In this document: positions 1-64,000 of the stretch, one piece after another
How positions within the stretch are numbered: the first letter of the stretch is position 1
Layout: the number at the start of each line of letters is the position of its first letter
Assembly: GCA_016795155.1 (NCBI GenBank)
Contig: JAEUIE010000057.1
Span: 62,001-126,000 of the forward strand
Direction of reading: 5' to 3'
DNA length: 64,000 nucleotides
Source of the DNA: Planctomycetia bacterium
GTDB taxonomy: Bacteria; Planctomycetota; Planctomycetia; Gemmatales; HRBIN36
Translations under genes and position numbers: made by a program
The notes under the pieces: model-generated
The model's input: the letters and a program-made list of their open reading frames with translations, nothing else
Told to the model about the DNA's origin: nothing
The model's database searches: none

Positions 1-2
1 AT

Positions 3-644
3 TTTGAAACCTGGAGCACCAATACGCCGACAGGTTGGACCTTGACCACGGGAGCGGCTGGGGTGACGAAAGAGTCCACCACTATTTTCCGTGGCACCTA
101 TGCCCTGAAGTTCGCCGGCAATGCGTCGCTATTACTCGATTTGAACCAGGCTGTCAGCCCGTCGCGTCTGAAGGCCCGGCAACGTTACATGCTCTCTCTG
201 GCGGTGAAAGCCAGTGGTGTGCCGGCGGCGGGCAACCTGGTGGTGAAATTTACTGGCACCGGCTACACGGCTGCCAGTTCGGAAAAGATAGATATAGCTG
301 CAGGATCGATGCCCACCAGTTGGACGCTATACAACTGCTTTATCAACCTGCCGTCGGTGCTTCCGTCCGACTGGAAGCTGTCGATTACTGTCACCGGGCC
401 CCTGAGCAACGGAACCAACCTGTTCCTGGACAGCATCTGTTTCGCTCCCGTCCGCTGGCACGGCGGGTTCAACTTTGGGCTGGTGTCTGGTAGCAGCCCC
501 TGGCTCCGGGGTGACCGGATCACCTTCACCGTTGCTAATGACGCCGCTGGCACCTTCCAGGAGTTTTTCCGCCGGTGGTTCGGGTTTCAGCTCGTCAGTG
601 CTGGGGGTGGCGGGGAGACGATCGACGATGCCCTGGCCGCTTAA
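3..644 (+). CDS. Partial virion or tail-type protein with a carbohydrate-binding-like fold (5' end outside window)
   Basis: The open frame runs in from the window edge and stops at TAA 642-644, so only the C-terminal 213 residues are seen. The start of the visible part (FETWSTNTPTGW) resembles the opening of carbohydrate-binding-like beta-sandwich modules. The remainder has alternating beta-strand patterns and a C-terminal stretch with FRGTYALKF and GTFQEFFRR. I infer a secreted or virion surface protein from its place beside terminase genes, but on the opposite strand. Its last 318 bases overlap the 3' part of the minus-strand gene at 327-845. No enzymatic motif is visible. Confidence 0.6.
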   Translation, partial: FETWSTNTPTGWTLTTGAAGVTKESTTIFRGTYALKFAGNASLLLDLNQAVSPSRLKARQRYMLSLAVKASGVPAAGNLVVKFTGTGYTAASSEKIDIAAGSMPTSWTLYNCFINLPSVLPSDWKLSITVTGPLSNGTNLFLDSICFAPVRWHGGFNFGLVSGSSPWLRGDRITFTVANDAAGTFQEFFRRWFGFQLVSAGGGGETIDDALAA

Positions 645-845
645 CTCTGGTGGCCAGGCCACGGTGAAGTCCTTCCCGTTTGCTGGGTCAATTCCCACAT
701 AGAGCTTTCTGGGTGTCTGGAGTTCTTTCCACAACTCCACCTCTTCCGGACTGGCGAACCGCTCGATGCCCTTCTGCTTCCCGCTGGTGTAGATCACCCA
801 CCACTGGTGGTATTTGCCTCGCGCTTCCAGCTTGAATTCCAGCAT
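327..845 (-). CDS. Hypothetical protein of the phage-like element, downstream of terminase
   Basis: This 172-residue product is not recognised. Its first 70 residues are compact and rich in aromatic residues (KYHQWWVIYTSGKQKG). The rest is Pro/Glu-rich and low in hydrophobic residues, like a flexible tail. The ATG lies 3 bases after the terminase stop (849-851), with a GGGG ribosome-binding stretch inside the terminase end, so the two are probably co-translated. The C-terminal half lies antisense to the plus-strand gene ending at 644. Either this is a true tail-to-tail overlap, or the real protein is shorter. Confidence 0.5.
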   Translation of the reverse strand: MLEFKLEARGKYHQWWVIYTSGKQKGIERFASPEEVELWKELQTPRKLYVGIDPANGKDFTVAWPPELSGQGIVDRLPATPSTDELKPEPPAEKLLEGASGVISNGEGDPVTPEPGAATRHQPKVEPAVPADGSETDAVQEQVGSVAQGPGDSNRQLPVGRKHRRQVDKAVV

Positions 846-848
846 GAT

Positions 849-2321
849 TTACCCCGTGGTGGCCATGATTGAGCCGAATTGCTCGCTTAAATCCAGAACA
901 TTGTAAGCCAGGGTGTCCACCTGGTCTGTGTAGACATCCAGTGTATCGTCGCCGGTGAACATTTCCAATTCCGAGAACCAGCCCTCCAGCCAGGGTGGGC
1001 CGGGATCTCGCGGGACAAAGATCTCTGCCTGGCTTGCTTTGGTGATCGATGGGGTGGCACGTGTCAGCTTGGATTTCCCCTTCGGCTCGACTTCCTTGAT
1101 CACGCACATGTTGGGATACTTCGTGCGGTCGCGGGCTTCGTTCACCAGGGCCATCTGGAAGCCGTTCGACTCGAAACCGGCGTACATCGGATTCCATCGC
1201 TGGGACAACTGGTAAAGCCGGGGGATAATCCCTTCGACGGGCAGCTTTTCCAGCACCACGTCCAGGATAAACAGGCGGCTTTTGGAGTCCTGGGCTGTGA
1301 CCAGGAAACAGGTGTTTTTCGACTGTTTCTTGGCACGGTTCGCGGGGTCCACCCAGATCGTGATCGTCAACCCAGCCTTGTAAACCAGGTTGTCAGCTCC
1401 GAAGTATCCTTCGCCGGCGATCAGCGCGTCCCCAATGTCGTTGTACCGTGGGAACCAGTCGCGGTTGTAGCGGCCCTGGCCGTGTACCGTCATATCCCCT
1501 TCTTCGAGCTGCATACGGGTGACCGGGTCCAGCTCAGCCAGGGAGAGCTTGTAATCTGCGATGTCACCGTGGGGGTTGTCCTGCATGCGCGCGGGGATGA
1601 ACGCCCGGCCCTGGTTCCACCACACCTGCGAGAAATAGCGGTTGCGGTCTTTACGCTGGCACTCCAGGGCCTCGGCACTGCAGTATCGATACTTCACCCA
1701 GGCACCGAGCTGGTCCACTGGTGGATTGAACGCAATGCGAATGCGGCTGGGGATGTGCTGGTCAGCTTTCAGGCGGCGTAAGCGGCTGATGAGGTAGATC
1801 GCGGGCTGGCTGGGTGTCAGGTGGCCTTCATCCGTGCCAATGAAGTGGTACTCGGCTGAGTTGTGGGCCAGGGCGTCCGCCATATTGCTGCCCTGGGCAA
1901 ACTTGATCTTGGCACCAGAATAGAACTCGAACTGGTGCTGCTGGGCGTTCCATTTCACCCCGGGCTTGCCTTGCCACCACTTCAAAGCTCGATCGAGAAT
2001 AGCATTCGGCTTTTTCATGTCTTCCAGCGTCTTCCGGAAGATCAATGCCGCGTAATTGGGGATGTCGTGGTACATCACTGCGGCTGCCAGCATCGCCTGG
2101 GTTTTGCCACCGAATGCCGCTCCACCATATCCCACTTCGCGCACGTCATTGTGCAGTAGAAACAGGGCTTGGCGAGGGCTGGGCTTAAACGGGATGTACG
2201 GGTTCTGCAGGACTCTCTGGTGAAACGTCTGCAGCACTCTGGCCAGCGATTGATTTTCTGTACAGTTCGAGGCTGGCGAAGTAGGGGGCGAGATCGGCTG
2301 GGTCGGGCCGGGGTGTATCAT
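849..2321 (-). CDS. Phage terminase large subunit
   Basis: This is the motor and nuclease that packages DNA into a procapsid. An N-terminal ATPase shows a Walker A motif (GGAAFGGKT, about residues 66-74) and a Walker B segment (YHFIGTDEG, near 160). A C-terminal RNase H-like nuclease begins near VDPAN, where the Asp would bind metal. The length of 490 residues is normal for the family. The chosen ATG at 2321 makes the gene overlap the end of the upstream small-subunit gene by 137 bases. A start nearer the ATPase domain is possible because the first 40 residues are low-complexity. Confidence 0.85.
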   Translation of the reverse strand: MIHPGPTQPISPPTSPASNCTENQSLARVLQTFHQRVLQNPYIPFKPSPRQALFLLHNDVREVGYGGAAFGGKTQAMLAAAVMYHDIPNYAALIFRKTLEDMKKPNAILDRALKWWQGKPGVKWNAQQHQFEFYSGAKIKFAQGSNMADALAHNSAEYHFIGTDEGHLTPSQPAIYLISRLRRLKADQHIPSRIRIAFNPPVDQLGAWVKYRYCSAEALECQRKDRNRYFSQVWWNQGRAFIPARMQDNPHGDIADYKLSLAELDPVTRMQLEEGDMTVHGQGRYNRDWFPRYNDIGDALIAGEGYFGADNLVYKAGLTITIWVDPANRAKKQSKNTCFLVTAQDSKSRLFILDVVLEKLPVEGIIPRLYQLSQRWNPMYAGFESNGFQMALVNEARDRTKYPNMCVIKEVEPKGKSKLTRATPSITKASQAEIFVPRDPGPPWLEGWFSELEMFTGDDTLDVYTDQVDTLAYNVLDLSEQFGSIMATTG

Positions 2322-2835
2322 CAGGCTTTTCTTCAGTAGGCTCTGGAAGCACTGCTGGCACCTGGGAAGGCTTACTCATTTCCCGCACTACCCCCAGCAG
2401 TTTCAGCCTCTGATCTTGCCATTTTCGCTTCTCTACACTGAAACGCGGGTCCGGTGCGGAGGTCACCACCTCGTCAGATTTCTGTTTATTCTTGCCACGT
2501 CCTGCTGATACCGTTCGCTCAGTCAACTGCTTGCGTGACTCCTCATAGGCCAGGCAGGCTTCCTTGTAGGCGCTGTCGGCAATCATCAGCTCACGGACCA
2601 GTCGGTCCTCATAGAAATCCACCGCTTCCTGGCGGTAGTATTCGATCACGGTCTTGATGTCAGCCTGTACTGTTTTGTAGCTGACTCCCCAGCCTCTTTT
2701 CCCCTTCGGGTCCGCCTTCTCGAGTTCCTTTAATCTTTGCGAAATCGCCCGGGTGGATAACTGCTGGTGGTACAGCATGGCTACGTGGGCCTGCCGCTCA
2801 CTGAGCTGGAGTTGTTTACGCGGCGAAACGATCAT
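2185..2835 (-). CDS. Putative terminase small subunit (helix-turn-helix)
   Basis: This 216-residue protein begins with a DNA-binding-like region: residues 10-60 resemble a helix-turn-helix of the kind that reads repeated steps (LSERQAHVAMLYHQQLSTRAISQRL). A charged helical middle and a Pro-rich tail follow. Its position directly upstream of, and overlapping, the large terminase gene is the standard place for the small subunit that recognises packaging sites. The name rests on that context plus the helix-turn-helix, not on clear family motifs. A regulator of the element is the alternative. Confidence 0.6.
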   Translation of the reverse strand: MIVSPRKQLQLSERQAHVAMLYHQQLSTRAISQRLKELEKADPKGKRGWGVSYKTVQADIKTVIEYYRQEAVDFYEDRLVRELMIADSAYKEACLAYEESRKQLTERTVSAGRGKNKQKSDEVVTSAPDPRFSVEKRKWQDQRLKLLGVVREMSKPSQVPAVLPEPTEEKPDDTPRPDPADLAPYFASLELYRKSIAGQSAADVSPESPAEPVHPV

Positions 2836-3110
2836 CGTGGGAAGTTACCTTGGGGAACGCTCAACAGTTTAGCAATTTATTCAGATTACGGCGTAAATCT
2901 GGTGCTAATGTGCCCAGGGAATCGTACTCCAACCCAGGGGCAGAGGGGAAATATGATCACTACTGAACAGCCATCCACCGAAATTGGGAGTAGTCGACTA
3001 CCCCTTTCTACTCCCTCAGGTGCACCATTTGCTCATTTTGCATCTCGCCTTGACTTAAAATCGCGCTTGATTTATGTGGTTTTCGTTCTGGCACGGTGTT
3101 ACATTTCATT
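2836..3110. other. Non-coding end of the integrated element
   Basis: No convincing gene lies between the terminase small subunit and the attachment site. The visible structure is a 12-base perfect palindrome (2990-3001) and an overlapping longer inverted repeat (2986-2993 with 3008-3015). Both are described as a separate entry. Confidence 0.5.
2986..3015. promoter_or_regulatory. Nested inverted repeats near the element end
   Basis: GTAGTCGACTAC at 2990-3001 is a perfect palindrome. In addition, GGGAGTAG at 2986-2993 is the exact reverse complement of CTACTCCC at 3008-3015. The two pairings are mutually exclusive. The site could be a protein-binding operator, an excision or recombinase arm site, or an RNA hairpin. 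No choice can be made from sequence alone. Confidence 0.35.
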
Positions 3111-3152
3111 CTCACACGGTAGAAGTCACTGGTTCGAATCCAGTAACGCCCA
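3111..3152 (+). other. Attachment site: 3' fragment of tRNA-Val(CAC)
   Basis: The sequence reads as the 3' half of a tRNA: anticodon loop CTCACAC (anticodon CAC), 3' anticodon strand GGTAG, variable loop, T arm with ACTGG/CCAGT stem and TTCGAAT loop, 3' acceptor strand AACGCCC and discriminator A. The bases upstream do not pair as the 5' anticodon strand, D arm or 5' acceptor strand, so it is not a functional tRNA. Identity with a tRNA stops at the anticodon loop, a known crossover zone for tyrosine recombinases that integrate into tRNA genes. Confidence 0.8.
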
Positions 3153-3236
3153 TTTAGTTTGAAGCGTACTTTCTCCTTGCAACTCATTTCGCACACCAGT
3201 ACATTTTGAAATGTTCTATTTATCCAGGAGCGTTTC

Positions 3237-4361
3237 ATGGCTGGTAAAGTCCGTGTAGCAATTGTCGGCTTGGGTTTCGGCGCGGAATTCATTCCCATTT
3301 ATCAGGATCATCCTGATGCTGAAATGTATGCCATCTGCCGGCGCGACAAGGCGGCACTTGAAGCGTGTGGCAACCAGTTCGGTGTCGCCAAACGCTATAG
3401 CAGCTACGATGAATTGCTCAAAGACCCCAATATTGATGCTGTTCACATCAACAGCCCTATTCCAGATCATGCCCGCCAATCCATCGCGGCTCTAAACGCC
3501 GGCAAACATGTGGCCTGCACCGTACCAATGGGTGTCTCCATCGAAGAGTGCAAACAGGTAGTGGAAGCCCAACGGAAGTCGGGCAAGGTCTACATGATGA
3601 TGGAAACAGTCGTCTATAGCAGGGAATACCTCTTTGCCAAAGACTTGTACGACCGTGGTGTGCTGGGGCGCATCCAGTTCCTTCGAGGCAGTCATCAACA
3701 GGATATGGACGGCTGGCCTGAATACTGGCCTGGCCTGCCTCCCATGTGGTATGCCACCCATTGCGTCAGTCCCTGTCTGGCCATCCTCAGCGACCCTGCA
3801 AAGAACCAGGTAGCCATGGCTGAGAGTGTAGTCTGTCACGGCTCAGGCCGCATCCGCGACGAACTGATCAAGAAGTACAACAGCCCGTTCGCCATCGAGA
3901 CAGCAACATTCAAGATCAAAAGCAGCGACGTGGCCGCAGAAGTCACCCGCAGCCTGTTCGACACCGCTCGCCAATACCGCGAAAGTTTCGATGTCACTGG
4001 CAGCAACGTCAGCTTCGAATGGCAACAAGTGGAAGGGGAAGAACCAGTACTGCACATGCGTGGCTTGCCTGAACCGCAAATCCCCCGCCGGGTGAAAGTG
4101 CCAGATTTCGCAGGCAGATTGCCCGAAGGTATTCGCAAGTTCACCGGTGCCATTCACGATGCTACTCATCTCAGCTTCCTGCAAGGCGCAGGTCACGGCG
4201 GCAGTCATCCGCATTTGGCACACAACTTCCTGATGGCTGTGCTAGGCAAACAATCTGCCTTCCCCGACGCTCCGACAAGTGCCAACTGGACCATGGTAGG
4301 CATCTGCGCTCATGATTCCGCGATGAAAGGCGGCGCCAGGGTCGAAATTCCGCAATTATAA
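3237..4361 (+). CDS. Gfo/Idh/MocA family oxidoreductase
   Basis: A 374-residue NAD(P)-dependent dehydrogenase-like protein. The N-terminal Rossmann domain carries the dinucleotide motif VAIVGLGFGAEF (residues 5-16). The segment NSPIPDHARQSIAALNAGKHV near residue 90 is typical of the family. The usual CEKP motif appears here as CTVPMG, a variation common in substrate-divergent members. The C-terminal half is the family's alpha/beta substrate domain. A strong CAGGAG ribosome-binding site precedes ATG 3237. Substrates in this family are mostly sugars and cyclitols; the substrate here cannot be named. Confidence 0.9.
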   Translation: MAGKVRVAIVGLGFGAEFIPIYQDHPDAEMYAICRRDKAALEACGNQFGVAKRYSSYDELLKDPNIDAVHINSPIPDHARQSIAALNAGKHVACTVPMGVSIEECKQVVEAQRKSGKVYMMMETVVYSREYLFAKDLYDRGVLGRIQFLRGSHQQDMDGWPEYWPGLPPMWYATHCVSPCLAILSDPAKNQVAMAESVVCHGSGRIRDELIKKYNSPFAIETATFKIKSSDVAAEVTRSLFDTARQYRESFDVTGSNVSFEWQQVEGEEPVLHMRGLPEPQIPRRVKVPDFAGRLPEGIRKFTGAIHDATHLSFLQGAGHGGSHPHLAHNFLMAVLGKQSAFPDAPTSANWTMVGICAHDSAMKGGARVEIPQL

Positions 4362-4467
4362 CAAGAGCCGCGCACGAAGTAAGCGGTTGCATTTTAATGA
4401 GTTGATCGAATGGAATAGGTTGACATGCTAATGCTTCGTCAACCTCAATGATTGTCGAGACTGTGAA

Positions 4468-4893
4468 ATGTCAGACTGTTTGACCTATGCATTTGGCCTA
4501 ATACTTCTTGCCGTTTTTTTGTTAATGAACTGGTTTGATCATAAGCAAACTGTTCGCAAAAAAGAACAATTTGCAGAGTTGGTTTCAAGTAGGGAAGAGT
4601 GTAAGCAGGAATTGGCTCTTGTTGACCGTGTAATGCAGGTAGTTGCAATGGTAGCAGAAGATGCAACGGGCATTCCGGTACAGCCAGACCAACTGCGGCT
4701 GGAAGATTGTCTCGACAGCGACTTGCAGTTGGGCCTTGATTCCCTTTCCTTTTTCAACCTGGAAGCTGAACTATCCAGGGAGTTTGGCATCCACTTCAAG
4801 CTGCCGGGGCGGATGATAACGGAACCAACCATCGGCATATTGGTCCTACGGGTGGAGGAGTTGGTGCAGAAGGGAAATACGGGGAATGTATGA
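4468..4893 (+). CDS. Membrane-anchored acyl carrier protein
   Basis: Residues 5-22 form one hydrophobic segment, followed by a charged linker and, from about residue 50, an acyl carrier domain. The phosphopantetheine attachment motif is LGLDSLSFFNLEAEL, with Ser92 as the predicted modified residue. Solo acyl carrier proteins are normally soluble and about 80 residues long, so this 141-residue version is tethered to a membrane. No fatty-acid or polyketide synthase gene is adjacent, which leaves its partner unknown. The stop overlaps the ATG of a 47-codon frame at 4890 (ATGA). Confidence 0.75.
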   Translation: MSDCLTYAFGLILLAVFLLMNWFDHKQTVRKKEQFAELVSSREECKQELALVDRVMQVVAMVAEDATGIPVQPDQLRLEDCLDSDLQLGLDSLSFFNLEAELSREFGIHFKLPGRMITEPTIGILVLRVEELVQKGNTGNV

Positions 4894-5033
4894 GCAAAAA
4901 GAAGCCTGCTGCCGGACTCCTCATCCCCGCCAAGCGTCAGGTGTATTCTTTCGACACCGTCGAAAGAATTGGTTCAATCCTATGGAGATGGCTATTCCGT
5001 TCCAAACCTATCCCGCATGTTGCAATTTGCTGA
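4890..5033 (+). CDS. Small hypothetical protein coupled to the acyl carrier gene
   Basis: A 47-residue frame begins inside the stop of the upstream gene (ATGA overlap), which favours translational coupling. The product is basic (MSKKKPAAG at the start) and not recognised. Part of the frame is the perfect hairpin at 4945-4969, encoding YSFDTVERI. The coding status is therefore uncertain; the hairpin could instead be a transcript-end structure. Confidence 0.3.
   Translation: MSKKKPAAGLLIPAKRQVYSFDTVERIGSILWRWLFRSKPIPHVAIC
4945..4969. repeat. Perfect 11-bp hairpin with 3-base loop
   Basis: ATTCTTTCGAC pairs exactly with GTCGAAAGAAT around the loop ACC. The core TCGACACCGTCGA recurs, with one change, in the hairpin at 5057-5073. 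No T-run follows, so it is not a typical intrinsic terminator. Confidence 0.7.
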
Positions 5034-5056
5034 ACGCTTTCCAGACTCTATGATTA

Positions 5057-5073
5057 TCTCGACACTGTCGAGA
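5057..5073. repeat. Second copy of the TCGAC-hairpin
   Basis: TCTCGAC pairs with GTCGAGA around the loop ACT. The core is nearly identical to the hairpin 88 bases upstream, and the flanking GATTGG matches AATTGG in the first copy. The pair looks like a duplicated extragenic palindrome. Confidence 0.6.
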
Positions 5074-5162
5074 CGATTGGGCTGGAGCCATTTTTTCGAA
5101 ATAATCCCCCACTTAGACTGAGACAGAGTGGAGATTCCTCACTTGTAGTCGAGATTGGACTG

Positions 5163-5525
5163 ATGAGATGGAAAACCTGGATGTCATGGGCCTTTTGCCT
5201 GTTAGGCCTGGCTGCTCCCATAGTCATCATGGGCTGGCAAATAGTTGATATGCCAGTCTTCATGTTGTTTTTGTGCTTTCTGCCCTATGTAATTGTTGCT
5301 GCTACTTCTTGGGCTGTTCGCTCTGATGCTCAATCATCATGGATTGCACTGATAGTTTCTTTTCTGGTGTCTGGCATCGGTGTGGGAAGCTGGCTGTTAT
5401 CGGAGCATCTGAGGGCTTGGGGAGGAGCCTTCATTGCACTGTTCTTTTTTATGCCTATTATTCAATTTCTTGTCTGGTTTGCCGGTGCGATCATTTCAGG
5501 ACGACGAAATGTAATCAAAATTTGA
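5163..5525 (+). CDS. Hypothetical four-helix membrane protein
   Basis: A 120-residue, very hydrophobic product with about four predicted membrane spans, separated by short charged loops. It has no recognisable family motif. It begins with ATG 5163 without a clear ribosome-binding site and ends close to the convergent yeaH gene. Codon use resembles the neighbours. Function unknown. Confidence 0.55.
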   Translation: MRWKTWMSWAFCLLGLAAPIVIMGWQIVDMPVFMLFLCFLPYVIVAATSWAVRSDAQSSWIALIVSFLVSGIGVGSWLLSEHLRAWGGAFIALFFFMPIIQFLVWFAGAIISGRRNVIKI

Positions 5526-5564
5526 AACATAGTGAGTTGAATGGAACTTCTATCTAATTTTCTA

Positions 5565-6668
5565 CTACCGCCCCGTTCCCAGCAGCGTCTTGATACTACC
5601 TAGTATCGCTTCTTTATCAGGCACCTTGGTCGTCACCACATTCTGATGTGCCCCCGATATTCCTTCGATGTGCTCCATGAACTCGCCTGAGCCATACGGA
5701 CTTTCCACCTGGGCATAACCAAAAAGATTCAGTTTAGGCAGCAATCGTTCTCGCAGGATTGCCAGGCATTTTTCGTTATCGTCACCCCAGTTGTCGCCAT
5801 CAGAGAAATGGAATGCGTAGACATTCCATTCACTGGCAGGAAACCGCTTGGTGATGATCTTGTCTGCCAGGTCGTAAGCGGTGCTGATCTTGGTCCCGCC
5901 ACTTTCGCGAGTGTGGTAAAACGTATGCTCATCCACTTCCTTGGCTGCTGCATCGTGAATGATGTAAACCTGTTCGATGCCCTTGTAGTGAGCACGAATC
6001 CAGGTATCGATCCAGAATGCCTGGATGCGGACGATCTCTTTCTGCTGATCGGTCATGCTGCCTGAAACATCCATCATGTAAACCAGACAAGCAACACTTT
6101 GAGGCAAATGAACCGGTTTCGCAGAACGATACTGCTTGTCTTCCTTGATGGGTATGATGCGGGGATCACCCGGGTTATAGGAACCAGAACTGATTTCCCG
6201 GCGTAACGCTTTCTTGTAGGTGCGTTTGAAGTGTCGAAGCGATTCCGGGCCAACCGGCCTCACACCAGAATACTTGTCACTACTGGTGACAATGTTCTTC
6301 TTGCCCTTAGGCTCAATGCGAGGCAAAGCGAGTTCTTCACCGAGAATGTCAGCCAGTTCTTCAAGCGACATTTCCACTTCGAGGATATGTCCACCCGGGC
6401 TGTCACCTGCCTGGTTGCCATCAGCGTCCTGATCGGGTGATGTAAGAGGCTGGCCAGGCTGACCCTGTCCCTGGCCAACACCACCGGAGCCTTTGGAGCC
6501 AAACCGGAATTGAGGAATTTCAATCTGGGGCAAGGGAATGCTGACGAGGTCTTTGCCTTTCTTCCCAATCATCTCACCGCGCGTGATGTACTTGCCGAGG
6601 TTCGACTTAACCTTACCCCGAACGATTTTGCGAAACCGCTGTACATCACGATCGATTTTCTGGCTCAT
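5565..6668 (-). CDS. yeaH: YeaH/YhbH family protein (DUF444)
   Basis: A 367-residue partner of the PrkA-type kinase encoded just upstream. The N-terminus (RFRKIVRGKVKSNLGKYI) is the standard opening of the DUF444 family. The C-terminal half is a von Willebrand A-like domain with the metal-binding motif DVSGSM, in MMDVSGSMTDQ. A Gly/Gln-rich linker sits between the two. In other bacteria YeaG, YeaH and a SpoVR protein act together in stress or sporulation responses, though the substrates are poorly defined. The gap to yeaG is 12 bases, so the two form an operon. Confidence 0.9.
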   Translation of the reverse strand: MSQKIDRDVQRFRKIVRGKVKSNLGKYITRGEMIGKKGKDLVSIPLPQIEIPQFRFGSKGSGGVGQGQGQPGQPLTSPDQDADGNQAGDSPGGHILEVEMSLEELADILGEELALPRIEPKGKKNIVTSSDKYSGVRPVGPESLRHFKRTYKKALRREISSGSYNPGDPRIIPIKEDKQYRSAKPVHLPQSVACLVYMMDVSGSMTDQQKEIVRIQAFWIDTWIRAHYKGIEQVYIIHDAAAKEVDEHTFYHTRESGGTKISTAYDLADKIITKRFPASEWNVYAFHFSDGDNWGDDNEKCLAILRERLLPKLNLFGYAQVESPYGSGEFMEHIEGISGAHQNVVTTKVPDKEAILGSIKTLLGTGR

Positions 6669-6680
6669 TCACGCTCCTGG

Positions 6681-8729
6681 TTACTTCTTCGTCTGGCCTC
6701 GTGCAAAGATACTGGCCACATACGTCAGCACATCCGTTGCTGATTCATCATTGTAGCCGAAGTCGCGGATAAGCCGACCTTTCACCACATCAATCTTCTC
6801 CTGCGTTGCCTTATCCACGACATTGCTCACCAGGCTGGTCAGCTTGATCGTATCCTTCTGATCTTCAAACAGCTTGAGCTCCAGTGCCTTCTGCAAACGT
6901 TCATTGGTCTTGTAATCGAACTTCTTGCCATCAATGGCAAGAGCGCCAATGTAGTTCATGATTTCCCTGCGGAAATCATCCTTGCGGCCTTCGGGAATCT
7001 CAATCTTTTCTTCAATTGACCGCATCAGTCGTTCATCGGGTTCCTCGTAGGCGCCGGTGTACTTGTTACGCACCTTTTCCCTCTGGGTATAAGCTTTCAC
7101 ATTGTCAATGTAGTTGCCGCACAGACGGGTAAGTGCTTCTTCATCTGCTGCAATCGCCCGCTGCACTTCGTTCTTGACAACGTCTTCATACTCCAGCTTC
7201 ACTTCGGAAAGGAGTTCACGGTAATGTTGCCGCTGCTCCTCATTAGTGATGAGGGCATGATGCCTGAGTCCCGTTTCCAGTTCATGCATAACCATGAACG
7301 GATTAACACAGGTGCTTTCAGAATAAGCGACCAATGCATTGCTGATCTTGTCCTGAATATAACGCGGGCTGATGCCGAGCATGCCTTCGTGGGTTGCTTC
7401 TCGCTTAAGTTCAATGACATTGTCTTCAGTGAAGCCCGGCAATGTTTTGCCGTTGTAGAGCTTCATCTTCTGCATCAGCGTCAGGTTGGCATGCTTGGGA
7501 GTCTGCATGCGAGTCAGCACCGCCCACATCGCTGCCACTTCAATGGTATGCGGAGCAATGTGCTTGCCTCGTACTTTGTCCTTGTTGAAGTCCTTCTCGT
7601 AAATCTTCACTTCATCCTTCAGACGAGTGACGTAAGGCACATCAATTTTAACTGTACGATCCCGCAAGGCCTCCATGAACTCATTGTTCTGCAGCCGCCG
7701 GTATTCTGGTTCGTTCGTGTGTCCCAGAATCACTTCATCGATATCCGTTTGGGCAAACTTCTTCGGCTTGATCTTGTGTTCCTGCGAAGCGCCGAGCAGA
7801 TCGTAGAGGAACGCGACATCGAGCTTGAGCACTTCGATGAATTCCACCAGGCCACGGTTGGCAATGTTCAGTTCACCATCGAAGTTGAATGCACGTGGAT
7901 CACTGTCGGATCCATATTCCGCAATCTTGCGGTAATTGATATCGCCGGTGAGTTCTGTTGCATCCTGGTTCTTTTCATCTTTGGGCTGGAATGTGCCGAT
8001 GCCAATACGATCCTGCTCAGAAAGCACTAGGCGATAGACTTTCACTTCTTCCTGCAGCATTTTCACCCAGTCGCCATCATATTTGCGCAGCCGTTCCTTG
8101 AATTCATAACGGCTATAAGGCGATAGATCGCCTCGAATCTGTATGGCGTAGCCATGATTGTCCTTGCGATTGGCATTGAGCGTTTCGAGCATAGCAGCCC
8201 GGTGTTCGGGTGGAATCAGGCACAGCGGCTCACCGTGCATGGGGTCTTTCGCCCAGGTGCCGTCGGAATTTTTCCAACTGAAGCTGAACAGCATGCCACC
8301 ATCCGAGCGGGAATATTCCTCCAGGCCCCGTTTGAGCAATCGGGCAATAGTGCTCTTGGCGGAACCTACCGGCCCATGCAGCAATATGACACGTCTTTCG
8401 GTGCCATAGCCCAGCGCTGCCGATTTGAACACATTCACCAGTTGCGACAGGGTGCGATCGAGGCCATAGATGGCATCGCCATGCTTGCTGGCGAACTCCG
8501 TAAAGAACTTGTAGCGGAACAGCTTATCCTTGTTCTCGTAGTATTCCTCGGTGCCATGCGACATGATCATGTCGAACAGCCGCTGATAGGCGGAACGGGT
8601 CACCTCAGGCTGTTGCCTGACAATATCCAGATAATCTTCAAACGAACCTTCCCAATGGATCTTCCGGTACTCGGTCAGATCTTGCGATTGACGTAACTGG
8701 TTCAAGAGATCGCGTGCGCTGGTCGTCAT
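6681..8729 (-). CDS. yeaG: PrkA-family serine protein kinase (YeaG)
   Basis: An AAA-type ATPase joined to a C-terminal kinase-like region, 682 residues, matching the family length. The P-loop is [12 protein letters not shown] near residue 115. The start at 8729 is chosen because GGGAGG lies eight bases upstream and the following MTTSARDLL fits family N-termini; a longer frame reaching 8801 lacks such a signal. The gene leads the yeaG-yeaH pair. The usual third member, SpoVR, is present but distant at 27275-28813. Confidence 0.92.
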
Positions 8730-9100
8730 GGTTTCCTCCCTGCAATTCTGGCATGGCCCCTGGTGAAGATCACCCTGCTGCCAGTCTGGTTCACATGTCA
8801 AAGAAGTTCAGGTCAACGAAAGGGATATGCTTGAGAATGAATGTTTCGTGCCTGGGAACCAAGGGCGGTATACAACCTGCCCCTGTTGGTTTATTGTACC
8901 CTTCCACCACTTCGCATAGTGGAAGAATTTTCTTCGATGATGTCTTTTTAGTGAGTGGAGGTAGCATCACCGCTAACCGCTTATTCTGTCAAGAGATGTT
9001 TTGCTGCAGGCACATCATTTCCCCTGCATTGATCTTGGCGCGCAAGCTCATCCTCCGGTATCGTCTGCTACCTTGAAGCACAGCAGAATGGAGTCTTATC
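8730..9100. other. Divergent intergenic region without a supported gene
   Basis: This stretch separates yeaG (minus) from the small membrane gene (plus), so it should hold both promoters. I see no stable hairpin, tRNA or riboswitch-like pattern. A plus-strand open frame through it has no ribosome-binding site and a composition unlike the neighbours. Confidence 0.4.
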
Positions 9101-9361
9101 GTGCGAAACCTGATCTTTTTGCTCTTTCTTGGTACCGTCATCTTCCTCGTCGCAGGATGGATTCTCGATTGGTACGACATCAACAGCGTCAAAAACAGTA
9201 ATGGCAAGACCAGCATCCAGTTCGATATCGATCGAGACAAGATCAAAGAAGACTGGAACAAAGGCAGCAAGAAGCTCAACGATACGTGGCAGCAGATTCA
9301 GGATGAGAAACCGAAGACCAACCAGAATACCAGTACCACTTTGAAACCGAGCGGTTCCTGA
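9101..9361 (+). CDS. Small single-span membrane protein
   Basis: An 86-residue protein starting with GTG 9101, preceded by GGAG at seven bases. Residues 3-22 form one membrane span. The rest is a charged, Lys/Asp-rich domain (FDIDRDKIKEDWNKGSKKL) with a Thr/Ser-rich end. A single anchor with a hydrophilic domain suggests an accessory or stress-type envelope protein. No family is recognised. A hairpin at 9394-9420 lies just after the stop. Confidence 0.65.
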   Translation: MRNLIFLLFLGTVIFLVAGWILDWYDINSVKNSNGKTSIQFDIDRDKIKEDWNKGSKKLNDTWQQIQDEKPKTNQNTSTTLKPSGS

Positions 9362-9393
9362 TCTTCTCAGTTCCATACTGGCTATTCAATCAG

Positions 9394-9426
9394 ACCGGCA
9401 GCGAGAGATGCTCTGCCGGTTCTTTC
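9394..9426 (+). terminator. Probable intrinsic terminator
   Basis: ACCGGCAG (9394-9401) pairs with CTGCCGGT (9413-9420), followed by TTCTTTC. It lies 33 bases after the stop of the small membrane gene. Confidence 0.5.
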
Positions 9427-9570
9427 ATTGAAAATGGGTATAGTCTGCCTTTCCATGCTGCCAGTTCACAGAATTTCCGAAAAACTGAAGGAACGATTGG
9501 CCCAAACTCAGTTCATCATCTACCATGCCCTGTAGATATCTGTTGGTGTCAGTAAAAAACTGATTGCGAC

Positions 9571-10563
9571 GTGCGAATGCCTCTTCCCGAACAGACCAGA
9601 AACCTGCTCGCCGCTGCCCGTATGCTTTACCAGAGCACGCGGGCTGAAGCCGTTTTGCTGCTAACCGAGCATAATCTGGATTGGGATGAAGTCATCGAAG
9701 AGCTGGATGGCGCTAAACTCCTGATCGCTCCCATGAACCGGCAAATTGAACGTATCCTGCAGGATCATGTTGGTCTGAAGCTTTTGCCGATCGATTTCCG
9801 CCCCGTTCCCATGCGTGAACGCTTGAGCCTGGCTTTGCTCGAAGCCTTGACCATGGAACAGCTTAGTCAGGGTTCCAATGTCATTGCTGTCTACAATGGC
9901 ATCGAATCGGAAGATGCCCGCGACCCGGTCGACAGTATCAGCGTGATCTATCTGGGTGATCATCTGGAACGTCTCTCCGCCCGCGAACTGCGCAAGCTCG
10001 ATACCCAGGTGCCACTCGAAACCCTTAAGGCTGTTGTTGACCTCGCAACGGATATTGGTCGCGAAGGCCGTGAAGGCAAACCCGTTGGCACCCTCTTGGT
10101 TGTGGGCGATACCCGCAAGGTCATGTCTCTTTCCCGCGTTATCGGCTTTGATCCTGTCAAAGGCTACAGTCGCAAGGAACGGAACCTGCGTGATAAGCGG
10201 GTGCGGGAAAGCATGAAGGAAATCGCCAAGCTTGATGGCGCCATCATCGTCAATAAGGATGGCACCGTCGAGGCAGCTGCCCGATTCATCACAGGCCAGG
10301 CTGAAGGTATCACTCTCAGCAAAGGTCTGGGCAGCAGGCACTGGTCAGCCGCAGCCATCTCCAAACGTACGCATGCCATCGCGGTGGTCGTCAGCGAATC
10401 GACCGGCGTAGTACGTGTCTTTCAGAATGGTGAAGTGGTGCTGCACATTGCCCCCCACTCCCGCCCCATCCTTTGGCGAAACCTGACTAGCGAAACGCAG
10501 GCTGAAAACAACACTGCGACCACGATGGACACCACCTGGCGGGCCGGTTGGACTGCCGATTAA
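9571..10563 (+). CDS. Diadenylate cyclase-like protein (DAC/DisA_N domain)
   Basis: The C-terminal region (about residues 175-295) matches the DAC fold that makes cyclic di-AMP from two ATP. It has the DGA motif at 222-224 (KLDGAIIVNKDG) and the equivalent of the RHR motif at 256-258, which here reads RHW (GLGSRHWSAAAISKRT). The N-terminal 170 residues are a different alpha/beta region not found in DacA or DisA. No membrane span is visible, so the protein is cytoplasmic. The start is GTG 9571 or ATG 9577, neither with a strong ribosome-binding site. The RHW change makes full cyclase activity uncertain. Confidence 0.75.
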   Translation: MRMPLPEQTRNLLAAARMLYQSTRAEAVLLLTEHNLDWDEVIEELDGAKLLIAPMNRQIERILQDHVGLKLLPIDFRPVPMRERLSLALLEALTMEQLSQGSNVIAVYNGIESEDARDPVDSISVIYLGDHLERLSARELRKLDTQVPLETLKAVVDLATDIGREGREGKPVGTLLVVGDTRKVMSLSRVIGFDPVKGYSRKERNLRDKRVRESMKEIAKLDGAIIVNKDGTVEAAARFITGQAEGITLSKGLGSRHWSAAAISKRTHAIAVVVSESTGVVRVFQNGEVVLHIAPHSRPILWRNLTSETQAENNTATTMDTTWRAGWTAD

Positions 10564-10626
10564 ATCTGCTACTTGATCACCTGCGTATAATATCTGTCAC
10601 CAAATGAACAAACGCCAGCAGGTTGC

Positions 10627-11361
10627 ATGATGAAAACCCTGATTGCCATCCCCGTGTACAACGAAGTCAAGATGATCAGCACCGTGCTGGCGGAAGTTCG
10701 CAAATACGCCAACGATATTCTGGTCATCAACGATGGCTCGTCCGATGGCTCACGCGATGTGCTGCTTCAGGAAAAAGGCCTCCACCTGATCGATCATCGC
10801 ACCAACCTGGGTTATGGTGCAGCCCTGCGATCAGCGTTCGGGTTCGCCCAGGCTCATGATTACGATGTGCTGGTGACCATGGATTCCGATGGCCAGCATG
10901 AAGCCGAACGCATCCCCGTGCTTCTCGAAGCCCTCACCACCGAAGTCGATCTCGTTTCAGGCAGCCGGTATCTGCGTACCTTCCGCGAGAACACGTTGCC
11001 ACCAGCAGATCGCCGACGCATCAACTTCCAACTGACTGCTTACCTTAATCAGCGGCTCGGCCTGAACCTGACCGATAGTTTCTGTGGCTTCAAGGCCTAC
11101 CGTGTGAAACAGCTTCGTAAATTCCACATCACCGAAAATGGCTATGGTATGCCCCTTCAAGTATGGGTGCAAGCAGCCAACCTGGGGCTGCGCATCACCG
11201 AAGTGGCGGTGCCGTTGGTCTACCTAGATGCTACCCGCAGTTTTGGCGGCGGACTGGATGATGCCGAAAAACGATTGGCCTACTACCAGAGCGTGATTGA
11301 AACAGAACTGAACCGCCTGCACCAGGAACTTCCCGATGTTCTGGAAGGGCTGGATGTATGA
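10627..11361 (+). CDS. Glycosyltransferase family 2 (polyprenyl-phosphate sugar transferase type)
   Basis: A 244-residue GT-A transferase. Near the N-terminus are AIPVYNEVKMISTVL and INDGSSDGS, and near residue 85 VTMDSDGQH supplies the DxD-type metal site. The short length and SGSRYL segment resemble dolichyl- or undecaprenyl-phosphate sugar synthases. There are no membrane spans in the C-terminus, unlike the longer members. The stop overlaps the ATG of the next gene (ATGA at 11358-11361), so both are co-translated. The acceptor is unknown. Confidence 0.88.
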   Translation: MMKTLIAIPVYNEVKMISTVLAEVRKYANDILVINDGSSDGSRDVLLQEKGLHLIDHRTNLGYGAALRSAFGFAQAHDYDVLVTMDSDGQHEAERIPVLLEALTTEVDLVSGSRYLRTFRENTLPPADRRRINFQLTAYLNQRLGLNLTDSFCGFKAYRVKQLRKFHITENGYGMPLQVWVQAANLGLRITEVAVPLVYLDATRSFGGGLDDAEKRLAYYQSVIETELNRLHQELPDVLEGLDV

Positions 11362-12926
11362 GTAATCCCCGCTGGCGAGCGCCCAGTGAGGATGGAGCCG
11401 TTCTCTGCGTGCCCGAATATCATCAGTTGCCGAATCTGGTAGCGCAGAATCAACAGGCCATTTCTGACATTAATGTTTCGATCGGTGGTCGACCGTACCA
11501 CGAAGCGAGACAACTCGCCTGGGAAAGTTTGCAACAGACCACAACCCAGTGGGCCGAATGGGCAGGTGTCGCTCAAACACCGCTACGTCGACCCTTGCTC
11601 ATGACAGGCCATCAGCCTGAACTCTATCACCCCGGCGTGTGGGCCAAGAATGTTGGCATCCATCTGCTTACCCATCAACTGGCAGGCAGCGGACTCAACC
11701 TCAATGTCGATAGCGATGTCTCTAAAACTACCAATCTGAAAGTCCCGATCAGCCAGACTGAGAAACACGATCAACAACTGGCATATGGTCCGCCTCATCC
11801 ACCGCTGCCTTATGAAGATTGGCAATGTCATGATGAAACCGCATTCGCCCAGGTTAGCGAACACATTGCGGAAGCATCCAGGAAATGGCCCTGGAAACCG
11901 GTGTTCCCGGAGTTCTGGAAAGGCGTACTGCAGCAGACCAAGCGCACCAGCAATATCCCCAACCGCTGGCTGTTGGCCAGACACCAGTGGGAAAGGCAGC
12001 ATGAAATCGCTAACCATGAAATCCTGATGAGCCAGTGGTGCACGACTCCCTTTTTCCGCTGGCTGCTCTCCGTCTTCATTGCCGATGCTGACCATTTCGC
12101 CAGTGTCTACAACCAGGAACTGGAACGCTATCGCAAAGAACATCGCATCCGCAGCGCCAACCACCCCGTAGCTGATTTGAAACACTCAACGGACCTCGTC
12201 GAACTCCCCTTCTGGGCCTGGCAAGAAGGCACCCATCAACGATGCCGATTGTGTATCCGAAAACAGAATAACGCGCTAGAACTGATCGCACTCCAAGGCG
12301 CCCACGAAACCCTCATCACGAATTTATCCTCAGGACTCAGCACTCAGGACTCTGCACTTATTCCTGAGCACTTAGGATGGAAATTCCGCCCCAAAGCCCT
12401 CATCACTTCGATGATGTTTCGCCTTTTCGTTGCAGACCTCTTCGTGCATGGCATAGGCGGAGCGGTTTACGATGAACTAACGGACCGTATCTTCCAGCGT
12501 TTCTGGAAAGTGAAGCTGCCTAGTTTTGCCGTGATGACTGCAACACTTCGATTGCCCTGGGGCTACGTACCACTGCGTGAACCACAGATTCGAGAAGTGA
12601 AACACGACCTGCGCACGCTCCACTGGAACCCCGACCGCTGGCTGAAAACGCCCTACACACCAGAAGAGCAAGCACTGATTCAACAAAAGATGCGCCTGCT
12701 ACTGCAACCCACCACGCCAGAGAAACTCAAAGCCCGGCATGACCAGTTGCAAAACATCCGCGAAACACTGCATCATAGTGTCGAACCTTTGGAGCAGAAG
12801 AAATATCAGCAGTTAGACCAGCTGCAGCATCAACTCAAACACGACGACCACCTTTTCAGCCGCGAACATCCGTGGGTCTTCTACCCCCAGGAACTACTGC
12901 TAAAATTACGCGATAGATTTGCTTGA
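11358..12926 (+). CDS. Conserved protein distantly resembling BshC (bacillithiol cysteine ligase family)
   Basis: A 522-residue soluble protein. The region LMTGHQPELYHPGVWAKN (about residue 80) lines up in pattern with the GGQQxGLxTGP-xxxxxK segment of BshC. Further on, ALITSMMFRLFVADLFVHGIGG followed by YDELTDRIFQRFW resembles the BshC stretch around its GPGE motif. The C-terminal 80 residues are a long helical, probably coiled-coil, segment rich in Gln and Leu. These are pattern similarities, not a confident assignment, and key BshC residues differ. It is translationally coupled to the GT2 gene, which in bacillithiol synthesis would correspond to the sugar-attaching step, though that enzyme belongs to GT4. 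Confidence 0.5.
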   Translation: MSNPRWRAPSEDGAVLCVPEYHQLPNLVAQNQQAISDINVSIGGRPYHEARQLAWESLQQTTTQWAEWAGVAQTPLRRPLLMTGHQPELYHPGVWAKNVGIHLLTHQLAGSGLNLNVDSDVSKTTNLKVPISQTEKHDQQLAYGPPHPPLPYEDWQCHDETAFAQVSEHIAEASRKWPWKPVFPEFWKGVLQQTKRTSNIPNRWLLARHQWERQHEIANHEILMSQWCTTPFFRWLLSVFIADADHFASVYNQELERYRKEHRIRSANHPVADLKHSTDLVELPFWAWQEGTHQRCRLCIRKQNNALELIALQGAHETLITNLSSGLSTQDSALIPEHLGWKFRPKALITSMMFRLFVADLFVHGIGGAVYDELTDRIFQRFWKVKLPSFAVMTATLRLPWGYVPLREPQIREVKHDLRTLHWNPDRWLKTPYTPEEQALIQQKMRLLLQPTTPEKLKARHDQLQNIRETLHHSVEPLEQKKYQQLDQLQHQLKHDDHLFSREHPWVFYPQELLLKLRDRFA

Positions 12927-12960
12927 ATCATTTAGCCATGGTTGAAAGCAGTGCCACCAA

Positions 12961-14685
12961 CTACCGTATCGAAGAAAAATTCCTTAGCGGCCAGTAGACC
13001 CAGATGGCTTGGCCCAGCAGTAGGCGTTCGGGCACCTGGCCCCAGAAGCGGCTGTCCTGGCTGGCCTGGCTGTTATCCCCCAGCATGAAATACTCATCAG
13101 CATTGAACCGATCGCTCGGGTGATCCTTATCCACTTCAGGATAAAAGACAGGCTGCCCCATCGTGCCGTTGCGGTTCTCCCACTGCACACTATTGGGATA
13201 ATACGCCAGCCAGGCACTGCGGCGTTGCGTGTTCAAGTTGCCTTGCCGAGCGAGTTGCTTGAAATCTTCAAAAGTTACCGCCATGGCGTCAGCACTCACC
13301 ATGGCATCCTGCAGGCTGCGGTCGCGGGAATAGTAAATATCCCGCCAGATGCTCAGCTTGCGAAGCACCGTCTTGGCATTCTGCACGCCTACCGACACCG
13401 GCAGGAAGTCGCTCACTCGCGGTCCCATGTCAGCTTCCTGTGGCTCATTGAATTCGATGCCATCGCCAAAGATCAGCTTCGAGCCTACCCAGAGCGTCAA
13501 CCGTTGGTCAAAGTTGGCAAACCGCACCAGGTGCTTGCCCGTTTTGTTCAGAGGAGTGCTGCCTGGATGCCTGCTAATTTCTTTACCATCCTTAAAAAGG
13601 GTCACGATGCATTCGCCACTATCTAGCTTGAACAATGCTTCTGCACGGTACACGCCCTTGTTAAGTTGAAACGTGATTTGCCCCTGGCTTTCGAGCACTT
13701 CCACTTCAGTTTCGACCATCAGATCGCCTACCCAGTCGAGCGGGAACCGACCTTCCAGATGGTTGTAAGCCAGGAAGTCAGAGATCAGATGCGGCCCTTT
13801 GATGTGGGGTGCACCTGCAGCAAACCCACCCGCACGAGTGGGTTCAAACCGATGCACGTAACGCAGCCATTGCGTATCTCCAGCCTGGGCCTTGCTCGAC
13901 CAGACGGTGCCATTGCTGCTCGATTCCCAACTTGGTGAAGACGGCGTTTCGAGTTGTTCATTCAGCGGCGCCCAGGCAGTAGTCAATGGCTGAGCGAATT
14001 GTGGATTGAGCAGATCGTTGTTGTTGACAATCCGCCGCATGTGCAGCATCTTGTCGGGGGCCTTGCGGATGATCTTCAGTTTGTCGTTTTCCACGAGGTA
14101 GACATCGCCACCCCAGATGGCCAGCTTTTCGCCAGGCAGCCCCCACAGCCGCTTGATGTAGTTGTACGCGCCGAAATCCTTCTGCGGCCCCTGCGGATAT
14201 TTGAACACCACCGTATCGTGTCGGGCAGGCTTGAACATGTCGTAGATGGGCTTCAGCACCAGAACCTTATCGCCACCATCCACCGAATCGGCCGGGTTGG
14301 AAATAACATACTGGCAGTTCGGGCAGCAGCCTTCGAGCTTCAGAATCTTGCGGCCACCATCGCCCTGCACCTGTTCCAGATGTTGTCCGGAATTGGAAGC
14401 ATTGACCGTATATTTCTGCTTGCATCGCGGGCACTGCAGATGCATATGGTCACCGAGCAGCGTCGTTGCCATCGAGCCAGTGGGAATGACATAGGCTTCT
14501 GCGACAAACGCTTTCAGCATCAGCACCAGGAAAACGACGAACGAAACTGTTTCGAAGGTTTCCCGCCAGCCATCACGCACTTCTTCGTACAAAGGCTTGT
14601 CTTGCGGAGGCACCGCGTCATTGGTTTGTCGATAGGGCTGCACTAAAGTACCTGGGGTGAGTGGCTGATCATTGGAACTGGACAT
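12961..14685 (-). CDS. lepB: Signal peptidase I with inserted zinc ribbon and large beta domain
   Basis: The core of leader peptidase is present: one membrane span (about 46-62), the Ser nucleophile in PTGSMATTL (Ser71), the general-base Lys in YNYIKRLWGLPGE (Lys178), and the C-terminal GDNSQASQDSRFWG motif. Two insertions enlarge it to 574 residues against roughly 250-320 in most bacteria. The first, straight after the nucleophile, is a zinc ribbon (CPRC at 85-88, CPNC at 121-124). The second is about 320 residues of beta-rich sequence between the Lys box and the C-terminal box. GAGG precedes the start. It follows lepA by 24 bases, the same order as in Escherichia coli. Confidence 0.92.
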   Translation of the reverse strand: MSSSNDQPLTPGTLVQPYRQTNDAVPPQDKPLYEEVRDGWRETFETVSFVVFLVLMLKAFVAEAYVIPTGSMATTLLGDHMHLQCPRCKQKYTVNASNSGQHLEQVQGDGGRKILKLEGCCPNCQYVISNPADSVDGGDKVLVLKPIYDMFKPARHDTVVFKYPQGPQKDFGAYNYIKRLWGLPGEKLAIWGGDVYLVENDKLKIIRKAPDKMLHMRRIVNNNDLLNPQFAQPLTTAWAPLNEQLETPSSPSWESSSNGTVWSSKAQAGDTQWLRYVHRFEPTRAGGFAAGAPHIKGPHLISDFLAYNHLEGRFPLDWVGDLMVETEVEVLESQGQITFQLNKGVYRAEALFKLDSGECIVTLFKDGKEISRHPGSTPLNKTGKHLVRFANFDQRLTLWVGSKLIFGDGIEFNEPQEADMGPRVSDFLPVSVGVQNAKTVLRKLSIWRDIYYSRDRSLQDAMVSADAMAVTFEDFKQLARQGNLNTQRRSAWLAYYPNSVQWENRNGTMGQPVFYPEVDKDHPSDRFNADEYFMLGDNSQASQDSRFWGQVPERLLLGQAIWVYWPLRNFSSIR

Positions 14686-14709
14686 GCAAACCTCATGAAT
14701 CTGACTGCA

Positions 14710-16539
14710 TTATTCCGATTCGAGCACCGCCAGGAACGCTTCCTGCGGTATCTCCACCTGGCCTACCTGTTTCATTCGCTTCTTGCCCTTAGCCTGTTTA
14801 GCCCAGAGCTTCTTTTTACGGCTGATATCGCCGCCATAACACTTGGCGGTCACGTTCTTCCGCATCGCCGTGATCGTTTCGCGGGCAATGATGCGTCCGC
14901 CAATGGCTGCCTGGATGGCAATTTCAAACTGATGGCGATCTATTTCGGATCGTAACTTCTTGACCAAGGCTCGTCCACGCCGTTCAGCAAAGGCCCGGTG
15001 CACAATAGTGGAAAGGGCATCAACCGGATTGCCATGCACCAGCACATCCATCTTCACCAGGTCAGCCGACTGGTAGCCAATGACATCATAATCCATGGTA
15101 CCATAGCCATGCGTGACCGATTTCAGCCGGTCATAGAGATCGTAAATCACTTCCGCCAGAGGCATATCGAAAACGAGTATGGCCCGCTTGGGGCTTAGGT
15201 ATTCCGTGCGGACATAAGTGCCCCGGCGTTCATTACACATCTGCATCAGGTCGCCAATGTTCTCGGCAGGCAGAATGAAGCTAATGCGGACAATCGGCTC
15301 GCGGAATTCTTCAATCTGGCCAGTATCGGGCACGGCTTGCGGGTTATCGACCGTGATCACTTCCCCCGTCTTCTTTAGAATTTCGTAAGTCACATTCGGG
15401 GCAGTGTGAACCAGTTCAAGTCCGCTGTCTCGTTCGATGCGCTGCTGAATAATTTCGCGATGCAACATACCGAGGAAGCCGCAGCGGAAGCCAAAGCCAA
15501 GTCCTTCACTGGTTTCGGGCAGGAAGGTGAAACTCGAATCATTCAGACTTAATTTTTCAAGAGACTCACGAAGGTCTTCAAACTCGCTGCTATCCACCGG
15601 GTACAGACCGCTGAAGACCATCGGCTTGGGTGATTTGTAACCAGCCAGCGGAGTGGTGGTAGGTTTCAGGGCATCAGTTACGGTGTCACCAATGCGGACA
15701 TCCCGCAGGTTGCGGATGTTGGCAGTGAAGTAACCCACCTGGCCACAATGCAGGCTCTGGACTGCAGTGGCCTTGGGGCGGAACTGACCGATTTCCTGCA
15801 CCACGTATTCCTGCGAACCTGCCATCAGTTTCACTTTCTGGCCAGGCTTCAGTTCGCCTTCGATCAGACGAATATAGACAACCACACCCTTGTACGAATC
15901 AAAGTGGCTGTTGTAGACCAGGGCTTTGAGCGGCTCTGCAAATGCTGCTTCTTCACTCTGTTCACTGCCTATTACTTTGGTGAGCGGATTAGGCACACGC
16001 TCAATAATCGCCTGGATAAGTTCTTCAATACCCAGCCCGGCCTTCGCCGAAACCTTGAGTACCTCCTCGCCGAAGATACCCAGAGAATGTTCCATCTCAC
16101 TGATGACTTCATCGGTACGGGCGTAAGGCAAATCAATCTTGTTGACCACCGGAATGATGGTCAGCCCAGCTTCCAAAGCGAGCAGGGCATTGTGCACTGT
16201 CTGGGCCTGCACACCCTGGAAGGCATCGACCAGCAGAATAGCGCCTTCGCAAGCAGCCAGGCTGCGAGAGACTTCGTAATTGAAATCGACGTGACCGGGC
16301 GTGTCGATCAGGTTCAGTTCGTACTTGATGCCATTGAGTTCATAAAAGATGGTGACCGGGTGCATCTGGATCGTGATCCCCCGTTCCTGTTCCAGGTCCA
16401 TGGCGTCGAGCACCTGGTTACGAAAATCCCGTTCACTGATGGCATTGCACTTGAGCAGAAACTGGTCTGCCAGCGTGCTTTTGCCATGATCAATGTGAGC
16501 GATGATGCAGAAATTGCGTATGAGTTTCGGCGGGGTCAT
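14710..16539 (-). CDS. lepA: Elongation factor 4 (LepA)
   Basis: A translational GTPase that acts on the ribosome. The G1 motif AHIDHGKST, the switch region with RGITI, DTPGHVDF (G3) and NKIDLP (G4) are all present, and the C-terminal LepA-specific domain ends in the usual basic region (KKLWAKQAKGKKRMKQVG). The start ATG 16539 gives 609 residues, close to the family's 600. A TTG at 16563 would add eight residues. It is the first gene of a lepA-lepB operon. Confidence 0.95.
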   Translation of the reverse strand: MTPPKLIRNFCIIAHIDHGKSTLADQFLLKCNAISERDFRNQVLDAMDLEQERGITIQMHPVTIFYELNGIKYELNLIDTPGHVDFNYEVSRSLAACEGAILLVDAFQGVQAQTVHNALLALEAGLTIIPVVNKIDLPYARTDEVISEMEHSLGIFGEEVLKVSAKAGLGIEELIQAIIERVPNPLTKVIGSEQSEEAAFAEPLKALVYNSHFDSYKGVVVYIRLIEGELKPGQKVKLMAGSQEYVVQEIGQFRPKATAVQSLHCGQVGYFTANIRNLRDVRIGDTVTDALKPTTTPLAGYKSPKPMVFSGLYPVDSSEFEDLRESLEKLSLNDSSFTFLPETSEGLGFGFRCGFLGMLHREIIQQRIERDSGLELVHTAPNVTYEILKKTGEVITVDNPQAVPDTGQIEEFREPIVRISFILPAENIGDLMQMCNERRGTYVRTEYLSPKRAILVFDMPLAEVIYDLYDRLKSVTHGYGTMDYDVIGYQSADLVKMDVLVHGNPVDALSTIVHRAFAERRGRALVKKLRSEIDRHQFEIAIQAAIGGRIIARETITAMRKNVTAKCYGGDISRKKKLWAKQAKGKKRMKQVGQVEIPQEAFLAVLESE

Positions 16540-16632
16540 AGGCCTCGTCGAGAGTTCCTTCAATGAGTGATGTATCGTATTGTCGGGTATATTCTTATGG
16601 TTAAAGGGGGGTATTCACAAGACCCCACAGTA

Positions 16633-16653
16633 GACGCGGCTTCCAGCCGCGTC
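16633..16653. repeat. Palindromic repeat, 9-bp stem
   Basis: GACGCGGCT and AGCCGCGTC flank the loop TCC. It lies between lepA and the small membrane genes. Together with the hairpin at 16722-16744 it forms a pair of compact palindromes with 3-base loops. Confidence 0.7.
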
Positions 16654-16721
16654 AGCAATGGTGAGAGTCCACACTACAGCCCAGTAACGTTTTCGAAAGT
16701 AGTACCTCCACGAGCGATTGC

Positions 16722-16744
16722 AGAAGCGGCAAGATGCCGCTTCT
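16722..16744. repeat. Palindromic repeat, 10-bp stem
   Basis: AGAAGCGGCA pairs exactly with TGCCGCTTCT around the loop AGA, 13 bases beyond the stop of the minus-strand membrane gene. It could stop transcription entering lepA, although no long T-run follows. Confidence 0.7.
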
Positions 16745-16756
16745 ACTAGAGAGTAG

Positions 16757-17008
16757 TCACTTCACTTTCTGTCTCTCAGAATGCCACGCCCCTCCTGCCA
16801 AACCGCCAATTATCAGGCCCAGAATAGCGGCAAAGGGCAAACACATCTGAAGAAAAAAGACGCCCGTAGTGTACGCAACATCCCAATTGGCTGGCGATTG
16901 CGCAAATTCACTTACGTAACAGGCGCTGAAAATAAAGATCGTGACAATGACGCAGACCGCGACTGCCCCCAAAAAACTGCTCAAACATACAATTCTCAGT
17001 GTTGTCAT
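16757..17008 (-). CDS. Small membrane protein, paralogue of its upstream neighbour
   Basis: An 83-residue protein with two membrane spans separated by a short loop containing an NWD motif (ANWDVAYTTG). Spans, loop and basic tail (SERQKVK) are laid out as in the gene at 17022-17270, which has PDWDNAHRFAIG at the same place and a tail with YQEKVK. The two are 13 bases apart and probably arose by duplication. No family is recognised. Confidence 0.6.
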   Translation of the reverse strand: MTTLRIVCLSSFLGAVAVCVIVTIFIFSACYVSEFAQSPANWDVAYTTGVFFLQMCLPFAAILGLIIGGLAGGAWHSERQKVK

Positions 17009-17021
17009 TATCAGAAATTGC

Positions 17022-17270
17022 TTATTGTTTTGGTTTAACTTTCTCTTGATAGGTTTCGTAATAGCCTAACATGCCACCGAAGAAACCAATGCACGCTGAT
17101 ATGGGAACAAAAGTGCGGCAACAACCAATGGCGAACCTGTGAGCATTGTCCCAATCGGGCCTGGCTTGGCAACACTCGAATAGATAATAGGCACCAGCAA
17201 GGGTAACGAGAACTATTGCCGGTGTCACGATACATCCTATGATCGCATAATATAATGCAGTTCTTAACAT
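17022..17270 (-). CDS. Small membrane protein, first of a duplicated pair
   Basis: An 82-residue product from ATG 17270, preceded by AAGGGGAG. A longer frame reaching 17450 is rejected because its extra part is antisense-like sequence within the kinase gene. Two membrane spans flank a loop with DWDNAH, and Cys residues cluster in the first loop (FECCQ) and before the second span (GCCR). Function unknown. It lies 43 bases downstream of the kinase-GAF gene, on the same strand. Confidence 0.6.
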   Translation of the reverse strand: MLRTALYYAIIGCIVTPAIVLVTLAGAYYLFECCQARPDWDNAHRFAIGCCRTFVPISACIGFFGGMLGYYETYQEKVKPKQ

Positions 17271-17313
17271 TCTCCCCTTTTCGATTTTCGATACAGGTGG
17301 ACGACTTTCCACA

Positions 17314-19200
17314 CTAACCCCGCTCCGCATGACTAATCGCCTGTGAAACCAGGTTGGCAATCGCAATAGCAAACAACTGTTCGTCCGGTGTCCAGTGCCG
17401 CGACGAGCCAACATGTTCATGACAGACGACGCCCTCCATTTTCCCTCCAATATGCAGGGGTGCGTCCATGATGGCGCCGATATTCAGCGGCGTCAGGTAT
17501 GATTGGCTGAACTCGCGGGTGGATGGATCAGTATGGGCATCATGTGCCGGGATCACTTCACTGTTGGTTAACGCTTTGAAATAACTGGGGAAGTCGGCAG
17601 CACGAAGTTCAACGCCGGATGAGGTTTTGCCGGTGCTTCGCTCATAGAGCAGATGACACACTATAGCCTGTCGATCTTCCGTGTACCGCCAGACGCTGAC
17701 CCGTTCCACACCCAGCGTGTGGGCAGAGGCTTCAATCATGCGGTGATAAATTCTCTGAAGATCATTCGAGGCGAACACTTCACTGCGGGTGAGTTCCACC
17801 AGCACGGCTTGCTGTTTCATGAGCCTTTCGCCCGCCTGTCGCAATTCGAGTTCAGCTTTGCGTCGCTGGGCATCCTGCCAGCCTTGTACTTCGAGCGCCA
17901 GTTCACTCGCAGTGGTATACCGGTTCTGCGGATCCTTCTCCAGGGCCTTCATGCAGATGGCTTCAAGGGCAGGGGAGATTTCCTTCTGATACATGCGAGG
18001 ACGGATGATATCGGCCTGTTGTGCCTTCTTCAGCGTTGCAACCGTGGTAGCGCCGGTGAACGGAGGAAAACCGGTAAGAATCTCGTAGAGGATTGCCCCG
18101 GCTCCGAAAATATCGGTGCGGGGACCTACAATATCAAGCCTGCCATTGGCCTGCTCCGGTGCCATATACGCCGGCGTTCCCATCACTTCGCCCATGATGG
18201 TCTTGCTTGCTTCCGTCAGATTAACCCGCTGGTCGGAATAAGAAATCATTTCGAAATCGTCTTCCTGCTGGCCCATCCGTTTGGCCAGTCCCCAGTCGAG
18301 CACGATGACTTCGCCAAAATCTCCCAAAATGATGTTCTCACCCTTCAGGTCGCGATGAACGATTCCTTTGGAATGGGCATAGGCTATGGTGTGGCAAAGT
18401 GAAACGAAGGCACTGAGCAGGCTGACAAACTCCAACGGCTCTTCCTTGCCTGTCTGCTTTTTCTGGTGATAAGTCTGGATGGCTTCGGAAAGGGTTCGCC
18501 CTTTGACAAACCGCATGGTGTAGTAGGGAAATGAAGTTTCCGGATCAGTGCCAATATCGTATACCGGCACAATACCAGGGTGCTCCAACTGACCCGTGAT
18601 GCGCGCTTCACGCAGAAACCGCAGGGGAACGGTGCCTGCCGTTTTATATTCGGGTTTGAGTTCTTTGAGTGCCACATCGCGGCCAATGTTGGCATCGTGA
18701 GCATGCCAGACACTTCCCATGCCGCCGGACGCATGCAGCGAGGTACGGGTGTAGCGTTCGGATCCTGGCAAAGGCCCTTTCATCTGCAGGACAGGTCGGG
18801 CCTGAATGATAGGCGCCGCCTGGGTGGAGGCAGACACCAGGGAACTGCTGCCCGTCTTGGCTGGAGTGTGCATCATCGTAAACTGGTCACCCAGGAAAGT
18901 GGAAATGGCACTTTGAACCTGTGCTGCTTCAGTGATGCCGATAAATTGCTTCAGCTCATCGAGTGCCTTGGAGAGAGCATCCGCTTCGATGCCTTCACTG
19001 GCAGCCAGCCGGTCATTTACCAGGGAATCGAGCCGATCTCGTTCGGTAGGTTTGATCTTCGCTCGTTCTGTCAGCAGTTCTGCAAACGAAATATTACGGT
19101 CGTGCTTCCAGTCGCGAATCATTTCCATCAGTGCCTTACTGTCAATGAGGTTGGCTGAACATGCCAGAACGCCAAACAGTAAATCACTTTCGAGAATCAT
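17314..19200 (-). CDS. Serine/threonine protein kinase with C-terminal GAF domain
   Basis: The 628-residue product has an N-terminal helical region (1-140) common in planctomycete kinases, then an eukaryotic-like kinase domain (about 150-430). It shows a glycine loop HASGGMGSV, Lys179, the catalytic loop HRDLKGENI (282-290) and DWG at 302-304 in place of the usual DFG. A short coiled segment leads to a GAF-like domain (about 455-625) that could bind a small ligand. No membrane span is seen. It likely phosphorylates cytoplasmic partners in response to a GAF ligand. Confidence 0.9.
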   Translation of the reverse strand: MILESDLLFGVLACSANLIDSKALMEMIRDWKHDRNISFAELLTERAKIKPTERDRLDSLVNDRLAASEGIEADALSKALDELKQFIGITEAAQVQSAISTFLGDQFTMMHTPAKTGSSSLVSASTQAAPIIQARPVLQMKGPLPGSERYTRTSLHASGGMGSVWHAHDANIGRDVALKELKPEYKTAGTVPLRFLREARITGQLEHPGIVPVYDIGTDPETSFPYYTMRFVKGRTLSEAIQTYHQKKQTGKEEPLEFVSLLSAFVSLCHTIAYAHSKGIVHRDLKGENIILGDFGEVIVLDWGLAKRMGQQEDDFEMISYSDQRVNLTEASKTIMGEVMGTPAYMAPEQANGRLDIVGPRTDIFGAGAILYEILTGFPPFTGATTVATLKKAQQADIIRPRMYQKEISPALEAICMKALEKDPQNRYTTASELALEVQGWQDAQRRKAELELRQAGERLMKQQAVLVELTRSEVFASNDLQRIYHRMIEASAHTLGVERVSVWRYTEDRQAIVCHLLYERSTGKTSSGVELRAADFPSYFKALTNSEVIPAHDAHTDPSTREFSQSYLTPLNIGAIMDAPLHIGGKMEGVVCHEHVGSSRHWTPDEQLFAIAIANLVSQAISHAERG

Positions 19201-19293
19201 GTGATAATATGGGGCCAGTTGAGATGCAACTTGTATTATACCTGCACCTTGATGTGAAACCTATCAGCAAATGCCTGCGATGCATGATTGTAA

Positions 19294-19315
19294 TCATCTC
19301 GCTCCGTCGAGATGA
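19294..19315. repeat. Hairpin of the TCATCTCG type
   Basis: TCATCTCG and CGAGATGA enclose a 6-base loop. It lies in the gap between two minus-strand genes, after the stop of neither and without a T-run, so it looks more like a dispersed palindrome than a terminator. Confidence 0.55.
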
Positions 19316-19326
19316 CAACAAACGTC

Positions 19327-22128
19327 CTACTGCCCCAATATTTTTCGAATCGCTTCCTGAATATCCTTGCGGACGAATTCATTCGGCTCCTGCTGCATCA
19401 GTGCCTGCAGATCACGCACGGCTTCGCGGGCTGGTGGCCCAATCTCGCCAAGTGCGATCGCACAACCCCACCGGGTAATGCCTCGGCTGGCTAACCCTCG
19501 GCGCAGTGTCGGGATAGCTGGCTTACCGATTTTGGCGAGTACTTCTGCGAACTTGGTTACTCGGGCTTCATCGTCTCGTGTCACCACGTTGCCGGAAACA
19601 TCCATGAGCTTGATCAACTCGGACACAGCGCCCGTTGCTGCTGGTCCCAGGTCGATAATCGCCTTGATCGCTGCATCACTGGTGGTTGCATCGTCGTCTT
19701 TTGCCAACTCGACCAGCAAGCCCAGCGAATTCTTGCTCGATGGAGCCAGCTTTTTCAGTGCATCGATACAGGCTGGCTTAAGTTCATTATCCTTCAAGCA
19801 TTCCTTGATTGCAGCCACCATTGGCCCCTGCATTTCCTTGGCATAGATTCCCAGCGTCGCCAGCGCAACCAGTCTGGTTTCCTTGTCGCCGGCTTTGGTT
19901 GAATCGATAACCAGGTTCATGCCCAACTTCGCATCATTTGGATCAAGTTGTGCCAGGAGCTGGATCACATTTTTTCGCAATTCGCCAGTATCATCCTTGG
20001 CGAGGGTCAGTAATTCACCCAACACCGGTTTGGCATTCTTGCCTAGCTTGGTGCAAGCCTTGGCAGCAACGACACGAATCTCAGTGTCCTGATGCTTGAG
20101 CAGTTTGCTCAGGCCATCCACTTCGCCTGAGGAACCGAGAATACCTGCCAGCCCTGCAGCTGCAGCCAGACGATTATCATGGTCATTATCCTTAAGCATT
20201 TCTTCCAGCGGTCCCTTGGCCAGATCTTTCACATCCCGGCCAAACAACCCCACGGTTCGGGCAGATGCCTGTCGAACCACCGGATCGGTGTCACGCATCG
20301 CTGCGAGGATTTCCTTGGATACGCTACGGGCATCACTGCCCATCTTCTCCAGCGTGGTCGCAGCATAACGTCGCATTTCCACGTTCGGATCGCTCAATGC
20401 TGTGATCAGCAGATTGATATCAGACTTGGAAGGAGTTCCAATCTTGGTCAATGCCGTCATAGTGGTTCGTCGCACGAATTCATCAGGATCAGTCAAGAGT
20501 TTGAGAAGCGAAGGGATGGCGTCACGAGCCTTCTCTCCCATCAGACCGAGTGACTCGGCAGCTTTGGCCTTGGCGCTGCTGTCTGTACTGGAAAGAGATT
20601 TCACGAGATCAGGAAGACTGAGGTTGCTGGGTGCTGCAGTATTCGCTGCGGCGTCAATAGTCAGTGGCGCACGACTGTCTGCAACAAATTCCTGGCGCAG
20701 GTTCTCTCTTACGCCTTTTTCTACAAAGCGTTTGACTTCAGACACGTCAATGAAGATGCTGATGGATGCATGGCCATCTACTGTGCCGCCATGCGTTACG
20801 CCGACCAGTTCGCCACGGTCATTCACTAACGGCCCCCCGCTGTCGCCATGATTGGTGGGTGACTGCGTTTCGATGACATCCGCTTTGTGGTTTTGCGTCG
20901 AACGATCGTCATTCTGGGTTTTCCAGTTTGAGTGGTAGGTCTGACGTACTACGCCGGGAGCATATACCCAGAGAGCTCCACTGGTGCCGGGGTTGCCAAT
21001 CGAATGGACGCGCTGCCCTACACGGCAACTCTGCTTGGCAAAAGGCAGTGCCTCCACGCCTTCGGGCAGACGCTTTAACTGGAGGATGCAGAGATCGCAA
21101 ACCGGGTCAGTCGCGATAACTTTGGCTTCGATGATTTGTTTTTGCAGATTACGATTCCGGAACTGCTGCATGAAGCGATTCTTCTCTGCCACCAGCTTGC
21201 CAGCCTTGTCATAATTAGGAAAGAAAACTGCAATATGTTTTGAATCGCCAGCTACGTGGTGATTGGTTAGTACCAGCCGGTTCTTGCGGTCAATCAATGA
21301 GCCGCTCCCTGCTGCTACGGCTTGACCGTTCTTGACTTCCGCAAGGATAAATGTCGCAGATTTCAGAACATAGGGATAGACATCTGCGCCGCTGCCTTCG
21401 GAACTGCCTGCAAAAGAAGAAGGCTGGACTGTATTGTCGCTGTCACTCTGCCCGGATTTTGCAGTGGAATTGTTTTCCTTTTCAGTAGCGTTTCCTTTGC
21501 CGATAATGTTGAAGAAATTCTCTTCAGACGATTCAGTGCCTTTGTCTGAACTATTATTGTTCCCACGTCCTTTGGGAGTCGAGGCCACATTTTCTTCCGC
21601 AACGTTTTCAGCCTGTGCCTTCTTCTGCTTGGTAGAAGCCTCACTGACAACAGCCATATTCACAGGCTTCTTGGCGTCATTGAGAGTATTGATCAGCACG
21701 ACGCCTAGTACTACCAGGATAGTCAATGCGATGCCGCCACCAACCAACAATGGCACGTTGTAATTGCCCGATTTCTTCTTTTTGCGTGGCCGACGAGGCT
21801 TATGCTTTTCCTCATCATGATGATGGGTGGTGGTTTGCCTACTACTGTGCTGTGCCTGTTGAGGGGCTATCGGTTGTGCTGGCATGGCACGTTGTGCAGC
21901 TGGCCGTGTTGGCTGAGCAGGAGGCAAATCAATTACTTCATCATCATCAATAGGCTGCGCACGTTGAGGGATGATCGGCTTAAGAACTACCGGCTTACTT
22001 GGTACTGTTGCTGGACCACTTATTGTCATTACCTTACCGCAACTCGGGCAATTCACCTGCCCGCCACCTGCCGGTACATCTACAACGTCTAAAAGCCCCT
22101 GACAATATGGGCATTTCACTCGCATCAT
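19327..22128 (-). CDS. Membrane-anchored trypsin-like protease with zinc ribbon and HEAT repeats
   Basis: Domain order in this 933-residue protein: zinc ribbon (CPYC at 6-9, CPSC at 27-30), Pro-rich and basic linker, one membrane span (about 125-147), Ser/Asn-rich linker, trypsin-like domain (about 250-475), then about 12 HEAT-type repeats to the end. The catalytic triad reads His in LVLTNHHVAGD (290/291), Asp345 in DPVCDLCIL and Ser430 in NHGDSGGPLV. The N-terminal ribbon would be cytoplasmic and the protease with HEAT repeats outside. HEAT repeats replace the PDZ domains of DegP/HtrA, suggesting substrate or partner binding by the repeat coil. GGAG precedes the start. Confidence 0.88.
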   Translation of the reverse strand: MMRVKCPYCQGLLDVVDVPAGGGQVNCPSCGKVMTISGPATVPSKPVVLKPIIPQRAQPIDDDEVIDLPPAQPTRPAAQRAMPAQPIAPQQAQHSSRQTTTHHHDEEKHKPRRPRKKKKSGNYNVPLLVGGGIALTILVVLGVVLINTLNDAKKPVNMAVVSEASTKQKKAQAENVAEENVASTPKGRGNNNSSDKGTESSEENFFNIIGKGNATEKENNSTAKSGQSDSDNTVQPSSFAGSSEGSGADVYPYVLKSATFILAEVKNGQAVAAGSGSLIDRKNRLVLTNHHVAGDSKHIAVFFPNYDKAGKLVAEKNRFMQQFRNRNLQKQIIEAKVIATDPVCDLCILQLKRLPEGVEALPFAKQSCRVGQRVHSIGNPGTSGALWVYAPGVVRQTYHSNWKTQNDDRSTQNHKADVIETQSPTNHGDSGGPLVNDRGELVGVTHGGTVDGHASISIFIDVSEVKRFVEKGVRENLRQEFVADSRAPLTIDAAANTAAPSNLSLPDLVKSLSSTDSSAKAKAAESLGLMGEKARDAIPSLLKLLTDPDEFVRRTTMTALTKIGTPSKSDINLLITALSDPNVEMRRYAATTLEKMGSDARSVSKEILAAMRDTDPVVRQASARTVGLFGRDVKDLAKGPLEEMLKDNDHDNRLAAAAGLAGILGSSGEVDGLSKLLKHQDTEIRVVAAKACTKLGKNAKPVLGELLTLAKDDTGELRKNVIQLLAQLDPNDAKLGMNLVIDSTKAGDKETRLVALATLGIYAKEMQGPMVAAIKECLKDNELKPACIDALKKLAPSSKNSLGLLVELAKDDDATTSDAAIKAIIDLGPAATGAVSELIKLMDVSGNVVTRDDEARVTKFAEVLAKIGKPAIPTLRRGLASRGITRWGCAIALGEIGPPAREAVRDLQALMQQEPNEFVRKDIQEAIRKILGQ

Positions 22129-22270
22129 GATAGCGGCTCCAGCTCATTTCATGGGCAAACGCCCCTCCAGTTATGCGGTCGTGCTCAATCATATCTTTGA
22201 AATCGATGGTCGATCAAGCGAATTTATGGGAATAGATGAAAATTAAAGTGTGCTTGTCGGGAATCTAACA

Positions 22271-22651
22271 TTACAACCCAGCAATCAATCTGATCGCTTC
22301 TTCGCCTCGTTCTGCCGGTACAAACAGATGATCGTGGTAATACCCCGCCACCATGTTGCAACTGATGCCTTGCTCTGCCAGTGCCTGGGAGATAACAGCG
22401 GTTATTCCCACATCAGTTAAATTGGTCTGGGTATCCAATGTTATCCAGGCGGCACGAAAGCCAGGTTTCAACTCAAGTCGTTGTGCCTCTTGTTCAGGAA
22501 GTATCAAGGTGTTACCCTCAGGCTCGCAAACCACACACACAGCTGATGTTGGAATCGCATATTCTTGAGTGGCACAGCAATAAACATAAACTCCATCATG
22601 CAAACGAGGTTGCAACTGTAATCGCCTGGTTTGTGAGTTGTTGTTTGTCAT
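22271..22651 (-). CDS. ACT-domain protein
   Basis: A 126-residue protein with two ACT-like halves, the second showing GITAVISQALAEQGISCNMV, a typical ACT helix-strand pattern for binding amino acids. Families of this size (paired ACT domains without enzyme) bind small ligands as regulators. The start is ATG 22651. The gene sits directly downstream of a decayed hydrolase on the same strand. The ligand and target are unknown. Confidence 0.7.
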   Translation of the reverse strand: MTNNNSQTRRLQLQPRLHDGVYVYCCATQEYAIPTSAVCVVCEPEGNTLILPEQEAQRLELKPGFRAAWITLDTQTNLTDVGITAVISQALAEQGISCNMVAGYYHDHLFVPAERGEEAIRLIAGL

Positions 22652-22655
22652 ATTC

Positions 22656-23160
22656 TCATTTGCTGGCAGGCTTCAGCTTCCGATTGAAAAACTCAATCGT
22701 GTTGTCATTCAGATTCTGCCTGCCTATGTTGTGCTCTTTGTCGGGAAAAGTTTTGATTTCGAAAGGCTTCTTGAGTTCGGTTAACTTGTCTCGCAACACT
22801 GACGAAATCAACTTTTCCTGTCGATTTGCCAAACCCGCGAGGTGTGATAGCTACACAGGCATATCCTTTGCAAGCCAGCCGCAACACCAGTGGAAAGTAA
22901 TCTGCTGCAGTGCGAGAATAGTCTGACATCAGTAGGACCCCCGGATACTTTCCCTCTACAACAGGCTTGAAAGCGATGGCATCAACCGTTTCGCAATCGT
23001 GTTGAAAGGTGTATGACAACAGTTCCGTTTTACCCTGATTCAGAACGGCCTTGTCATCTTTCTCCAGCTTGTCGGTAACCGTATTCAGATCGAGAGTCTG
23101 CTGTGCCTGCATTTTCCTAGTCAACAGAAGTTGTATCAAAAAATAGACAATACGCTTCAT
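22656..23160 (-). pseudogene. Alpha/beta hydrolase (dienelactone hydrolase-like) with internal deletion and frameshift
   Basis: The N-terminal part has a signal peptide (MKRIVYFLIQLLL) and a hydrolase opening (YPGVLLMSDYSRTAADYFP) with strand-helix pattern up to RGFGKSTGK. The frame then changes, and the next frame reads LRDKLTELKKPFEIKTFPD followed by KEHNIGR, the C-terminal region with the catalytic His of such hydrolases. The middle, which should carry the nucleophile elbow GxSxG, is missing, about 100 residues short of a normal domain. I infer an out-of-frame internal deletion. The gene cannot make an active enzyme. Confidence 0.7.
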
Positions 23161-23218
23161 TGCACGCAACTCGCTTTTGGGTATTTTCCAATGAGCTTTC
23201 ACTTCGAAAGCCTGTGAG

Positions 23219-23426
23219 TTAATCTAGTGTCAAATACTCGATGCAAAAACAGAAATGACCAGTTCCCATTGATACTTCATGTTTGTAGGGTTTCTGCTGG
23301 CTGTACCGGTGCAAGCCGACCAGAGTGTGGCGTTCGAAAAGCACATCCACCCCTTCCGACTGACCGATGTGCATGACCAACCGAGACACTCGCCAGCATG
23401 ACAAAAACCGTGAGCAAATGCTTCAT
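23219..23426 (-). pseudogene. Possible remnant of a small secreted protein
   Basis: From ATG 23426 a good signal peptide is readable (MKHLLTVFVMLASVSVGHAH). The remaining sequence is in another frame, ending with HFCFCIEYLTLD before TAA at 23219. One frameshift would join them. It is too short for a firm call. It lies upstream of the decayed hydrolase, so the two may be one decaying region. Confidence 0.3.
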
Positions 23427-23642
23427 GCGATTAACCTGGGCAGGGTAAGCAAACGAGATAACCTTGCCATGCTAAACAGGCGCTTACATGCAAAGAAGCA
23501 TCTACATCAGTTATTCACTGATAATCCACGCTAGTCTACAAGGTGGTATATCCCATCTGGCGATGAGTCTGGGATGATAAAACCGGCAATCTCTTTCGGA
23601 AGGTACTGGTTACTTTCAGGTTTCGGTTGACAGCCAATCAAA

Positions 23643-23664
23643 TATATTCGATAATTAGAATATA
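23643..23664. promoter_or_regulatory. ArsR-type operator
   Basis: TATATTC (23643-23649) and GAATATA (23658-23664) are perfect inverted arms with an 8-base spacer, 11 bases before the ArsR gene. Size, A/T richness and place match ArsR/SmtB operators, which usually overlap the promoter. Autoregulation is inferred. Confidence 0.7.
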
Positions 23665-23675
23665 CTTTTTCACTT

Positions 23676-24038
23676 ATGGTATTCGAAATCATGCAGGATG
23701 CACTCAGGCAGTTCAAAGCTGATATTTTCCAGGCATTGGCTAATCCAACACGCGTAGCCATCGTGGAACTGCTGCGTGATCGTGGTGAAACACCCGTTAC
23801 CCACATTCAGGATGCGCTCAGAATTGAGCAGGCGAATGTCTCCCAGCACCTGTCAGTGCTCCGTTCCAAGAACATTGTCCTGGCTCGCAAGGAAGGCAAT
23901 CAGGTTTTTTACCATTTGCGTGATCCGATCCTGGGCAAGGTGCTTGATATTCTCAAGCAGTATTTCCACCAGCATGTCAAGGAAGCCATGGCAACATTGC
24001 GGCAAATGTCGCCTCCCAAGGAGGTGATTCGAAAATGA
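23676..24038 (+). CDS. ArsR-family transcriptional regulator
   Basis: A 120-residue winged-helix repressor. The recognition helix segment is RIEQANVSQHLSVLRSKNIV, with the wing in ARKEGNQVFYHL. The metal-binding Cys pair of classical ArsR (ELCVCDL) is absent, so the signal is probably not arsenite. ATG 23676 or 23691 can be the start. It overlaps the transporter gene by ATGA and has a perfect inverted repeat upstream. It most likely controls itself and the transporter. Confidence 0.88.
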   Translation: MVFEIMQDALRQFKADIFQALANPTRVAIVELLRDRGETPVTHIQDALRIEQANVSQHLSVLRSKNIVLARKEGNQVFYHLRDPILGKVLDILKQYFHQHVKEAMATLRQMSPPKEVIRK

Positions 24039-25816
24039 ACCAGTCTAGATTGCTAGTAAAGCAAGAGACGGGGCATCGCCCATCGCCTGTACCAACCAGC
24101 AGCAGGCCCTGGTACCCGAAAAGATTATTGCCAAAGCTGGTTGATTCGCTCAGGCATTATCGAATACAGGATGCCATTGCAGACCTGATCGCAGGGATCA
24201 CGGTTGGCCTGGTGGCACTGCCACTCGCCATGGCATTTGCTATCTCATCGGGCGTGAAACCCGAAGCAGGGATCTACACTGCAATCATTGGTGGTCTGGT
24301 TGTCTCTGCGTTAGGCGGCTCGCGTTGCCAGATTTCCGGGCCTACAGGTGCCTTTGTCGTCATCGTTGCAGGCATTGTGGTGAAGTTTGGCATCAGCGGA
24401 TTGCTGATGTGTACCCTCATGTCAGGTGTCATCCTGCTACTCATGGGAATTACAGGCCTCGGTGCAGCAGTGCGATTCATCCCACGGCCTGTTACCATCG
24501 GTTTTACCAACGGCATTGCAGTGCTGATTGCCTCCACGCAGATCAAAGATTTCTTCGGCATTCAACTGAGTGAAGTGCCTAGTGAGTTTGCTCATCGAAT
24601 GCAGGCATTGTTTTCCCATTCCCACACGTTCCAATGGGTCAGTGTCGGATTGGCGACGCTGACTGTTGGCATCATTCTGATCTGGCCTCGCATCACCAGG
24701 CGAGTGCCCGGCTCCATTATTGCACTGATTACCGGAACTCTAGTCTGCTTGGCTTGCGGACTGGGTATAGACACCATTGGCAGCAGGTTTGGTGGGATTC
24801 CTTCAGGATTGCCTTCCATTCAAATGCCACCCATTGATTTGTCTATGTTTGCAGAGCTGCTTCCCAGTGCCATGACAGTGGCGATGCTAGCTGCTATCGA
24901 AAGTCTGTTATCGGCAGTGGTGGCTGATTCGATGAGTGGTGACAAGCATCGCCCTGATGCAGAATTGGTAGCTCAAGGCGCTGCCAATTTGATCGTTCCG
25001 TTCTTTGGTGGAATACCCATCACGGGAGCCATTGCCCGCACTGCTACCAACATCCGCTCCGGTGCCAGAACACCTGTCTCAGGCATTACACATGGCATCG
25101 TGTTAATCATTATTCTCCTGATTGCAGCACCCCTGGCTCAGCATATCCCACTGGCAGTGTTGGCAGGAATTCTCATGATCGTCGCTTACAACATGGGCGA
25201 ATGGCGGGAGATCCCGTCAATCCTTCGTCTATCGTGGGCCGACCGTCTGGTGTGGGGAGCAACTTTCGGACTGACGGTGTTTGCTGATCTGACTATAGCC
25301 GTTGAGGTCGGAATGATGCTGGCGGCCTTGCTCTACATCAAGCAGGTGGCTGGTTCAACAGCAGTTTTGCCAGTCACGAACGACTATCTGCACGATGGCA
25401 GGGCCCACCTGTTGCAGGATAAAGTCATTCCGGCGTATGTTACCGTCTATCGCATTCATGGGCCGTTTCTTTTTGGCGCCACCGCCAAGCTTGAAGAACT
25501 GATTCCCGAACTCTCCGGTGCTGGCACCATTATCATTCTCAAACTGCACCATATGACGACAATTGACAGTACTGGCATCCATGCGATGGAAACCTTTGCT
25601 GAACAGGTTCACAGACAGAGCAAGGTGCTTTTGTTGTGCGGGGCACAACATCAGCCTGCACTATTGATCTGGCGATCGCGGTTGCGAAAAATCATCGGCA
25701 GGAAGAACATTCTTCCTCACATCGAAGCGGCATTACGTCGTGCAACTGAAATATACGATGGCTTTGGTGGAATCGGGCAGGTCATCGCAGAGTCACATCG
25801 TCAAATGCCAACTTGA
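24035..25816 (+). CDS. SulP-family anion transporter with STAS domain
   Basis: A 593-residue integral membrane protein of the SulP/SLC26 family. The membrane domain has IAGITVGLVALPLAMAFAIS near residue 50 and an STAS domain near residue 480, with TTIDSTGIHAMETF as the core. Related proteins carry sulfate, bicarbonate or other anions; the sequence does not say which. It is co-translated with the ArsR regulator, which suggests that transporter expression is switched by a ligand or redox signal. Confidence 0.9.
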   Translation: MNQSRLLVKQETGHRPSPVPTSSRPWYPKRLLPKLVDSLRHYRIQDAIADLIAGITVGLVALPLAMAFAISSGVKPEAGIYTAIIGGLVVSALGGSRCQISGPTGAFVVIVAGIVVKFGISGLLMCTLMSGVILLLMGITGLGAAVRFIPRPVTIGFTNGIAVLIASTQIKDFFGIQLSEVPSEFAHRMQALFSHSHTFQWVSVGLATLTVGIILIWPRITRRVPGSIIALITGTLVCLACGLGIDTIGSRFGGIPSGLPSIQMPPIDLSMFAELLPSAMTVAMLAAIESLLSAVVADSMSGDKHRPDAELVAQGAANLIVPFFGGIPITGAIARTATNIRSGARTPVSGITHGIVLIIILLIAAPLAQHIPLAVLAGILMIVAYNMGEWREIPSILRLSWADRLVWGATFGLTVFADLTIAVEVGMMLAALLYIKQVAGSTAVLPVTNDYLHDGRAHLLQDKVIPAYVTVYRIHGPFLFGATAKLEELIPELSGAGTIIILKLHHMTTIDSTGIHAMETFAEQVHRQSKVLLLCGAQHQPALLIWRSRLRKIIGRKNILPHIEAALRRATEIYDGFGGIGQVIAESHRQMPT

Positions 25817-25912
25817 TTCAGTTCGCCTTGGCAATCTATTCTTGAATGATCGAATGAGTTCTGAGATAGTACGCAAGCAGCAGATTCAAGGTTTATTGAA
25901 CAACAGGCCAAT

Positions 25913-26560
25913 GTGATGAAACGTAACCCCATTCTTATCTCACTAGTCGTTACCTCGCTGCTGGTGTTACTGGTTTCCTGGCTCATTTCGAACGGTTCTA
26001 CCGAAGAGATTGATACCTGGCTGCTGCGATTGAACCGCGATGGAGGTCCAGAGTTTCATCCTGCCGGTTCGGTAAAGCAGCAAAGCGTAATGCGTGATAT
26101 TACCGCTATGGGTAGCGGAACAGTGTTGACCAGTCTGACAGTGCTGACCCTGGTTTTTCATTTGATGAATCGTCAATGGAAAACGGGCTGGTTCATTGCT
26201 TTAACCATCCTCTTCGGCTGGTTTGCCATGGAAGGCATGAAACTCCTTTACCAGCGTGAACGGCCTACAGTCGTGCCCCACATGATGACCGAAAGCTCGT
26301 TGAGTCTGCCCAGCGGTCATGCCATGATGTCAACCGTGGTGTTTTTTACACTGGCATCGGTGTATGCTAAGAGAACCAGCCATCGCAGATTGCAGATATT
26401 TGCTTACACCGTGGCATGCTTATTAGTAGTGCTGATTGGATACACTCGCGTCTATCTTGGCGTACATCATCCCAGCGACGTGCTTGCAGGCTGGCTGCTC
26501 GGCTTGCTCTGGGTGCAGTTGGCTTTCATTTTGAGAAGTCACTGGTGGAGAGTAGAATAA
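25913..26560 (+). CDS. PAP2-family membrane phosphatase
   Basis: A 215-residue protein with about six membrane spans and the three phosphatase motifs: KLLYQRERP, PSGHAM and RVYLGVHHPSDV. These form the active site for lipid phosphate or undecaprenyl pyrophosphate hydrolysis at the membrane surface. The presumed start is ATG 25913. It stands in plus orientation between the SulP gene and a hypothetical protein. Confidence 0.88.
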   Translation: MMKRNPILISLVVTSLLVLLVSWLISNGSTEEIDTWLLRLNRDGGPEFHPAGSVKQQSVMRDITAMGSGTVLTSLTVLTLVFHLMNRQWKTGWFIALTILFGWFAMEGMKLLYQRERPTVVPHMMTESSLSLPSGHAMMSTVVFFTLASVYAKRTSHRRLQIFAYTVACLLVVLIGYTRVYLGVHHPSDVLAGWLLGLLWVQLAFILRSHWWRVE

Positions 26561-26643
26561 GCTGATAACCCAGGACCCAAGAAGATGTCTCTACTAGTCA
26601 ATGTTTCGAAAATCGCATGGATCCCCAAATAGGGAACTTGCAG

Positions 26644-27171
26644 ATGAGATCACGAACATTCCTTATCGATGTAATTGCACTTGCATTGTTGGTGTTGTTG
26701 CTGCAGGGGCGTCCACCTCTGTCTGAGAATGTTCACTTGATCAAGATGAAGATGTCGCTGGAACAGGTGCGTGCCATCCTGGGTTCAGAGACGACTTTTC
26801 CCCGATCTGAGTATGAGGAAATTTGCCAAACGGAAAATGATCGTATGGATATTGAAGATGATTTTCTTAAGGTAGATGCCATTCATTACAAGTTGCGACC
26901 TGCCTACTTCCCAACGAAAGGCGTGGTCTTGTATCACAAAGGATTGGACAAATATTCATTCACTGTGCCAATGAAAGATCTCAAATGGCGGTATGTCAGA
27001 ACAGGCCGTGTTCTCTACTGGTTCGATCGCACTCATTGCCTTTGGCTTTTGACCGATGAATCAGGCCGAGCCTTCAAATGGGCTTTGGTGCCACTTACCA
27101 TTGAGCGGGCAGAGTTCTTTGACCGTTGTGAGTATCTCTGGATGAGACTGAAACAATTCGTCTGGCGGTAA
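26644..27171 (+). CDS. Hypothetical protein with N-terminal membrane anchor
   Basis: The 175-residue product has one hydrophobic segment (about residues 4-20) followed by a compact domain rich in Tyr, Trp and Arg. MSLEQVRAILGSETTFP resembles the opening of small lipoprotein-type (SmpA/OmlA-like) domains, in which a helix is followed by a turn. A GGGA site nine bases upstream supports ATG 26644; an ATG at 26617 has none. Function unknown. Confidence 0.5.
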   Translation: MRSRTFLIDVIALALLVLLLQGRPPLSENVHLIKMKMSLEQVRAILGSETTFPRSEYEEICQTENDRMDIEDDFLKVDAIHYKLRPAYFPTKGVVLYHKGLDKYSFTVPMKDLKWRYVRTGRVLYWFDRTHCLWLLTDESGRAFKWALVPLTIERAEFFDRCEYLWMRLKQFVWR

Positions 27172-27274
27172 CGGTGTATTGAGGTTGCCTGTCATACTAG
27201 CTTGCGGGTATCCTTTGGTCACGATGGTTGTGGGTAAAATGCAATAGGTTGATTGAAGCTTCCAGGACTTAGCC

Positions 27275-28799
<1,525 letters not shown>

Positions 28800-28813
<14 letters not shown>

Positions 28814-29270
28814 ATCACTCCTGAAGACCCTGAACGAACTCAAGGCACAGGGCAGCTTTCCCCAACGCATGCTGGTCCGCGATGCTGCAGTTGCAGCGAC
28901 TGCGGAAATGGAAGTGCATCAACTGGATCGCCTTTCCATCGAATTGTCCATGCTGCGAGTCACTCCCGAGAAGCCCGTGAGTGAAACGCTCAAAGGCCGG
29001 GCCGAAATTCTGGCAAACAAAGTGACAGGCCTGATGGAAAAACTGAATGCCATCGAGATTGATGACAGTAAAGGCGAAGCGATGCTCCGCAGCGATACAC
29101 CCGCAGCGCAGGATGCTCACAGAATCTATTATGAATTGATGCTGAACAAATATGGAGCAACCACACTGAAGCGTTATCAGGGTTCTACGATCAATGCACA
29201 ACGCAAGGAAATACCCTTTGTGTTGACACGGGAAGCCTTGGCCAAGTTGATCACGGATTTAGCCTGCTAA
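28800..29270 (+). CDS. Conserved hypothetical helical protein coupled to SpoVR
   Basis: The 156-residue product starts at ATG 28800 with GGGAGA upstream and overlaps the end of the SpoVR gene, so it is co-expressed with it. The sequence is helix-rich (KSLLKTLNELKAQ, EILANKVTGLMEKLNAIEID) and lacks membrane spans or catalytic motifs. A partner or regulator in the PrkA-YeaH-SpoVR response is a reasonable guess from position only. Confidence 0.6.
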
Positions 29271-29291
29271 TGTATAACTCGGAAGCTGTGG

Positions 29292-29323
29292 CAGGGTCGT
29301 GATGGTACTCCATCTCGACCCTG
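29292..29323. repeat. Interrupted palindrome with CAGGGTCG arms
   Basis: CAGGGTCG and CGACCCTG form an outer stem. Inside, GATGG and CCATC form a second stem around the loop TACT. The structure begins 22 bases after the stop of the SpoVR-linked gene. No T-run follows, so it is a weak terminator candidate at best. Confidence 0.65.
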
Positions 29324-29348
29324 AAGTCTTGCTGAGGGTAGTATATTT

Positions 29349-29382
29349 GCAGGGTCGAACACGAGTACATGTACGACCCTGC
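29349..29382. repeat. Second GCAGGGTCG inverted repeat
   Basis: GCAGGGTCG and CGACCCTGC bracket a 16-base interior with the palindrome TACATGTA. It repeats the arm motif of the structure at 29292-29323, so the two are copies of one element. Confidence 0.6.
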
Positions 29383-29446
29383 CACGGCATATCGGTGTTT
29401 CACTGATTGCCAGATTTGCCAGTTCATGCCAGCAAGGATGCGATGC

Positions 29447-31159
29447 ATGTTGACAGGTTCCACGACTGCAGTTTCACCATTGCGCTATTCCCGTCCGGCG
29501 GTGCAGTCTCATGCAATGCGCTCCGGCTGGGGATATCACCTCGCTGCCTGCAGTTTGTTGTTGCTGATCGTTGCACTACGAGTGACATATCTTTGCCAAG
29601 TTGAAAACATCAGCCTAGCCAGCGATGAAGCTCACTACTGGGACTGGTCACGTCATCTCGACTGGTGTTACTACAGTAAAGGGCCGCTGGTTGCCTGGCT
29701 GATTCGCGTCTCCTGTTATCTGTGGGGCGCTGATGTCATGCCTGCAGTCAGGCTACCTGCCGTGCTGTGTAATGCCTTCATGCTGCTGGGTATTTATCTG
29801 CTGGTAAACCGCATATTCAACAATGCCCGCCTAGCATTTCTGGCCCTGGCGGTTGCACTCACGCTGCCATTTATTCATGTTGGCGGCTTGCTGATGACCA
29901 TCGACGCCCCATACGCCTGTGCATGGACGTGGGCGGTGCTCGTTGCTCACTGCATCTTGTTTGCTCCCCTCTCCCCCGGAGGGAGATGGGTTGGGGGTGA
30001 GGGGGCACAACAACCATATACCACGCAGTATTTCCTATGGCTGACTCTCGGCCTCATCCTCGCCATCGGCGTATTGGCCAAACACAACATGGCACTCTTT
30101 GTTCCATCCCTCGGCTTGTTTCTCCTGCTCAGCCCGGCACATCGTCATGAACTGTTACGCCCAGGTTTCTGGCTGATGGCACTCACGGGAGCAGTCATCG
30201 GCGGAGGCCCTATTCTCTGGTGGAATGCCCAGCACGACTGGGTCACCTTCCTGCATGTAGGCACCCAGGCAACGGGAGCTTCGACTGCAACTTCAGGCAT
30301 TCGCTGGCTCGGCCCGCTGGAATTCTTTGGCACCCAGGCTGCACTGCTGATGGGCTTGTGGTTTGTGCTGATGATCATGGGCTTTGCAAATTGTGGAGCA
30401 CGATTGTATCGTGCTAAAGATAATACAGAGACACGATATAATCGTGTCCCACAGCTGCAGCAGCAACTGTTTCTGACATGCTTGGCACTGCCCATGCTGT
30501 TGATTTGCCTGGTATTCAGCTTCAAAGTCAGAATAGAACCGAATTGGACCGTAACTGCCTACATCACTGGGCTTATTCTTGCAGGCTGGATGCTCTGGGA
30601 GCGCTGGACTTCACCACGCTGGCGGCGGACTACCTATGTCGTCATGGGGTTGGGCGTTGGCCTATCCTTGATGATTCATTTCAGCTCAGTGCTATATCCT
30701 ATTCATGCGATGTTGATGCCTCAGGTTTCGCCGCGCAAATGGGATCCAACATGCCGCCTCAAAGGTTGGGATACCCTTGCGAGCGAGGTCAACAAGTTGC
30801 GACAACAAGAAAAAGTGGAGCCCATACTGTTCGGTTCCACCTGGAGTTACACCGGTGCGTTGGCGTTTCATCTGCATGATCAGCCTACGGTTTTCTGCCT
30901 GGGGCCTGTTACAGGCAGTCGTTACAGTCAGTATGACTTCTGGCGGCCTAACCCGTTACACGATCCGGCAGACTATGCAGGCAAAGATGCCATTATCGTG
31001 GGTGAACTGTCGCCACAGGTGCGAGAAGCTTTTGAAAAGATTGAACCCACGCAGCGCGTGCAGGCACGAGAACAGGGACTGGTGGTTGCAGAATGGAATG
31101 TTACCATTGCGAGGAAACTGAAGCCAACAGGGTTTGGACTTACGGTGCAGAAATATTGA
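29447..31159 (+). CDS. GT39-type membrane glycosyltransferase carrying repeat insertions
   Basis: A 570-residue integral membrane protein of the ArnT/PMT class. The catalytic loop SDEAHYWDWSRH, with a double acidic residue after the first span, is typical. These enzymes transfer sugars from polyprenyl-phosphate donors to lipid or protein outside the membrane. The start ATG 29447 has AAGGA eight bases upstream; earlier in-frame ATGs lack that. Two in-frame insertions of repeat sequence (29964-30006 and 30397-30448) lie in predicted loops, encoding PLSPGGRWVGGEG and CGARLYRAKDNTETRYNRV. The protein still looks intact. Confidence 0.85.
   Translation: MLTGSTTAVSPLRYSRPAVQSHAMRSGWGYHLAACSLLLLIVALRVTYLCQVENISLASDEAHYWDWSRHLDWCYYSKGPLVAWLIRVSCYLWGADVMPAVRLPAVLCNAFMLLGIYLLVNRIFNNARLAFLALAVALTLPFIHVGGLLMTIDAPYACAWTWAVLVAHCILFAPLSPGGRWVGGEGAQQPYTTQYFLWLTLGLILAIGVLAKHNMALFVPSLGLFLLLSPAHRHELLRPGFWLMALTGAVIGGGPILWWNAQHDWVTFLHVGTQATGASTATSGIRWLGPLEFFGTQAALLMGLWFVLMIMGFANCGARLYRAKDNTETRYNRVPQLQQQLFLTCLALPMLLICLVFSFKVRIEPNWTVTAYITGLILAGWMLWERWTSPRWRRTTYVVMGLGVGLSLMIHFSSVLYPIHAMLMPQVSPRKWDPTCRLKGWDTLASEVNKLRQQEKVEPILFGSTWSYTGALAFHLHDQPTVFCLGPVTGSRYSQYDFWRPNPLHDPADYAGKDAIIVGELSPQVREAFEKIEPTQRVQAREQGLVVAEWNVTIARKLKPTGFGLTVQKY
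29964..30006. repeat. C/G-rich dispersed-type repeat inside GT39 gene
   Basis: A run with CTCCCCC and GGAGGGAGA followed by GGGTTGGGGGTGAGGGGG forms a strongly skewed imperfect inverted repeat. It is read in frame as PLSPGGRWVGGEG. Its composition is unlike the surrounding coding sequence. Confidence 0.65.
30397..30448. repeat. Pair of ATCGTG palindromes inside GT39 gene
   Basis: AGCACGAT/ATCGTGCT with loop TGT (30397-30415) and GACACGAT/ATCGTGTC with loop ATA (30430-30448) stand 14 bases apart, in frame within the coding sequence. Each has an 8-bp stem and 3-base loop, like the palindromes at 16633 and 16722. Confidence 0.75.
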
Positions 31160-31184
31160 TAACTCGAATTGTATTGTGTTTTTT

Positions 31185-31250
31185 CCTGGCGCTCCTTGGC
31201 ATCATGGCGGTTCAATTTTTAACCGCCAAGACGCCAAAATACGCCAAGGA
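31185..31250. repeat. Palindromic repeat of the ACCGCCAAG family
   Basis: An arm with CTTGGCATCATGGCGGTT is followed, after an 8-base A/T spacer, by AACCGCCAAGACGCCAA and further CGCCAAGG copies. Arms are imperfect reverse complements. The same motif set recurs at 53815-53976. It occupies the start of the gap between the GT39 gene and metK. Confidence 0.75.
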
Positions 31251-31441
31251 ATACAAGCAAAGTTACCAATAGAGCGAGAGGTTTTCTAGGCAGGATTGAA
31301 GTTGGATTTACAATATCGCTCTGCATCTTACATCACTTCATCGGATTACTATAATTTCAACTTCCCTGTACCAGGCAGAATAATCGCTCAGATGGTACAA
31401 CTCCTTGATCCAGCAGCCTGAATATTCGGAGGAAGTGCGCG

Positions 31442-32629
31442 GTGTCGAATTATCTTTTTACCAGCGAATCGGTCAGCATGGGGCATCCGGATAAGGTTGC
31501 CGATCAGGTTAGTGATGCGATTCTTGATTTTTGCCTGAAACACGATCCCATGAGTCGGGTGGCTTGTGAAACCCTGGTGACAACCGACCATTGTACCGTG
31601 GCTGGCGAAATCACCACCAAGGCACCGTTGACACAGGAAAATGTGGACAAGATCGTTCGCGAAACCATCAGGGAAATTGGTTACGTTGATCCCAAGATTG
31701 GCTTTGCTGCTGATACGGTTAAAGTAGTCAACTTGCTCCATTCTCAATCGCCTGATATCTCAGTTGGTGTGGATACCGGCGGTGCAGGCGATCAGGGTAT
31801 GATGTTTGGCTTTGCCTGCGATGAAACCAAGTCGCTGATGCCACTGCCTATTTATCTTTCACATCGCCTGGTGGAAAACCATGCCACTATGCGTCGCAAT
31901 GGACAGCTTAAGTTCGTGCGTCCCGATGCCAAGAGCCAGGTGACAGTGGAATACGATGCTCATGGCAAGCCTGTCCGTATTCATACGGTGGTGTTGTCCA
32001 CCCAGCACGATGAATCGGTCATTGATAGCAGCAAGAAGTTCTCTACAGCAGCCCGTGAAGAGATCATTCAGAAACTAGTGCTGCCTACCTTGAAAGCCGA
32101 GCGGCCTGACCTGGTGAATGACAAGATCATTTTCCACATCAATCCCACTGGCATCTTCCTGGAAGGTGGCCCGCATGGCGATTGCGGTTTGACCGGCCGC
32201 AAGATCATTGTCGATACTTATGGTGGCCGAGGCCGACATGGTGGTGGTGCTTTCAGTGGCAAAGATCCCACCAAGGTAGATCGTTCTGCAGCATATGTTG
32301 CCCGTTATATTGCCAAGAATGTTGTTGCTGCTGGGCTGGCGAAGGAATGTGAAGTACAGCTTTCCTATGCAATCGGTTATCCCGATCCGCTTTCCATCTG
32401 GGTCAATACCAATGGAACCCTGGCGAGTGGCTTAACGGAAGACAAGTTGATCAGCCTCGTGCGAGATCACTTCCAGTTGACACCCAAAGGTATCATTGAG
32501 AGCCTGCAACTGCGAAGGCCAATTTACAAGGCAACCGCAGCTCATGGCCATTTTGGCCGTGAAAACGCTGAATTCAGTTGGGAAAAGACCGACAAAGCTG
32601 ATTCACTGAAAAAAGCAGCAGGCAAGTAA
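31442..32629 (+). CDS. metK: S-adenosylmethionine synthetase
   Basis: Makes S-adenosylmethionine from methionine and ATP in the cytoplasm. The 395-residue sequence has [17 protein letters not shown] near the start, [12 protein letters not shown], and [19 protein letters not shown], all diagnostic. The start is GTG 31442 with GGAGGA eight bases upstream. A strong bidirectional terminator follows at 32675-32703. I looked in the 5' leader for SAM-riboswitch cores and found none that fit. Confidence 0.97.
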
Positions 32630-32674
32630 CCCGTTGGGCACTTTTCAACGTGCCATCAGTCTTGCAGTAATGAA

Positions 32675-32705
32675 AAGAAGCACGCTATTTAGCGTGCTTC
32701 TTTAC
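32675..32705. terminator. Bidirectional intrinsic terminator
   Basis: AAGAAGCACGCT (32675-32686) pairs exactly with AGCGTGCTTCTT (32691-32702) around ATTT. T-runs or A-runs flank it on both sides. It serves convergent metK and the YdjC-type gene. Confidence 0.9.
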
Positions 32706-32723
32706 GTTTGAGATCTTTCTTGC

Positions 32724-33662
32724 TTATTTCTTCTGAAACCGTTCCATGACTTCTTTCCAGGAGGAAAGGATGATGCCCTGTTCTTTGAGGAAATCCTGTA
32801 CCTCGGCATCAGCAAACATCTTGTCTTCCCAGATGCGCTGCTGCCAGGAGCCTGTGATTTTCTTGAGGCCTGGGGTATCAATGGATGGGTGATAAATAAT
32901 CTCATGCAACCCGGGTCTGAGCGAACGAATCAGCGTATAGAATTTACTTTTCTTTTCTTCGTACGTTTTGCCTGATTCTACGGCGTGAAAATCATCGAGC
33001 TTGGGCAGTGGGTAATCAGCAATCAGTTGCAGCATTTCGTCCCGCATGGGGTAACCCTGCTTGCGAAATTTGTCCATGGTGTACGGAGTCATTTCAATCA
33101 CCATGGCTGGAACCTGTTTTTCCACTGCCAGTTTCATGTAGGCACGAGTAAATTCGGGCTTGGCATAGAGAGTTCCCATATGGGTATCAACGTGGCTGGG
33201 TTTCATACCCAGGCTGACTGCCCGGTTGTATTGGGCGAACAGTTCCGTCTCAATTTCCTTTTCGTTGGAGTTCATCACCACGCCGGGAACATTGTGGTGC
33301 AGGTAACCAAACTTGTCGTGGAGGCCGGGAACTTTATCTCTCGGAGCCACGGAACCCCAGCGGTAGGTTTTCCATTCGCTGGTGAGGGCCAGATGCAATC
33401 CAACATCATGATGCGGATTGGCGACACACCATTCAGCCATTTCGTTAAACCAGGGGCAGGGTACCATGGCAGCAGCTGAGCGGTATTCACCCTTGCTGAG
33501 AGCCCGCTGGGCAGAAGCATTGGCTTCGTAGCACATACCAATATCGTCGGCATGCAGAATGATCACTCGTTTATCAGCAGGGTATCCCAGCTTGGTAGAC
33601 CAGGTGACCGGCTCACTGATGGGAACAGGCAGTACTGCCAGCAGGCAGTATAACAGGTTCAT
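32724..33662 (-). CDS. YdjC/ChbG-type carbohydrate deacetylase, secreted
   Basis: A 312-residue protein with a short N-terminal hydrophobic signal and the YdjC (ChbG/HpnK) fold: metal ligands in ILHADDIGM (Asp39/Asp40), a His in DVGLHLALTSEW and another in PSHVDTHMGT. The family deacetylates chito-oligosaccharides or related sugars. The signal peptide suggests an extracytoplasmic substrate, different from cytoplasmic ChbG. GAGG lies eight bases before ATG 33662. Confidence 0.85.
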   Translation of the reverse strand: MNLLYCLLAVLPVPISEPVTWSTKLGYPADKRVIILHADDIGMCYEANASAQRALSKGEYRSAAAMVPCPWFNEMAEWCVANPHHDVGLHLALTSEWKTYRWGSVAPRDKVPGLHDKFGYLHHNVPGVVMNSNEKEIETELFAQYNRAVSLGMKPSHVDTHMGTLYAKPEFTRAYMKLAVEKQVPAMVIEMTPYTMDKFRKQGYPMRDEMLQLIADYPLPKLDDFHAVESGKTYEEKKSKFYTLIRSLRPGLHEIIYHPSIDTPGLKKITGSWQQRIWEDKMFADAEVQDFLKEQGIILSSWKEVMERFQKK

Positions 33663-33722
33663 GTTGAAAACCTCAGACTACAGAAGAGTTCGATTCTACC
33701 ATATGGGATGAAACTTAGTGTG

Positions 33723-33757
33723 CAAATAAAAAACCGGCTTCCCAAGGGAAGCCGGTT
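33723..33757 (-). terminator. Intrinsic terminator of the 37-residue lipoprotein gene
   Basis: On the minus strand AACCGGCTTCCC pairs with GGGAAGCCGGTT and runs into TTTTTTATTT. The stem is 11-12 bp and begins 22 bases after the stop. Confidence 0.92.
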
Positions 33758-33778
33758 CAAAATTCAGCATGTCTAAAA

Positions 33779-33892
33779 CTACTTGGCAGCAGGACCAGAA
33801 GCAGGAGCGGGAGTGCTGGGCTTCTTGGTTTCGCCACAGCCGATAGCGGTCAAGCTGACGATAACGAGAGCGATCAGAGCGATCTTCTTCAT
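33779..33892 (-). CDS. 37-residue lipoprotein
   Basis: Begins MKKIALIALVIVSLTAIGC, a lipoprotein signal with a Cys lipobox (TAIGC). The mature part is only about 19 residues long, Pro/Ala/Ser-rich (ETKKPSTPAPASGPAAK). A good ribosome-binding site (GAAGGA) and its own strong terminator indicate a real, separately ended gene despite the size. Similar tiny lipoproteins are common in planctomycetes but no function is known. Confidence 0.8.
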   Translation of the reverse strand: MKKIALIALVIVSLTAIGCGETKKPSTPAPASGPAAK

Positions 33893-33921
33893 GTGCAAAC
33901 ATCCTTCATCGTAGGGTAACA

Positions 33922-33952
33922 AACAAAATGTCTGGATGAACACCATCCAGAC
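33922..33952 (-). terminator. Intrinsic terminator of the 81-residue lipoprotein gene
   Basis: On the minus strand GTCTGGATG pairs with CATCCAGAC around a 5-base loop, followed by ATTTTGTTTG. It stands 19 bases after the stop at 33971. Confidence 0.85.
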
Positions 33953-33970
33953 GGTCTAACGTCTCAGACG

Positions 33971-34216
33971 TTATTTCGGTGGGGCGGGCGGAGTTTTGTC
34001 ACCTGCACCAGTGGCAGGAGCTTTCTCGGCCGGCTTTTCAGCGGGTTTCTCAGCAGGCCTGTTGGTATCTGCAGCTTCATTCGGGTTTCTTATGCCCGCT
34101 GCTGCGGGACCAGCTTTGGTGTGTGTGGCTCGGGGAGTGTTAATAGCTTTTGGCTGCGTGCAACCGAGTGCCCCCACTACACTGGCGATTGCCAATAAAG
34201 CAAGCAGTTTTTTCAT
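33971..34216 (-). CDS. 81-residue lipoprotein with PAEK repeats
   Basis: The signal MKKLLALLAIASVVGALGC has a lipobox Cys. The mature part is low-complexity with repeated PAEKPAEKPAEK and Thr/Ala/Pro residues, which suggests a flexible envelope tether. AGGT precedes ATG 34216. It forms a pair with the shorter lipoprotein gene just downstream, each with its own terminator. No function can be assigned. Confidence 0.75.
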   Translation of the reverse strand: MKKLLALLAIASVVGALGCTQPKAINTPRATHTKAGPAAAGIRNPNEAADTNRPAEKPAEKPAEKAPATGAGDKTPPAPPK

Positions 34217-34423
34217 TTTTGAGTACCTGTCCTGGTAACGAAAGTGCATGAACTGAGAAGCTGTTCGCTTTCAGTACATTTACATTGATACGACCCCGTC
34301 AAGATTATTCCCGCCTTCTTGAAGATTTTCTGTATTTCTTTCTCATGGTATTTTTATCATCTTGATCTCCTGCAGGGAATAAAATCCCTTCCGGAGTTCC
34401 ATACCTAATGCGAGTTGCTGTGC

Positions 34424-34927
34424 ATGCCGGTACGTCTTGATTTCAATGCGCTGGTGCCTTTGCATTATCAGGATTTGTACCGTTATGCTTATCGGCTTTC
34501 CGGTAACAGCATTGATGCTGAAGACCTGGTACAGGAGACCTTCTGTTCGGCACAGGGTAACCAGGAGCAGTTGCGGGATTCTGCCAAGGTTAAATCCTGG
34601 CTGTTCAGCATCTTGTATCACGCATTTCTCTTGCATCAGCGGAGAAAGAGAAAATTGAGGTACGTGACCTGGGAACAGGAACTGGACCATGTGCCGATGG
34701 CAGAACCTGAACTTCCTGCAGTAAATTCAACTCAATTGCAGGCCGGGCTGATGCAGGTTCCTGAAGATTATCGAGCGGTTTTGATCTTGTACTACTTTGA
34801 GGATTTCAGTTATCGAGACATGGCTACGCAGTTGAGGATTCCAATCGGAACCGTGATGTCACGCCTGGCACGTGCCAAGCAGTTTCTGAAGCACCTGCTA
34901 AGCAAACATGTGGAGCATGATGAATGA
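34424..34927 (+). CDS. ECF-type RNA polymerase sigma factor
   Basis: 167 residues. Region 2 shows HYQDLYRYAYRLSGNSIDAEDLVQETF, which binds the -10 element and core enzyme. Region 4 shows the helix-turn-helix YFEDFSYRDMATQLRIPIGTVMSRLARAKQ for the -35 element. An in-frame TTG at 34415 is a possible earlier start. It overlaps the next gene by ATGA, the normal arrangement of sigma with its anti-sigma partner. Confidence 0.93.
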   Translation: MPVRLDFNALVPLHYQDLYRYAYRLSGNSIDAEDLVQETFCSAQGNQEQLRDSAKVKSWLFSILYHAFLLHQRRKRKLRYVTWEQELDHVPMAEPELPAVNSTQLQAGLMQVPEDYRAVLILYYFEDFSYRDMATQLRIPIGTVMSRLARAKQFLKHLLSKHVEHDE

Positions 34928-35676
34928 GTTGTCAGGAAATTCAAAGCAGAATTATTGCCATGCGATCTTTCTCGCATGATGAAGATGCCCTGTTGACTGA
35001 TGAAACCAGGCAACATGTGGCTCAGTGCAGTGGCTGCCAGAAATTATTGCAGACAGACACTCAATTCGATGCCTTGCTCTATCAGGTGATTCATCAGGTA
35101 TCTGCACCTGAATCACTGGAATCTGGGATAAAGTGGCGATTGCGGCAACAGCGACGAGCCCGTCAGCGCAGCAGAACACTGTACTGGTCGTTATCTGCTG
35201 CTGCAGCATTGTTGCTGGCAGTCAGTGTGAACTGGTATCTGAACAGGCCATACGATTTGTCCAGCCTTGCTGTCTCGATGGCTACACTTGACCGACAGCA
35301 CAATGCAGTCAGTTTTGAACAGTTGAATGGATTGCAGAAAATAGAACTGATACAGTGGCTCAAGCGTAACGGTTTCTCCTCGGACATTCCGTCCCGCATC
35401 AAGCTGGAACATCTCACTGGGGCAAGCGTAGTGGTAATAGGCGGACGCAAGGTGCCGGTACTGGAATTGAAAGCTGGTGGCGCCATCAGTCGGGTATGCC
35501 TGCTGCAACGACGGTTTTTCGATGAGAAGAAAGTCAAGCAATTGAAAGACAATGAAAACCTGTCATCATTTGTTGTTACTGACCGAGATGATGCAGCATC
35601 CGTGGGATGGATGATTGTGGAACGAGGCAGCGCACATCTGTTTATCGATGGATTCTTCCTGCCCGATGGTGCGTAA
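34924..35676 (+). CDS. Anti-sigma factor with zinc-finger-type N-terminus
   Basis: A 250-residue protein. The N-terminal domain has HVAQCSGCQ, a His-x3-Cys-x2-Cys pattern typical of zinc-binding anti-sigma (ZAS) domains that hold the sigma factor in the cytoplasm. One membrane span lies near residues 88-105. The C-terminal half is outside and not recognised; it should sense the signal. It is translationally coupled to the sigma gene. Confidence 0.85.
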   Translation: MSCQEIQSRIIAMRSFSHDEDALLTDETRQHVAQCSGCQKLLQTDTQFDALLYQVIHQVSAPESLESGIKWRLRQQRRARQRSRTLYWSLSAAAALLLAVSVNWYLNRPYDLSSLAVSMATLDRQHNAVSFEQLNGLQKIELIQWLKRNGFSSDIPSRIKLEHLTGASVVVIGGRKVPVLELKAGGAISRVCLLQRRFFDEKKVKQLKDNENLSSFVVTDRDDAASVGWMIVERGSAHLFIDGFFLPDGA

Positions 35677-35753
35677 GCAACTCTCAAAGTTGCATGATGC
35701 CATTGACACTGAGCCTCCGTTCCCCCATCATCGAAATCAGAGGTTGGTAACTC

Positions 35754-36947
35754 ATGTCAATGCGTTCGGAACAGAGTGAAACACCCCGCATCATGGGGAA
35801 GAAGCAGCGTATGGATGCGCTGCACCAGGCGGGTCGTGAACTTGCAGCGCTCGACCCTGAAATGCTGGCCAATCTGAATGGGCAGTCACGAGTTGATTTT
35901 CTCAAGACCAATATACTCCGCTGTGCCAGGCAGGTGCTCGGGCAGGACAAGGTCGATATCCGTCTGCTGAACCCGCGTTCCAATACGCTTGAACCGTTAG
36001 TTTGTGAAGGCATGAGGCCTGAAATTGCAGTTCTCAAATTGAAAGCTGAGCCGACCAACAATGGCATTTCCGGCTGGGTTGCATCACAAGGGAAAGCGTA
36101 TTACTGCCCAGATGCCCGCAAGGATAAGCTGAATATCACTGGCGCTTCCAATGCACTTTCCTGTTTTACCGTACCCTTGATGGATCTGGGTAAAGTCATT
36201 GGCGTGATGAGCATCGAAAGTGAAAATGCCAATGCCTTCAGTGCCGAAGATCGTGCGACCTTCATGGAATTCGGGCAGGAAATCGCATCAGCACTACATA
36301 CTTTGTGGCTTCTCAGCACCGAACGTGCTGGCCTGGTTTCACAGTCTGCGGAACTGGTAACTCGTGAACTGGCGCTTCCCATTGATGACATTCTGAACCA
36401 TGCCAGTGCCTTGCGGGATCGGATGCGTAGTGATCCGGATGCCATGTCGAATCTTGATGTCATTCTGCAATCAGCCAGGAAGATCAAAGCCTCCATCAAG
36501 GAAGCAGCTACGACATTGCAGGGAGAAGACCCGCTACTGATGATGTCAACGCCACCGCCGGGCATCAAGCCGTTTGACTTGCGGATTCTGGTGGTAGAGA
36601 CCGATGACCGCTATCGCAAGCTGGCACACAGCATGCTAGGAAAACTCGGATGCACGGTAGAAACCACACGCACCGGCATTGAAGCATTGGCACAGAGTAG
36701 AACCACCCATTACGACATGGCCCTGGTCGATCTGCGACTGACAGATATGACCGGCTACGATCTGTTTTGTAAGTTGCGTGCCGAGCAGCCTGAGCTTTCC
36801 GTCGTGCTTACTACTGACTTTGGCTATGATTCTACCCATTCCATCATCCGTGCGAGGCAGGAAGGTTTGCTGGGCGTGCTATATAAGCCGTTCCGTCTGG
36901 ATCAGGTGCTGGAAGTGCTGATGAAGAAGACGGGTAGGACGGATTAA
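35754..36947 (+). CDS. GAF and response-regulator receiver protein
   Basis: A 397-residue cytoplasmic signalling protein. Residues about 45-195 form a GAF domain (NGISGWVASQGKAYYCPDARKD). A short helical region (205-250) resembles a histidine-kinase dimerisation segment but has no phosphorylatable His in a standard H-box. A receiver domain (about 272-395) has the acidic VETDD, the acceptor Asp in ALVDLRL and the Lys in YKPF. No output domain exists, so it acts through interaction or as a phosphorelay member. Confidence 0.85.
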   Translation: MSMRSEQSETPRIMGKKQRMDALHQAGRELAALDPEMLANLNGQSRVDFLKTNILRCARQVLGQDKVDIRLLNPRSNTLEPLVCEGMRPEIAVLKLKAEPTNNGISGWVASQGKAYYCPDARKDKLNITGASNALSCFTVPLMDLGKVIGVMSIESENANAFSAEDRATFMEFGQEIASALHTLWLLSTERAGLVSQSAELVTRELALPIDDILNHASALRDRMRSDPDAMSNLDVILQSARKIKASIKEAATTLQGEDPLLMMSTPPPGIKPFDLRILVVETDDRYRKLAHSMLGKLGCTVETTRTGIEALAQSRTTHYDMALVDLRLTDMTGYDLFCKLRAEQPELSVVLTTDFGYDSTHSIIRARQEGLLGVLYKPFRLDQVLEVLMKKTGRTD

Positions 36948-37080
36948 CTTACATTCGATAAATACTTGCAAGTGCAATTGTAGAATTAGTTATTGCCATA
37001 TCAGTGACTGAAACAGTTTGGCGTACTTGTTTGTTCTGGTATTTTTTTGCTTTGTCGAAATGCAGGTTTGGAGTTTAGCT

Positions 37081-37594
37081 ATGGGTCTGACTTTTTCTGT
37101 TGGAAATCCACCGATGCCTTCACCGAGCCATTTGCAGAGCGTGTAAAAACGACCTTGGCATCATATTTCAATGGTATCGTTCTCGACTCTACAGAGAAAG
37201 CATACTACTCGAGTGAGCTTGCCTGGTCGGGTTGGAGGCTTCTGCAAGAAAAGGCCATTCAGACCATTGGCACTGATCGTGTACCACATCTACTATCGAT
37301 GGATGCGTGGGTTGGTTGCTATGTACCTACAGAAACAATACCTGGCTCGTTCAAATTCGATGGCGAGAAAACACCTTTAGCAGTGGCATCCTTGCCAGCA
37401 CTAATAAGTGAACTTGTGGAAGTCGGAAGTGTTCTTGCTTGCCCACAGATGACGAAGGCCTGCAAGTACTCGCGTCGAAATATCAGGACGACGATTTGAT
37501 TGAGGAGGACGAGGATATACAGACCTACACGCAGCTGCTACTGGCTGCACATCAGGCCCAGAGGAGGTGCCAGGTCTTGTGGATTGTCAAGTAA
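37081..37594 (+). pseudogene. Decayed gene of an unrecognised planctomycete family with two frameshifts
   Basis: A start MGLTFSVGN with GGAG seven bases upstream reads for about 11 codons. The next frame continues with DAFTEPFAERVKTTLASYFN up to residue SELVEVGSVL near 37435. A third frame then carries LPTDDEGLQVLASKYQ and QDIQ-type helical sequence to TAA 37592-37594. Joining the three gives a sensible acidic protein of about 170 residues. Two frameshifts mark it as broken, or a sequencing error could explain them. Function unknown. Confidence 0.6.
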
Positions 37595-37779
37595 TTGCGA
37601 CATCCGCAAACACATGTATAAACAACTGTTTTGGCAATCGAATTGAAGTTAAGGGGTGGAACAACATTCAACAACTTACGAGTCGTTCTCTAACCGCTGT
37701 GCATTTCTTTTATTTCTTTGCAATCGAATTGCTGTTCCCTTATCGTGAGTGCATCTGAATTAACATCAGGGGCATGACC

Positions 37780-39486
37780 ATGTTACGTCTTTGTGTCAAG
37801 AGTTTTATCTGGCTGGGCTTGCTTACATTACTCATCGTCGGTTCATCGCACGTAACAGCTTCGGCTCGTCATGAAGAGAAGCCATTATTCACTCGGCTCA
37901 TTGGTTCACACACACTCATGTTTGTGCATATTCGCGTTGGCGAATACCTGCAGATGCCAATGGTGAAAGGTGTACTGGATAACATGCAGGATGTTCGTGC
38001 GGAGGCAGAAAAAGGAATTCGCCAGGCGTTGGGTGTTGGATTGACCGATCTTGAGACTGCCACCATTTACGTTGATCAGCCTCGCGTAGTAAACGGCGAT
38101 GTTCATGAACCTCGTGAGCCTTACTTTATTTTTCAAACTAAGAAAGAAATACAACTCGATGCACTCAAATCAGCAATTGGGGAACGACAGAACGTCGTCA
38201 AGTTTGGAAAATACGATGTAATGGTAGGAGACAAACTGGCAGTTTCGTTGCTCGACAGCAAAACCATGTTGATGATCGTGATGCAGGATCGGCGGCGTGA
38301 AATGATCCAGCAGGACTGGCTCCTGCACTTCGCCAGTCTGGATGCTGAAAATGAACTGCCTGATGGCTTGAAAGAAAGCGCTGCACTGGCATCTGCCAGC
38401 AAACATATCCTGGTCTCCGGCTTCCATATTCCCAAGGAACTGGGCACTGTACTGCAGGATAAATTGAAGCAGGCTCCTGCTGCCATGGCACCATTCAAGT
38501 CACTGGCTCAAGTGCAATCAGGCGTCATCACTGCTGATTATCTGCCGAACAGCGAAAATGATTTCCAGATGGTATGTCGAGCCCGATTCTCGGAGGAAGG
38601 TCAGGCGAAAGCGGGCATGGGAGCCATTCGGTTTGCTATTGCAGCTGGCAAGATGGCGATGACCAGTTCGCCAGCCAGCAATGATCCTGAGATCAAGGAA
38701 GCGTTCATGCTCGCCAACAAGCAACTCGATGCCATCAAAACCGAAGTCAAGCAATCAGAACTGCATATTTCCTATGGCATGAATAGTAAGTTGATGATAC
38801 CTCTTCTGGCATCCGCCATTGAAAGGGTTCGTAACGCTGCGGATCGTATGATCAGTGGGAGCAATATGCGGCAACTGCTGATTGCCATGCATAATTACCA
38901 CAACGATTATAACTTCATACCACCTGCAGTTTCGATGAAGGATGGAAAGTCACTTCACAGTTGGCGGGTACACATTCTGCCTTACATCGAGCAGGATCAG
39001 CTTTACAAACAGTTGAAGATGGACGAGCCCTGGGACAGCGATCACAACAAGAAATTATTTGAATCGGTTCCCATGCCCAAGATGTTTGCCCATCCAGGCA
39101 AACGAGATGGTGATACGAAGAAGACCTATTATAAAGTGTTCGTCAGCAAACCTGAGAAGCAGCTTCGATCCGGTTTCAGGTTTGGCAGCAAAGTTACCTT
39201 GGGTCAAGTGGCAGTGCAGGATGGAACGAGCAACACCATTGCCATGATCGAATCTGGTCCGCCGGTGCTGTGGTATCAGCCGGAAGATATCGAATTTGAT
39301 GCTACCGTTGCTTTGCCGAAGCTGATCAGCCCCTGGAAGAACAATAAAGTTTCAGTGACCTTTTTTGATGGAACCGTCCGCACCATTTGGCTGGGACAAA
39401 ATGAAGCAGTTTTGAAGGCATTAATTACCGTCAACGGAAATGAAGAGATCGACATTTCCAAGTTGGAAAACGAGGAGAAGAAGTAA
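37780..39486 (+). CDS. Secreted DUF1559-type protein, first of a tandem pair
   Basis: A signal peptide (about residues 1-28) precedes a long N-terminal domain. The last 220 residues carry the DUF1559 signature: SGSNMRQLLIAMHNYHNDYN, LHSWRVHILPYIEQDQLYKQL, DGTSNTIAMIESGP and VTFFDGTVRTIWL. Standard DUF1559 proteins start with a pilin-like N-terminus; here that helix is replaced by an unrelated domain of about 340 residues. The start ATG 37780 has AGGGG at seven bases. The next gene (39532-41232) is a paralogue. Confidence 0.85.
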   Translation: MLRLCVKSFIWLGLLTLLIVGSSHVTASARHEEKPLFTRLIGSHTLMFVHIRVGEYLQMPMVKGVLDNMQDVRAEAEKGIRQALGVGLTDLETATIYVDQPRVVNGDVHEPREPYFIFQTKKEIQLDALKSAIGERQNVVKFGKYDVMVGDKLAVSLLDSKTMLMIVMQDRRREMIQQDWLLHFASLDAENELPDGLKESAALASASKHILVSGFHIPKELGTVLQDKLKQAPAAMAPFKSLAQVQSGVITADYLPNSENDFQMVCRARFSEEGQAKAGMGAIRFAIAAGKMAMTSSPASNDPEIKEAFMLANKQLDAIKTEVKQSELHISYGMNSKLMIPLLASAIERVRNAADRMISGSNMRQLLIAMHNYHNDYNFIPPAVSMKDGKSLHSWRVHILPYIEQDQLYKQLKMDEPWDSDHNKKLFESVPMPKMFAHPGKRDGDTKKTYYKVFVSKPEKQLRSGFRFGSKVTLGQVAVQDGTSNTIAMIESGPPVLWYQPEDIEFDATVALPKLISPWKNNKVSVTFFDGTVRTIWLGQNEAVLKALITVNGNEEIDISKLENEEKK

Positions 39487-39531
39487 ACTCAACTGATTGT
39501 ATTTCTCCGTTAATGCGATAAGGATTCTCAC

Positions 39532-41232
39532 ATGCTGCGACATTGGTTAACGGGTCTATCGTACCTGGGTTGCCTAGCAGTGCTTCTGGCCTGTTCCAGT
39601 TCAGATAAGCTGCAGGCACAGCATGAAGCCAAGCCGTGGTTCGCGAGGTTGATTGGCCCGCAGACCATGGTGTTCGGACACCTGCGTGTTTACGATACAC
39701 TGCAAAGGCCGTTCTTCAAAATGGTGCGACAGCAATTAAAGCAATCGGGCATCGAGCCGTTCAAAGAAATGGAAAAGATGCTGGGCATTGGCCTGGATGA
39801 CATCGATAGCGTAACGGTTTATGTGGAACAGCCGGAGATTGATAATGGCAGACCGAAGGAACCACGGAGGCCGCACATTTTAATTAGTGGCAGGAAGCCG
39901 ATTGCTGGTGATGTTGTGCGCAAATCGCTGGGGGATGAAGTAGCAACTACAAAGTTTGGTAAATATGAACTGCAGCAAGGGAAGAGTATGGCATACTCGC
40001 TGCTGGATGAGAAGACTTTGCTGTTGTTTTCTATTCCAACTGGCCCGCAACGAGTGGATCAACAGTATTTCCTGCCTTACTTTACACAGTTGGAAGCTGA
40101 GGTTGAAGTCAACAAAGCAATGCTGGAAAGCATCAATCTGGCAGTCGGTGGCAAGTATGCAGGAGTTGCTGGTTTTCGGATTCCGGAGGAACTGTCAACA
40201 TTATTGCAGGCAGAGATGAACAATGTGCCACCAGCCGCTACTCCATTCAAAGCACTTGTCAAAGTACAGTCAGGCCAGGTGAGCCTGCAATTTGTGGACG
40301 ACAGCCCCAACGATATCCAGTTGCAGGTTCGTGGTCGGTTTCAAGACGAGAAGGCAGCCCAGGCAGGTCTGGGATCCATCAAGTTTGCCATAGCTGCTGC
40401 CAAGATGTCTGTTTCCAGTATTGTTGGCGGAAATGCGGCTGAGAACAAAGTTACAGCGCAAGCGATCACCAGGTTATTCGAGGCCATTAAAACGGAAACC
40501 AAAGGCAGTGAAGTACATCTTTCCTACGAGGCCAATACTCCCATACTCATGGCATTATTGTTGCCTGCTATTCAGAAAGTGCGCGTTGCAGCCAACCGCA
40601 CTGTGAGTGGTAATAACATGCGACAGGCATTGATTGCCATGCACAATTATTACAACGATTATGATCGCTTGCCTGATGTGGTCAGCATGAAGGAAGGCAA
40701 GCCATTGCACAGTTGGCGAGTGCATATTCTGCCTTACGTCGAGTATGACCAACTGTACAAACAGATCAAACTGGACGAACCATGGGACAGTGAACACAAC
40801 TTGAAGATATTCGAATCAGTGCCGATCCCCAAAATCTATGATCACCCTGGGCAGAACGAAGGAGCAAACAGGAAGACATACTACAAGGCCTTCTACAGCA
40901 AGCCTGACAAGAATCCTGCTGCAGGGTTCAAACTAGGAGCACGTACCACGTTTGCCACCATGGTTGATGGGACCAGCAACACCATTGCCCTGGTGGAAGC
41001 AGGTCCGCCTGTGCTCTGGTACAAGCCGGAGGATATTGAGTTCGATCCGAATGTACCGTTACCAAAGATGGTAAGCCCGTGGCCTGATAACCGCGTTCAG
41101 GTGGCTTTCTTTGATGGTCATATTCAGTCGTTGTGGCTCGGTCAGAAGGAAGATTTGTGGAAAGCGTCTATCACTGCGAACGGTGGCGAAGTGGTGGATC
41201 GGTCAGGGCTGGAGTTGAAGGAGAAGAAATAG
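39532..41232 (+). CDS. Secreted DUF1559-type protein, second of a tandem pair
   Basis: A 566-residue paralogue of the upstream gene, similar along its whole length, including the N-terminal domain (FARLIGPQTMVFGHLRVYDT against FTRLIGSHTLMFVHIRVGEY) and the C-terminal DUF1559 motifs (GNNMRQALIAMHNYYNDYD; LHSWRVHILPYVEYDQLYKQ). A signal peptide and AAGGA precede it. The gap to the first copy is 45 bases. Secreted cell-surface or pilin-related roles have been suggested for the family, without proof. Confidence 0.85.
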   Translation: MLRHWLTGLSYLGCLAVLLACSSSDKLQAQHEAKPWFARLIGPQTMVFGHLRVYDTLQRPFFKMVRQQLKQSGIEPFKEMEKMLGIGLDDIDSVTVYVEQPEIDNGRPKEPRRPHILISGRKPIAGDVVRKSLGDEVATTKFGKYELQQGKSMAYSLLDEKTLLLFSIPTGPQRVDQQYFLPYFTQLEAEVEVNKAMLESINLAVGGKYAGVAGFRIPEELSTLLQAEMNNVPPAATPFKALVKVQSGQVSLQFVDDSPNDIQLQVRGRFQDEKAAQAGLGSIKFAIAAAKMSVSSIVGGNAAENKVTAQAITRLFEAIKTETKGSEVHLSYEANTPILMALLLPAIQKVRVAANRTVSGNNMRQALIAMHNYYNDYDRLPDVVSMKEGKPLHSWRVHILPYVEYDQLYKQIKLDEPWDSEHNLKIFESVPIPKIYDHPGQNEGANRKTYYKAFYSKPDKNPAAGFKLGARTTFATMVDGTSNTIALVEAGPPVLWYKPEDIEFDPNVPLPKMVSPWPDNRVQVAFFDGHIQSLWLGQKEDLWKASITANGGEVVDRSGLELKEKK

Positions 41233-41282
41233 GTCAGCCGCCAACCCGCCACTGGCTTAAAGAGCCGATGGCTAAAAGAAAT

Positions 41283-41753
41283 TTACTTGCCTCCCAGTTG
41301 GTTCAGCAGACTTACTAATTCAATCGCGGCCAGGGCGGAGTCGCTGCCTTTGTTGCCTGCTTTGCCGCCGGCGCGGTTTTGTGCCTGCTCCAGAGTATCG
41401 CAGGTGAGTACGCCGAAAATGACGGGGATACCGGTTTCTATCGCGACCGATGCAATGCCACCTGCAGCCTGGCTGCAGACATAATCGTAATGATCGGTTT
41501 CCCCTTTGATGACACAACCCAGACAAATGACAGCAGCATACTTTTGCGATTCGGCCAGTTTTTTGGCAATGAAAGGCAGTTCAAATGCTCCGGGCACCCA
41601 GATCAAATCTAACTGATCATCGGCAATGCCATGCCGGGTGAATGCATCTTCAGCGCCTTCGATGAGGCGATCCACAATCAATTGGTTGAACCGCGATGCG
41701 ACAATGGCAAATCGCCCGGCAAAGGGTGTCAGTAAACCTTCGATGATATTCAT
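41283..41753 (-). CDS. ribH: 6,7-dimethyl-8-ribityllumazine synthase
   Basis: Makes the lumazine precursor of riboflavin from the ribityl-pyrimidine and the butanone phosphate. The 156-residue sequence has the family marks GAFELPFIAKKL, LGCVIKGETDHYDYV and a normal length. Lumazine synthase assembles into pentamers or capsids. It stands divergent to the methanofuran cluster at 41829, with a shared intergenic region of 75 bases. Confidence 0.96.
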   Translation of the reverse strand: MNIIEGLLTPFAGRFAIVASRFNQLIVDRLIEGAEDAFTRHGIADDQLDLIWVPGAFELPFIAKKLAESQKYAAVICLGCVIKGETDHYDYVCSQAAGGIASVAIETGIPVIFGVLTCDTLEQAQNRAGGKAGNKGSDSALAAIELVSLLNQLGGK

Positions 41754-41828
41754 GCATTCATTATCTTGTATTCCGGGTGATTTGTCCTTACGATCCTTTC
41801 GATAGTCAAAACAGGTTCTTTACCAGAA

Positions 41829-42863
41829 ATGGAAACGGTAACGATTATGCCAGAGGTGCTGGGGATAGATATTGGTGGTGCGAACCTGAAAGCAGCCAAC
41901 ACGCGGGGCGAGGCGGTGATTTTGCCATTCCCGCTATGGAAACAGCCTGACAAGCTGGCTGGCGGTCTGATGGAACTTTTAGTACGGCTGCCTCACAAGG
42001 GGCCAGTAGCCATCACCATGACCGGTGAACTATGCGACTGCTTTGAAAGTCGCAGCACGGGGGTGCGACATATTCTGAAGGCTGCAGTAGAAGCGTTCAA
42101 GAATCAGCCTGTCTTTGTCTGGAGAAACGATGCTCGCTGGGCCAGCACCAGTCATGCCCACGATGATCCCATGCCGGTCGCCTCGGCCAACTGGCTCGCC
42201 TCTGCAACTTACTGTGCCCGTTACCTTCCTCACGACAGCGGTTGGTTTTTTGACCTCGGCTCCACCACGCTGGACATGATACCGGTTGATCAGGGCAAAG
42301 TAGTTTCCACCAGCAGAACCGATCTGGACCGATTGTATGCAGGTGAACTGGCTTACCTCGGTGCCAGCCGAACGCCAGTGTGCCACTTGCTGCAACAGGC
42401 TGATCTGGAAGAAAAGACAATTACGCTGGCAGCAGAGTTCTTTGCCACGCTCGATGATGCCATGATCATTCTTGGTTATTCACCTGAACAGCAGGATGAC
42501 CGACAGACTGCAGATGGCAAGCCCCGCACCAGGGCTTATGCTCTTGCCCGCATGGCACGCATGGCTTGTTCTGACCTGGATGAACTGGGAGAAGCGAACG
42601 TTCAGCTTCTGAGTGAACAAGTTATCGCAGCGTTTCGAGAAAAGCTGAGTGGCCAACTGCAGCGAGCACAACTTAGTTCCCATCCCTGGGGTGGCATCAT
42701 CCTGGCTGGTTCTGGCGAAGGCATCCTGGCAGAAGAAGTTGCCATGCTGGATGATACAACGAATCCGGTGGTTTCCATGACTGGACGATTGGGGCCGGAT
42801 GTTTCCTCAGCGCTGGCAGCTTACTCGGTAGCAGTGCTCTTATCGGAAAGGCAATCCAAATGA
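41829..42863 (+). CDS. mfnF: Methanofuran pathway protein of the MfnF/hydantoinase-oxoprolinase-like family
   Basis: A 344-residue ASKHA-fold protein beginning VLGIDIGGANLKAANTRG. The central DLGSTTLDMIPVD is the second phosphate-binding motif. The family is known as 'H4MPT-linked C1 transfer pathway protein'; the archaeal member MfnF condenses the furan diphosphate with gamma-glutamyltyramine. I base the symbol on family resemblance plus the adjoining kinase and mfnB. A second ATG at 41847 could be the start. The stop overlaps the next ATG (ATGA). Confidence 0.8.
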   Translation: METVTIMPEVLGIDIGGANLKAANTRGEAVILPFPLWKQPDKLAGGLMELLVRLPHKGPVAITMTGELCDCFESRSTGVRHILKAAVEAFKNQPVFVWRNDARWASTSHAHDDPMPVASANWLASATYCARYLPHDSGWFFDLGSTTLDMIPVDQGKVVSTSRTDLDRLYAGELAYLGASRTPVCHLLQQADLEEKTITLAAEFFATLDDAMIILGYSPEQQDDRQTADGKPRTRAYALARMARMACSDLDELGEANVQLLSEQVIAAFREKLSGQLQRAQLSSHPWGGIILAGSGEGILAEEVAMLDDTTNPVVSMTGRLGPDVSSALAAYSVAVLLSERQSK

Positions 42864-43516
42864 AGAAGCGACCGGTGGTCATTAAAGTGGGTGGAAGCCT
42901 GCTCACCCTAAAAGCACTGATTCGGGAACTCGATGAGTTTCTCGATCATGTCGGCACGCATCAGGTGGTGCTGCTCACCGGTGGTGGCTTGGCGGTTAAA
43001 TCCTTGCGAAATATGAAAGGTAAAGCCCGGCTGCCTGAAGAACAGGCCCACTGGCAATGCATCAGGCTGATGAGTGATCTGACTCGATCACTCTGTGAAC
43101 AACTGCCCAATTCGGTAGCAGTCAGTACCTGGGACGAAGTGGAAGCCGCGTGGAAATCGGATCGCTATCCCTGCTTCATGGTGGAATCGTTCCTGCGAAC
43201 GGATGAAGAAAACAAGAATCACTTGCCTCATACGTGGGATGTCAGCAGCGACAGCATTGCAGCCCACCTGGCAGCGAAGTACAAAGCCAATTTGATACTG
43301 CTCAAAGCCTGCGAGTTGCCCGCCAGGCAAGTGAAAGCGGAAACACTGGTGAAAAAGGGCATTGTGGATGCATGGTTTCCGCAAGCAGTGAAAAAAGTCA
43401 AACGCTGGGAAGTCAGGAATCTTCCCGGAGGTACTGCACCAGAGATAGCACTCGATCTTTCTTCAATTGCTGGGCGCGGTCGTTCCCGTCGCAAACCACG
43501 CCGCGTACCGCGATGA
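42860..43516 (+). CDS. mfnE: Amino-acid-kinase-fold protein, MfnE-like
   Basis: A 218-residue kinase of the aspartokinase fold. It has VIKVGGSLLTLKALIREL at the start, VVLLTGGGLAVKSLR as the nucleotide-binding loop and HTWDVSSDSIAAHLAAKY as the active-site segment. In methanogens MfnE phosphorylates the aminomethylfuran phosphate to the diphosphate. The gene is coupled to the mfnF-like gene. Its last 104 bases overlap, tail to tail, with mfnB on the other strand. The basic C-terminal tail (GRGRSRRKPRRVPR) looks unusual. Confidence 0.78.
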   Translation: MKKRPVVIKVGGSLLTLKALIRELDEFLDHVGTHQVVLLTGGGLAVKSLRNMKGKARLPEEQAHWQCIRLMSDLTRSLCEQLPNSVAVSTWDEVEAAWKSDRYPCFMVESFLRTDEENKNHLPHTWDVSSDSIAAHLAAKYKANLILLKACELPARQVKAETLVKKGIVDAWFPQAVKKVKRWEVRNLPGGTAPEIALDLSSIAGRGRSRRKPRRVPR

Positions 43517-44123
43517 TATCAGGCACCACTTCCTTCTTCAGCACAGCAATATCGTGGATGCGCAATGAGCCAGCCAGGGCTAGTGCAATGTCGTGGCATC
43601 GACAGAGTTTCTGCCATCGTTGCAACTGTCGAAGCGAACACCAATCAAGCAGACTGCTGCCATCCTTGATGCTGGTATCAACAAGGAGAACAGGGGTATG
43701 TGCTGATAGCAATCGAGCCAATTCTACCCATCGAAACATTTCATCGAAGTGTATGCCATGTACGCGAACATGGTCAGCATAAACAACGCCAACCATTTGA
43801 GTGGGATGCAGTCGCTGTTGTAATTGAAACCAGTATCGATTGGCACGTTGTCGGTCTGCCAGTGTCGTCAACCGGGAAAGACCTACCTTGGCCCAGATAA
43901 TGCCAGAAGGAATTGGCTGGTGTTTTGCTTGGAACCATTCACCTAGAGCCATGCTGACAGGTATATTGCCTGCTTGTTTCACAATGTTTGAAACCAGTAA
44001 ATTGGATGGACGGCCTAGTGAGCCGCGCGAGGGATTTTTGATATCCAGGATGTCCACGCCAGCCTGAAGGGCATCGTGAGCTTCCTGTTCGGTTCGTACA
44101 CTGACCAGCAGACGGGTTTTCAT
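43413..44123 (-). CDS. mfnB: (5-formylfuran-3-yl)methyl phosphate synthase
   Basis: A 236-residue TIM-barrel enzyme (DUF556) that makes the furan ring of methanofuran from two molecules of glyceraldehyde 3-phosphate. It shows the family's LLVSVRTEQEAHDALQAG opening, the Lys in VDILDIKNPSRGSLGRP and the second Lys in IWAKVGL. I start at ATG 44123; an upstream extension to 44171 has no support. The overlap with the kinase gene shows they converge. Confidence 0.88.
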   Translation of the reverse strand: MKTRLLVSVRTEQEAHDALQAGVDILDIKNPSRGSLGRPSNLLVSNIVKQAGNIPVSMALGEWFQAKHQPIPSGIIWAKVGLSRLTTLADRQRANRYWFQLQQRLHPTQMVGVVYADHVRVHGIHFDEMFRWVELARLLSAHTPVLLVDTSIKDGSSLLDWCSLRQLQRWQKLCRCHDIALALAGSLRIHDIAVLKKEVVPDIIAVRGVVCDGNDRAQQLKKDRVLSLVQYLREDS

Positions 44124-44201
44124 GGAAATCAAATGCAGTTGATTACAAATACGCTGCTGATAGATCAGCATAACCCATTTACATTAGATGAAATAGTGCC
44201 T

Positions 44202-45422
44202 ATGCCCACTCTTGCTTACATTGCGCTCGGAAGTAACCTTGGCGACCGTGCTGGTTATCTGCAGGCAGCTATTTCCCGGTTGCAGCAGGAACCCGGCATT
44301 CGGGTGGTGAATGTTTCCAGTCATTGGGAAACTTCTCCTGTGGGCGGCCCGGCCGGGCAGGGGGCATATCTGAATGCTGCTGCTATTCTGGAAACGGACT
44401 TATCGCCAAAGGCTTTGTTGAAGGCACTGTTGCAGGTGGAAGCGGAGCAGGACAGAAAGCGTCAGGAACGCTTTGGACCTCGCACGCTTGATCTGGACAT
44501 CATGCTCTATGGCGATCAGGTGGTGAAAGAGCCGGATTTGACCATTCCCCATCCTCGCTTGCACGAACGTCGGTTCATGCTGGGGCCACTGGCCGAGATT
44601 GCTCCCCAGGTTGTACATCCTGTATTCAAGCGTACTATAGCGCAATTACTTTCGGAATCAGGTCATCGTCCGTTGTTGGGCAAGCGTGCGCTGGTAACCG
44701 GCGCATCCAGTGGTATTGGCAAAGCTATTGCGTTGCAGTTGGCGGAGCATGGTGCCGATGTCATCGTCCATGCAAGGCAATCTGGTGCAGCGCTGGATCA
44801 GACTGCTTCAGCTATCCAGGCGATGGGCCGATTTTCGCACACGTTGCTGGCTGATCTTGCGTATCAAACTGCCTGCACAAAACTGGCAGAGGAAGCATGG
44901 AACCACTGGCAGGGTCTCGAAATTCTGGTGTGCAATGCCGGTAGTGATATTCTCACTGGTGCAGGCAAGGCTATGAGCTATGAAGCCAAGCTGGAATCAC
45001 TCTGGCATGTGGATGTTGCAGGCACCATTCACCTGTCCCGTTCGGTGGGCGCTCGGATGAAGCAAGCCGGGCAGGGTACGATTTTGACCATGGGCTGGGA
45101 TCAGGCTGAATATGGTTTTGATGGGGAAAGTGGCGAACTCTTTTGTACAGCCAAAGCTGCTGTAGCTGGGTTTACTCGCAGCCTGTCGCTTAACCTGGCA
45201 CCCGAAGTGCGAGTAAATGGATTGGCACCAGGTTGGATCAAAACCAAGTGGGGTGAAAAGGCGCCGGCAGAATGGCAGGAACGGGCAATCCAGGAAGCTC
45301 CATTACGTCGCTGGGGCACTCCCGAAGAGATTGCGAAAACGGCAGCCTGGCTTTGTTCGCCCGATGCGAACTTCATCACCGGGCAGATGGTGCGAATCAA
45401 CGGCGGCGTGATCCGCCATTGA
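44202..45422 (+). CDS. Fusion of 6-hydroxymethyl-dihydropterin pyrophosphokinase (FolK) with a short-chain dehydrogenase
   Basis: A 406-residue protein. Residues 1-155 are a complete HPPK: GSNLGDR (10-16), the Mg-binding Asp pair in RTLDLDIMLYGD (about 97 and 99), and HPRLHERRFMLGPL. Residues 160-406 form an SDR with the nucleotide motif TGASSGIG (166-173) and NAG (245-247). The catalytic motif YxxxK reads FCTAK (314-318), so Phe replaces Tyr, and the Ser of the usual ITxxGS step is absent (ILTMGWD). FolM/PTR1 pteridine reductases belong to this SDR class. Position beside methanofuran genes suggests pterin work, perhaps tetrahydromethanopterin. Confidence 0.88.
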   Translation: MPTLAYIALGSNLGDRAGYLQAAISRLQQEPGIRVVNVSSHWETSPVGGPAGQGAYLNAAAILETDLSPKALLKALLQVEAEQDRKRQERFGPRTLDLDIMLYGDQVVKEPDLTIPHPRLHERRFMLGPLAEIAPQVVHPVFKRTIAQLLSESGHRPLLGKRALVTGASSGIGKAIALQLAEHGADVIVHARQSGAALDQTASAIQAMGRFSHTLLADLAYQTACTKLAEEAWNHWQGLEILVCNAGSDILTGAGKAMSYEAKLESLWHVDVAGTIHLSRSVGARMKQAGQGTILTMGWDQAEYGFDGESGELFCTAKAAVAGFTRSLSLNLAPEVRVNGLAPGWIKTKWGEKAPAEWQERAIQEAPLRRWGTPEEIAKTAAWLCSPDANFITGQMVRINGGVIRH

Positions 45423-45767
45423 TCAGCCGACTTTCAAGAGTTCCACTTCAAACGTCAACTCGGCATTGGAAGGAATAATGGGAGGATAGCCTCGCTCGCC
45501 ATACGCCAGGTTACCTGGAATAACGAGCTTGCGCTTACCACCCGGCATCATGCCGGCAACACCTTCGTCCCAGCCTTTGATCACCATGCCTTTGCCGAGC
45601 ACAAAGTCAAAAGGTTTCTTGCGATCATGGCTGCTGTCGAATTTGCTGCCGTTTTTCAGCCAGCCGGTGTAATGGACGGATACCTTGTCGCCCGACTTGG
45701 CAGCGGTGCCTTGTCCGGTGGCAATGTCTTCAATGGATAAGCCGCTTGCAGTTACAGGCACGTTCAC
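45423..45767 (-). CDS. FKBP-type peptidyl-prolyl isomerase, soluble
   Basis: A 114-residue single FKBP domain. It has [16 protein letters not shown], the core [23 protein letters not shown] and [25 protein letters not shown]. The start is GTG 45767, with a second GTG six bases on. No signal peptide is visible, so it acts in the cytoplasm. It follows, on the same strand and 28 bases downstream, a membrane-tethered isomerase of the same family. Confidence 0.93.
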
Positions 45768-45795
45768 CTCAATTCTTCTGAAGAAGGTGATTTGT

Positions 45796-46380
45796 CTATT
45801 TACGATTGGTCACGCTGACGACTTCGATTTCAAAGAAAAGATCAGCGCGAGGTGGAATAACAGGGGGTTGTCCACCCTCACCATAAGCCAATTGATACGG
45901 AATGATGAGCTTGCGTTTACTGCCAGCTTGCATGCCGAGTAAGCCTATTTCCCAGCCTTTAATAACTCGACCTTCGCCGATGGTAACAGAATAAGGCGCT
46001 TTACCAACGTTGCTGTCGAATTTTTCGCCCGTTTTGAGTGTACCGGTGTAAATGACACCGATCTTGGAGCCGATTTTGGCTTTATCCCCGTTGCCCGTAG
46101 CCAGATCGATGTATTTGAGTCCGGAATCAGTTGTTACCTCTTTCTGCTTCTCTTTGGGGATATCTTCGCTAATTACAGGAGCAGCAGGCGGAGGTGGCGC
46201 GTTATGAGATTCAAATTCATTTTTGATCCGGTCAGTTAATGAATCTGGATTGCCACGAAATGACAGGAAAACTGTTAGCAGGCCCAACGTAACGATTGCA
46301 ATGATAACGTAAAGCAATTCCTGTTTGAAAATACCAAGTCGACTCACGAAAGAACCTCCGCTCGGGTGTACTTTTCCCAT
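45796..46380 (-). CDS. FKBP-type peptidyl-prolyl isomerase with membrane anchor
   Basis: A 194-residue protein with one membrane span (about 22-41), a Pro-rich linker and an FKBP domain from about residue 85. The domain shows [38 protein letters not shown] and [25 protein letters not shown]. The FKBP domain should be on the far side of the membrane. It is the first gene of a two-gene operon of isomerases. Confidence 0.92.
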
Positions 46381-46614
46381 GTGACATTATCTATCCTATC
46401 GAGAGATTTCTGAATGAGGCAAGTAATTTTCAACCAGAAGTGAAACCAAAAGAGGCTGTGTTTAGTATATTTTCGTGACTGTCAGGATGGAGGACAACCT
46501 TATAAACTCATGATTTTCTCACGCAAAATGAAATGTTGAGGAGTGTGCCGATAGTTGATAGTGAGTTTATCTGTTTAACGTAAGATACATGTATCACACC
46601 GGAAGAGACCCACG

Positions 46615-48069
46615 ATGCTTAAGTATCTGTTACTGGGTATAGTATTGATCAGTTTGGCAGGATGCAGTGAAGGCACTGCAGCCCCTGTTCAGAACACAAC
46701 TGTTCGTAAACTCCAGAATTCCGGTAGTCTGGCTCCGAGCGTTGATGCAATTACTACTCCCATTCGCATTCCAGAAGCAAAGCGTTTGAGCCTTGGCACA
46801 TTTAAATCTCCGACTCCCGATCCAAAATTACCAATAGCATCTAATACACAAGACAGAAATACAGTTGATGTTTCCGCTGAACAGGAAAAGCGAGGCGGGA
46901 ATCGACGAAACGGCAAATCGGAATTTCGTGCACGATTGGAACGTGAATCAGAAAGTCAGGCTGAAGGTTCCAGCAAAACTGTCGCGAGCGAATCCAAACC
47001 GCAATCGAAAGAAGCTGTTGCTGATGTAGCAGCCAAAAAAGAAAACAGCAATCCTGTCGTGTTGCAAGCACCAACCTTTACTTCAGCAAGTACACTATCA
47101 ACCACTAATGCTGGTACTCCACCGAACATGGTCGCGTTTGGCAGTGCGAACAGTACTTCTTCCCGCAATTTCAAGAAGCCCAACATGCCGGGCAACGTGC
47201 CTTCCTGGTTCAGCGAAAATGATAAGGACAGTGATGGCCAGGTGGCAATGAATGAATGGCCCGCGGATCGTTTTGCTGAATTCAGCAAATATGATCGCAA
47301 TGGCGATGGCATTGTGACGCTGGAAGAAGCGATGCGAACGGTTCCCAAGGCGGCTGCAGTAGCAGTTGCACCCCCGACAACTCCATCAACCACTACTGCA
47401 CCAGCCAATACAGCAACTCCATCTTTGGGCACAGTGCCAGCCACTGCCCCTGTTGCTGTCTCTGCACCTGCTTCTTCAGTAGCTAGCCAGCCGGGAGTGC
47501 GTACCAGCTTTACCATGAGCGCTGGTGGCGGAGCACCGGGAACGCCATTATCTGATGATGACGCCAAGCGGCGTGCTGATATGGTCTTCATGTTTGCTGA
47601 TACCAACAAGGATAATATCCTGGATGCAGCTGAAATTGAAAATGCCCGCAGCATCCGCAGTGTCGATTGGAAAAAGTACGACGCCAACAAAGATGGCAAA
47701 CTTGATAAACCTGAAGCATACGCTCTGTACAAGGCAGAAGGTAACAACATGCGAGGCGGCGGCATGGGTGGTGGACCAGGTGGCGGCGGGCCGTGGGGTG
47801 GAAATCAGGATGAACGCATGAAGGCCATGTTTGACAGGCTCGACAAAAACAAGACCGGCAAGCTCAACAAGGAACAGTTCCCCGGATTCTGGCAGGATCG
47901 CTTCGATGAGTTCGACACCAACAAAGATGGCTTCGTGAACCTCGATGAGTACAAGGTTGGTTTTCAGAAGATCATGTCCAATGCAGGTGGTCAGGGCGGT
48001 CGTGGTGCACGTGGAGGCTTTGGCAACGACGGTGGCCAAGGCCGTGGTCGAGGTGGGTTTGACCGCTGA
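46615..48069 (+). CDS. Lipoprotein with six EF-hand calcium-binding loops
   Basis: A 484-residue protein with a lipobox signal (LLLGIVLISLAGC). Six EF-hand-type loops are readable: NDKDSDGQVAMNEW, YDRNGDGIVTLEEA, ADTNKDNILDAAEI, YDANKDGKLDKPEA, LDKNKTGKLNKEQF and FDTNKDGFVNLDEY. The first pair sits near residue 200 and the rest near 325-445. A Gly-rich hinge lies between, and the C-terminus is Gly/Arg-rich (GGQGGRGARGGFG). The long Ser/Thr/Ala/Pro-rich middle suggests a surface tether. A calcium-responsive surface protein is inferred. Confidence 0.88.
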   Translation: MLKYLLLGIVLISLAGCSEGTAAPVQNTTVRKLQNSGSLAPSVDAITTPIRIPEAKRLSLGTFKSPTPDPKLPIASNTQDRNTVDVSAEQEKRGGNRRNGKSEFRARLERESESQAEGSSKTVASESKPQSKEAVADVAAKKENSNPVVLQAPTFTSASTLSTTNAGTPPNMVAFGSANSTSSRNFKKPNMPGNVPSWFSENDKDSDGQVAMNEWPADRFAEFSKYDRNGDGIVTLEEAMRTVPKAAAVAVAPPTTPSTTTAPANTATPSLGTVPATAPVAVSAPASSVASQPGVRTSFTMSAGGGAPGTPLSDDDAKRRADMVFMFADTNKDNILDAAEIENARSIRSVDWKKYDANKDGKLDKPEAYALYKAEGNNMRGGGMGGGPGGGGPWGGNQDERMKAMFDRLDKNKTGKLNKEQFPGFWQDRFDEFDTNKDGFVNLDEYKVGFQKIMSNAGGQGGRGARGGFGNDGGQGRGRGGFDR

Positions 48070-48163
48070 CTTGCATTTCTGTTATGATCTTTAACAGTCC
48101 GGTGACTCTGGAACCGGCTGTCAGCATCATACACCTTTCTGTTGGCTGTGCTACAATACAAAC

Positions 48164-48712
48164 ATGTCTGCAGTTCAGATACATCCAGCAGCCAAGGCAA
48201 TTCCTCCAGAATTGAGGAAGTATCAACTCACGCAACTCCCCAAAGATCTGGAACAACTTAAAAAAGGCGCCAATCACCTGCGGGTGATTGCATGGTTCAT
48301 CTGCGTGCCAGCAGTCTTTATGGGTTTTGTCAGCTTCATGTTTCTGCTGATGAGACCCATGCCGGGCAACCAGTTTCTGTTCCTGATCATGCTGGCTTTT
48401 CTGGGGGTAGCTGCCTTCTATTTCTCGGTAAGCAACTATATTCGTCGTGCCCGCCGCTGGGCAGTCTATGTAGCAATTCTGGTTGCTATCCTGCCTATCC
48501 TCATCACCATCCCGTTGATACTGATGCCAAACATTGGTATCCACAAACGAACGCCCTGGTCGATGGTTATCGAGATGATCTATCTGATCGGCCACATCAA
48601 GATGATTCGCGATCTCATCATCTGTCTGGGTGCAGTGGATCGCATTCACTGGGCAGCCAAAGTCCGATCCTCTGCTGAATCCCAAACGGATCCGTGGGAT
48701 ATCTCGTCTTAA
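48164..48712 (+). CDS. Hypothetical membrane protein with three to four spans
   Basis: A 182-residue product with a cytoplasmic-like N-terminal region of 40 residues and about four hydrophobic segments, ending in a hydrophilic tail. It begins at ATG 48164. The arrangement with the next gene (17 bases apart) suggests co-transcription. No family is recognised. Confidence 0.6.
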   Translation: MSAVQIHPAAKAIPPELRKYQLTQLPKDLEQLKKGANHLRVIAWFICVPAVFMGFVSFMFLLMRPMPGNQFLFLIMLAFLGVAAFYFSVSNYIRRARRWAVYVAILVAILPILITIPLILMPNIGIHKRTPWSMVIEMIYLIGHIKMIRDLIICLGAVDRIHWAAKVRSSAESQTDPWDISS

Positions 48713-48728
48713 CAGCAGGAGTCAGAAC

Positions 48729-49517
48729 ATGTTCAAACTCTTTCTGGTCATTGCTGTTCAGTTACTATTATTGACGATGCCCGCCTGCCTGAACGCCCAG
48801 TCCTCCGCCAAGGCGAGAGAACTCGTTGAGAAGGCAATTCAGGCGCATGGCGGTCGCGCTGCACTGGAGAAGCTGTTAACCGCCAGTTGGAAGGGGCGGG
48901 GTTTACTGTACCGCGACGGCAATGAAGAGAAGCCTTTGCCATTTTATGGCGACTGGCACGCCGAGAAGTTTGACAAGTATCGCTATTCGTATGCATTCAA
49001 AGGGGCAGGTGGCAATCTGCCAGTCACCAGCGGCTTTCTGGATGGCAAAGGCTGGCGAACCATGCGGGTGAATCGTGGAGCGGACGATCTTCCTGAACGG
49101 CTCGCCCAGGCCATGAAGGAAGAAGCCCATGCCTGGTATGTCAGTCGGCTGGTGCCTCTGCTGCAGAGCGACTATCAGTTAACAACGCTCCCAGTCACAC
49201 AGCGCGACAACAGGCAGATTCTGGGACTGAAGGTGGATCGCAAGCAGTTCAAATCGATGTATCTGTTCTTTGACAAGCAGAAAGGATACCTGACTTATAT
49301 TGATCGTAAAGTGGCTGACATGGAGAACCAGCAGGAAGCCCTGGTGGAAACCAGTTATCTGAACTTCCGGAAAATGGGAGAGGCGACACTGGCACAGTCC
49401 ATCACCATGCGACAAGGCAAGAAAATGCTGCTGGAAATTGAAATGGAAAAAGTAGAGCCTAAAACGTTCTTTCCGCCCAAATTCTTTGAGAAACCGCCTG
49501 AACCCAAGGATGATTAA
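48729..49517 (+). CDS. Secreted protein resembling outer-membrane lipoprotein-sorting domains
   Basis: The 262-residue product has a signal peptide (MFKLFLVIAVQLLLLTMPACLNAQ) and a beta-rich mature domain beginning ARELVEKAIQAHGGRAALEKL, a helix common to LolA/LolB-like outer-membrane lipid-binding proteins (often seen as MG-type proteins in planctomycetes). CAGGAG lies seven bases before ATG 48729. No catalytic motif is visible; a role in lipid or lipoprotein handling in the envelope is inferred. Confidence 0.65.
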   Translation: MFKLFLVIAVQLLLLTMPACLNAQSSAKARELVEKAIQAHGGRAALEKLLTASWKGRGLLYRDGNEEKPLPFYGDWHAEKFDKYRYSYAFKGAGGNLPVTSGFLDGKGWRTMRVNRGADDLPERLAQAMKEEAHAWYVSRLVPLLQSDYQLTTLPVTQRDNRQILGLKVDRKQFKSMYLFFDKQKGYLTYIDRKVADMENQQEALVETSYLNFRKMGEATLAQSITMRQGKKMLLEIEMEKVEPKTFFPPKFFEKPPEPKDD

Positions 49518-49600
49518 AGCGGTTCATTCCGATCTTGCAACAATTGGAAGAATGGCTATCGTCTCCTGCTTCACTTGGAAGTATGGGGGGAGCTACAACC

Positions 49601-50173
49601 ATGTCGTGGTGGTTGCCGTTATTGATTTTTGTGGCTGAAACCTGTGTCGTTACTTTCAGTACCTTGCGCAGCATCTTTGTCGCCCGTGGATTCAAGAAAT
49701 ATGCCGTGTGCATTGGTTTGCTTGAATCTACCATCTGGCTATTCGCCATCGGACAGGTTGTGTCCAACCTGTCGCACTGGCCCTGTTCGGTTGCCTATGC
49801 GGTAGGTTTCACCTTTGGTAGCTTCCTTGGTATGTCTATCGAAGAACGGCTGGCCATAGGAACACAAGTGGTACGTATCATCACGAGCAAGCCGCCTGCC
49901 CAGTTGATTCACAAACTGAATGAAGCCAACTTTGGTGTAACGCGAGTGGAAGGCGATGGCGCTACCGGACCGGTCAGTGTGATTTTCACCATTGTCAAAC
50001 GCAATCAGATGAAGGAAGTGGTTCGCATGTTGAGGAAGTTTGATCCTCATCTGTTTTACACGGTGGAAGACATTCGAGCAGCACGTAAAGGGGTTTTCAG
50101 GCCGCGCCGATCAGCGTCAGCTTCGCGGATGACATTCAAGCATAAACTGGAACAGGAAACAGTTCAGCTATAA
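49601..50173 (+). CDS. DUF5698/DUF2179 membrane protein (UPF0316 type)
   Basis: A 190-residue protein with three N-terminal membrane spans (FVAETCVVTFSTLRSIFVARG) and a C-terminal small soluble domain (GPVSVIFTIVKRNQMKEVV) like DUF2179. The start ATG 49601 is chosen for its GGGGGGAG at eight bases; an earlier TTG at 49535 lacks one. The protein is known only as a conserved family, with no assigned role. It follows the secreted protein gene by 83 bases. Confidence 0.8.
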   Translation: MSWWLPLLIFVAETCVVTFSTLRSIFVARGFKKYAVCIGLLESTIWLFAIGQVVSNLSHWPCSVAYAVGFTFGSFLGMSIEERLAIGTQVVRIITSKPPAQLIHKLNEANFGVTRVEGDGATGPVSVIFTIVKRNQMKEVVRMLRKFDPHLFYTVEDIRAARKGVFRPRRSASASRMTFKHKLEQETVQL

Positions 50174-50240
50174 CTCGGGGAAATGCTTCCCCTGACCGGT
50201 GAATGCAGTAGAATAAGTTGCATGATACCGAGGTATTGCC

Positions 50241-50684
50241 ATGCCCATCCGCATTCTGATTGCTGACGATAATCCACAAGGCGTGGAACTGCTCGAGGCC
50301 TACCTGGATGAACTCGGCGCAGAGATACGTACCGTGGGTGATGGGGAAGCGACCTTGAAGATGGTCAAGGAATGGAAGCCCGACCTGCTGCTGCTCGACA
50401 TTATGATGCCCAGAATGAGCGGGTTTGAAGTATGCAAGCGGTTGCGGGCTGCGCCGGAAACCAGCAACCTGGCTGTCATGATGATTACTGCACTCGATCA
50501 GGCGGTGGATGTGGATCGGGCTGTGGAAGCTGGCACCGATGATTTCCTGACTAAGCCAATCGATAAGACAGAGCTTCTGCTTCGGGTACGGGCTCTACTG
50601 CAAGCCAGCAAGTCTGAAGATGAACTGGAACGAGTTCTCGAATATGTTGACATCGTTCAGCATGGTACGGTGTCGGTTAAATAA
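50241..50684 (+). CDS. Stand-alone response regulator
   Basis: A 147-residue receiver domain with DDN (10-12), the acceptor Asp in LLLLDIMMPRMSG and the Lys in FLTKPID. It has no output domain, like CheY or Spo0F, plus a 25-residue acidic C-terminal tail. GAGG lies eight bases upstream. Its stop overlaps the end of the convergent DUF1501 gene by eight bases. Its kinase partner is not in the window. Confidence 0.92.
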   Translation: MPIRILIADDNPQGVELLEAYLDELGAEIRTVGDGEATLKMVKEWKPDLLLLDIMMPRMSGFEVCKRLRAAPETSNLAVMMITALDQAVDVDRAVEAGTDDFLTKPIDKTELLLRVRALLQASKSEDELERVLEYVDIVQHGTVSVK

Positions 50685-52053
50685 TTTCCCGAATCGCAGT
50701 ACCATCGCCCAGCATGGGAACAGGCCTGCCGGTGTGATCGAGAAATGTTTGGTTATAATCAATTCCCAGAACGTGATAAATAGTAGCTAAGATGTCATAG
50801 GGTTTCAGCGGACGATCCACCGGGTGTTCGCCTTTGCTGTTGGTAGCGCCAATTACTTGTCCGGTTTTCAAGCCGCCTCCGGCCAGCATGACGGAAATAG
50901 CGTTGCCCCAATGATCGCGGCCAGGGACGGTGCTCTGGCCAGGCAAACCATTGTTCAGCCTGGGTGTTCGGCTGAATTCGCCCATCACAACCACCAGCGT
51001 ATCATCGAGTATGCCCCGTTGATGCAGATCTTCGAGCAGTGCGCCGACGGCCTGATCCATCGGCCTTAGTTTCATGCCGTGCGATTCCTTGATGTTGGCA
51101 TGGTCATCCCAGTGAGGCATATCGACTGTGACAAAAGTAACGCCAGCTTCCACCAGTCGGCGAGCCATCAGGGTGTAGCGTGCCCAGGCTGAGTTGCCAT
51201 ACCGATCTGCGGTGCGCGGGTCTTCTTTATCGAGATCAAACGCGAGTTTGGCCTGCTTACCCAGCACCATGTCCATCGCTTCATGCTGGAAGCGATCCAT
51301 CGACGACATCGCGCCACTTTGATCGAGTTCCCGCTGGGTCTGATCCATTGCCTGGAGCAGGTTGGCTCGATGCTGCATCGTTCCACCCTGATCGCCTTCC
51401 ATCTGCTTCAGCCACTTGGGCGTGCCGATGGGGCGAACATCCGTCGCACCGAGGTATTTCGCTTCACGATCCACATCAAAAGGGTTGTAAGCAGCGCCAA
51501 GGTAGGCAGAGCCCTGGTAGCCGGGGAAGAGATAGACCGATTCCGCGGAAGGTAAGCCGACATAAGCAGGCAGCCCTGGCCGGTTGGGGCCTTTCACTCG
51601 TGCGATATAGGAACCAACCGAAGGGTACATCTGTTTCAGATTAGCAGCGTTGGAACCGAGCCTGCCTGTCAGCATCCAATGGGCAGCGGCAAAGTGATCG
51701 CCGTTATCATGATGCACCGAACGAATGAGCACCATCTTGTCGGCATGCTTTGCCTGGAAGGGCAGCGATTCACTGACATAAATCCCAGGAACATTGGTAC
51801 GGATGGCACCAAAAGGGCCACGATACTCAGCCGGTGCAAAAGGTTTTGGATCGTAACTCTCCAGGTGGCTGGGACCTCCGTCAAGCCAAATCAGAATTAC
51901 TGATTTCTTTCGAGTGGCTTTGCCGTGAGCTTGTAAACGGAGCAGGTCAGCAGAGGTTAGTCCGAGTACACCAAGGAAACCGGCTTTGAGTGCAGTGCGA
52001 CGTGTCATGTGCTGGCAGTTGCGGGCAATATGCCCTGATTGCAGGTGTAACAA
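50677..52053 (-). CDS. DUF1501 protein with Tat-like signal
   Basis: A sulfatase-like fold protein common in planctomycetes. The N-terminus has twin arginines (MTRRTALKAGFLGVLGLTSADLL), so it is probably exported folded. Characteristic segments are ILIWLDGGPSHLESYDPKP, MLTGRLGSN, DMPHWDDHAN and MGEFSRTPRLNN. Start choice is uncertain: TTG 52053 (with GGAG ten bases ahead), TTG 52098 or ATG 52008. The first fits the family's usual short leader before the twin Arg. It follows the Ppx/GppA gene on the same strand. Substrate unknown. Confidence 0.85.
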   Translation of the reverse strand: MLHLQSGHIARNCQHMTRRTALKAGFLGVLGLTSADLLRLQAHGKATRKKSVILIWLDGGPSHLESYDPKPFAPAEYRGPFGAIRTNVPGIYVSESLPFQAKHADKMVLIRSVHHDNGDHFAAAHWMLTGRLGSNAANLKQMYPSVGSYIARVKGPNRPGLPAYVGLPSAESVYLFPGYQGSAYLGAAYNPFDVDREAKYLGATDVRPIGTPKWLKQMEGDQGGTMQHRANLLQAMDQTQRELDQSGAMSSMDRFQHEAMDMVLGKQAKLAFDLDKEDPRTADRYGNSAWARYTLMARRLVEAGVTFVTVDMPHWDDHANIKESHGMKLRPMDQAVGALLEDLHQRGILDDTLVVVMGEFSRTPRLNNGLPGQSTVPGRDHWGNAISVMLAGGGLKTGQVIGATNSKGEHPVDRPLKPYDILATIYHVLGIDYNQTFLDHTGRPVPMLGDGTAIREII

Positions 52054-52132
52054 GACAACATTTCTCCGAGGCGGGAAATCAGGCAGGTAAACTGGCAAGA
52101 TGATGATATTACACTGTGGCGCAGCGCATATT

Positions 52133-53719
52133 TCAAGAGGAAACTGCCAGTGATGCTGGTTCGGTTACATCAGAACGTTGCCAGACCAGTTCGAGGTCCT
52201 TGTCGAATATTTTTTCGAAGTATTTGCCTTTTTGCGACGCCCCCCAGATGTCGATCTCGGGATAACTCTCGGAGAAAAGTGTCAGGTGAACGAGCTGTCC
52301 CCGAACATTGCACTGCACTTTTCTGATGCTGCGTGTATGCGAACGATCCATGCCATCAGCCAGGCGAAGGATGGCGCTGAGTCGCCGAATGGTGGTCTGA
52401 TCAGCTTCTGACATTCTGTGGTACGCATCGTGTTTGCGTTTGGGTTCCGAACGACGATGATAGCGGGCAACCTGGGCGACTATTTCGCGTTGTCGCGGCG
52501 TCATGCCATGGATGTTGCCATGTACAATGAGGTGGTAACTGTGGTGGTGGTGCTTTTCGTAATTGACCAGTGTTCCGACCTCGTGCAGCCAGGCGGCGAG
52601 CATGAGCAGGATGCGTTCTGAAGCAGGCAACTGCAGAGGTTCCTGCAGTTGGTCGAAAAGATTGGCACAGAGATGGGTAATCTGTTGTGCGTGTGCTTCA
52701 TCCAGGCCGCAGACTTTGCCGAACTGCCTGGCAGCCTGCATCAGGGCTTCGGGGTCTTCCGCGACTTGGACTGCTTCAATTTTCCGTGGACCGTGGTACT
52801 TGTCAATCATGCGAAGCAGCAGGCCATCGCGAACTCCCTGATCGTGAATCACCAGGCGGTTCACCTGCATCCATTTCATGATGCGTTCAATAACAGCAAT
52901 GCCTGCCACGATAATATCGGCACGATCAGGATTGAGACCTGGTACCGTGCGGCGTGCGGCAAGCGGTAGAAAGCTAAGATGATCAAGCACGTGGCGGACA
53001 TCGCTGCGGGTCATTTCATAACCACCCACGCCGCGACGATCCAGTCCTCGCATACGAAGCGAAATATTGGCCAGGGCGGTAAAGGTGCCACCCGCGCCGA
53101 TCATGAAGTGCGGGTGGAAGGCTGCTACGGGCATGGTTTCGGTGAGCAGTTTCTTCAATCGCTTCCGCAATGCCTTCAAATCCTGCTTACGGGGAGGGTC
53201 GTGCTTGATGCAGGCTTCAGTCATGCGCACTGCACCAATGGGCATGGAGTGGATGTCTTCGACCACGCCGTTAGCAGCAAAGATGAGTTCGCCGCTGCCT
53301 CCACCCAGGTCCATGAGTAGAACCTGCTGATCCTGCAGGTCGAAGCGTCGCTGAGCAGAGAGAAACGAGAGTCGCCCTTCTTCTGCTGGGCTTATTATTT
53401 CGATGTCCAGATCGAGGTGTGCCTTGACTAGTTGAATGAACTCCTGCCCATTGCTCGCTTCGCGCACGGCACTGGTGGCAATGGTTTCCAGGTGTTCGAC
53501 TTTATGGCCTTCCACCAGGGCTTTCATGCGGCGAAGAGCATTTACCGAATGGGCAATCGCTTCTGCACTTAATTTGTTGTTGTCTGACAGGCCATGAGCC
53601 AGGCGAGTCGTTTCTTTATGATCATCGAGGATTTTGTAATTGCTCTGTTCATCGGTAACTTCCACGATCATCAATCGGATGGAGTTACTGCCAATATCAA
53701 TGCCGGCCAGTCTGCTCAT
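52133..53719 (-). CDS. Ppx/GppA family exopolyphosphatase or guanosine pentaphosphatase
   Basis: A 528-residue protein. The N-terminal half is an ASKHA phosphatase, beginning LAGIDIGSNSIRLMIVEV, with LLMDLGGGSGELIF as the phosphate loop and MIGAGGTFTALANI. The C-terminal part (from about 330) is an HD-type domain with MLAAWLHEVGTLVNYEKHHHHS. The pair of domains is the Ppx/GppA layout, acting on polyphosphate or pppGpp. The start is ATG 53719; an extension to 53800 has no family match. Confidence 0.92.
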   Translation of the reverse strand: MSRLAGIDIGSNSIRLMIVEVTDEQSNYKILDDHKETTRLAHGLSDNNKLSAEAIAHSVNALRRMKALVEGHKVEHLETIATSAVREASNGQEFIQLVKAHLDLDIEIISPAEEGRLSFLSAQRRFDLQDQQVLLMDLGGGSGELIFAANGVVEDIHSMPIGAVRMTEACIKHDPPRKQDLKALRKRLKKLLTETMPVAAFHPHFMIGAGGTFTALANISLRMRGLDRRGVGGYEMTRSDVRHVLDHLSFLPLAARRTVPGLNPDRADIIVAGIAVIERIMKWMQVNRLVIHDQGVRDGLLLRMIDKYHGPRKIEAVQVAEDPEALMQAARQFGKVCGLDEAHAQQITHLCANLFDQLQEPLQLPASERILLMLAAWLHEVGTLVNYEKHHHHSYHLIVHGNIHGMTPRQREIVAQVARYHRRSEPKRKHDAYHRMSEADQTTIRRLSAILRLADGMDRSHTRSIRKVQCNVRGQLVHLTLFSESYPEIDIWGASQKGKYFEKIFDKDLELVWQRSDVTEPASLAVSS

Positions 53720-53814
53720 GGAGAAACTAGACTTTCTCAGAGATGATTTCCACCTTATTGTAATATCAACGGCAGCGGAGTTATGGAATGAGATTGTCAA
53801 CTTCGCTGAATCTT

Positions 53815-53976
53815 CTTGGCGGTGTGATTTACAGATTGAACCGCCAAGTTGCTAAGGAGCGCCAAGGTGCGCCAAGAAAAGGCACTTCAAACGCTGTAAG
53901 TGATTCAATTGAGTACAAATCGAAGTGCATTACATTCATGCGACTATTCCTTGGCGATTCTTGGCGTTTTGGCGGT
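53815..53976. repeat. Long inverted repeat of the ACCGCCAAG family
   Basis: CTTGGCGGT (53815-53823) and ACCGCCAAG (53840-53848) form one palindrome. Further on, the left block with CGCCAAGG and GTGCGCCAAG is answered by a right block with CCTTGGCG and CTTGGCGTTTTGGCGGT (53949-53976). The motif set matches 31185-31250. The element fills the gap between the Ppx/GppA and EVE genes. Confidence 0.75.
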
Positions 53977-54019
53977 AAATATAATGAACTCTGAAGTAAA
54001 ACCTGCGAAAGGGCATAAG

Positions 54020-54409
54020 ATGAATCGCTGGCTATTCAAGGAAGAGCCTGAATCGTATTCGTATGATCGACTCGAAAATGATAAGCAGGCGAAATGGGAC
54101 GGAATTTCTAATGCACTGGCATTAAAGAACTTGCGTCAAGTAAAACGAGGAGATCAGATTTTCTTCTACCATACGGGCAAGGAAAAGGCTATCGTGGGAA
54201 TAATGCAGGCTGTCGCTGATGCTCACGTTAAGGCGAGTGTCAGTGTGCAGGTTGCGCCGGTACGCCGATTGGTGCAGCCTGTATCCCTGGCCACCGTCAA
54301 AGCTGATCCCGTTCTGAAAGATTGGGAGTTGGCGCGGCTACCCCGGTTGTCTATCATGCCCGTTTCCGCTAACCAGTGGCGGCGAGTATTGGCTCTGGCC
54401 AAGAAATAG
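54020..54409 (+). CDS. EVE-domain protein
   Basis: A 129-residue protein beginning MNRWLFKEEPESYSYDRL, the classical EVE opening, with WDGISNALALKNLRQVKRGDQIFFYHTG as the core. The EVE fold is PUA-like and binds modified bases. AAAGGG precedes ATG 54020. It stands alone here, without an obvious restriction or modification neighbour. The 130-residue length matches the stand-alone versions. Confidence 0.9.
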   Translation: MNRWLFKEEPESYSYDRLENDKQAKWDGISNALALKNLRQVKRGDQIFFYHTGKEKAIVGIMQAVADAHVKASVSVQVAPVRRLVQPVSLATVKADPVLKDWELARLPRLSIMPVSANQWRRVLALAKK

Positions 54410-54481
54410 TCGTGCTGGCTGTGCGGTGCCTGTTTGACGTTTGAGATAGTTGGTCGAAACCTACGTCAGCAGGGAAAGGAA

Positions 54482-55594
54482 ATGTATATGGCGGCCTCCT
54501 CTGCCGCTGGAAAGCAACACGCTTCAAAAAACGGTGATCACGAACCTGGCGGGCAAGGTACGTCTCATAAGCTGCTGGAACACCTGGCAGATTACAAAGG
54601 TATCATTCTCGTATCACATGTGCATCCCGACCCAGACAGCCTGGGCAGCATGCTCGCATTGGCTTATCTGTTCAAGAAGAAACTGAAAAAAAACAGCATC
54701 ATCACGCGGGATGGTTTCATTGGGCGTGCTGAAAACCAGGCCATGGTGCGGTGCCTGGATATTGATTTAAAGCCTATCGAAGAAATAACCTGGAAAGACA
54801 ATTGCGCTGTGGTCATGGTCGATAGCCAGCCTAACACCGGCAGACATACTATTCCTGAAGATGTGGAAATTGCTGCGATTATTGATCACCATGAATTCAG
54901 TGGAACTATCAAGGGAGTTCCTTTTGTCGATGTGCGTGCTGGCTTGGGTGCTACCTGCACACTGGTGACCAAATATCTGATGGAACAGAAACTCGATCCA
55001 TCGGAAGAAATTGCCACCGCACTCTTTTACGGCATCGAATCGGAACTGACAGGGTATCCACGGGAAGCAACGCCCCAAGATGATGGAGCGCTGCTTTATC
55101 TCTATCAGTATGCCAGCAAGGATTTACTGGCAGAGATCAAGTCAGCACGTTTACCTTTGCCTTACTTTGAAACACTAATACAAGCATTGCAGAATTCGTT
55201 TATCTACGATCATCTGATCATGTCGTGGGCTGGTGATCTGGCTCAGCCTGAACTGGCAGCAGAGATTGCAGACTTCCTCATTCGGTTTGAAGAAGTGGCC
55301 TGGGCATTTGTGTGTGGCGTATACGAGAACAACCTGATCATGTCGGTTCGCACGGTCAATGCAAAAGGCAGAGCAGGGGAACTGCTACAGGAAGTAGTGG
55401 AAGACCTGGGCAAGGCAGGCGGGCATGATCGTCGTGCTGGCGGCTCGATTCCACTCGAAAGCACGGCTCCTTCGGCCCTGGAAAATATCAGGACGATTTT
55501 GCGCAAGAACCTGCTGAATGCGCTGGATATTGATGAGCAGCGAGGGCAACGGCTGGTAGCTCGTCGTGAATTGCTGGAAAGCATACAAGGTTGA
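54482..55594 (+). CDS. DHH-family phosphoesterase
   Basis: A 370-residue cytoplasmic enzyme of the DHH/RecJ-like class. Metal-binding segments are SHVHPDPDSLGS, MVDSQP and IDHHEF, and the C-terminal DHHA1 domain has GGHDRRAGG. Such enzymes degrade pAp, short oligoribonucleotides or cyclic dinucleotides (c-di-AMP phosphodiesterase). A link with the diadenylate cyclase-like gene at 9571 is possible but not shown. Its stop slightly precedes the VOC gene. Confidence 0.88.
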   Translation: MYMAASSAAGKQHASKNGDHEPGGQGTSHKLLEHLADYKGIILVSHVHPDPDSLGSMLALAYLFKKKLKKNSIITRDGFIGRAENQAMVRCLDIDLKPIEEITWKDNCAVVMVDSQPNTGRHTIPEDVEIAAIIDHHEFSGTIKGVPFVDVRAGLGATCTLVTKYLMEQKLDPSEEIATALFYGIESELTGYPREATPQDDGALLYLYQYASKDLLAEIKSARLPLPYFETLIQALQNSFIYDHLIMSWAGDLAQPELAAEIADFLIRFEEVAWAFVCGVYENNLIMSVRTVNAKGRAGELLQEVVEDLGKAGGHDRRAGGSIPLESTAPSALENIRTILRKNLLNALDIDEQRGQRLVARRELLESIQG

Positions 55595-55598
55595 TGAA

Positions 55599-56003
55599 GT
55601 GAATCAGCGACTGGTAATGTTGTCTCTGGTGGTGCCTGATTACGACGAAGCCATTGCATACTATACGCAAACATTGGGCTTCCAGTTGATGGAAGATTCG
55701 CCTCGCGAAAACGGGAAACGCTGGGTAGTAATCAAGCCTGTAGGTAACGGTACCGCTTCGTTGTTGCTGGCCCAGGCAGCAAACGATCAACAGAGAAACA
55801 GCATAGGAAATCAAGCCGGCGGACGCGTGTTTCTGTTTCTGCATACTGATGATTTCTGGCGTGACTACCATAATTATCAATCGCGTGGCGTGAAGTTTCT
55901 GAACGAACCACGTGAAGAGGAGTATGGAACGGTTGCAGTTTTCGTTGATCAATATGGCAATAAGTGGGATTTGATTCAGCCAGCAACAATTAAGTCTAAA
56001 TAG
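55599..56003 (+). CDS. Glyoxalase/VOC-family protein
   Basis: A 134-residue protein with the VOC betaalphabetabetabeta fold. MLSLVVPDYDEAIAYYTQTLGFQ is the standard opening and TVAVFVDQYGNKWDLIQ the closing strand with a metal-type Glu/His region that is only partly kept. It may be a resistance or isomerase protein, or a nonenzymatic VOC. GTG 55599 is the start suggested by position; ATG 55617 is the alternative. It sits directly after the DHH gene. Confidence 0.82.
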   Translation: MNQRLVMLSLVVPDYDEAIAYYTQTLGFQLMEDSPRENGKRWVVIKPVGNGTASLLLAQAANDQQRNSIGNQAGGRVFLFLHTDDFWRDYHNYQSRGVKFLNEPREEEYGTVAVFVDQYGNKWDLIQPATIKSK

Positions 56004-56450
56004 TAACAAAGAATTGAAAAGAAGCAGTGACAATTCTGAAAGTAACATCCAGCTAAGGCCGATAAACGGGGTGGGGAACCGTCTGTCATCTGAGATGGCA
56101 CGCTTGCTGGCGTTGCCGGAACTTGACAAGTGTTAACTGACTGTGCTAAGGCTGGTTAGCATTGACTGCGTGGCCTGCAGTTTCCCGACTCATCCAGTTT
56201 CACCGGGCAACCTGTTCACCTGTCTCTAACTCCTGATTTTCATTAGGGTTAGAACCGAACAACCAGAATCATATCGTAGATGGGTGAGAATCCATCAATT
56301 GGTATGACAAATGCTTGATGTTGCTGGAAGCCTGTGCAGTGTGGGGATAGTGTCCACCCCCAGCTTGCAGTTCTACGGATTGGGATTGCAGGTATCTGTA
56401 CAGATAGTTATTACGGGGGTCATGTGTTTCTGACAGGAGGTCTGGTGCAC
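56004..56450. other. Long intergenic region upstream of the pilin gene
   Basis: No protein-coding frame is supported here. The visible structure is a perfect 14-base palindrome (56393-56406) and a strong ribosome-binding site at the end. A riboswitch of GEMM or other known type was not seen. Confidence 0.4.
56393..56406. promoter_or_regulatory. 14-base palindrome, operator candidate
   Basis: TATCTGTACAGATA is its own reverse complement. It lies 45 bases upstream of the pilin-type start codon, a plausible operator position. The binding protein is unknown. Confidence 0.5.
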
Positions 56451-56771
56451 ATGCGGAAATTCATGTTGAAGTTGTGGAATGATGACCGTGGCGCCTTGTT
56501 GGCAACGGAATGGGTCTTTGTTTCCACGATTATGGTGGTAGGTGTAGTAGCCGGGTTGAAATCAGTTCAACAGGCAGTGGTGACAGAACTGGAAGACATG
56601 GCCAATGCGATTGGTTCGCTAAGCCAGTCTTATACCTTCTCAGGTACCAGTGGCTGTGCAGCATCGAGCAATGGCTCACGCTATCAGGATGCAGCTCATG
56701 CTGTAAACCTGACATCGAATGCTCAGGCGTTCAATGATGCAGCGGGTGCCGGCTCAGTCTGTCCTGACTAA
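56451..56771 (+). CDS. Solitary Flp-type pilin-like protein
   Basis: A 106-residue protein. A short basic leader is followed by GALLATEWVFVSTIMVVGVVAG, a Flp/Tad-type class III pilin signature with a Glu after the processing site and a hydrophobic helix. The rest (ELEDMANAIGSLSQSYTF) is helical, ending in a Ser/Ala/Thr-rich tail with two Cys. AGGAGG lies ten bases upstream of ATG 56451. No Tad secretion genes are nearby. Confidence 0.72.
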   Translation: MRKFMLKLWNDDRGALLATEWVFVSTIMVVGVVAGLKSVQQAVVTELEDMANAIGSLSQSYTFSGTSGCAASSNGSRYQDAAHAVNLTSNAQAFNDAAGAGSVCPD

Positions 56772-56795
56772 GTAGTACGCAGACCTCCAGAGACA

Positions 56796-56826
56796 CATTT
56801 TGTGTCTTTCCGGTGGACACAAAATG
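56796..56826 (+). terminator. First hairpin after the pilin gene
   Basis: CATTTTGTGTC and GACACAAAATG form an exact 11-bp stem around a 9-base loop. It has no T-run and stands ahead of the main terminator, so it may protect or slow transcripts. Confidence 0.5.
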
Positions 56827-56836
56827 AGATGATGAT

Positions 56837-56866
56837 CAGGCCACCTTCGGGTGGCCTGTTTGTGTT
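56837..56866 (+). terminator. Intrinsic terminator with TTCG loop
   Basis: CAGGCCACC and GGTGGCCTG form a 9-bp stem around TTCG, followed by TTTGTGTTTT. It lies after the pilin gene. Confidence 0.88.
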
Positions 56867-56910
56867 TTGACAGTGGATGTTGGTACGCCTCTGTACCCGC
56901 AATGTGCCCT

Positions 56911-56994
56911 TGCAATTGGCAGCCCGCAGCGCGAGCGAGGGGTGATGTGCAATGACTTCAGGTTATTGCAGCTTTCCTGGCGCTCGGGCTGCCA
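56911..56994. repeat. Repeat of the GCCCGCAGCGCGAGCGAGG type
   Basis: TTGGCAGCCCG and AGCGCGAGCGAGG are answered in reverse complement by CCTGGCGCTCGGGCTGCC. Further short arms (TGCAAT and ATTGCA) pair inside. The whole folds into an imperfect palindrome, unlike the terminators upstream. Confidence 0.6.
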
Positions 56995-57171
56995 TCGTGA
57001 TAGTACGTCTTGAACGAAGAGACTGTTAAAATACTCCGACAATAGCGACTCTGCCGCTCCTGCGGTGTAAGCTGCCTCGACTTATCCGTCTGCGTAAACC
57101 TTTCCTGCTGACAAGACTCTGCCGAACAGGGAAGATAGACCTTCTGATTTGCTTCAGCAGGATCTGCTCCC

Positions 57172-58452
57172 ATGACTTCGTTTCTGTTTCTGGCGCTGTT
57201 GGTCTCTAACCACGACTGGTGTCCGGACTGCGATAAAACGCCCGATGTTGAACCGCCAGTAGTGGCGCTGCGTGTGCTGGCACCACAGAAATCAACAGAT
57301 ACCGGCATGATTACCTATCGCGTCATTGCCACGAATCGTTCCATCGCCAAGGCATTTGACATTAAAGTGAAACTCGATCTGCCTGAGAAAACCACATTTC
57401 ATGCAGGCAACCCGCAGCCTGATAAACAGCAAAACACGCTGGTCTGGAACATTGGCAACATGCCGGGCAAATGTCAGCGACAGTTTGAAGTGACTCTGAA
57501 GACCGATGCGGATAGTGTTGTAGAAGCATGCTTCCGCATCAGCTATGAGCATGGCGTGTGTGTCTCCACCATCACCGCGTGCAAGCCACCGGGGAAGGCA
57601 GAGACTTTGCCTGTACCCAAAACTACCGGACAACTGAGCCTGACAAAAATCGGCCCGGCCAGGCAGGGTATGGGAACGCCGATTTTGTATTCGATGACGG
57701 TAACCAATTCAGGCAAAATTCCACTGCGTGAAGTGGAGTTGGAAGACGTGTTTCCTTCTAATTCAGTTTACGTGCCTGGGAGTGCCGACAACCAGGGACA
57801 ACTCATGGGCCCAGAAAGCAAAAGAATGTTGTGGCGACTGGGCAACATGTTGCCTGGAGAAACGCGAACGGTGACATTCAAAGTCAGGCCAAACCAGGTT
57901 GGGACGTTTCTGAATGTAGCACATGCCCGCGGACTTGATCCCGATGGTCTGAAAGTACAAAGCCCCGACAGCCACGCCACCACTGAAGTCAGCGGGATGG
58001 CGACGATTTACATGGAAGTGAAAGACCTGCAGGACCCGGTGTTTGTCGGCGGCTCAACGATGTATACCATTCTGGTGCGAAATACCGGCACCGCATCAGC
58101 AGGTAATATCCGTTTGCAGGGGGAAGTACCGACGGGTTTGCAGACAACGCGGGTAATGCCAGAGAATGAAGGGGCAGCTGCCGGGTTTCGACCAGGTGAA
58201 GGCCGCATCAACTTTGCGACATTTAACCTGGAGCCCAAACAGGAAAAACTGTTTCAGATTGAAGTACGAGCGGAAAGAGAGGCTCTGTACCGATTTCGGG
58301 TGTTTCTGACTTCGGATGTGCTGGATCCTGCACGTGGCGGACTGGTGGAGGATGAAACCACCACCGTCGTTAATGAAAAGCCGGTAGATTCGCAGACGCA
58401 ACTGCAACCACCTGGCAAGAGTGATCAATTAGCCAGGCAGACAGCAAAATAA
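57172..58452 (+). CDS. Secreted DUF11 repeat protein
   Basis: A 426-residue protein with three DUF11-type Ig-like modules, recognised by segments such as YRVIATNRSIAKAFDIKV, YSMTVTNSGKIPLREVE and YTILVRNTGTASAGNI. The N-terminus is weakly hydrophobic (MTSFLFLALLVSNH), read as a signal peptide. Such modules build surface or pilus-like proteins. The gene follows the pilin, consistent with an envelope role. A terminator shared with the convergent peptidase follows at 58456. Confidence 0.82.
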   Translation: MTSFLFLALLVSNHDWCPDCDKTPDVEPPVVALRVLAPQKSTDTGMITYRVIATNRSIAKAFDIKVKLDLPEKTTFHAGNPQPDKQQNTLVWNIGNMPGKCQRQFEVTLKTDADSVVEACFRISYEHGVCVSTITACKPPGKAETLPVPKTTGQLSLTKIGPARQGMGTPILYSMTVTNSGKIPLREVELEDVFPSNSVYVPGSADNQGQLMGPESKRMLWRLGNMLPGETRTVTFKVRPNQVGTFLNVAHARGLDPDGLKVQSPDSHATTEVSGMATIYMEVKDLQDPVFVGGSTMYTILVRNTGTASAGNIRLQGEVPTGLQTTRVMPENEGAAAGFRPGEGRINFATFNLEPKQEKLFQIEVRAEREALYRFRVFLTSDVLDPARGGLVEDETTTVVNEKPVDSQTQLQPPGKSDQLARQTAK

Positions 58453-58455
58453 AAA

Positions 58456-58477
58456 ACGGACGCCAATGGGCGTCCGT
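58456..58477. terminator. Intrinsic terminator between convergent genes
   Basis: ACGGACGCC pairs with GGCGTCCGT around AATG. On the minus strand it runs into TTTTTTATTTT, strong; on the plus strand it is followed by a weaker GGGTTTTG. It serves the M28 peptidase gene mainly. Confidence 0.88.
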
Positions 58478-58498
58478 GATGGGTTTTGTTGAAGCTGA

Positions 58499-60079
58499 TT
58501 ACTTCTTTTCTTCAGCCTTCTTCTCTTCGGTTTTCTTTTCTTCCACTTTCTTCTCAGGATCGCGTTTGCCGTTCTTGCGTTCAGGCACTTCAGGTTTTTC
58601 GCGATTGAGCAATTCAGGCATGTTGGCTACTCGCATAGCCGTTAGCGCCATCACTTGGGAGCCTTGAATTAGGTCTGGCTCACGTGCTTTATCGAGCGTA
58701 TCGCTCTGGGAATGGTGAGTCAGGTAGTACTCAGCGGGGTCTTGCCGGAAGGCAAAGCCTGGAACACCAGCACCATCAAAGGGCAGGTGATCGGTGCCTC
58801 CCTGGGAACCCGTCGTGATATCGACGTTCAGTTCCTTCAGGCTGACCAGTTCAGCTTCCAGAATGGGTTTCAGCACAGTGCGGCCTTGCAGTGGAATGGA
58901 AAGTACGCGGCCTGTGCCGGTATCGTGCACCAGGGCCATGGAGATGCGCTTGAGTTCATCTTCATGAGTTTTGACATAAGCTCGTGAGCCATGCAGTCCT
59001 TGTTCTTCACCGGTAAAGAGTGCAATGCGAATGGTGCGCTTGGGACGAATACCTTCCTTGGCGAGTTTGCCCAGCGTGCGGGCAGCTTCGAGCACCACCG
59101 AGGTGCCTGTGCCATTATCTGTAGTGCCTTGGCCGAGATCCCACGAGTCGAGGTGAGCACCGATAACAACGAATTCATCAGGCTTCTCGGTGCCTTTGAT
59201 TTCACCAACCGTGTTGTAAACCGTAATCGGGCCAGGGATAATCTTGGCTTCGATTTCGACTTCAACCTTAACTGGTGTCGCATCCTTGCGGGTCAACAGT
59301 CTATAGAGCATGGCATAATCATCATGCGACATGAAAAGTGAAGGCAGCGGATCACCTGCTGTGCCTCGATCACCCCTACCCCAGGAACCTGTCATATTGA
59401 GCAGGCCGTGAGGCTTGGCAGAATCGGTGAGCGTGCAGGCTACACCTTCAGAGCGGAGGAACTGATCAATCGACCGCATGAAATCAGGCGAACTGCCACC
59501 ACCACCCGGACGACGGCGTGGCATGTTGGACGGATCACGAGGCTTGCCGATGTCAGCGATGGGGCGGACATCGGAAGGTTTGCTGCGCATGATAATAGCG
59601 TTTTTCAGTTTGCCTTTGTACTTGTTCAGTTCTTCCTGGCTGGTGGCATCGAGGAAGATCACTTCGCCAGTCAGTTTGCCTTGAGTGCCTGGCGTCCAGG
59701 CGCGGGAGGCAACGGCTAGCCAGCGATTGGTGTTGGGTTCCACCATCTTCATGCGGGCAAAGCCACGTTCCCAACCAGCGGGGATGGTGTAAGGCTCCAG
59801 TTTGACGTTCTCCAGGCCGTAGCTTTTGAACTTCTCTAAAGCCCAGTCGTTGGCTCGTTTCAGGTTTTCCGAACCGGTGACTCGTGGTCCAATCACATCG
59901 CTGAGATAAGTAAGGTTCGACATAATTTCCTGTCGTTCCTTTACTTCATTGATGATGGTTTGATCAATTTCCAGAGGAGTTTTTGATGCCGTCTTGGGGG
60001 CAGCATCTTCGGCCCAAACCATCGCGCTGATCATGCATACAATAGCGGCCAGACAGGCCATTCGCCACACGGATTTCAT
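58499..60079 (-). CDS. M28-family zinc aminopeptidase, secreted
   Basis: A 526-residue protein with a signal peptide (MKSVWRMACLAAIVCMISAMVWA). Zinc ligands and catalytic residues are readable in order: His and Asp in GAHLDSWD, Asp in TTDNGTGT, Glu in FTGEEQGLHGS, Asp in VHDTGTG and His in YYLTHHSQSD. A protease-associated region lies between. The C-terminus is Lys/Glu-rich repeats (EEKKTEEKKAEEKK). GGAG lies eight bases before ATG 60079. It likely frees amino acids outside the cell. Confidence 0.93.
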   Translation of the reverse strand: MKSVWRMACLAAIVCMISAMVWAEDAAPKTASKTPLEIDQTIINEVKERQEIMSNLTYLSDVIGPRVTGSENLKRANDWALEKFKSYGLENVKLEPYTIPAGWERGFARMKMVEPNTNRWLAVASRAWTPGTQGKLTGEVIFLDATSQEELNKYKGKLKNAIIMRSKPSDVRPIADIGKPRDPSNMPRRRPGGGGSSPDFMRSIDQFLRSEGVACTLTDSAKPHGLLNMTGSWGRGDRGTAGDPLPSLFMSHDDYAMLYRLLTRKDATPVKVEVEIEAKIIPGPITVYNTVGEIKGTEKPDEFVVIGAHLDSWDLGQGTTDNGTGTSVVLEAARTLGKLAKEGIRPKRTIRIALFTGEEQGLHGSRAYVKTHEDELKRISMALVHDTGTGRVLSIPLQGRTVLKPILEAELVSLKELNVDITTGSQGGTDHLPFDGAGVPGFAFRQDPAEYYLTHHSQSDTLDKAREPDLIQGSQVMALTAMRVANMPELLNREKPEVPERKNGKRDPEKKVEEKKTEEKKAEEKK

Positions 60080-60186
60080 TCGCACATCTCCACAGATGAA
60101 GGTCTTGCAAGTCAAGCTATGGTGTACCGCTTGCACCGGCAGATTGCCAGAAGAAAGCATGTTCTCATGGGATTATCAGAATTTGA

Positions 60187-63100
60187 TCAGACAACGGGAA
60201 CCGGGCTTTGCCATTGATCCACATCCTGCCGGCAATGGGGGGTGAAATGCTCAATGCCCAGGGCTGTTTGGTAAGCCTGCAGACCCAGTTCACTCAGTAC
60301 AGGCAATTGTTCAAGTTGAATACCAACGATGGTTCGGTAGAGAATGACTTCATCGTTACGATTGATGTTGACAAGCTGAGTATGCGGATACGCAGTGGTA
60401 GCCACCTCACCCAGTTTGATGCCCTGTGGCGATTCATTCGCCATCAGAAACACAGCTTCGCCTGTATGATCATCATTGAGGAAATGCATCATCGGCTCTG
60501 CTTCATTGTAAACTTTCTGAAAGGCAGCAGCGGTATCGGGGTTCTTGTCAAGAAACAATCCTGCTGCATCATCGAGCACTAATCGTTGTTCAAGAAAACG
60601 TTTGGCTTCCTGCATGATCAGGTCGCGGACAGGTTTCAGCTGGTCAATCGTAGAAAGACAAAGTTCCCCGATGCGTGGATGCGATTTTTCCATGCGCTCG
60701 GAGACAAAATGGTCGATCTTGTCGAGATCATAACTGGTGATGCTGTCAACAAACTGCTGTACGGCCTGCAGCATGTCGTTGCAGCCATAGGGAATGATGA
60801 CCGATTCGGTGATGCGATTGACCGTGACAGGCTTTTCGGGCAATTTCTCCATGTCGAGAGTTGCCTTCTGCAATTCGAGCAAGCGGCTTCGGCAAAAACG
60901 AACATCACGGGTCTGATCAGAGCAGGCGCCACGGAAACCGATATAGACTTTAGAGATGTACTCATTCATGACAGCCCGCAGTCGAGCACGGTAGATGGCG
61001 AGCAGACGCTCGCCGGGAGTGGTCATGCTGGGCCACTTCTTTTTCGGCACAGCTTTCAGGCGATCATACTCAGCTAAATCCTGCCGTAGATATTCGAGAG
61101 CCTGAACGTATTCTGACTGAGCCTGTTTGGCTTTGGCTTCATGGGAGGCAATCCAGCTATCGAGTTTGGTGATAGCGTAGCGGAGAGCCTCTTCGGTAGC
61201 GCCCATCCGAAGGCCTGATTTATCGAGATGTCGATAGACTGTGAAGACCAGTCTGGTAGCGCCGGTACGGACTACCTTTTCGCAGGCATCCTTGAGCGCG
61301 CGATGCAGCTTGGTGTTGTTCTCCGCGAGGTCCAGCGGGTTGGCGCTGGAGCCTTCGCCCGTGGAACCAAGACTTTTGACGATCTCCCTCAATGCTCGTT
61401 TCACTTCATCGCTGTTGGGCAGCTTTTCATGAATGCCATGCTGAAATGGGGCGATGATCGTTTTGATGATGTCTTCGCTGGAGTAGCCGAGCGAACGTTT
61501 GGCAGCCAGTTCAAAGTACTGAAACAGTGATTCGGGCGAGAGTTTCTCGTAGTGGAAGAAACCATCGATCCGGTGCCTCACGACATTCTGTATTTCAGGT
61601 GTCGCTGAGATCAACCATTTGTCGAGAATGCGCTGGAAGACCAGATGCGAAGCTTTGCGGATGAGCGCGCGACGAGGCGAATTCAGCACACGAAGCCCCA
61701 TCGTCTGATAAGGCGATGTGCCAGCAGTAAGGCGAACAGGATCAGCCACGCGACCGAGAGCTGTTGTCAGTAGTCGGTTGAGCACTTCAGCTACCTTCTG
61801 AATCTGAAGCGGTGCGTTATCCTTGCGTTCCTGGGTTGCAGCGGGGCGTGGCGGGGTTTCAATGAGCTGCACCTGCGTAAACGGTGGCGTGGAATCTTCT
61901 ACCCATTCAGACTTGGATTCATAGATGGCTCGGAACGGCATGCCAGCCTGCTGATAGTGGTACAACTCATACAGCGCAGCTACGGCATTGGCTTCAGGCA
62001 GATCGGCAGCTTCCATGCAGGCATCATCAGGCACATAGCAGATGCCGACGATTTCAGGTTCCGCGATATCCATTTTCCGCATGAGGTGCTTGATGATGTA
62101 GGCACAGTCAATCATCATGCCGCTGGCGGTGCCACCCCCAAGATGTCCCACGATATAGATGCGTGGAGTGGTGGAAAGAAATGATTCCTTGGTGTTCTTT
62201 TCGGTTTCGGCTTGAACCACCGGGTCCATGATGGTTTTGAGGTCGCGTTCAAACCTGGCGCTGAAGGAGCGATAATGCTCAATCAGAGCCAGTCGCCCCA
62301 AGGCACGGATGCCACTTGTCATCTGCGTCCGTGGCATACGGTAGAGAATGTTGGTATTCAGCCATTCTTCCACGGGCGGCAGGCTGTCACGTGACCGGAT
62401 GTAGCGTGCTGGCCGGTTCAGTCGGGTTAAAACCAGGTCTTCATGGGTATCGATTCGTGCCAGGTGATCGCCGGGAGGAGCAGGATCAGTATCGACGGCA
62501 ATGGATCGAATGATAGGTAAGCCTGACGGGCCGTACTGCAATTGCAGGCTTTGTTTGAGCCATTGCAGAGTGGCGCGTCCGAACTGCCCCAATCCAATCA
62601 ATATGGATGGACGCAATACTCCCGTAGAAGAGTCCTGAATGGGAGCAACTACAGCACGCTGGGGTGATGGTTTCCTTACCTGAGTAATGAGTCCGCTGGC
62701 CATTCGGCTGCCAACATGATGTGTCACCGGGCCCAGTTCGAAGTAATCATCTACCCGAAGCGACGTACCAGCAATAGTGGCGTCTGGTGGCTGAGACTTC
62801 CCCCGCATGGGGCTGACTGGAATCGGGCTTTTGGGAGCCAGTGGTATTTCAGGAATTTCGGTCGGCGCTTCCACTGTAGGTTTCAGCAGGGAATGACGGA
62901 GCATGTGCACCATCGTCATGCAGTTTTCCCAGCGGTCACCTGGCTTCTTGGATAGTGCCTTTGAGATGATGTGGCGGTCAGCCGGTGGCAATGGCTCAAC
63001 GTTGGGTACAGCCTGAATGTGCTGCATCATCAACTGCTTGGCATTGGTGCCACTGAACGGGCGAATGCCTGTCAGAAGTTCCTGAAAGACAATGGCCAGG

Positions 63101-63717
63101 CTATACTGATCACTGCAGCGGCTGACATAGCCTTCAAATGTTTCGGGTGCGGCATATACCGGTGTTACTCCACCGGTAACTTTTGCATTGACACCTTCCA
63201 GATCTTTCACCAGGCCGAAATCGCCAATCTTGATGTGGTTGTACATCAGGAAGAGATTCTGCGGCTTGATGTCGAGGTGAAGCAGGTCGTGCTCGGTGGT
63301 CATAATGTCGAGTGCTTCAGCGATTTCTTCCATGTATCCCAGCAACTCTTCGCGGGGAATGCCCATCAGACCTTTGCTGCGGTAGACCCGGAACCGATCA
63401 TACAGATTGCAGTCGGCCAGTTCCGTGACAATGATCAAACGGCCTTCAATGATCTCATAGCGTTCAATGCTGAGGATGTAAGGATGTCGAATATTCTTGA
63501 TGCGTTCAATGGAACGCAGTTCCTGTTCTGCCTTGATGCTGTCATCCACCGCACCGACATCTTCGAGATCGCCATAAACGAATTTGATGGCTTTCTGAAT
63601 CTTGCCTGGAGCTTCACATTTCCAGACTTCACCAAATCCACCACCGCCCAGGCGTTCGATGAGCCGGTATCCCGGAATGGGTTCAGCATCGGCTTCAATC
63701 AACAGGGGCATGGGCAC
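60187..63717 (-). CDS. Serine/threonine protein kinase fused to a tubulin/FtsZ-like domain
   Basis: A 1176-residue protein. Residues about 15-275 form a kinase: GGGGFGEV (23-31), Lys45, catalytic loop HLDIKPQN with Leu in place of Arg (147-154), DFG (166-168). A Pro-rich linker follows. From about 370 a second nucleotide-binding domain starts: ILIGLGQFG (372-380), AVDTD (407-411), and the tubulin-type signature GHLGGGTASGMMIDCAY (524-540). Family resemblance is to the Pfam group 'Tubulin-like' (Tubulin_2). The C-terminal 500 residues are helical. No membrane span is seen. Confidence 0.88.
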   Translation of the reverse strand: MPMPLLIEADAEPIPGYRLIERLGGGGFGEVWKCEAPGKIQKAIKFVYGDLEDVGAVDDSIKAEQELRSIERIKNIRHPYILSIERYEIIEGRLIIVTELADCNLYDRFRVYRSKGLMGIPREELLGYMEEIAEALDIMTTEHDLLHLDIKPQNLFLMYNHIKIGDFGLVKDLEGVNAKVTGGVTPVYAAPETFEGYVSRCSDQYSLAIVFQELLTGIRPFSGTNAKQLMMQHIQAVPNVEPLPPADRHIISKALSKKPGDRWENCMTMVHMLRHSLLKPTVEAPTEIPEIPLAPKSPIPVSPMRGKSQPPDATIAGTSLRVDDYFELGPVTHHVGSRMASGLITQVRKPSPQRAVVAPIQDSSTGVLRPSILIGLGQFGRATLQWLKQSLQLQYGPSGLPIIRSIAVDTDPAPPGDHLARIDTHEDLVLTRLNRPARYIRSRDSLPPVEEWLNTNILYRMPRTQMTSGIRALGRLALIEHYRSFSARFERDLKTIMDPVVQAETEKNTKESFLSTTPRIYIVGHLGGGTASGMMIDCAYIIKHLMRKMDIAEPEIVGICYVPDDACMEAADLPEANAVAALYELYHYQQAGMPFRAIYESKSEWVEDSTPPFTQVQLIETPPRPAATQERKDNAPLQIQKVAEVLNRLLTTALGRVADPVRLTAGTSPYQTMGLRVLNSPRRALIRKASHLVFQRILDKWLISATPEIQNVVRHRIDGFFHYEKLSPESLFQYFELAAKRSLGYSSEDIIKTIIAPFQHGIHEKLPNSDEVKRALREIVKSLGSTGEGSSANPLDLAENNTKLHRALKDACEKVVRTGATRLVFTVYRHLDKSGLRMGATEEALRYAITKLDSWIASHEAKAKQAQSEYVQALEYLRQDLAEYDRLKAVPKKKWPSMTTPGERLLAIYRARLRAVMNEYISKVYIGFRGACSDQTRDVRFCRSRLLELQKATLDMEKLPEKPVTVNRITESVIIPYGCNDMLQAVQQFVDSITSYDLDKIDHFVSERMEKSHPRIGELCLSTIDQLKPVRDLIMQEAKRFLEQRLVLDDAAGLFLDKNPDTAAAFQKVYNEAEPMMHFLNDDHTGEAVFLMANESPQGIKLGEVATTAYPHTQLVNINRNDEVILYRTIVGIQLEQLPVLSELGLQAYQTALGIEHFTPHCRQDVDQWQSPVPVV

Positions 63718-63939
63718 TCATCACACGGAATAATGGCTCTCAACTCTAGTTCGCAGTGGGGGATGTGACAAATCGTTGAGATTGCGCAGATTGGAAACTG
63801 AGGCGAATCCTGGCAAGGATCATCGTGCGATTGATACTACCCTGATATCTTTCCTGTCCAGCGTGGATTCACAATGTTTAAAATTCAGGCCTGTTGCTAT
63901 TTGTTTTCTGCTGACTAAAATGTAAGTAGGTATCCCGCT

Positions 63940-64000
63940 ATGAAATCCTTGCGAAATAATTCTGGTTTGCCTCCTGCCTTGCTGGCACATCTCTTCCTGC
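63940..64000 (+). CDS. Start of a gene truncated by the window edge
   Basis: ATG 63940 opens a frame reading MKSLRNNSGLPPALLAHLF to the edge. A GTAGG sits nine bases upstream. Only 20 codons are seen, so the product cannot be named. Confidence 0.4.
   Translation, partial: MKSLRNNSGLPPALLAHLFL

Follow-up and report, generated by a model that had tools for sequence, protein, structure and literature searches.

A gene in the window (the whole 64,000-nucleotide stretch of planctomycete DNA analysed here) encodes an HPPK (FolK) domain and an SDR domain in a single chain. We propose, with moderate confidence, that its product is a pterin enzyme with two activities, serving the biosynthesis of both tetrahydromethanopterin (H4MPT) and folate, and that the SDR is most likely an NADPH-dependent 7,8-dihydropterin reductase and probably the dihydromethanopterin reductase. 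The proposal draws on conservation, distribution, genomic context and the absence of known substitutes, from which we infer the substrate, the step and the path of the proton. H4MPT carries one-carbon units and is most familiar from methane-producing microbes, and the last step of its synthesis is carried out in other bacteria by DmrA or DmrB. Planctomycetes have an archaeal-type one-carbon pathway, for which the last enzyme of coenzyme synthesis was described as having no recognised gene (PMC5020050). According to that account, Afp was unrecognised in planctomycetes and DmrA served as its substitute in Methylobacterium (Chistoserdova 2016, PMC5020050), so that the planctomycete dihydromethanopterin reductase was a gap in 2016; DmrA itself is described as nearly restricted to alpha-proteobacteria (PMC6193120).

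The initial annotation had read HPPK and SDR as joined in one chain, with the cofactor motif of the SDR kept, and both points were borne out. The gene is a single frame of 406 codons for amino acids (Table 1), and all 58 fused genes that we recovered from the window's order are stop-free in one frame, which led us to reject a frameshift or read-through artefact. The N-terminal domain scores 145.1 bits with the TIGR01498 folK model, against a cut-off of 54.1, and is matched by the Pfam HPPK family too. R85, R87, R94, D97, D99, H117, R119 and R123 are kept in 58/58 fusions, and we take the Asp pair, the His and the Arg among them to be catalytic. In five fusion-bearing genomes of the order that were tested, including that of the window, the fused HPPK is the sole HPPK found; in the window's genome, it thus presumably serves both folate and H4MPT. 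SDR families match residues 161-403 (Pfam adh_short_C2 at 2.4e-46), and the TGxxxGxG residues of the cofactor loop (G167, G171, I172 and G173) are present in every one of the 58 fusions. AlphaFold2 models of the full-length chain and of the isolated SDR reached a mean pLDDT of 92.6 and 93.1, respectively, and the best solved-structure match of the SDR-domain model was FabG (4jro_D; Z 35.1, rmsd 1.5, 237 residues aligned). FabG-like chains were present, and PTR1 and FolM chains absent, among the 50 structure matches listed for both models, an absence that carries no weight in a list of this length.

Table 1. The fusion gene, its domains and conserved positions, and the adjoining genes, in window coordinates.
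Feature	Position	Strand	Basis
HPPK-SDR fusion gene, 406 aa	44202..45422	+	single open frame; ATG at 44202, stop 45420-45422
HPPK (FolK) domain, residues 5-135	44214..44606	+	TIGR01498, PF01288
SDR domain, residues 158-404	44673..45413	+	PF13561/PF00106, structure model
Asp249 (NAGxD)	44946..44948	+	157/157
Asp271 at catalytic Asn position	45012..45014	+	hhalign to FabG; 157/157
Trp299-Asp300-Gln301	45096..45104	+	W and D 157/157, Q 155/157
Phe314-x3-Lys318 replacing YxxxK	45141..45155	+	F 153/157, Y 4/157, K 157/157
MfnB-like (4HFCP_synth), divergent neighbour	43413..44171	-	PF04476 1.6e-49
MfnE-like amino-acid-kinase-family gene	42860..43516	+	NF040622 41.5 bits (below cut-off 300); PF00696
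MfnF-like / H4MPT-linked C1 transfer protein	41829..42863	+	TIGR03123 269.5 bits (above cut-off 244.1)

Elsewhere in the window, a 1176-aa frame (60187-63717, minus strand) combines a protein kinase domain with a tubulin-like Tubulin_2 domain, and a tandem pair of genes at 37774-39486 and 39532-41232 (plus strand) encodes proteins that look alike and both carry a DUF1559 domain at the C-terminus. Two adjacent frames at 849-2835 (minus strand) had no match in Pfam and presumably resemble phage terminase large and small subunits.

The fusion, of which the initial annotation knew no other example, is the rule in the window's order, where 58 of 61 genomes carry it. The three order genomes without it (G023, G033 and G041) gave no HPPK match whatsoever, so that an assembly gap is probably a likelier explanation than a split gene. 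Beyond this order, the SDR stands as a protein of its own: of 63 phylum genomes that were matched, 15 were matched by HPPK only and were excluded, leaving 48 of 392 phylum genomes SDR-positive, 47 of these with a stand-alone SDR. A second sample, which partly overlaps with the whole-genome set, consisted of named contigs. Here the best 80 of 476 relatives comprised 35 fused loci (for example Limnoglobus roseus and Zavarzinella formosa) and 45 stand-alone loci (for example Gimesia MAGs and Singulisphaera acidiphila), and by title or tree label all 80 are Planctomycetota, except for one 'uncultured bacterium'. In a quick tree the fused copies require three changes, of which starred branches force one, and the copies that keep the catalytic Tyr (see below) require three, at least two of them forced; the tree is compatible with more than one history of the fusion and of the Tyr. 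Three loci titled Candidatus Kuenenia or Singulisphaera (L177, L222 and L183) group elsewhere in this tree, and the names of these MAGs may be wrong.

The distribution of the SDR closely follows that of Mch, an H4MPT enzyme. Among the 392 phylum genomes, Mch was found in 49, the SDR in 48 and both in 47 (Fisher p 3e-57, a value that ignores kinship). Since the test takes no account of kinship, more weight falls on the breadth of the link, which spans nine families, and on the joint absence of the SDR and Mch from two genomes of a single family within the same class (G227 and G417). The sole SDR-only genome, G409, is 55% complete, and Mch occurs without the SDR in G245 and G412. In the window's own order, Mch is present in 59 of 61 genomes.

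The methanofuran genes beside the fusion had been the initial annotation's pointer to a pterin step, and by themselves they are a weak clue to function. Of 40 order loci, four have MfnB beside the fusion, and these four belong to the window's own family; the one distant addition is a stand-alone copy, L117, which also adjoins MfnB, MfnE and MfnF; being confined in this way, the methanofuran neighbourhood was dropped as main evidence. The operons of the stand-alone SDR are far more telling. Their context was counted in 32 of the 47 phylum loci (those with wide flanks) and in all 45 named loci. The commonest neighbour is a DHPS-like gene (TIGR00284 / DUF6513), which we take to have a place in the H4MPT pathway. 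It lies downstream on the same strand in 22/32 phylum loci, and likewise in 22 of the 45 named loci from the best 80 of 476 relatives, the two matched stretches being separated by 29-155 bases or by a gene for pterin-4a-carbinolamine dehydratase. Upstream and in the same direction, mch and PTPS are found in L110, L114, L118, L238, L163 and L219, and in some loci the same run holds mch, an MptN-like ligase, PTPS, pterin-4a-carbinolamine dehydratase and a PabB/TrpE-like gene. Going by the family names of the libraries, the genes around the stand-alone SDR function in the synthesis and use of H4MPT. As a separate observation, the planctomycete H4MPT operon in L110 contains an MptN-like glutamate ligase gene (L110:3504-4487; 259 bits, below the cut-off of 350) and a CitG-like gene (L110:4430-5368), which may point to a side chain of H4MPT that is modified.

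Some of these neighbours could also be read in another way, with the SDR acting before condensation and reducing, for example, 6-hydroxymethyl-dihydropterin or a PTPS product. As in the case of FolM or sepiapterin reductase, this would yield a tetrahydropterin, here destined for the H4MPT branch or for use as a free cofactor. The SDR is fused to HPPK, the substrate of which is 6-hydroxymethyl-dihydropterin, and with HPPK as the partner in place of a late enzyme, an earlier substrate would fit just as well; PTPS directly upstream of the stand-alone SDR (5/32 phylum loci) and Pterin_4a downstream (6/32), the latter a carbinolamine dehydratase, would be in keeping with a tetrahydropterin that serves as a free cofactor. 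However, the DHPS-like gene is the more frequent companion, the presence of the SDR tracks Mch, and DHPS-type enzymes use dihydro diphosphates and are not known to use tetrahydro ones. Thus, we consider action at an earlier step unlikely, and favour reduction of dihydromethanopterin at the end of the pathway.

Alternatively, the SDR could be a dihydrofolate reductase that replaces FolA, given that DHFR (PF00186) is missing from 41 of 60 genomes, the window's included. If so, the SDR should follow the absence of DHFR, but it does not across the 392 genomes. Among Mch-positive genomes, 16 carry both SDR and DHFR, 31 the SDR without DHFR, two DHFR without the SDR, and none lacks both; among Mch-negative genomes, 228 lack DHFR and have no SDR either. 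Furthermore, DHFR accompanies ThyA (19/60 and 18/60 genomes, respectively), and since DHFR-less genomes mostly lack ThyA, their need for dihydrofolate reduction is low. A general substitute for FolA was rejected on these grounds and a FolA-replacing role seems to us improbable, although the distributions leave room for a dual role of the SDR on folate and H4MPT. No AfpA/DmrB match above cut-off was found in any of the 60 genomes, which yielded two sub-threshold fragments only. A small stand-alone RibD_C protein, found among 13 genomes tested in that of the window (G000:C10) and in some others, could be an alternative pterin reductase, which counts against our reading of the SDR. This protein was not found in G001, G009, G437, G121 and G193; PF00186 and AfpA/DmrB are likewise missing from these five, which leaves the SDR as the one reductase candidate found there.

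The active site of the SDR departs from that of classical SDRs in a consistent manner. We gathered 185 members, which collapsed to 157 distinct sequences for alignment. As the initial annotation had stated, the window protein reads FCTAK (residues 314-318) at the YxxxK position: Phe314 aligns with the catalytic Tyr of E. coli FabG and FolM, whereas the catalytic Lys is kept, and Tyr stands exactly at position 314 in just four relatives. The replacement of the catalytic Asn by Asp271 is a further change, absent from the initial annotation. Its placement of MGWD at the catalytic Ser was sound as to the motif, which spans residues 297-300, but the counterpart of the Ser itself is ambiguous, differing between alignment methods: hhalign against FolM sets Trp299 opposite the FolM Asp, whereas MAFFT against FabG treats WDQ as a three-residue insertion and sets residue 302 (Ala in 132, Ser in 24 and Val in one of the 157) opposite the Ser. 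Trp345, Trp350, Trp358 and Trp371 are each found in 157/157. The invariance of Lys318, Asp249, Asp271, Trp299 and Asp300 across all members argues for a maintained enzyme, and a decaying SDR was rejected. For the same reason, a pseudoenzyme that binds NADPH and stabilises or regulates HPPK, as the replaced Asn and Tyr of the tetrad and the doubtful Ser might suggest, is very improbable, all the more since most members are unfused (45 of the best 80 of 476 relatives, and 47 phylum copies), Lys318 and pocket residues are invariant, and the Tyr-keeping members share the operon context of the others.

These Tyr-bearing members are two Singulisphaera, Planctomycetales bacterium 10988 and genome G193. 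All four copies (L148, L151, L203 and L114) lie directly upstream of the DHPS-like gene, or of carbinolamine dehydratase and then the DHPS-like gene, and many Phe copies sit in the same arrangement, which speaks for a common function that does not require the hydroxyl. The initial annotation had named unfused homologues, or Tyr at the aligned position, as grounds for giving up its interpretation. Both exist, the former outside the order and the latter in 4/157 members, but since they sit in the same H4MPT operons as the rest, neither tells against a pterin role.

How does this SDR compare with known enzymes? With FabG-type SDRs it shares fold, sequence, the TGxxxGIG cofactor loop and the catalytic Lys; it differs in the changes of Tyr to Phe and Asn to Asp, in a Ser that is replaced or displaced by the WDQ segment, and in a context of pterin genes, not fatty acid genes. 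Quinonoid dihydropteridine reductase, likewise an SDR that acts on a dihydropterin, keeps YxxxK, and our alignment indicates that E. coli FolM keeps its Tyr. PTR1 and FolM are NADPH-dependent SDRs that convert dihydropterins to tetrahydropterins (PMC1971073, PMC1618733), as the planctomycete SDR presumably does, and FolM in particular reduces dihydrobiopterin and not oxidised biopterin (PMC1971073). Asp181 of PTR1, or the FolM Asp near the Ser site, is possibly matched by Asp300. Yet the TGX3RXG mark of PTR1/FolM (PMC1971073) is missing, position 171, the Arg of that motif, being Gly in 157/157 members; the Asp-Tyr-Lys triad is broken by a Tyr that is mostly Phe; and the fusion protein scores 149.8 bits with the NCBIfam pteridine reductase model NF006598, below its cut-off of 288. 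We rejected membership of PTR1/FolM because of the missing motif; if our reading is right, the SDR would work like these enzymes without belonging to them. DmrA would share both the reaction and the use of NADPH (PMC6193120), but it is of DHFR type, with a fold unrelated to SDRs, and PF00186 is not among the five Pfam matches of the fusion protein. DmrB/AfpA/DmrX, for which the proposed reaction is again the same, are FMN flavoproteins (PMC6193120), whereas the fold here is that of an SDR and no flavoprotein family is among those five matches. FolB-FolK and FolK-FolP also join HPPK to another pterin enzyme (PMC4224340, PMC1971073), but among known FolK fusions in the accessible open-access literature none with an SDR was found, nor was any published SDR or FolK-SDR fusion in the role of a dihydromethanopterin reductase, and the literature listed for SDRs without the Tyr gave no precedent.

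Based upon these comparisons, a mechanism can be suggested. The HPPK domain would produce 6-hydroxymethyl-7,8-dihydropterin diphosphate, as its family and conserved residues indicate, and the SDR would reduce a 7,8-dihydropterin to a tetrahydropterin on the H4MPT branch, the substrate probably being 7,8-dihydromethanopterin, so that this would be the last step. NADPH would occupy the Rossmann site, its nicotinamide ribose held by Lys318; hydride would pass to C6, and N5 would be protonated from an activated water, for which Asp300 or Asp271 is a possible activator. Pterins made de novo arise as 7,8-dihydro forms, so that a first half-reaction requiring Tyr would be dispensable and Phe could replace the Tyr. 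In PTR1, three residues take part in the first half-reaction: Asp181 draws a proton from the solvent, Tyr194 hands it on to the substrate at N8, and Lys198 keeps the nicotinamide in place. For its second half-reaction, PTR1 relies on hydride and an activated water, as DHFR does, and the Tyr is not the proton donor (PMC8996148, PMC1618733). Together with the co-occurrence with Mch and the stand-alone operons, this published mechanism lends support to the Tyr-independent reduction of a dihydropterin that the initial annotation had envisaged, although its interpretation as a whole is only partly supported.

Several observations run counter to a dihydromethanopterin reductase. The nearest sequence and fold are those of FabG, and the PTR1/FolM signature is missing. 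Mutating the triad costs PTR1 much of its activity (PMC8996148), so that loss of the Tyr is not free in PTR1 itself. In addition, the H4MPT cluster of G245 (L239) lacks the SDR, though it is compact and holds mch, MptN-like, CitG-like, carbinolamine dehydratase, DHPS-like and MfnB/E/F genes; G245 nevertheless carries a DHFR, its ThyA being encoded on another contig. G412 has Mch, and gave neither an SDR nor a DHPS-like match.

Weighing all of this, we see roughly even chances that the family represents a third, unrelated kind of dihydromethanopterin reductase, a Tyr-less SDR that would rely on Lys and an Asp-activated water, spread across H4MPT-encoding planctomycetes and fused to HPPK in one order. 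The SDR is a concrete candidate for the planctomycete gap, present in nearly all Mch-positive genomes sampled, and, if the assignment is true, it would fill the dihydromethanopterin reductase gap recorded for planctomycetes in 2016, and an early and the last pterin step would share one chain in one order. If right, it would also be a natural Tyr-less case in a Tyr-dependent family, made possible because the substrate arrives one reduction step further on, with the four Tyr-bearing relatives as natural controls.

Follow-up and report, generated by a model that had tools for sequence, protein, structure and literature searches.

A kinase-FtsZl1 (Tubulin_2) fusion protein of FtsZ-less Gemmatales, with two paralog lineages and a conserved C-terminal tail

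The gene at 60187..63717 on the minus strand of the window, the stretch of 64,000 nucleotides that we analyzed, encodes a kinase that is soluble and cytosolic and belongs to the kinase-FtsZl1 family of planctomycetes. Its open reading frame starts with a GTG codon at 63717, stops at 60187, and yields a protein of 1176 residues in which Pfam detects an N-terminal kinase and a Tubulin_2 (FtsZl1) domain; the features described below lie on the same strand. A membrane helix is unlikely anywhere in the protein, the highest 19-residue hydropathy being 1.13. The reading frame, its coordinates and the motifs quoted from it all lie where the first-pass annotation had placed them, and its central claim, that a kinase is joined to a domain of the tubulin/FtsZ superfamily, is borne out by the Pfam matches, an AlphaFold model and PDB fold matches. 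The further kinase-Tubulin_2 fusions that it had proposed to seek by profile search do exist: the domain order is identical in 74 fused sequences from the own genome and its relatives, so the fusion cannot be put down to faulty assembly.

The same annotation had called the fusion unusual, which was an overstatement. Makarova and Koonin described in 2010 four FtsZl1 proteins of planctomycetes that carry a kinase at the N-terminus (PMC2875224), an N-terminal kinase on Tubulin_2 proteins of Planctomycetes was reported again in 2023 (PMC9871819), and a 2024 survey found that, of the domains associated with solely cytoplasmic Planctomycetota kinases, the tubulin-like one occurs most often (PMC11032199). 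The window gene is thus a further case of an architecture known since 2010. At least three descriptions of this architecture exist, and we found no experiment on any kinase-FtsZl1 protein in the literature searched.

The Hanks-type Ser/Thr kinase domain spans residues 17-271 (62905..63669) and matches PF00069 (Pkinase) above the Pfam cut-off (E=1.2e-32). It contains the glycine loop, the VAIK-type lysine (K45), the HxD aspartate (D149) and the DFG motif at residues 166-168, starting with D166, by which such kinases are recognized, as well as N154. Its catalytic loop, LHLDIKPQNL from residue 146, carries HLD (H147-L148-D149; 63271..63279) and no RD arginine before the catalytic aspartate. What had been taken for an oddity of this one gene is a family trait marking a non-RD kinase, as the alignment has leucine at this position in nearly all fused members. 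The sequence is that of an intact-looking, non-RD Hanks-type kinase, and all members of the two paralog lineages described below that have the columns of K45, D149 and D166 keep these residues. Conservation among the 74 fused sequences is much the highest in the kinase, where mean pairwise identity is 0.63, whereas the GTPase reaches 0.36 and the C-terminus 0.24. The kinase is followed by a Pro/Ser/Thr-rich linker (residues 272-371; 62605..62904) that sequence comparison found not to be conserved between paralogs. PADLOC and NCBIfam matches (mad6, PD-T4-6, PknB), which would have raised a role in defence, were set aside as generic kinase similarity: the NCBIfam kinase scores are far under cut-off, and the PADLOC matches listed fall on the kinase side (residues 5-364). 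Likewise, the matches listed in a plasmid search are kinase-side only and include no fusion.

Residues 372-697 (61627..62604) match PF13809 (Tubulin_2) with E=6.1e-31 and a score of 108.4 bits, where the cut-off is 27. They contain a T1-like loop, GLGQFG (residues 375-380; 62578..62595), and the T4 tubulin signature GGGTASG (residues 527-533; 62119..62139), whose alanine, rather than the HLD loop, is the more unusual feature; it recurs in two other members of lineage B, as TASG or TAGG. An AlphaFold (AF2) model of residues 365-1176, built from an alignment with 41 relatives, reached a mean pLDDT of 90.7 and a pTM of 0.81. Searched against the PDB, the model gave 87 matches at E<=0.001, the best 50 of which, with E-values from 1.3e-6 to 2.5e-4 and a probability of 1.00, are without exception structures of CetZ, FtsZ or tubulin, headed by CetZ2 4b45 (1.3e-6). 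The TM-scores by target length are merely about 0.37-0.54, which marks a strongly diverged member of the superfamily. A viral library yielded two matches at E<=0.001, both phage FtsZ / cell-division proteins. The tubulin topology that the annotation had made decisive for residues 365-700 is therefore present in both the model and the PDB matches, and the glycine signature occupies the expected loop: GGGTASG directly follows strand 519-525 (model 155-161) and lies at the start of helix 529-548 (model 165-184), as T4 does. By sequence, a PDB profile search identified no true relative, its best E being 0.054 and FtsZ appearing only at about 0.5, and PF00091, the domain of FtsZ proper, had no match over cut-off in the protein. 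Motifs and predicted fold together identify a tubulin-superfamily nucleotide-binding domain with its T1 and T4 loops in place.

The models show an all-helical region beyond this domain, at residues 680-1072 (60502..61680), with three long helices at about 803-958. Together with the further helices of the C-terminal half, these three, which measure 30, 53 and 58 residues, correspond to the coiled coil and helical C-terminus of FtsZl1 proteins. Modelled alone, residues 680-1176 had a pLDDT of 85.7 and no significant PDB match. We looked among the C-terminal helices for a BAR-like or other known membrane domain and rejected it: with a best E of 0.037 and an rmsd of 37 A, the PDB matches are chance coiled-coil similarity. 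A small strand-helix-strand-strand element follows at residues 1087-1131 (60325..60459). In the model numbering, a strand at 306-315 is followed by the large helical stretch and then by this element at 723-767, an order that suggests a large helical, coiled-coil insertion in the tubulin intermediate domain. By the same order, residues 1087-1131 are possibly the remainder of that domain.

The protein ends in a conserved tail, PHCRQDVDQW (residues 1160-1169; 60211..60240), which we found by alignment and pattern search. Its consensus, P-H-[SA]-R-x-D-[VI]-x(1,2)-W, lies inside the final 20 residues, and 64 of the 74 fused proteins fit its strict form, R-x-D-[VIL]-x(1,2)-W; three of the 10 exceptions are truncated where a contig or locus ends. 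R1163 and D1165 occur in 71/74 alignment rows, the other three being gaps, and the histidine, arginine and aspartate of the tail belong to the nine columns that show no variation in the C-terminal alignment. A kinase-fused protein of Roseimaritima has the tail SRVDIDW. The motif was absent from the kinase-less FtsZl1 relatives checked, apart from two fragments (L140, L144) that cannot be scored as kinase-less because their upstream parts are cut off. By analogy with the FtsZ tail, it is plausible that this element binds a partner or serves in docking.

We detected four Tubulin_2 genes in the own genome, on contigs C8, C28, C57 (the window gene) and C59. A FastTree phylogeny placed kinase-less proteins apart from kinase-fused ones and split the latter into two old paralog lineages, A (26 rows, including the C8 gene) and B (48 rows, including the window gene and its nearest relative, the C28 gene), each found in both families of the order; the placement of two long branches (L004, L106) is not confident. 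The T4 loop is full length in 48/48 lineage-B rows and in the five lineage-A rows of the window's own family. It is one residue short in all 21 lineage-A rows of the other family, f2 (e.g. ASASGGSGGML; L052, L058, L062, L071, L076, L084), with the kinase residues intact. GTP binding has probably been lost or changed in this paralog, to judge from the loop, and GTP binding would therefore not be required for the retention of every member, a point against the reading preferred below. The C59 gene (L004; G000:C59:119951-120898) is degenerate in both halves, with no glycine loop (RLSRSHASET), HGR(LK) for HLD, DWG for DFG and SESLATG for T4, and likely encodes a double pseudo-enzyme.

The distribution was assessed in 41 genomes of the same order, comprising the own genome (97% complete) and its relatives, and in 198 genomes sampled from elsewhere in the phylum. 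Tubulin_2 was present in 37/41 genomes of the order, in one to four copies each, and in 8/198 of the others, 7 of these 8 over cut-off. The relatives that carry names belong to Gemmatales/Gemmataceae, for example Zavarzinella formosa and species of Gemmata, and matches beyond this group include the Roseimaritima protein as well as kinase-less cyanobacterial and acidobacterial proteins. That the host is a planctomycete without FtsZ, as had been assumed, agrees with our scan: no PF00091 match exceeded the cut-off in the own genome, and the same scan was positive in 13/14 control genomes. We found no FtsZ proper in any of the 41 genomes of the order, the lone PF00091 match being a Tubulin_2 gene.

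Clustering of the neighbourhoods of about 60 loci revealed no operon conserved across the family, the neighbours being unrelated. In several genera scpA, encoding the kleisin of the SMC-ScpAB condensin, is found directly or nearly directly downstream of the fused gene, at seven loci in all (L061:12665-13492, L072:4136-4888, L081:5205-5948, L091:6096-6806; likewise L113, L118, L144). In four genomes (G011, G016, G023, G034) it follows lineage-B genes and shares their strand, usually no more than tens of bases away. In one genus, a PP2C-like phosphatase gene is convergent to the lineage-A gene (L041:11158-12492, L047:10694-12007), and at L096 (G026) an SMC-like gene (MLKSLEIVGFKSFAEKTRFEFSAGI...) is convergent to a lineage-A gene. 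Divergent from several lineage-B genes is what we take, from its motif (LLVSVRSxxEAxxA...), to be a methanofuran/H4MPT C1-pathway gene, and three of these loci presumably also have an unusual long Hsp70-like gene nearby; the loci with such neighbours are L072, L081, L098, L051, L056, L069 and L074. In the window, the kinase-FtsZl1 gene is followed on its own strand, after 26 bases, by a gene for a secreted M28-type peptidase-like protein (58499-60160), and the two may share a transcript; we did not see this peptidase gene beside the relatives' genes.

Our preferred reading, which we hold tentatively and at a little under an even chance, is that GTP-dependent self-assembly of the tubulin-like half concentrates and places a soluble kinase by scaffolding and crowding. 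GTP binding would drive self-association of the FtsZl1 part, perhaps together with paralogs; this would concentrate the tethered kinases and position them at a particular cell site, and the kinase would then phosphorylate partners or the assembly itself. The tail might recruit a shared partner or act in docking, like that of FtsZ. As the catalytic loop has no RD arginine, recruitment and crowding are likelier means of control than phosphorylation of the activation loop. A conserved kinase, a variable linker and a diverging GTPase and C-terminus, as read from the sequences, fit a common kinase output on paralog-specific tubulin-like scaffolds. Assembly may not occur, however, since the T6-H7-T7 elements for polymer-coupled GTP hydrolysis were not identified: we did not identify from sequence a T7 synergy loop with its catalytic aspartate in the window protein, and Makarova and Koonin could not identify T6-H7 in the FtsZl1 family (PMC2875224). 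This last point favours the main rival, in which FtsZl1 senses nucleotide and so switches the kinase joined to it in a monomer or dimer, with no polymer. The GTPase loops in place in lineage-B members and a modelled coiled coil suggestive of dimers also suit such a GTP-gated kinase, but the long unconserved linker argues against tight allosteric coupling of the domains, and we regard it as rather unlikely.

Gemmatales have elaborate internal membranes, which would suit a membrane-remodelling machine with the kinase as its built-in regulator. Remodelling is what Makarova and Koonin proposed for FtsZl1 at the family level on the basis of gene context (PMC2875224). However, the window protein has no transmembrane segment, and motif scans and clustering, which fall short of full annotation, revealed no vWA, P-loop GTPase or OmpA operon around the four own genes, so the proposal lacks its original basis in this genome, and we consider this function improbable here. 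Replacement of FtsZ in cell division would accord with the presence of Tubulin_2, and the absence of FtsZ, in the order. Yet four of its genomes that are 93-100% complete (G019, G022, G029, G033) have no Tubulin_2, the gene therefore not being indispensable for division; Tubulin_2 is also rare in the rest of the phylum sample, and FtsZl1 occurs elsewhere mostly alongside FtsZ (PMC2875224). Such a replacement is very unlikely. The smallest probability goes to a chromosome-segregation factor that phosphorylates or organizes the SMC-ScpAB condensin. The scpA genes behind lineage-B members speak for it, but scpA is not adjacent in most genera, the own scpA is on another contig than the window gene, and the adjacency may be merely old gene order, the retention of which suffices to explain it. 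More speculatively, and with scarcely greater probability, lineages A (its GTP loop degraded in one family) and B (intact) could co-assemble in the FtsZ-less Gemmatales like alpha- and beta-tubulin, carrying kinase heads, anchored via the RxD[V/I]xxW tail and acting on chromosome organization or cell architecture.

Self-assembly of a tethered kinase, the reading we prefer, concerns a tubulin-superfamily protein of nearly every Gemmatales member sampled and bears on cell organization and division where FtsZ is lacking; the fusion makes regulation addressable within one polypeptide. In the literature on the kinase-FtsZl1 family we found no mention of the C-terminal tail motif, the two paralog lineages, the loss of a T4 residue in f2 or the scpA neighbourhood. 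The tail, the lineages and the neighbourhood offer concrete experimental handles on the family.

Among known systems, the protein stands closest to the FtsZl1 family (PF13809), with which it shares the Pfam domain, a T4-bearing GTPase, the coiled coil and a helical C-terminus, and, in the planctomycete members, the N-terminal kinase. It differs from a typical FtsZl1 in being without the vWA/GTPase/OmpA operon, which is typical and not obligatory, in being multi-copy in the order, and in its GGGTASG form of T4. Planctomycetota cytoplasmic kinases with a tubulin-like domain have the same architecture in the accessible part of the 2024 survey, a part that includes no fold, motif or paralog analysis of it (PMC11032199). 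FtsZ and CetZ resemble the protein as its top PDB fold matches and in the T1 and T4 loops; unlike them, it has no PF00091 match over cut-off, a big helical C-terminal half, an attached kinase and a TM-score to them of about 0.5. A Ser/Thr kinase is also paired with a tubulin-superfamily GTPase in Bacillus subtilis, where PrkC acts on the FtsZ tail; in the accessible part of that report the two are separate proteins acting in trans (PMC12747378), whereas in the window protein the link is covalent.
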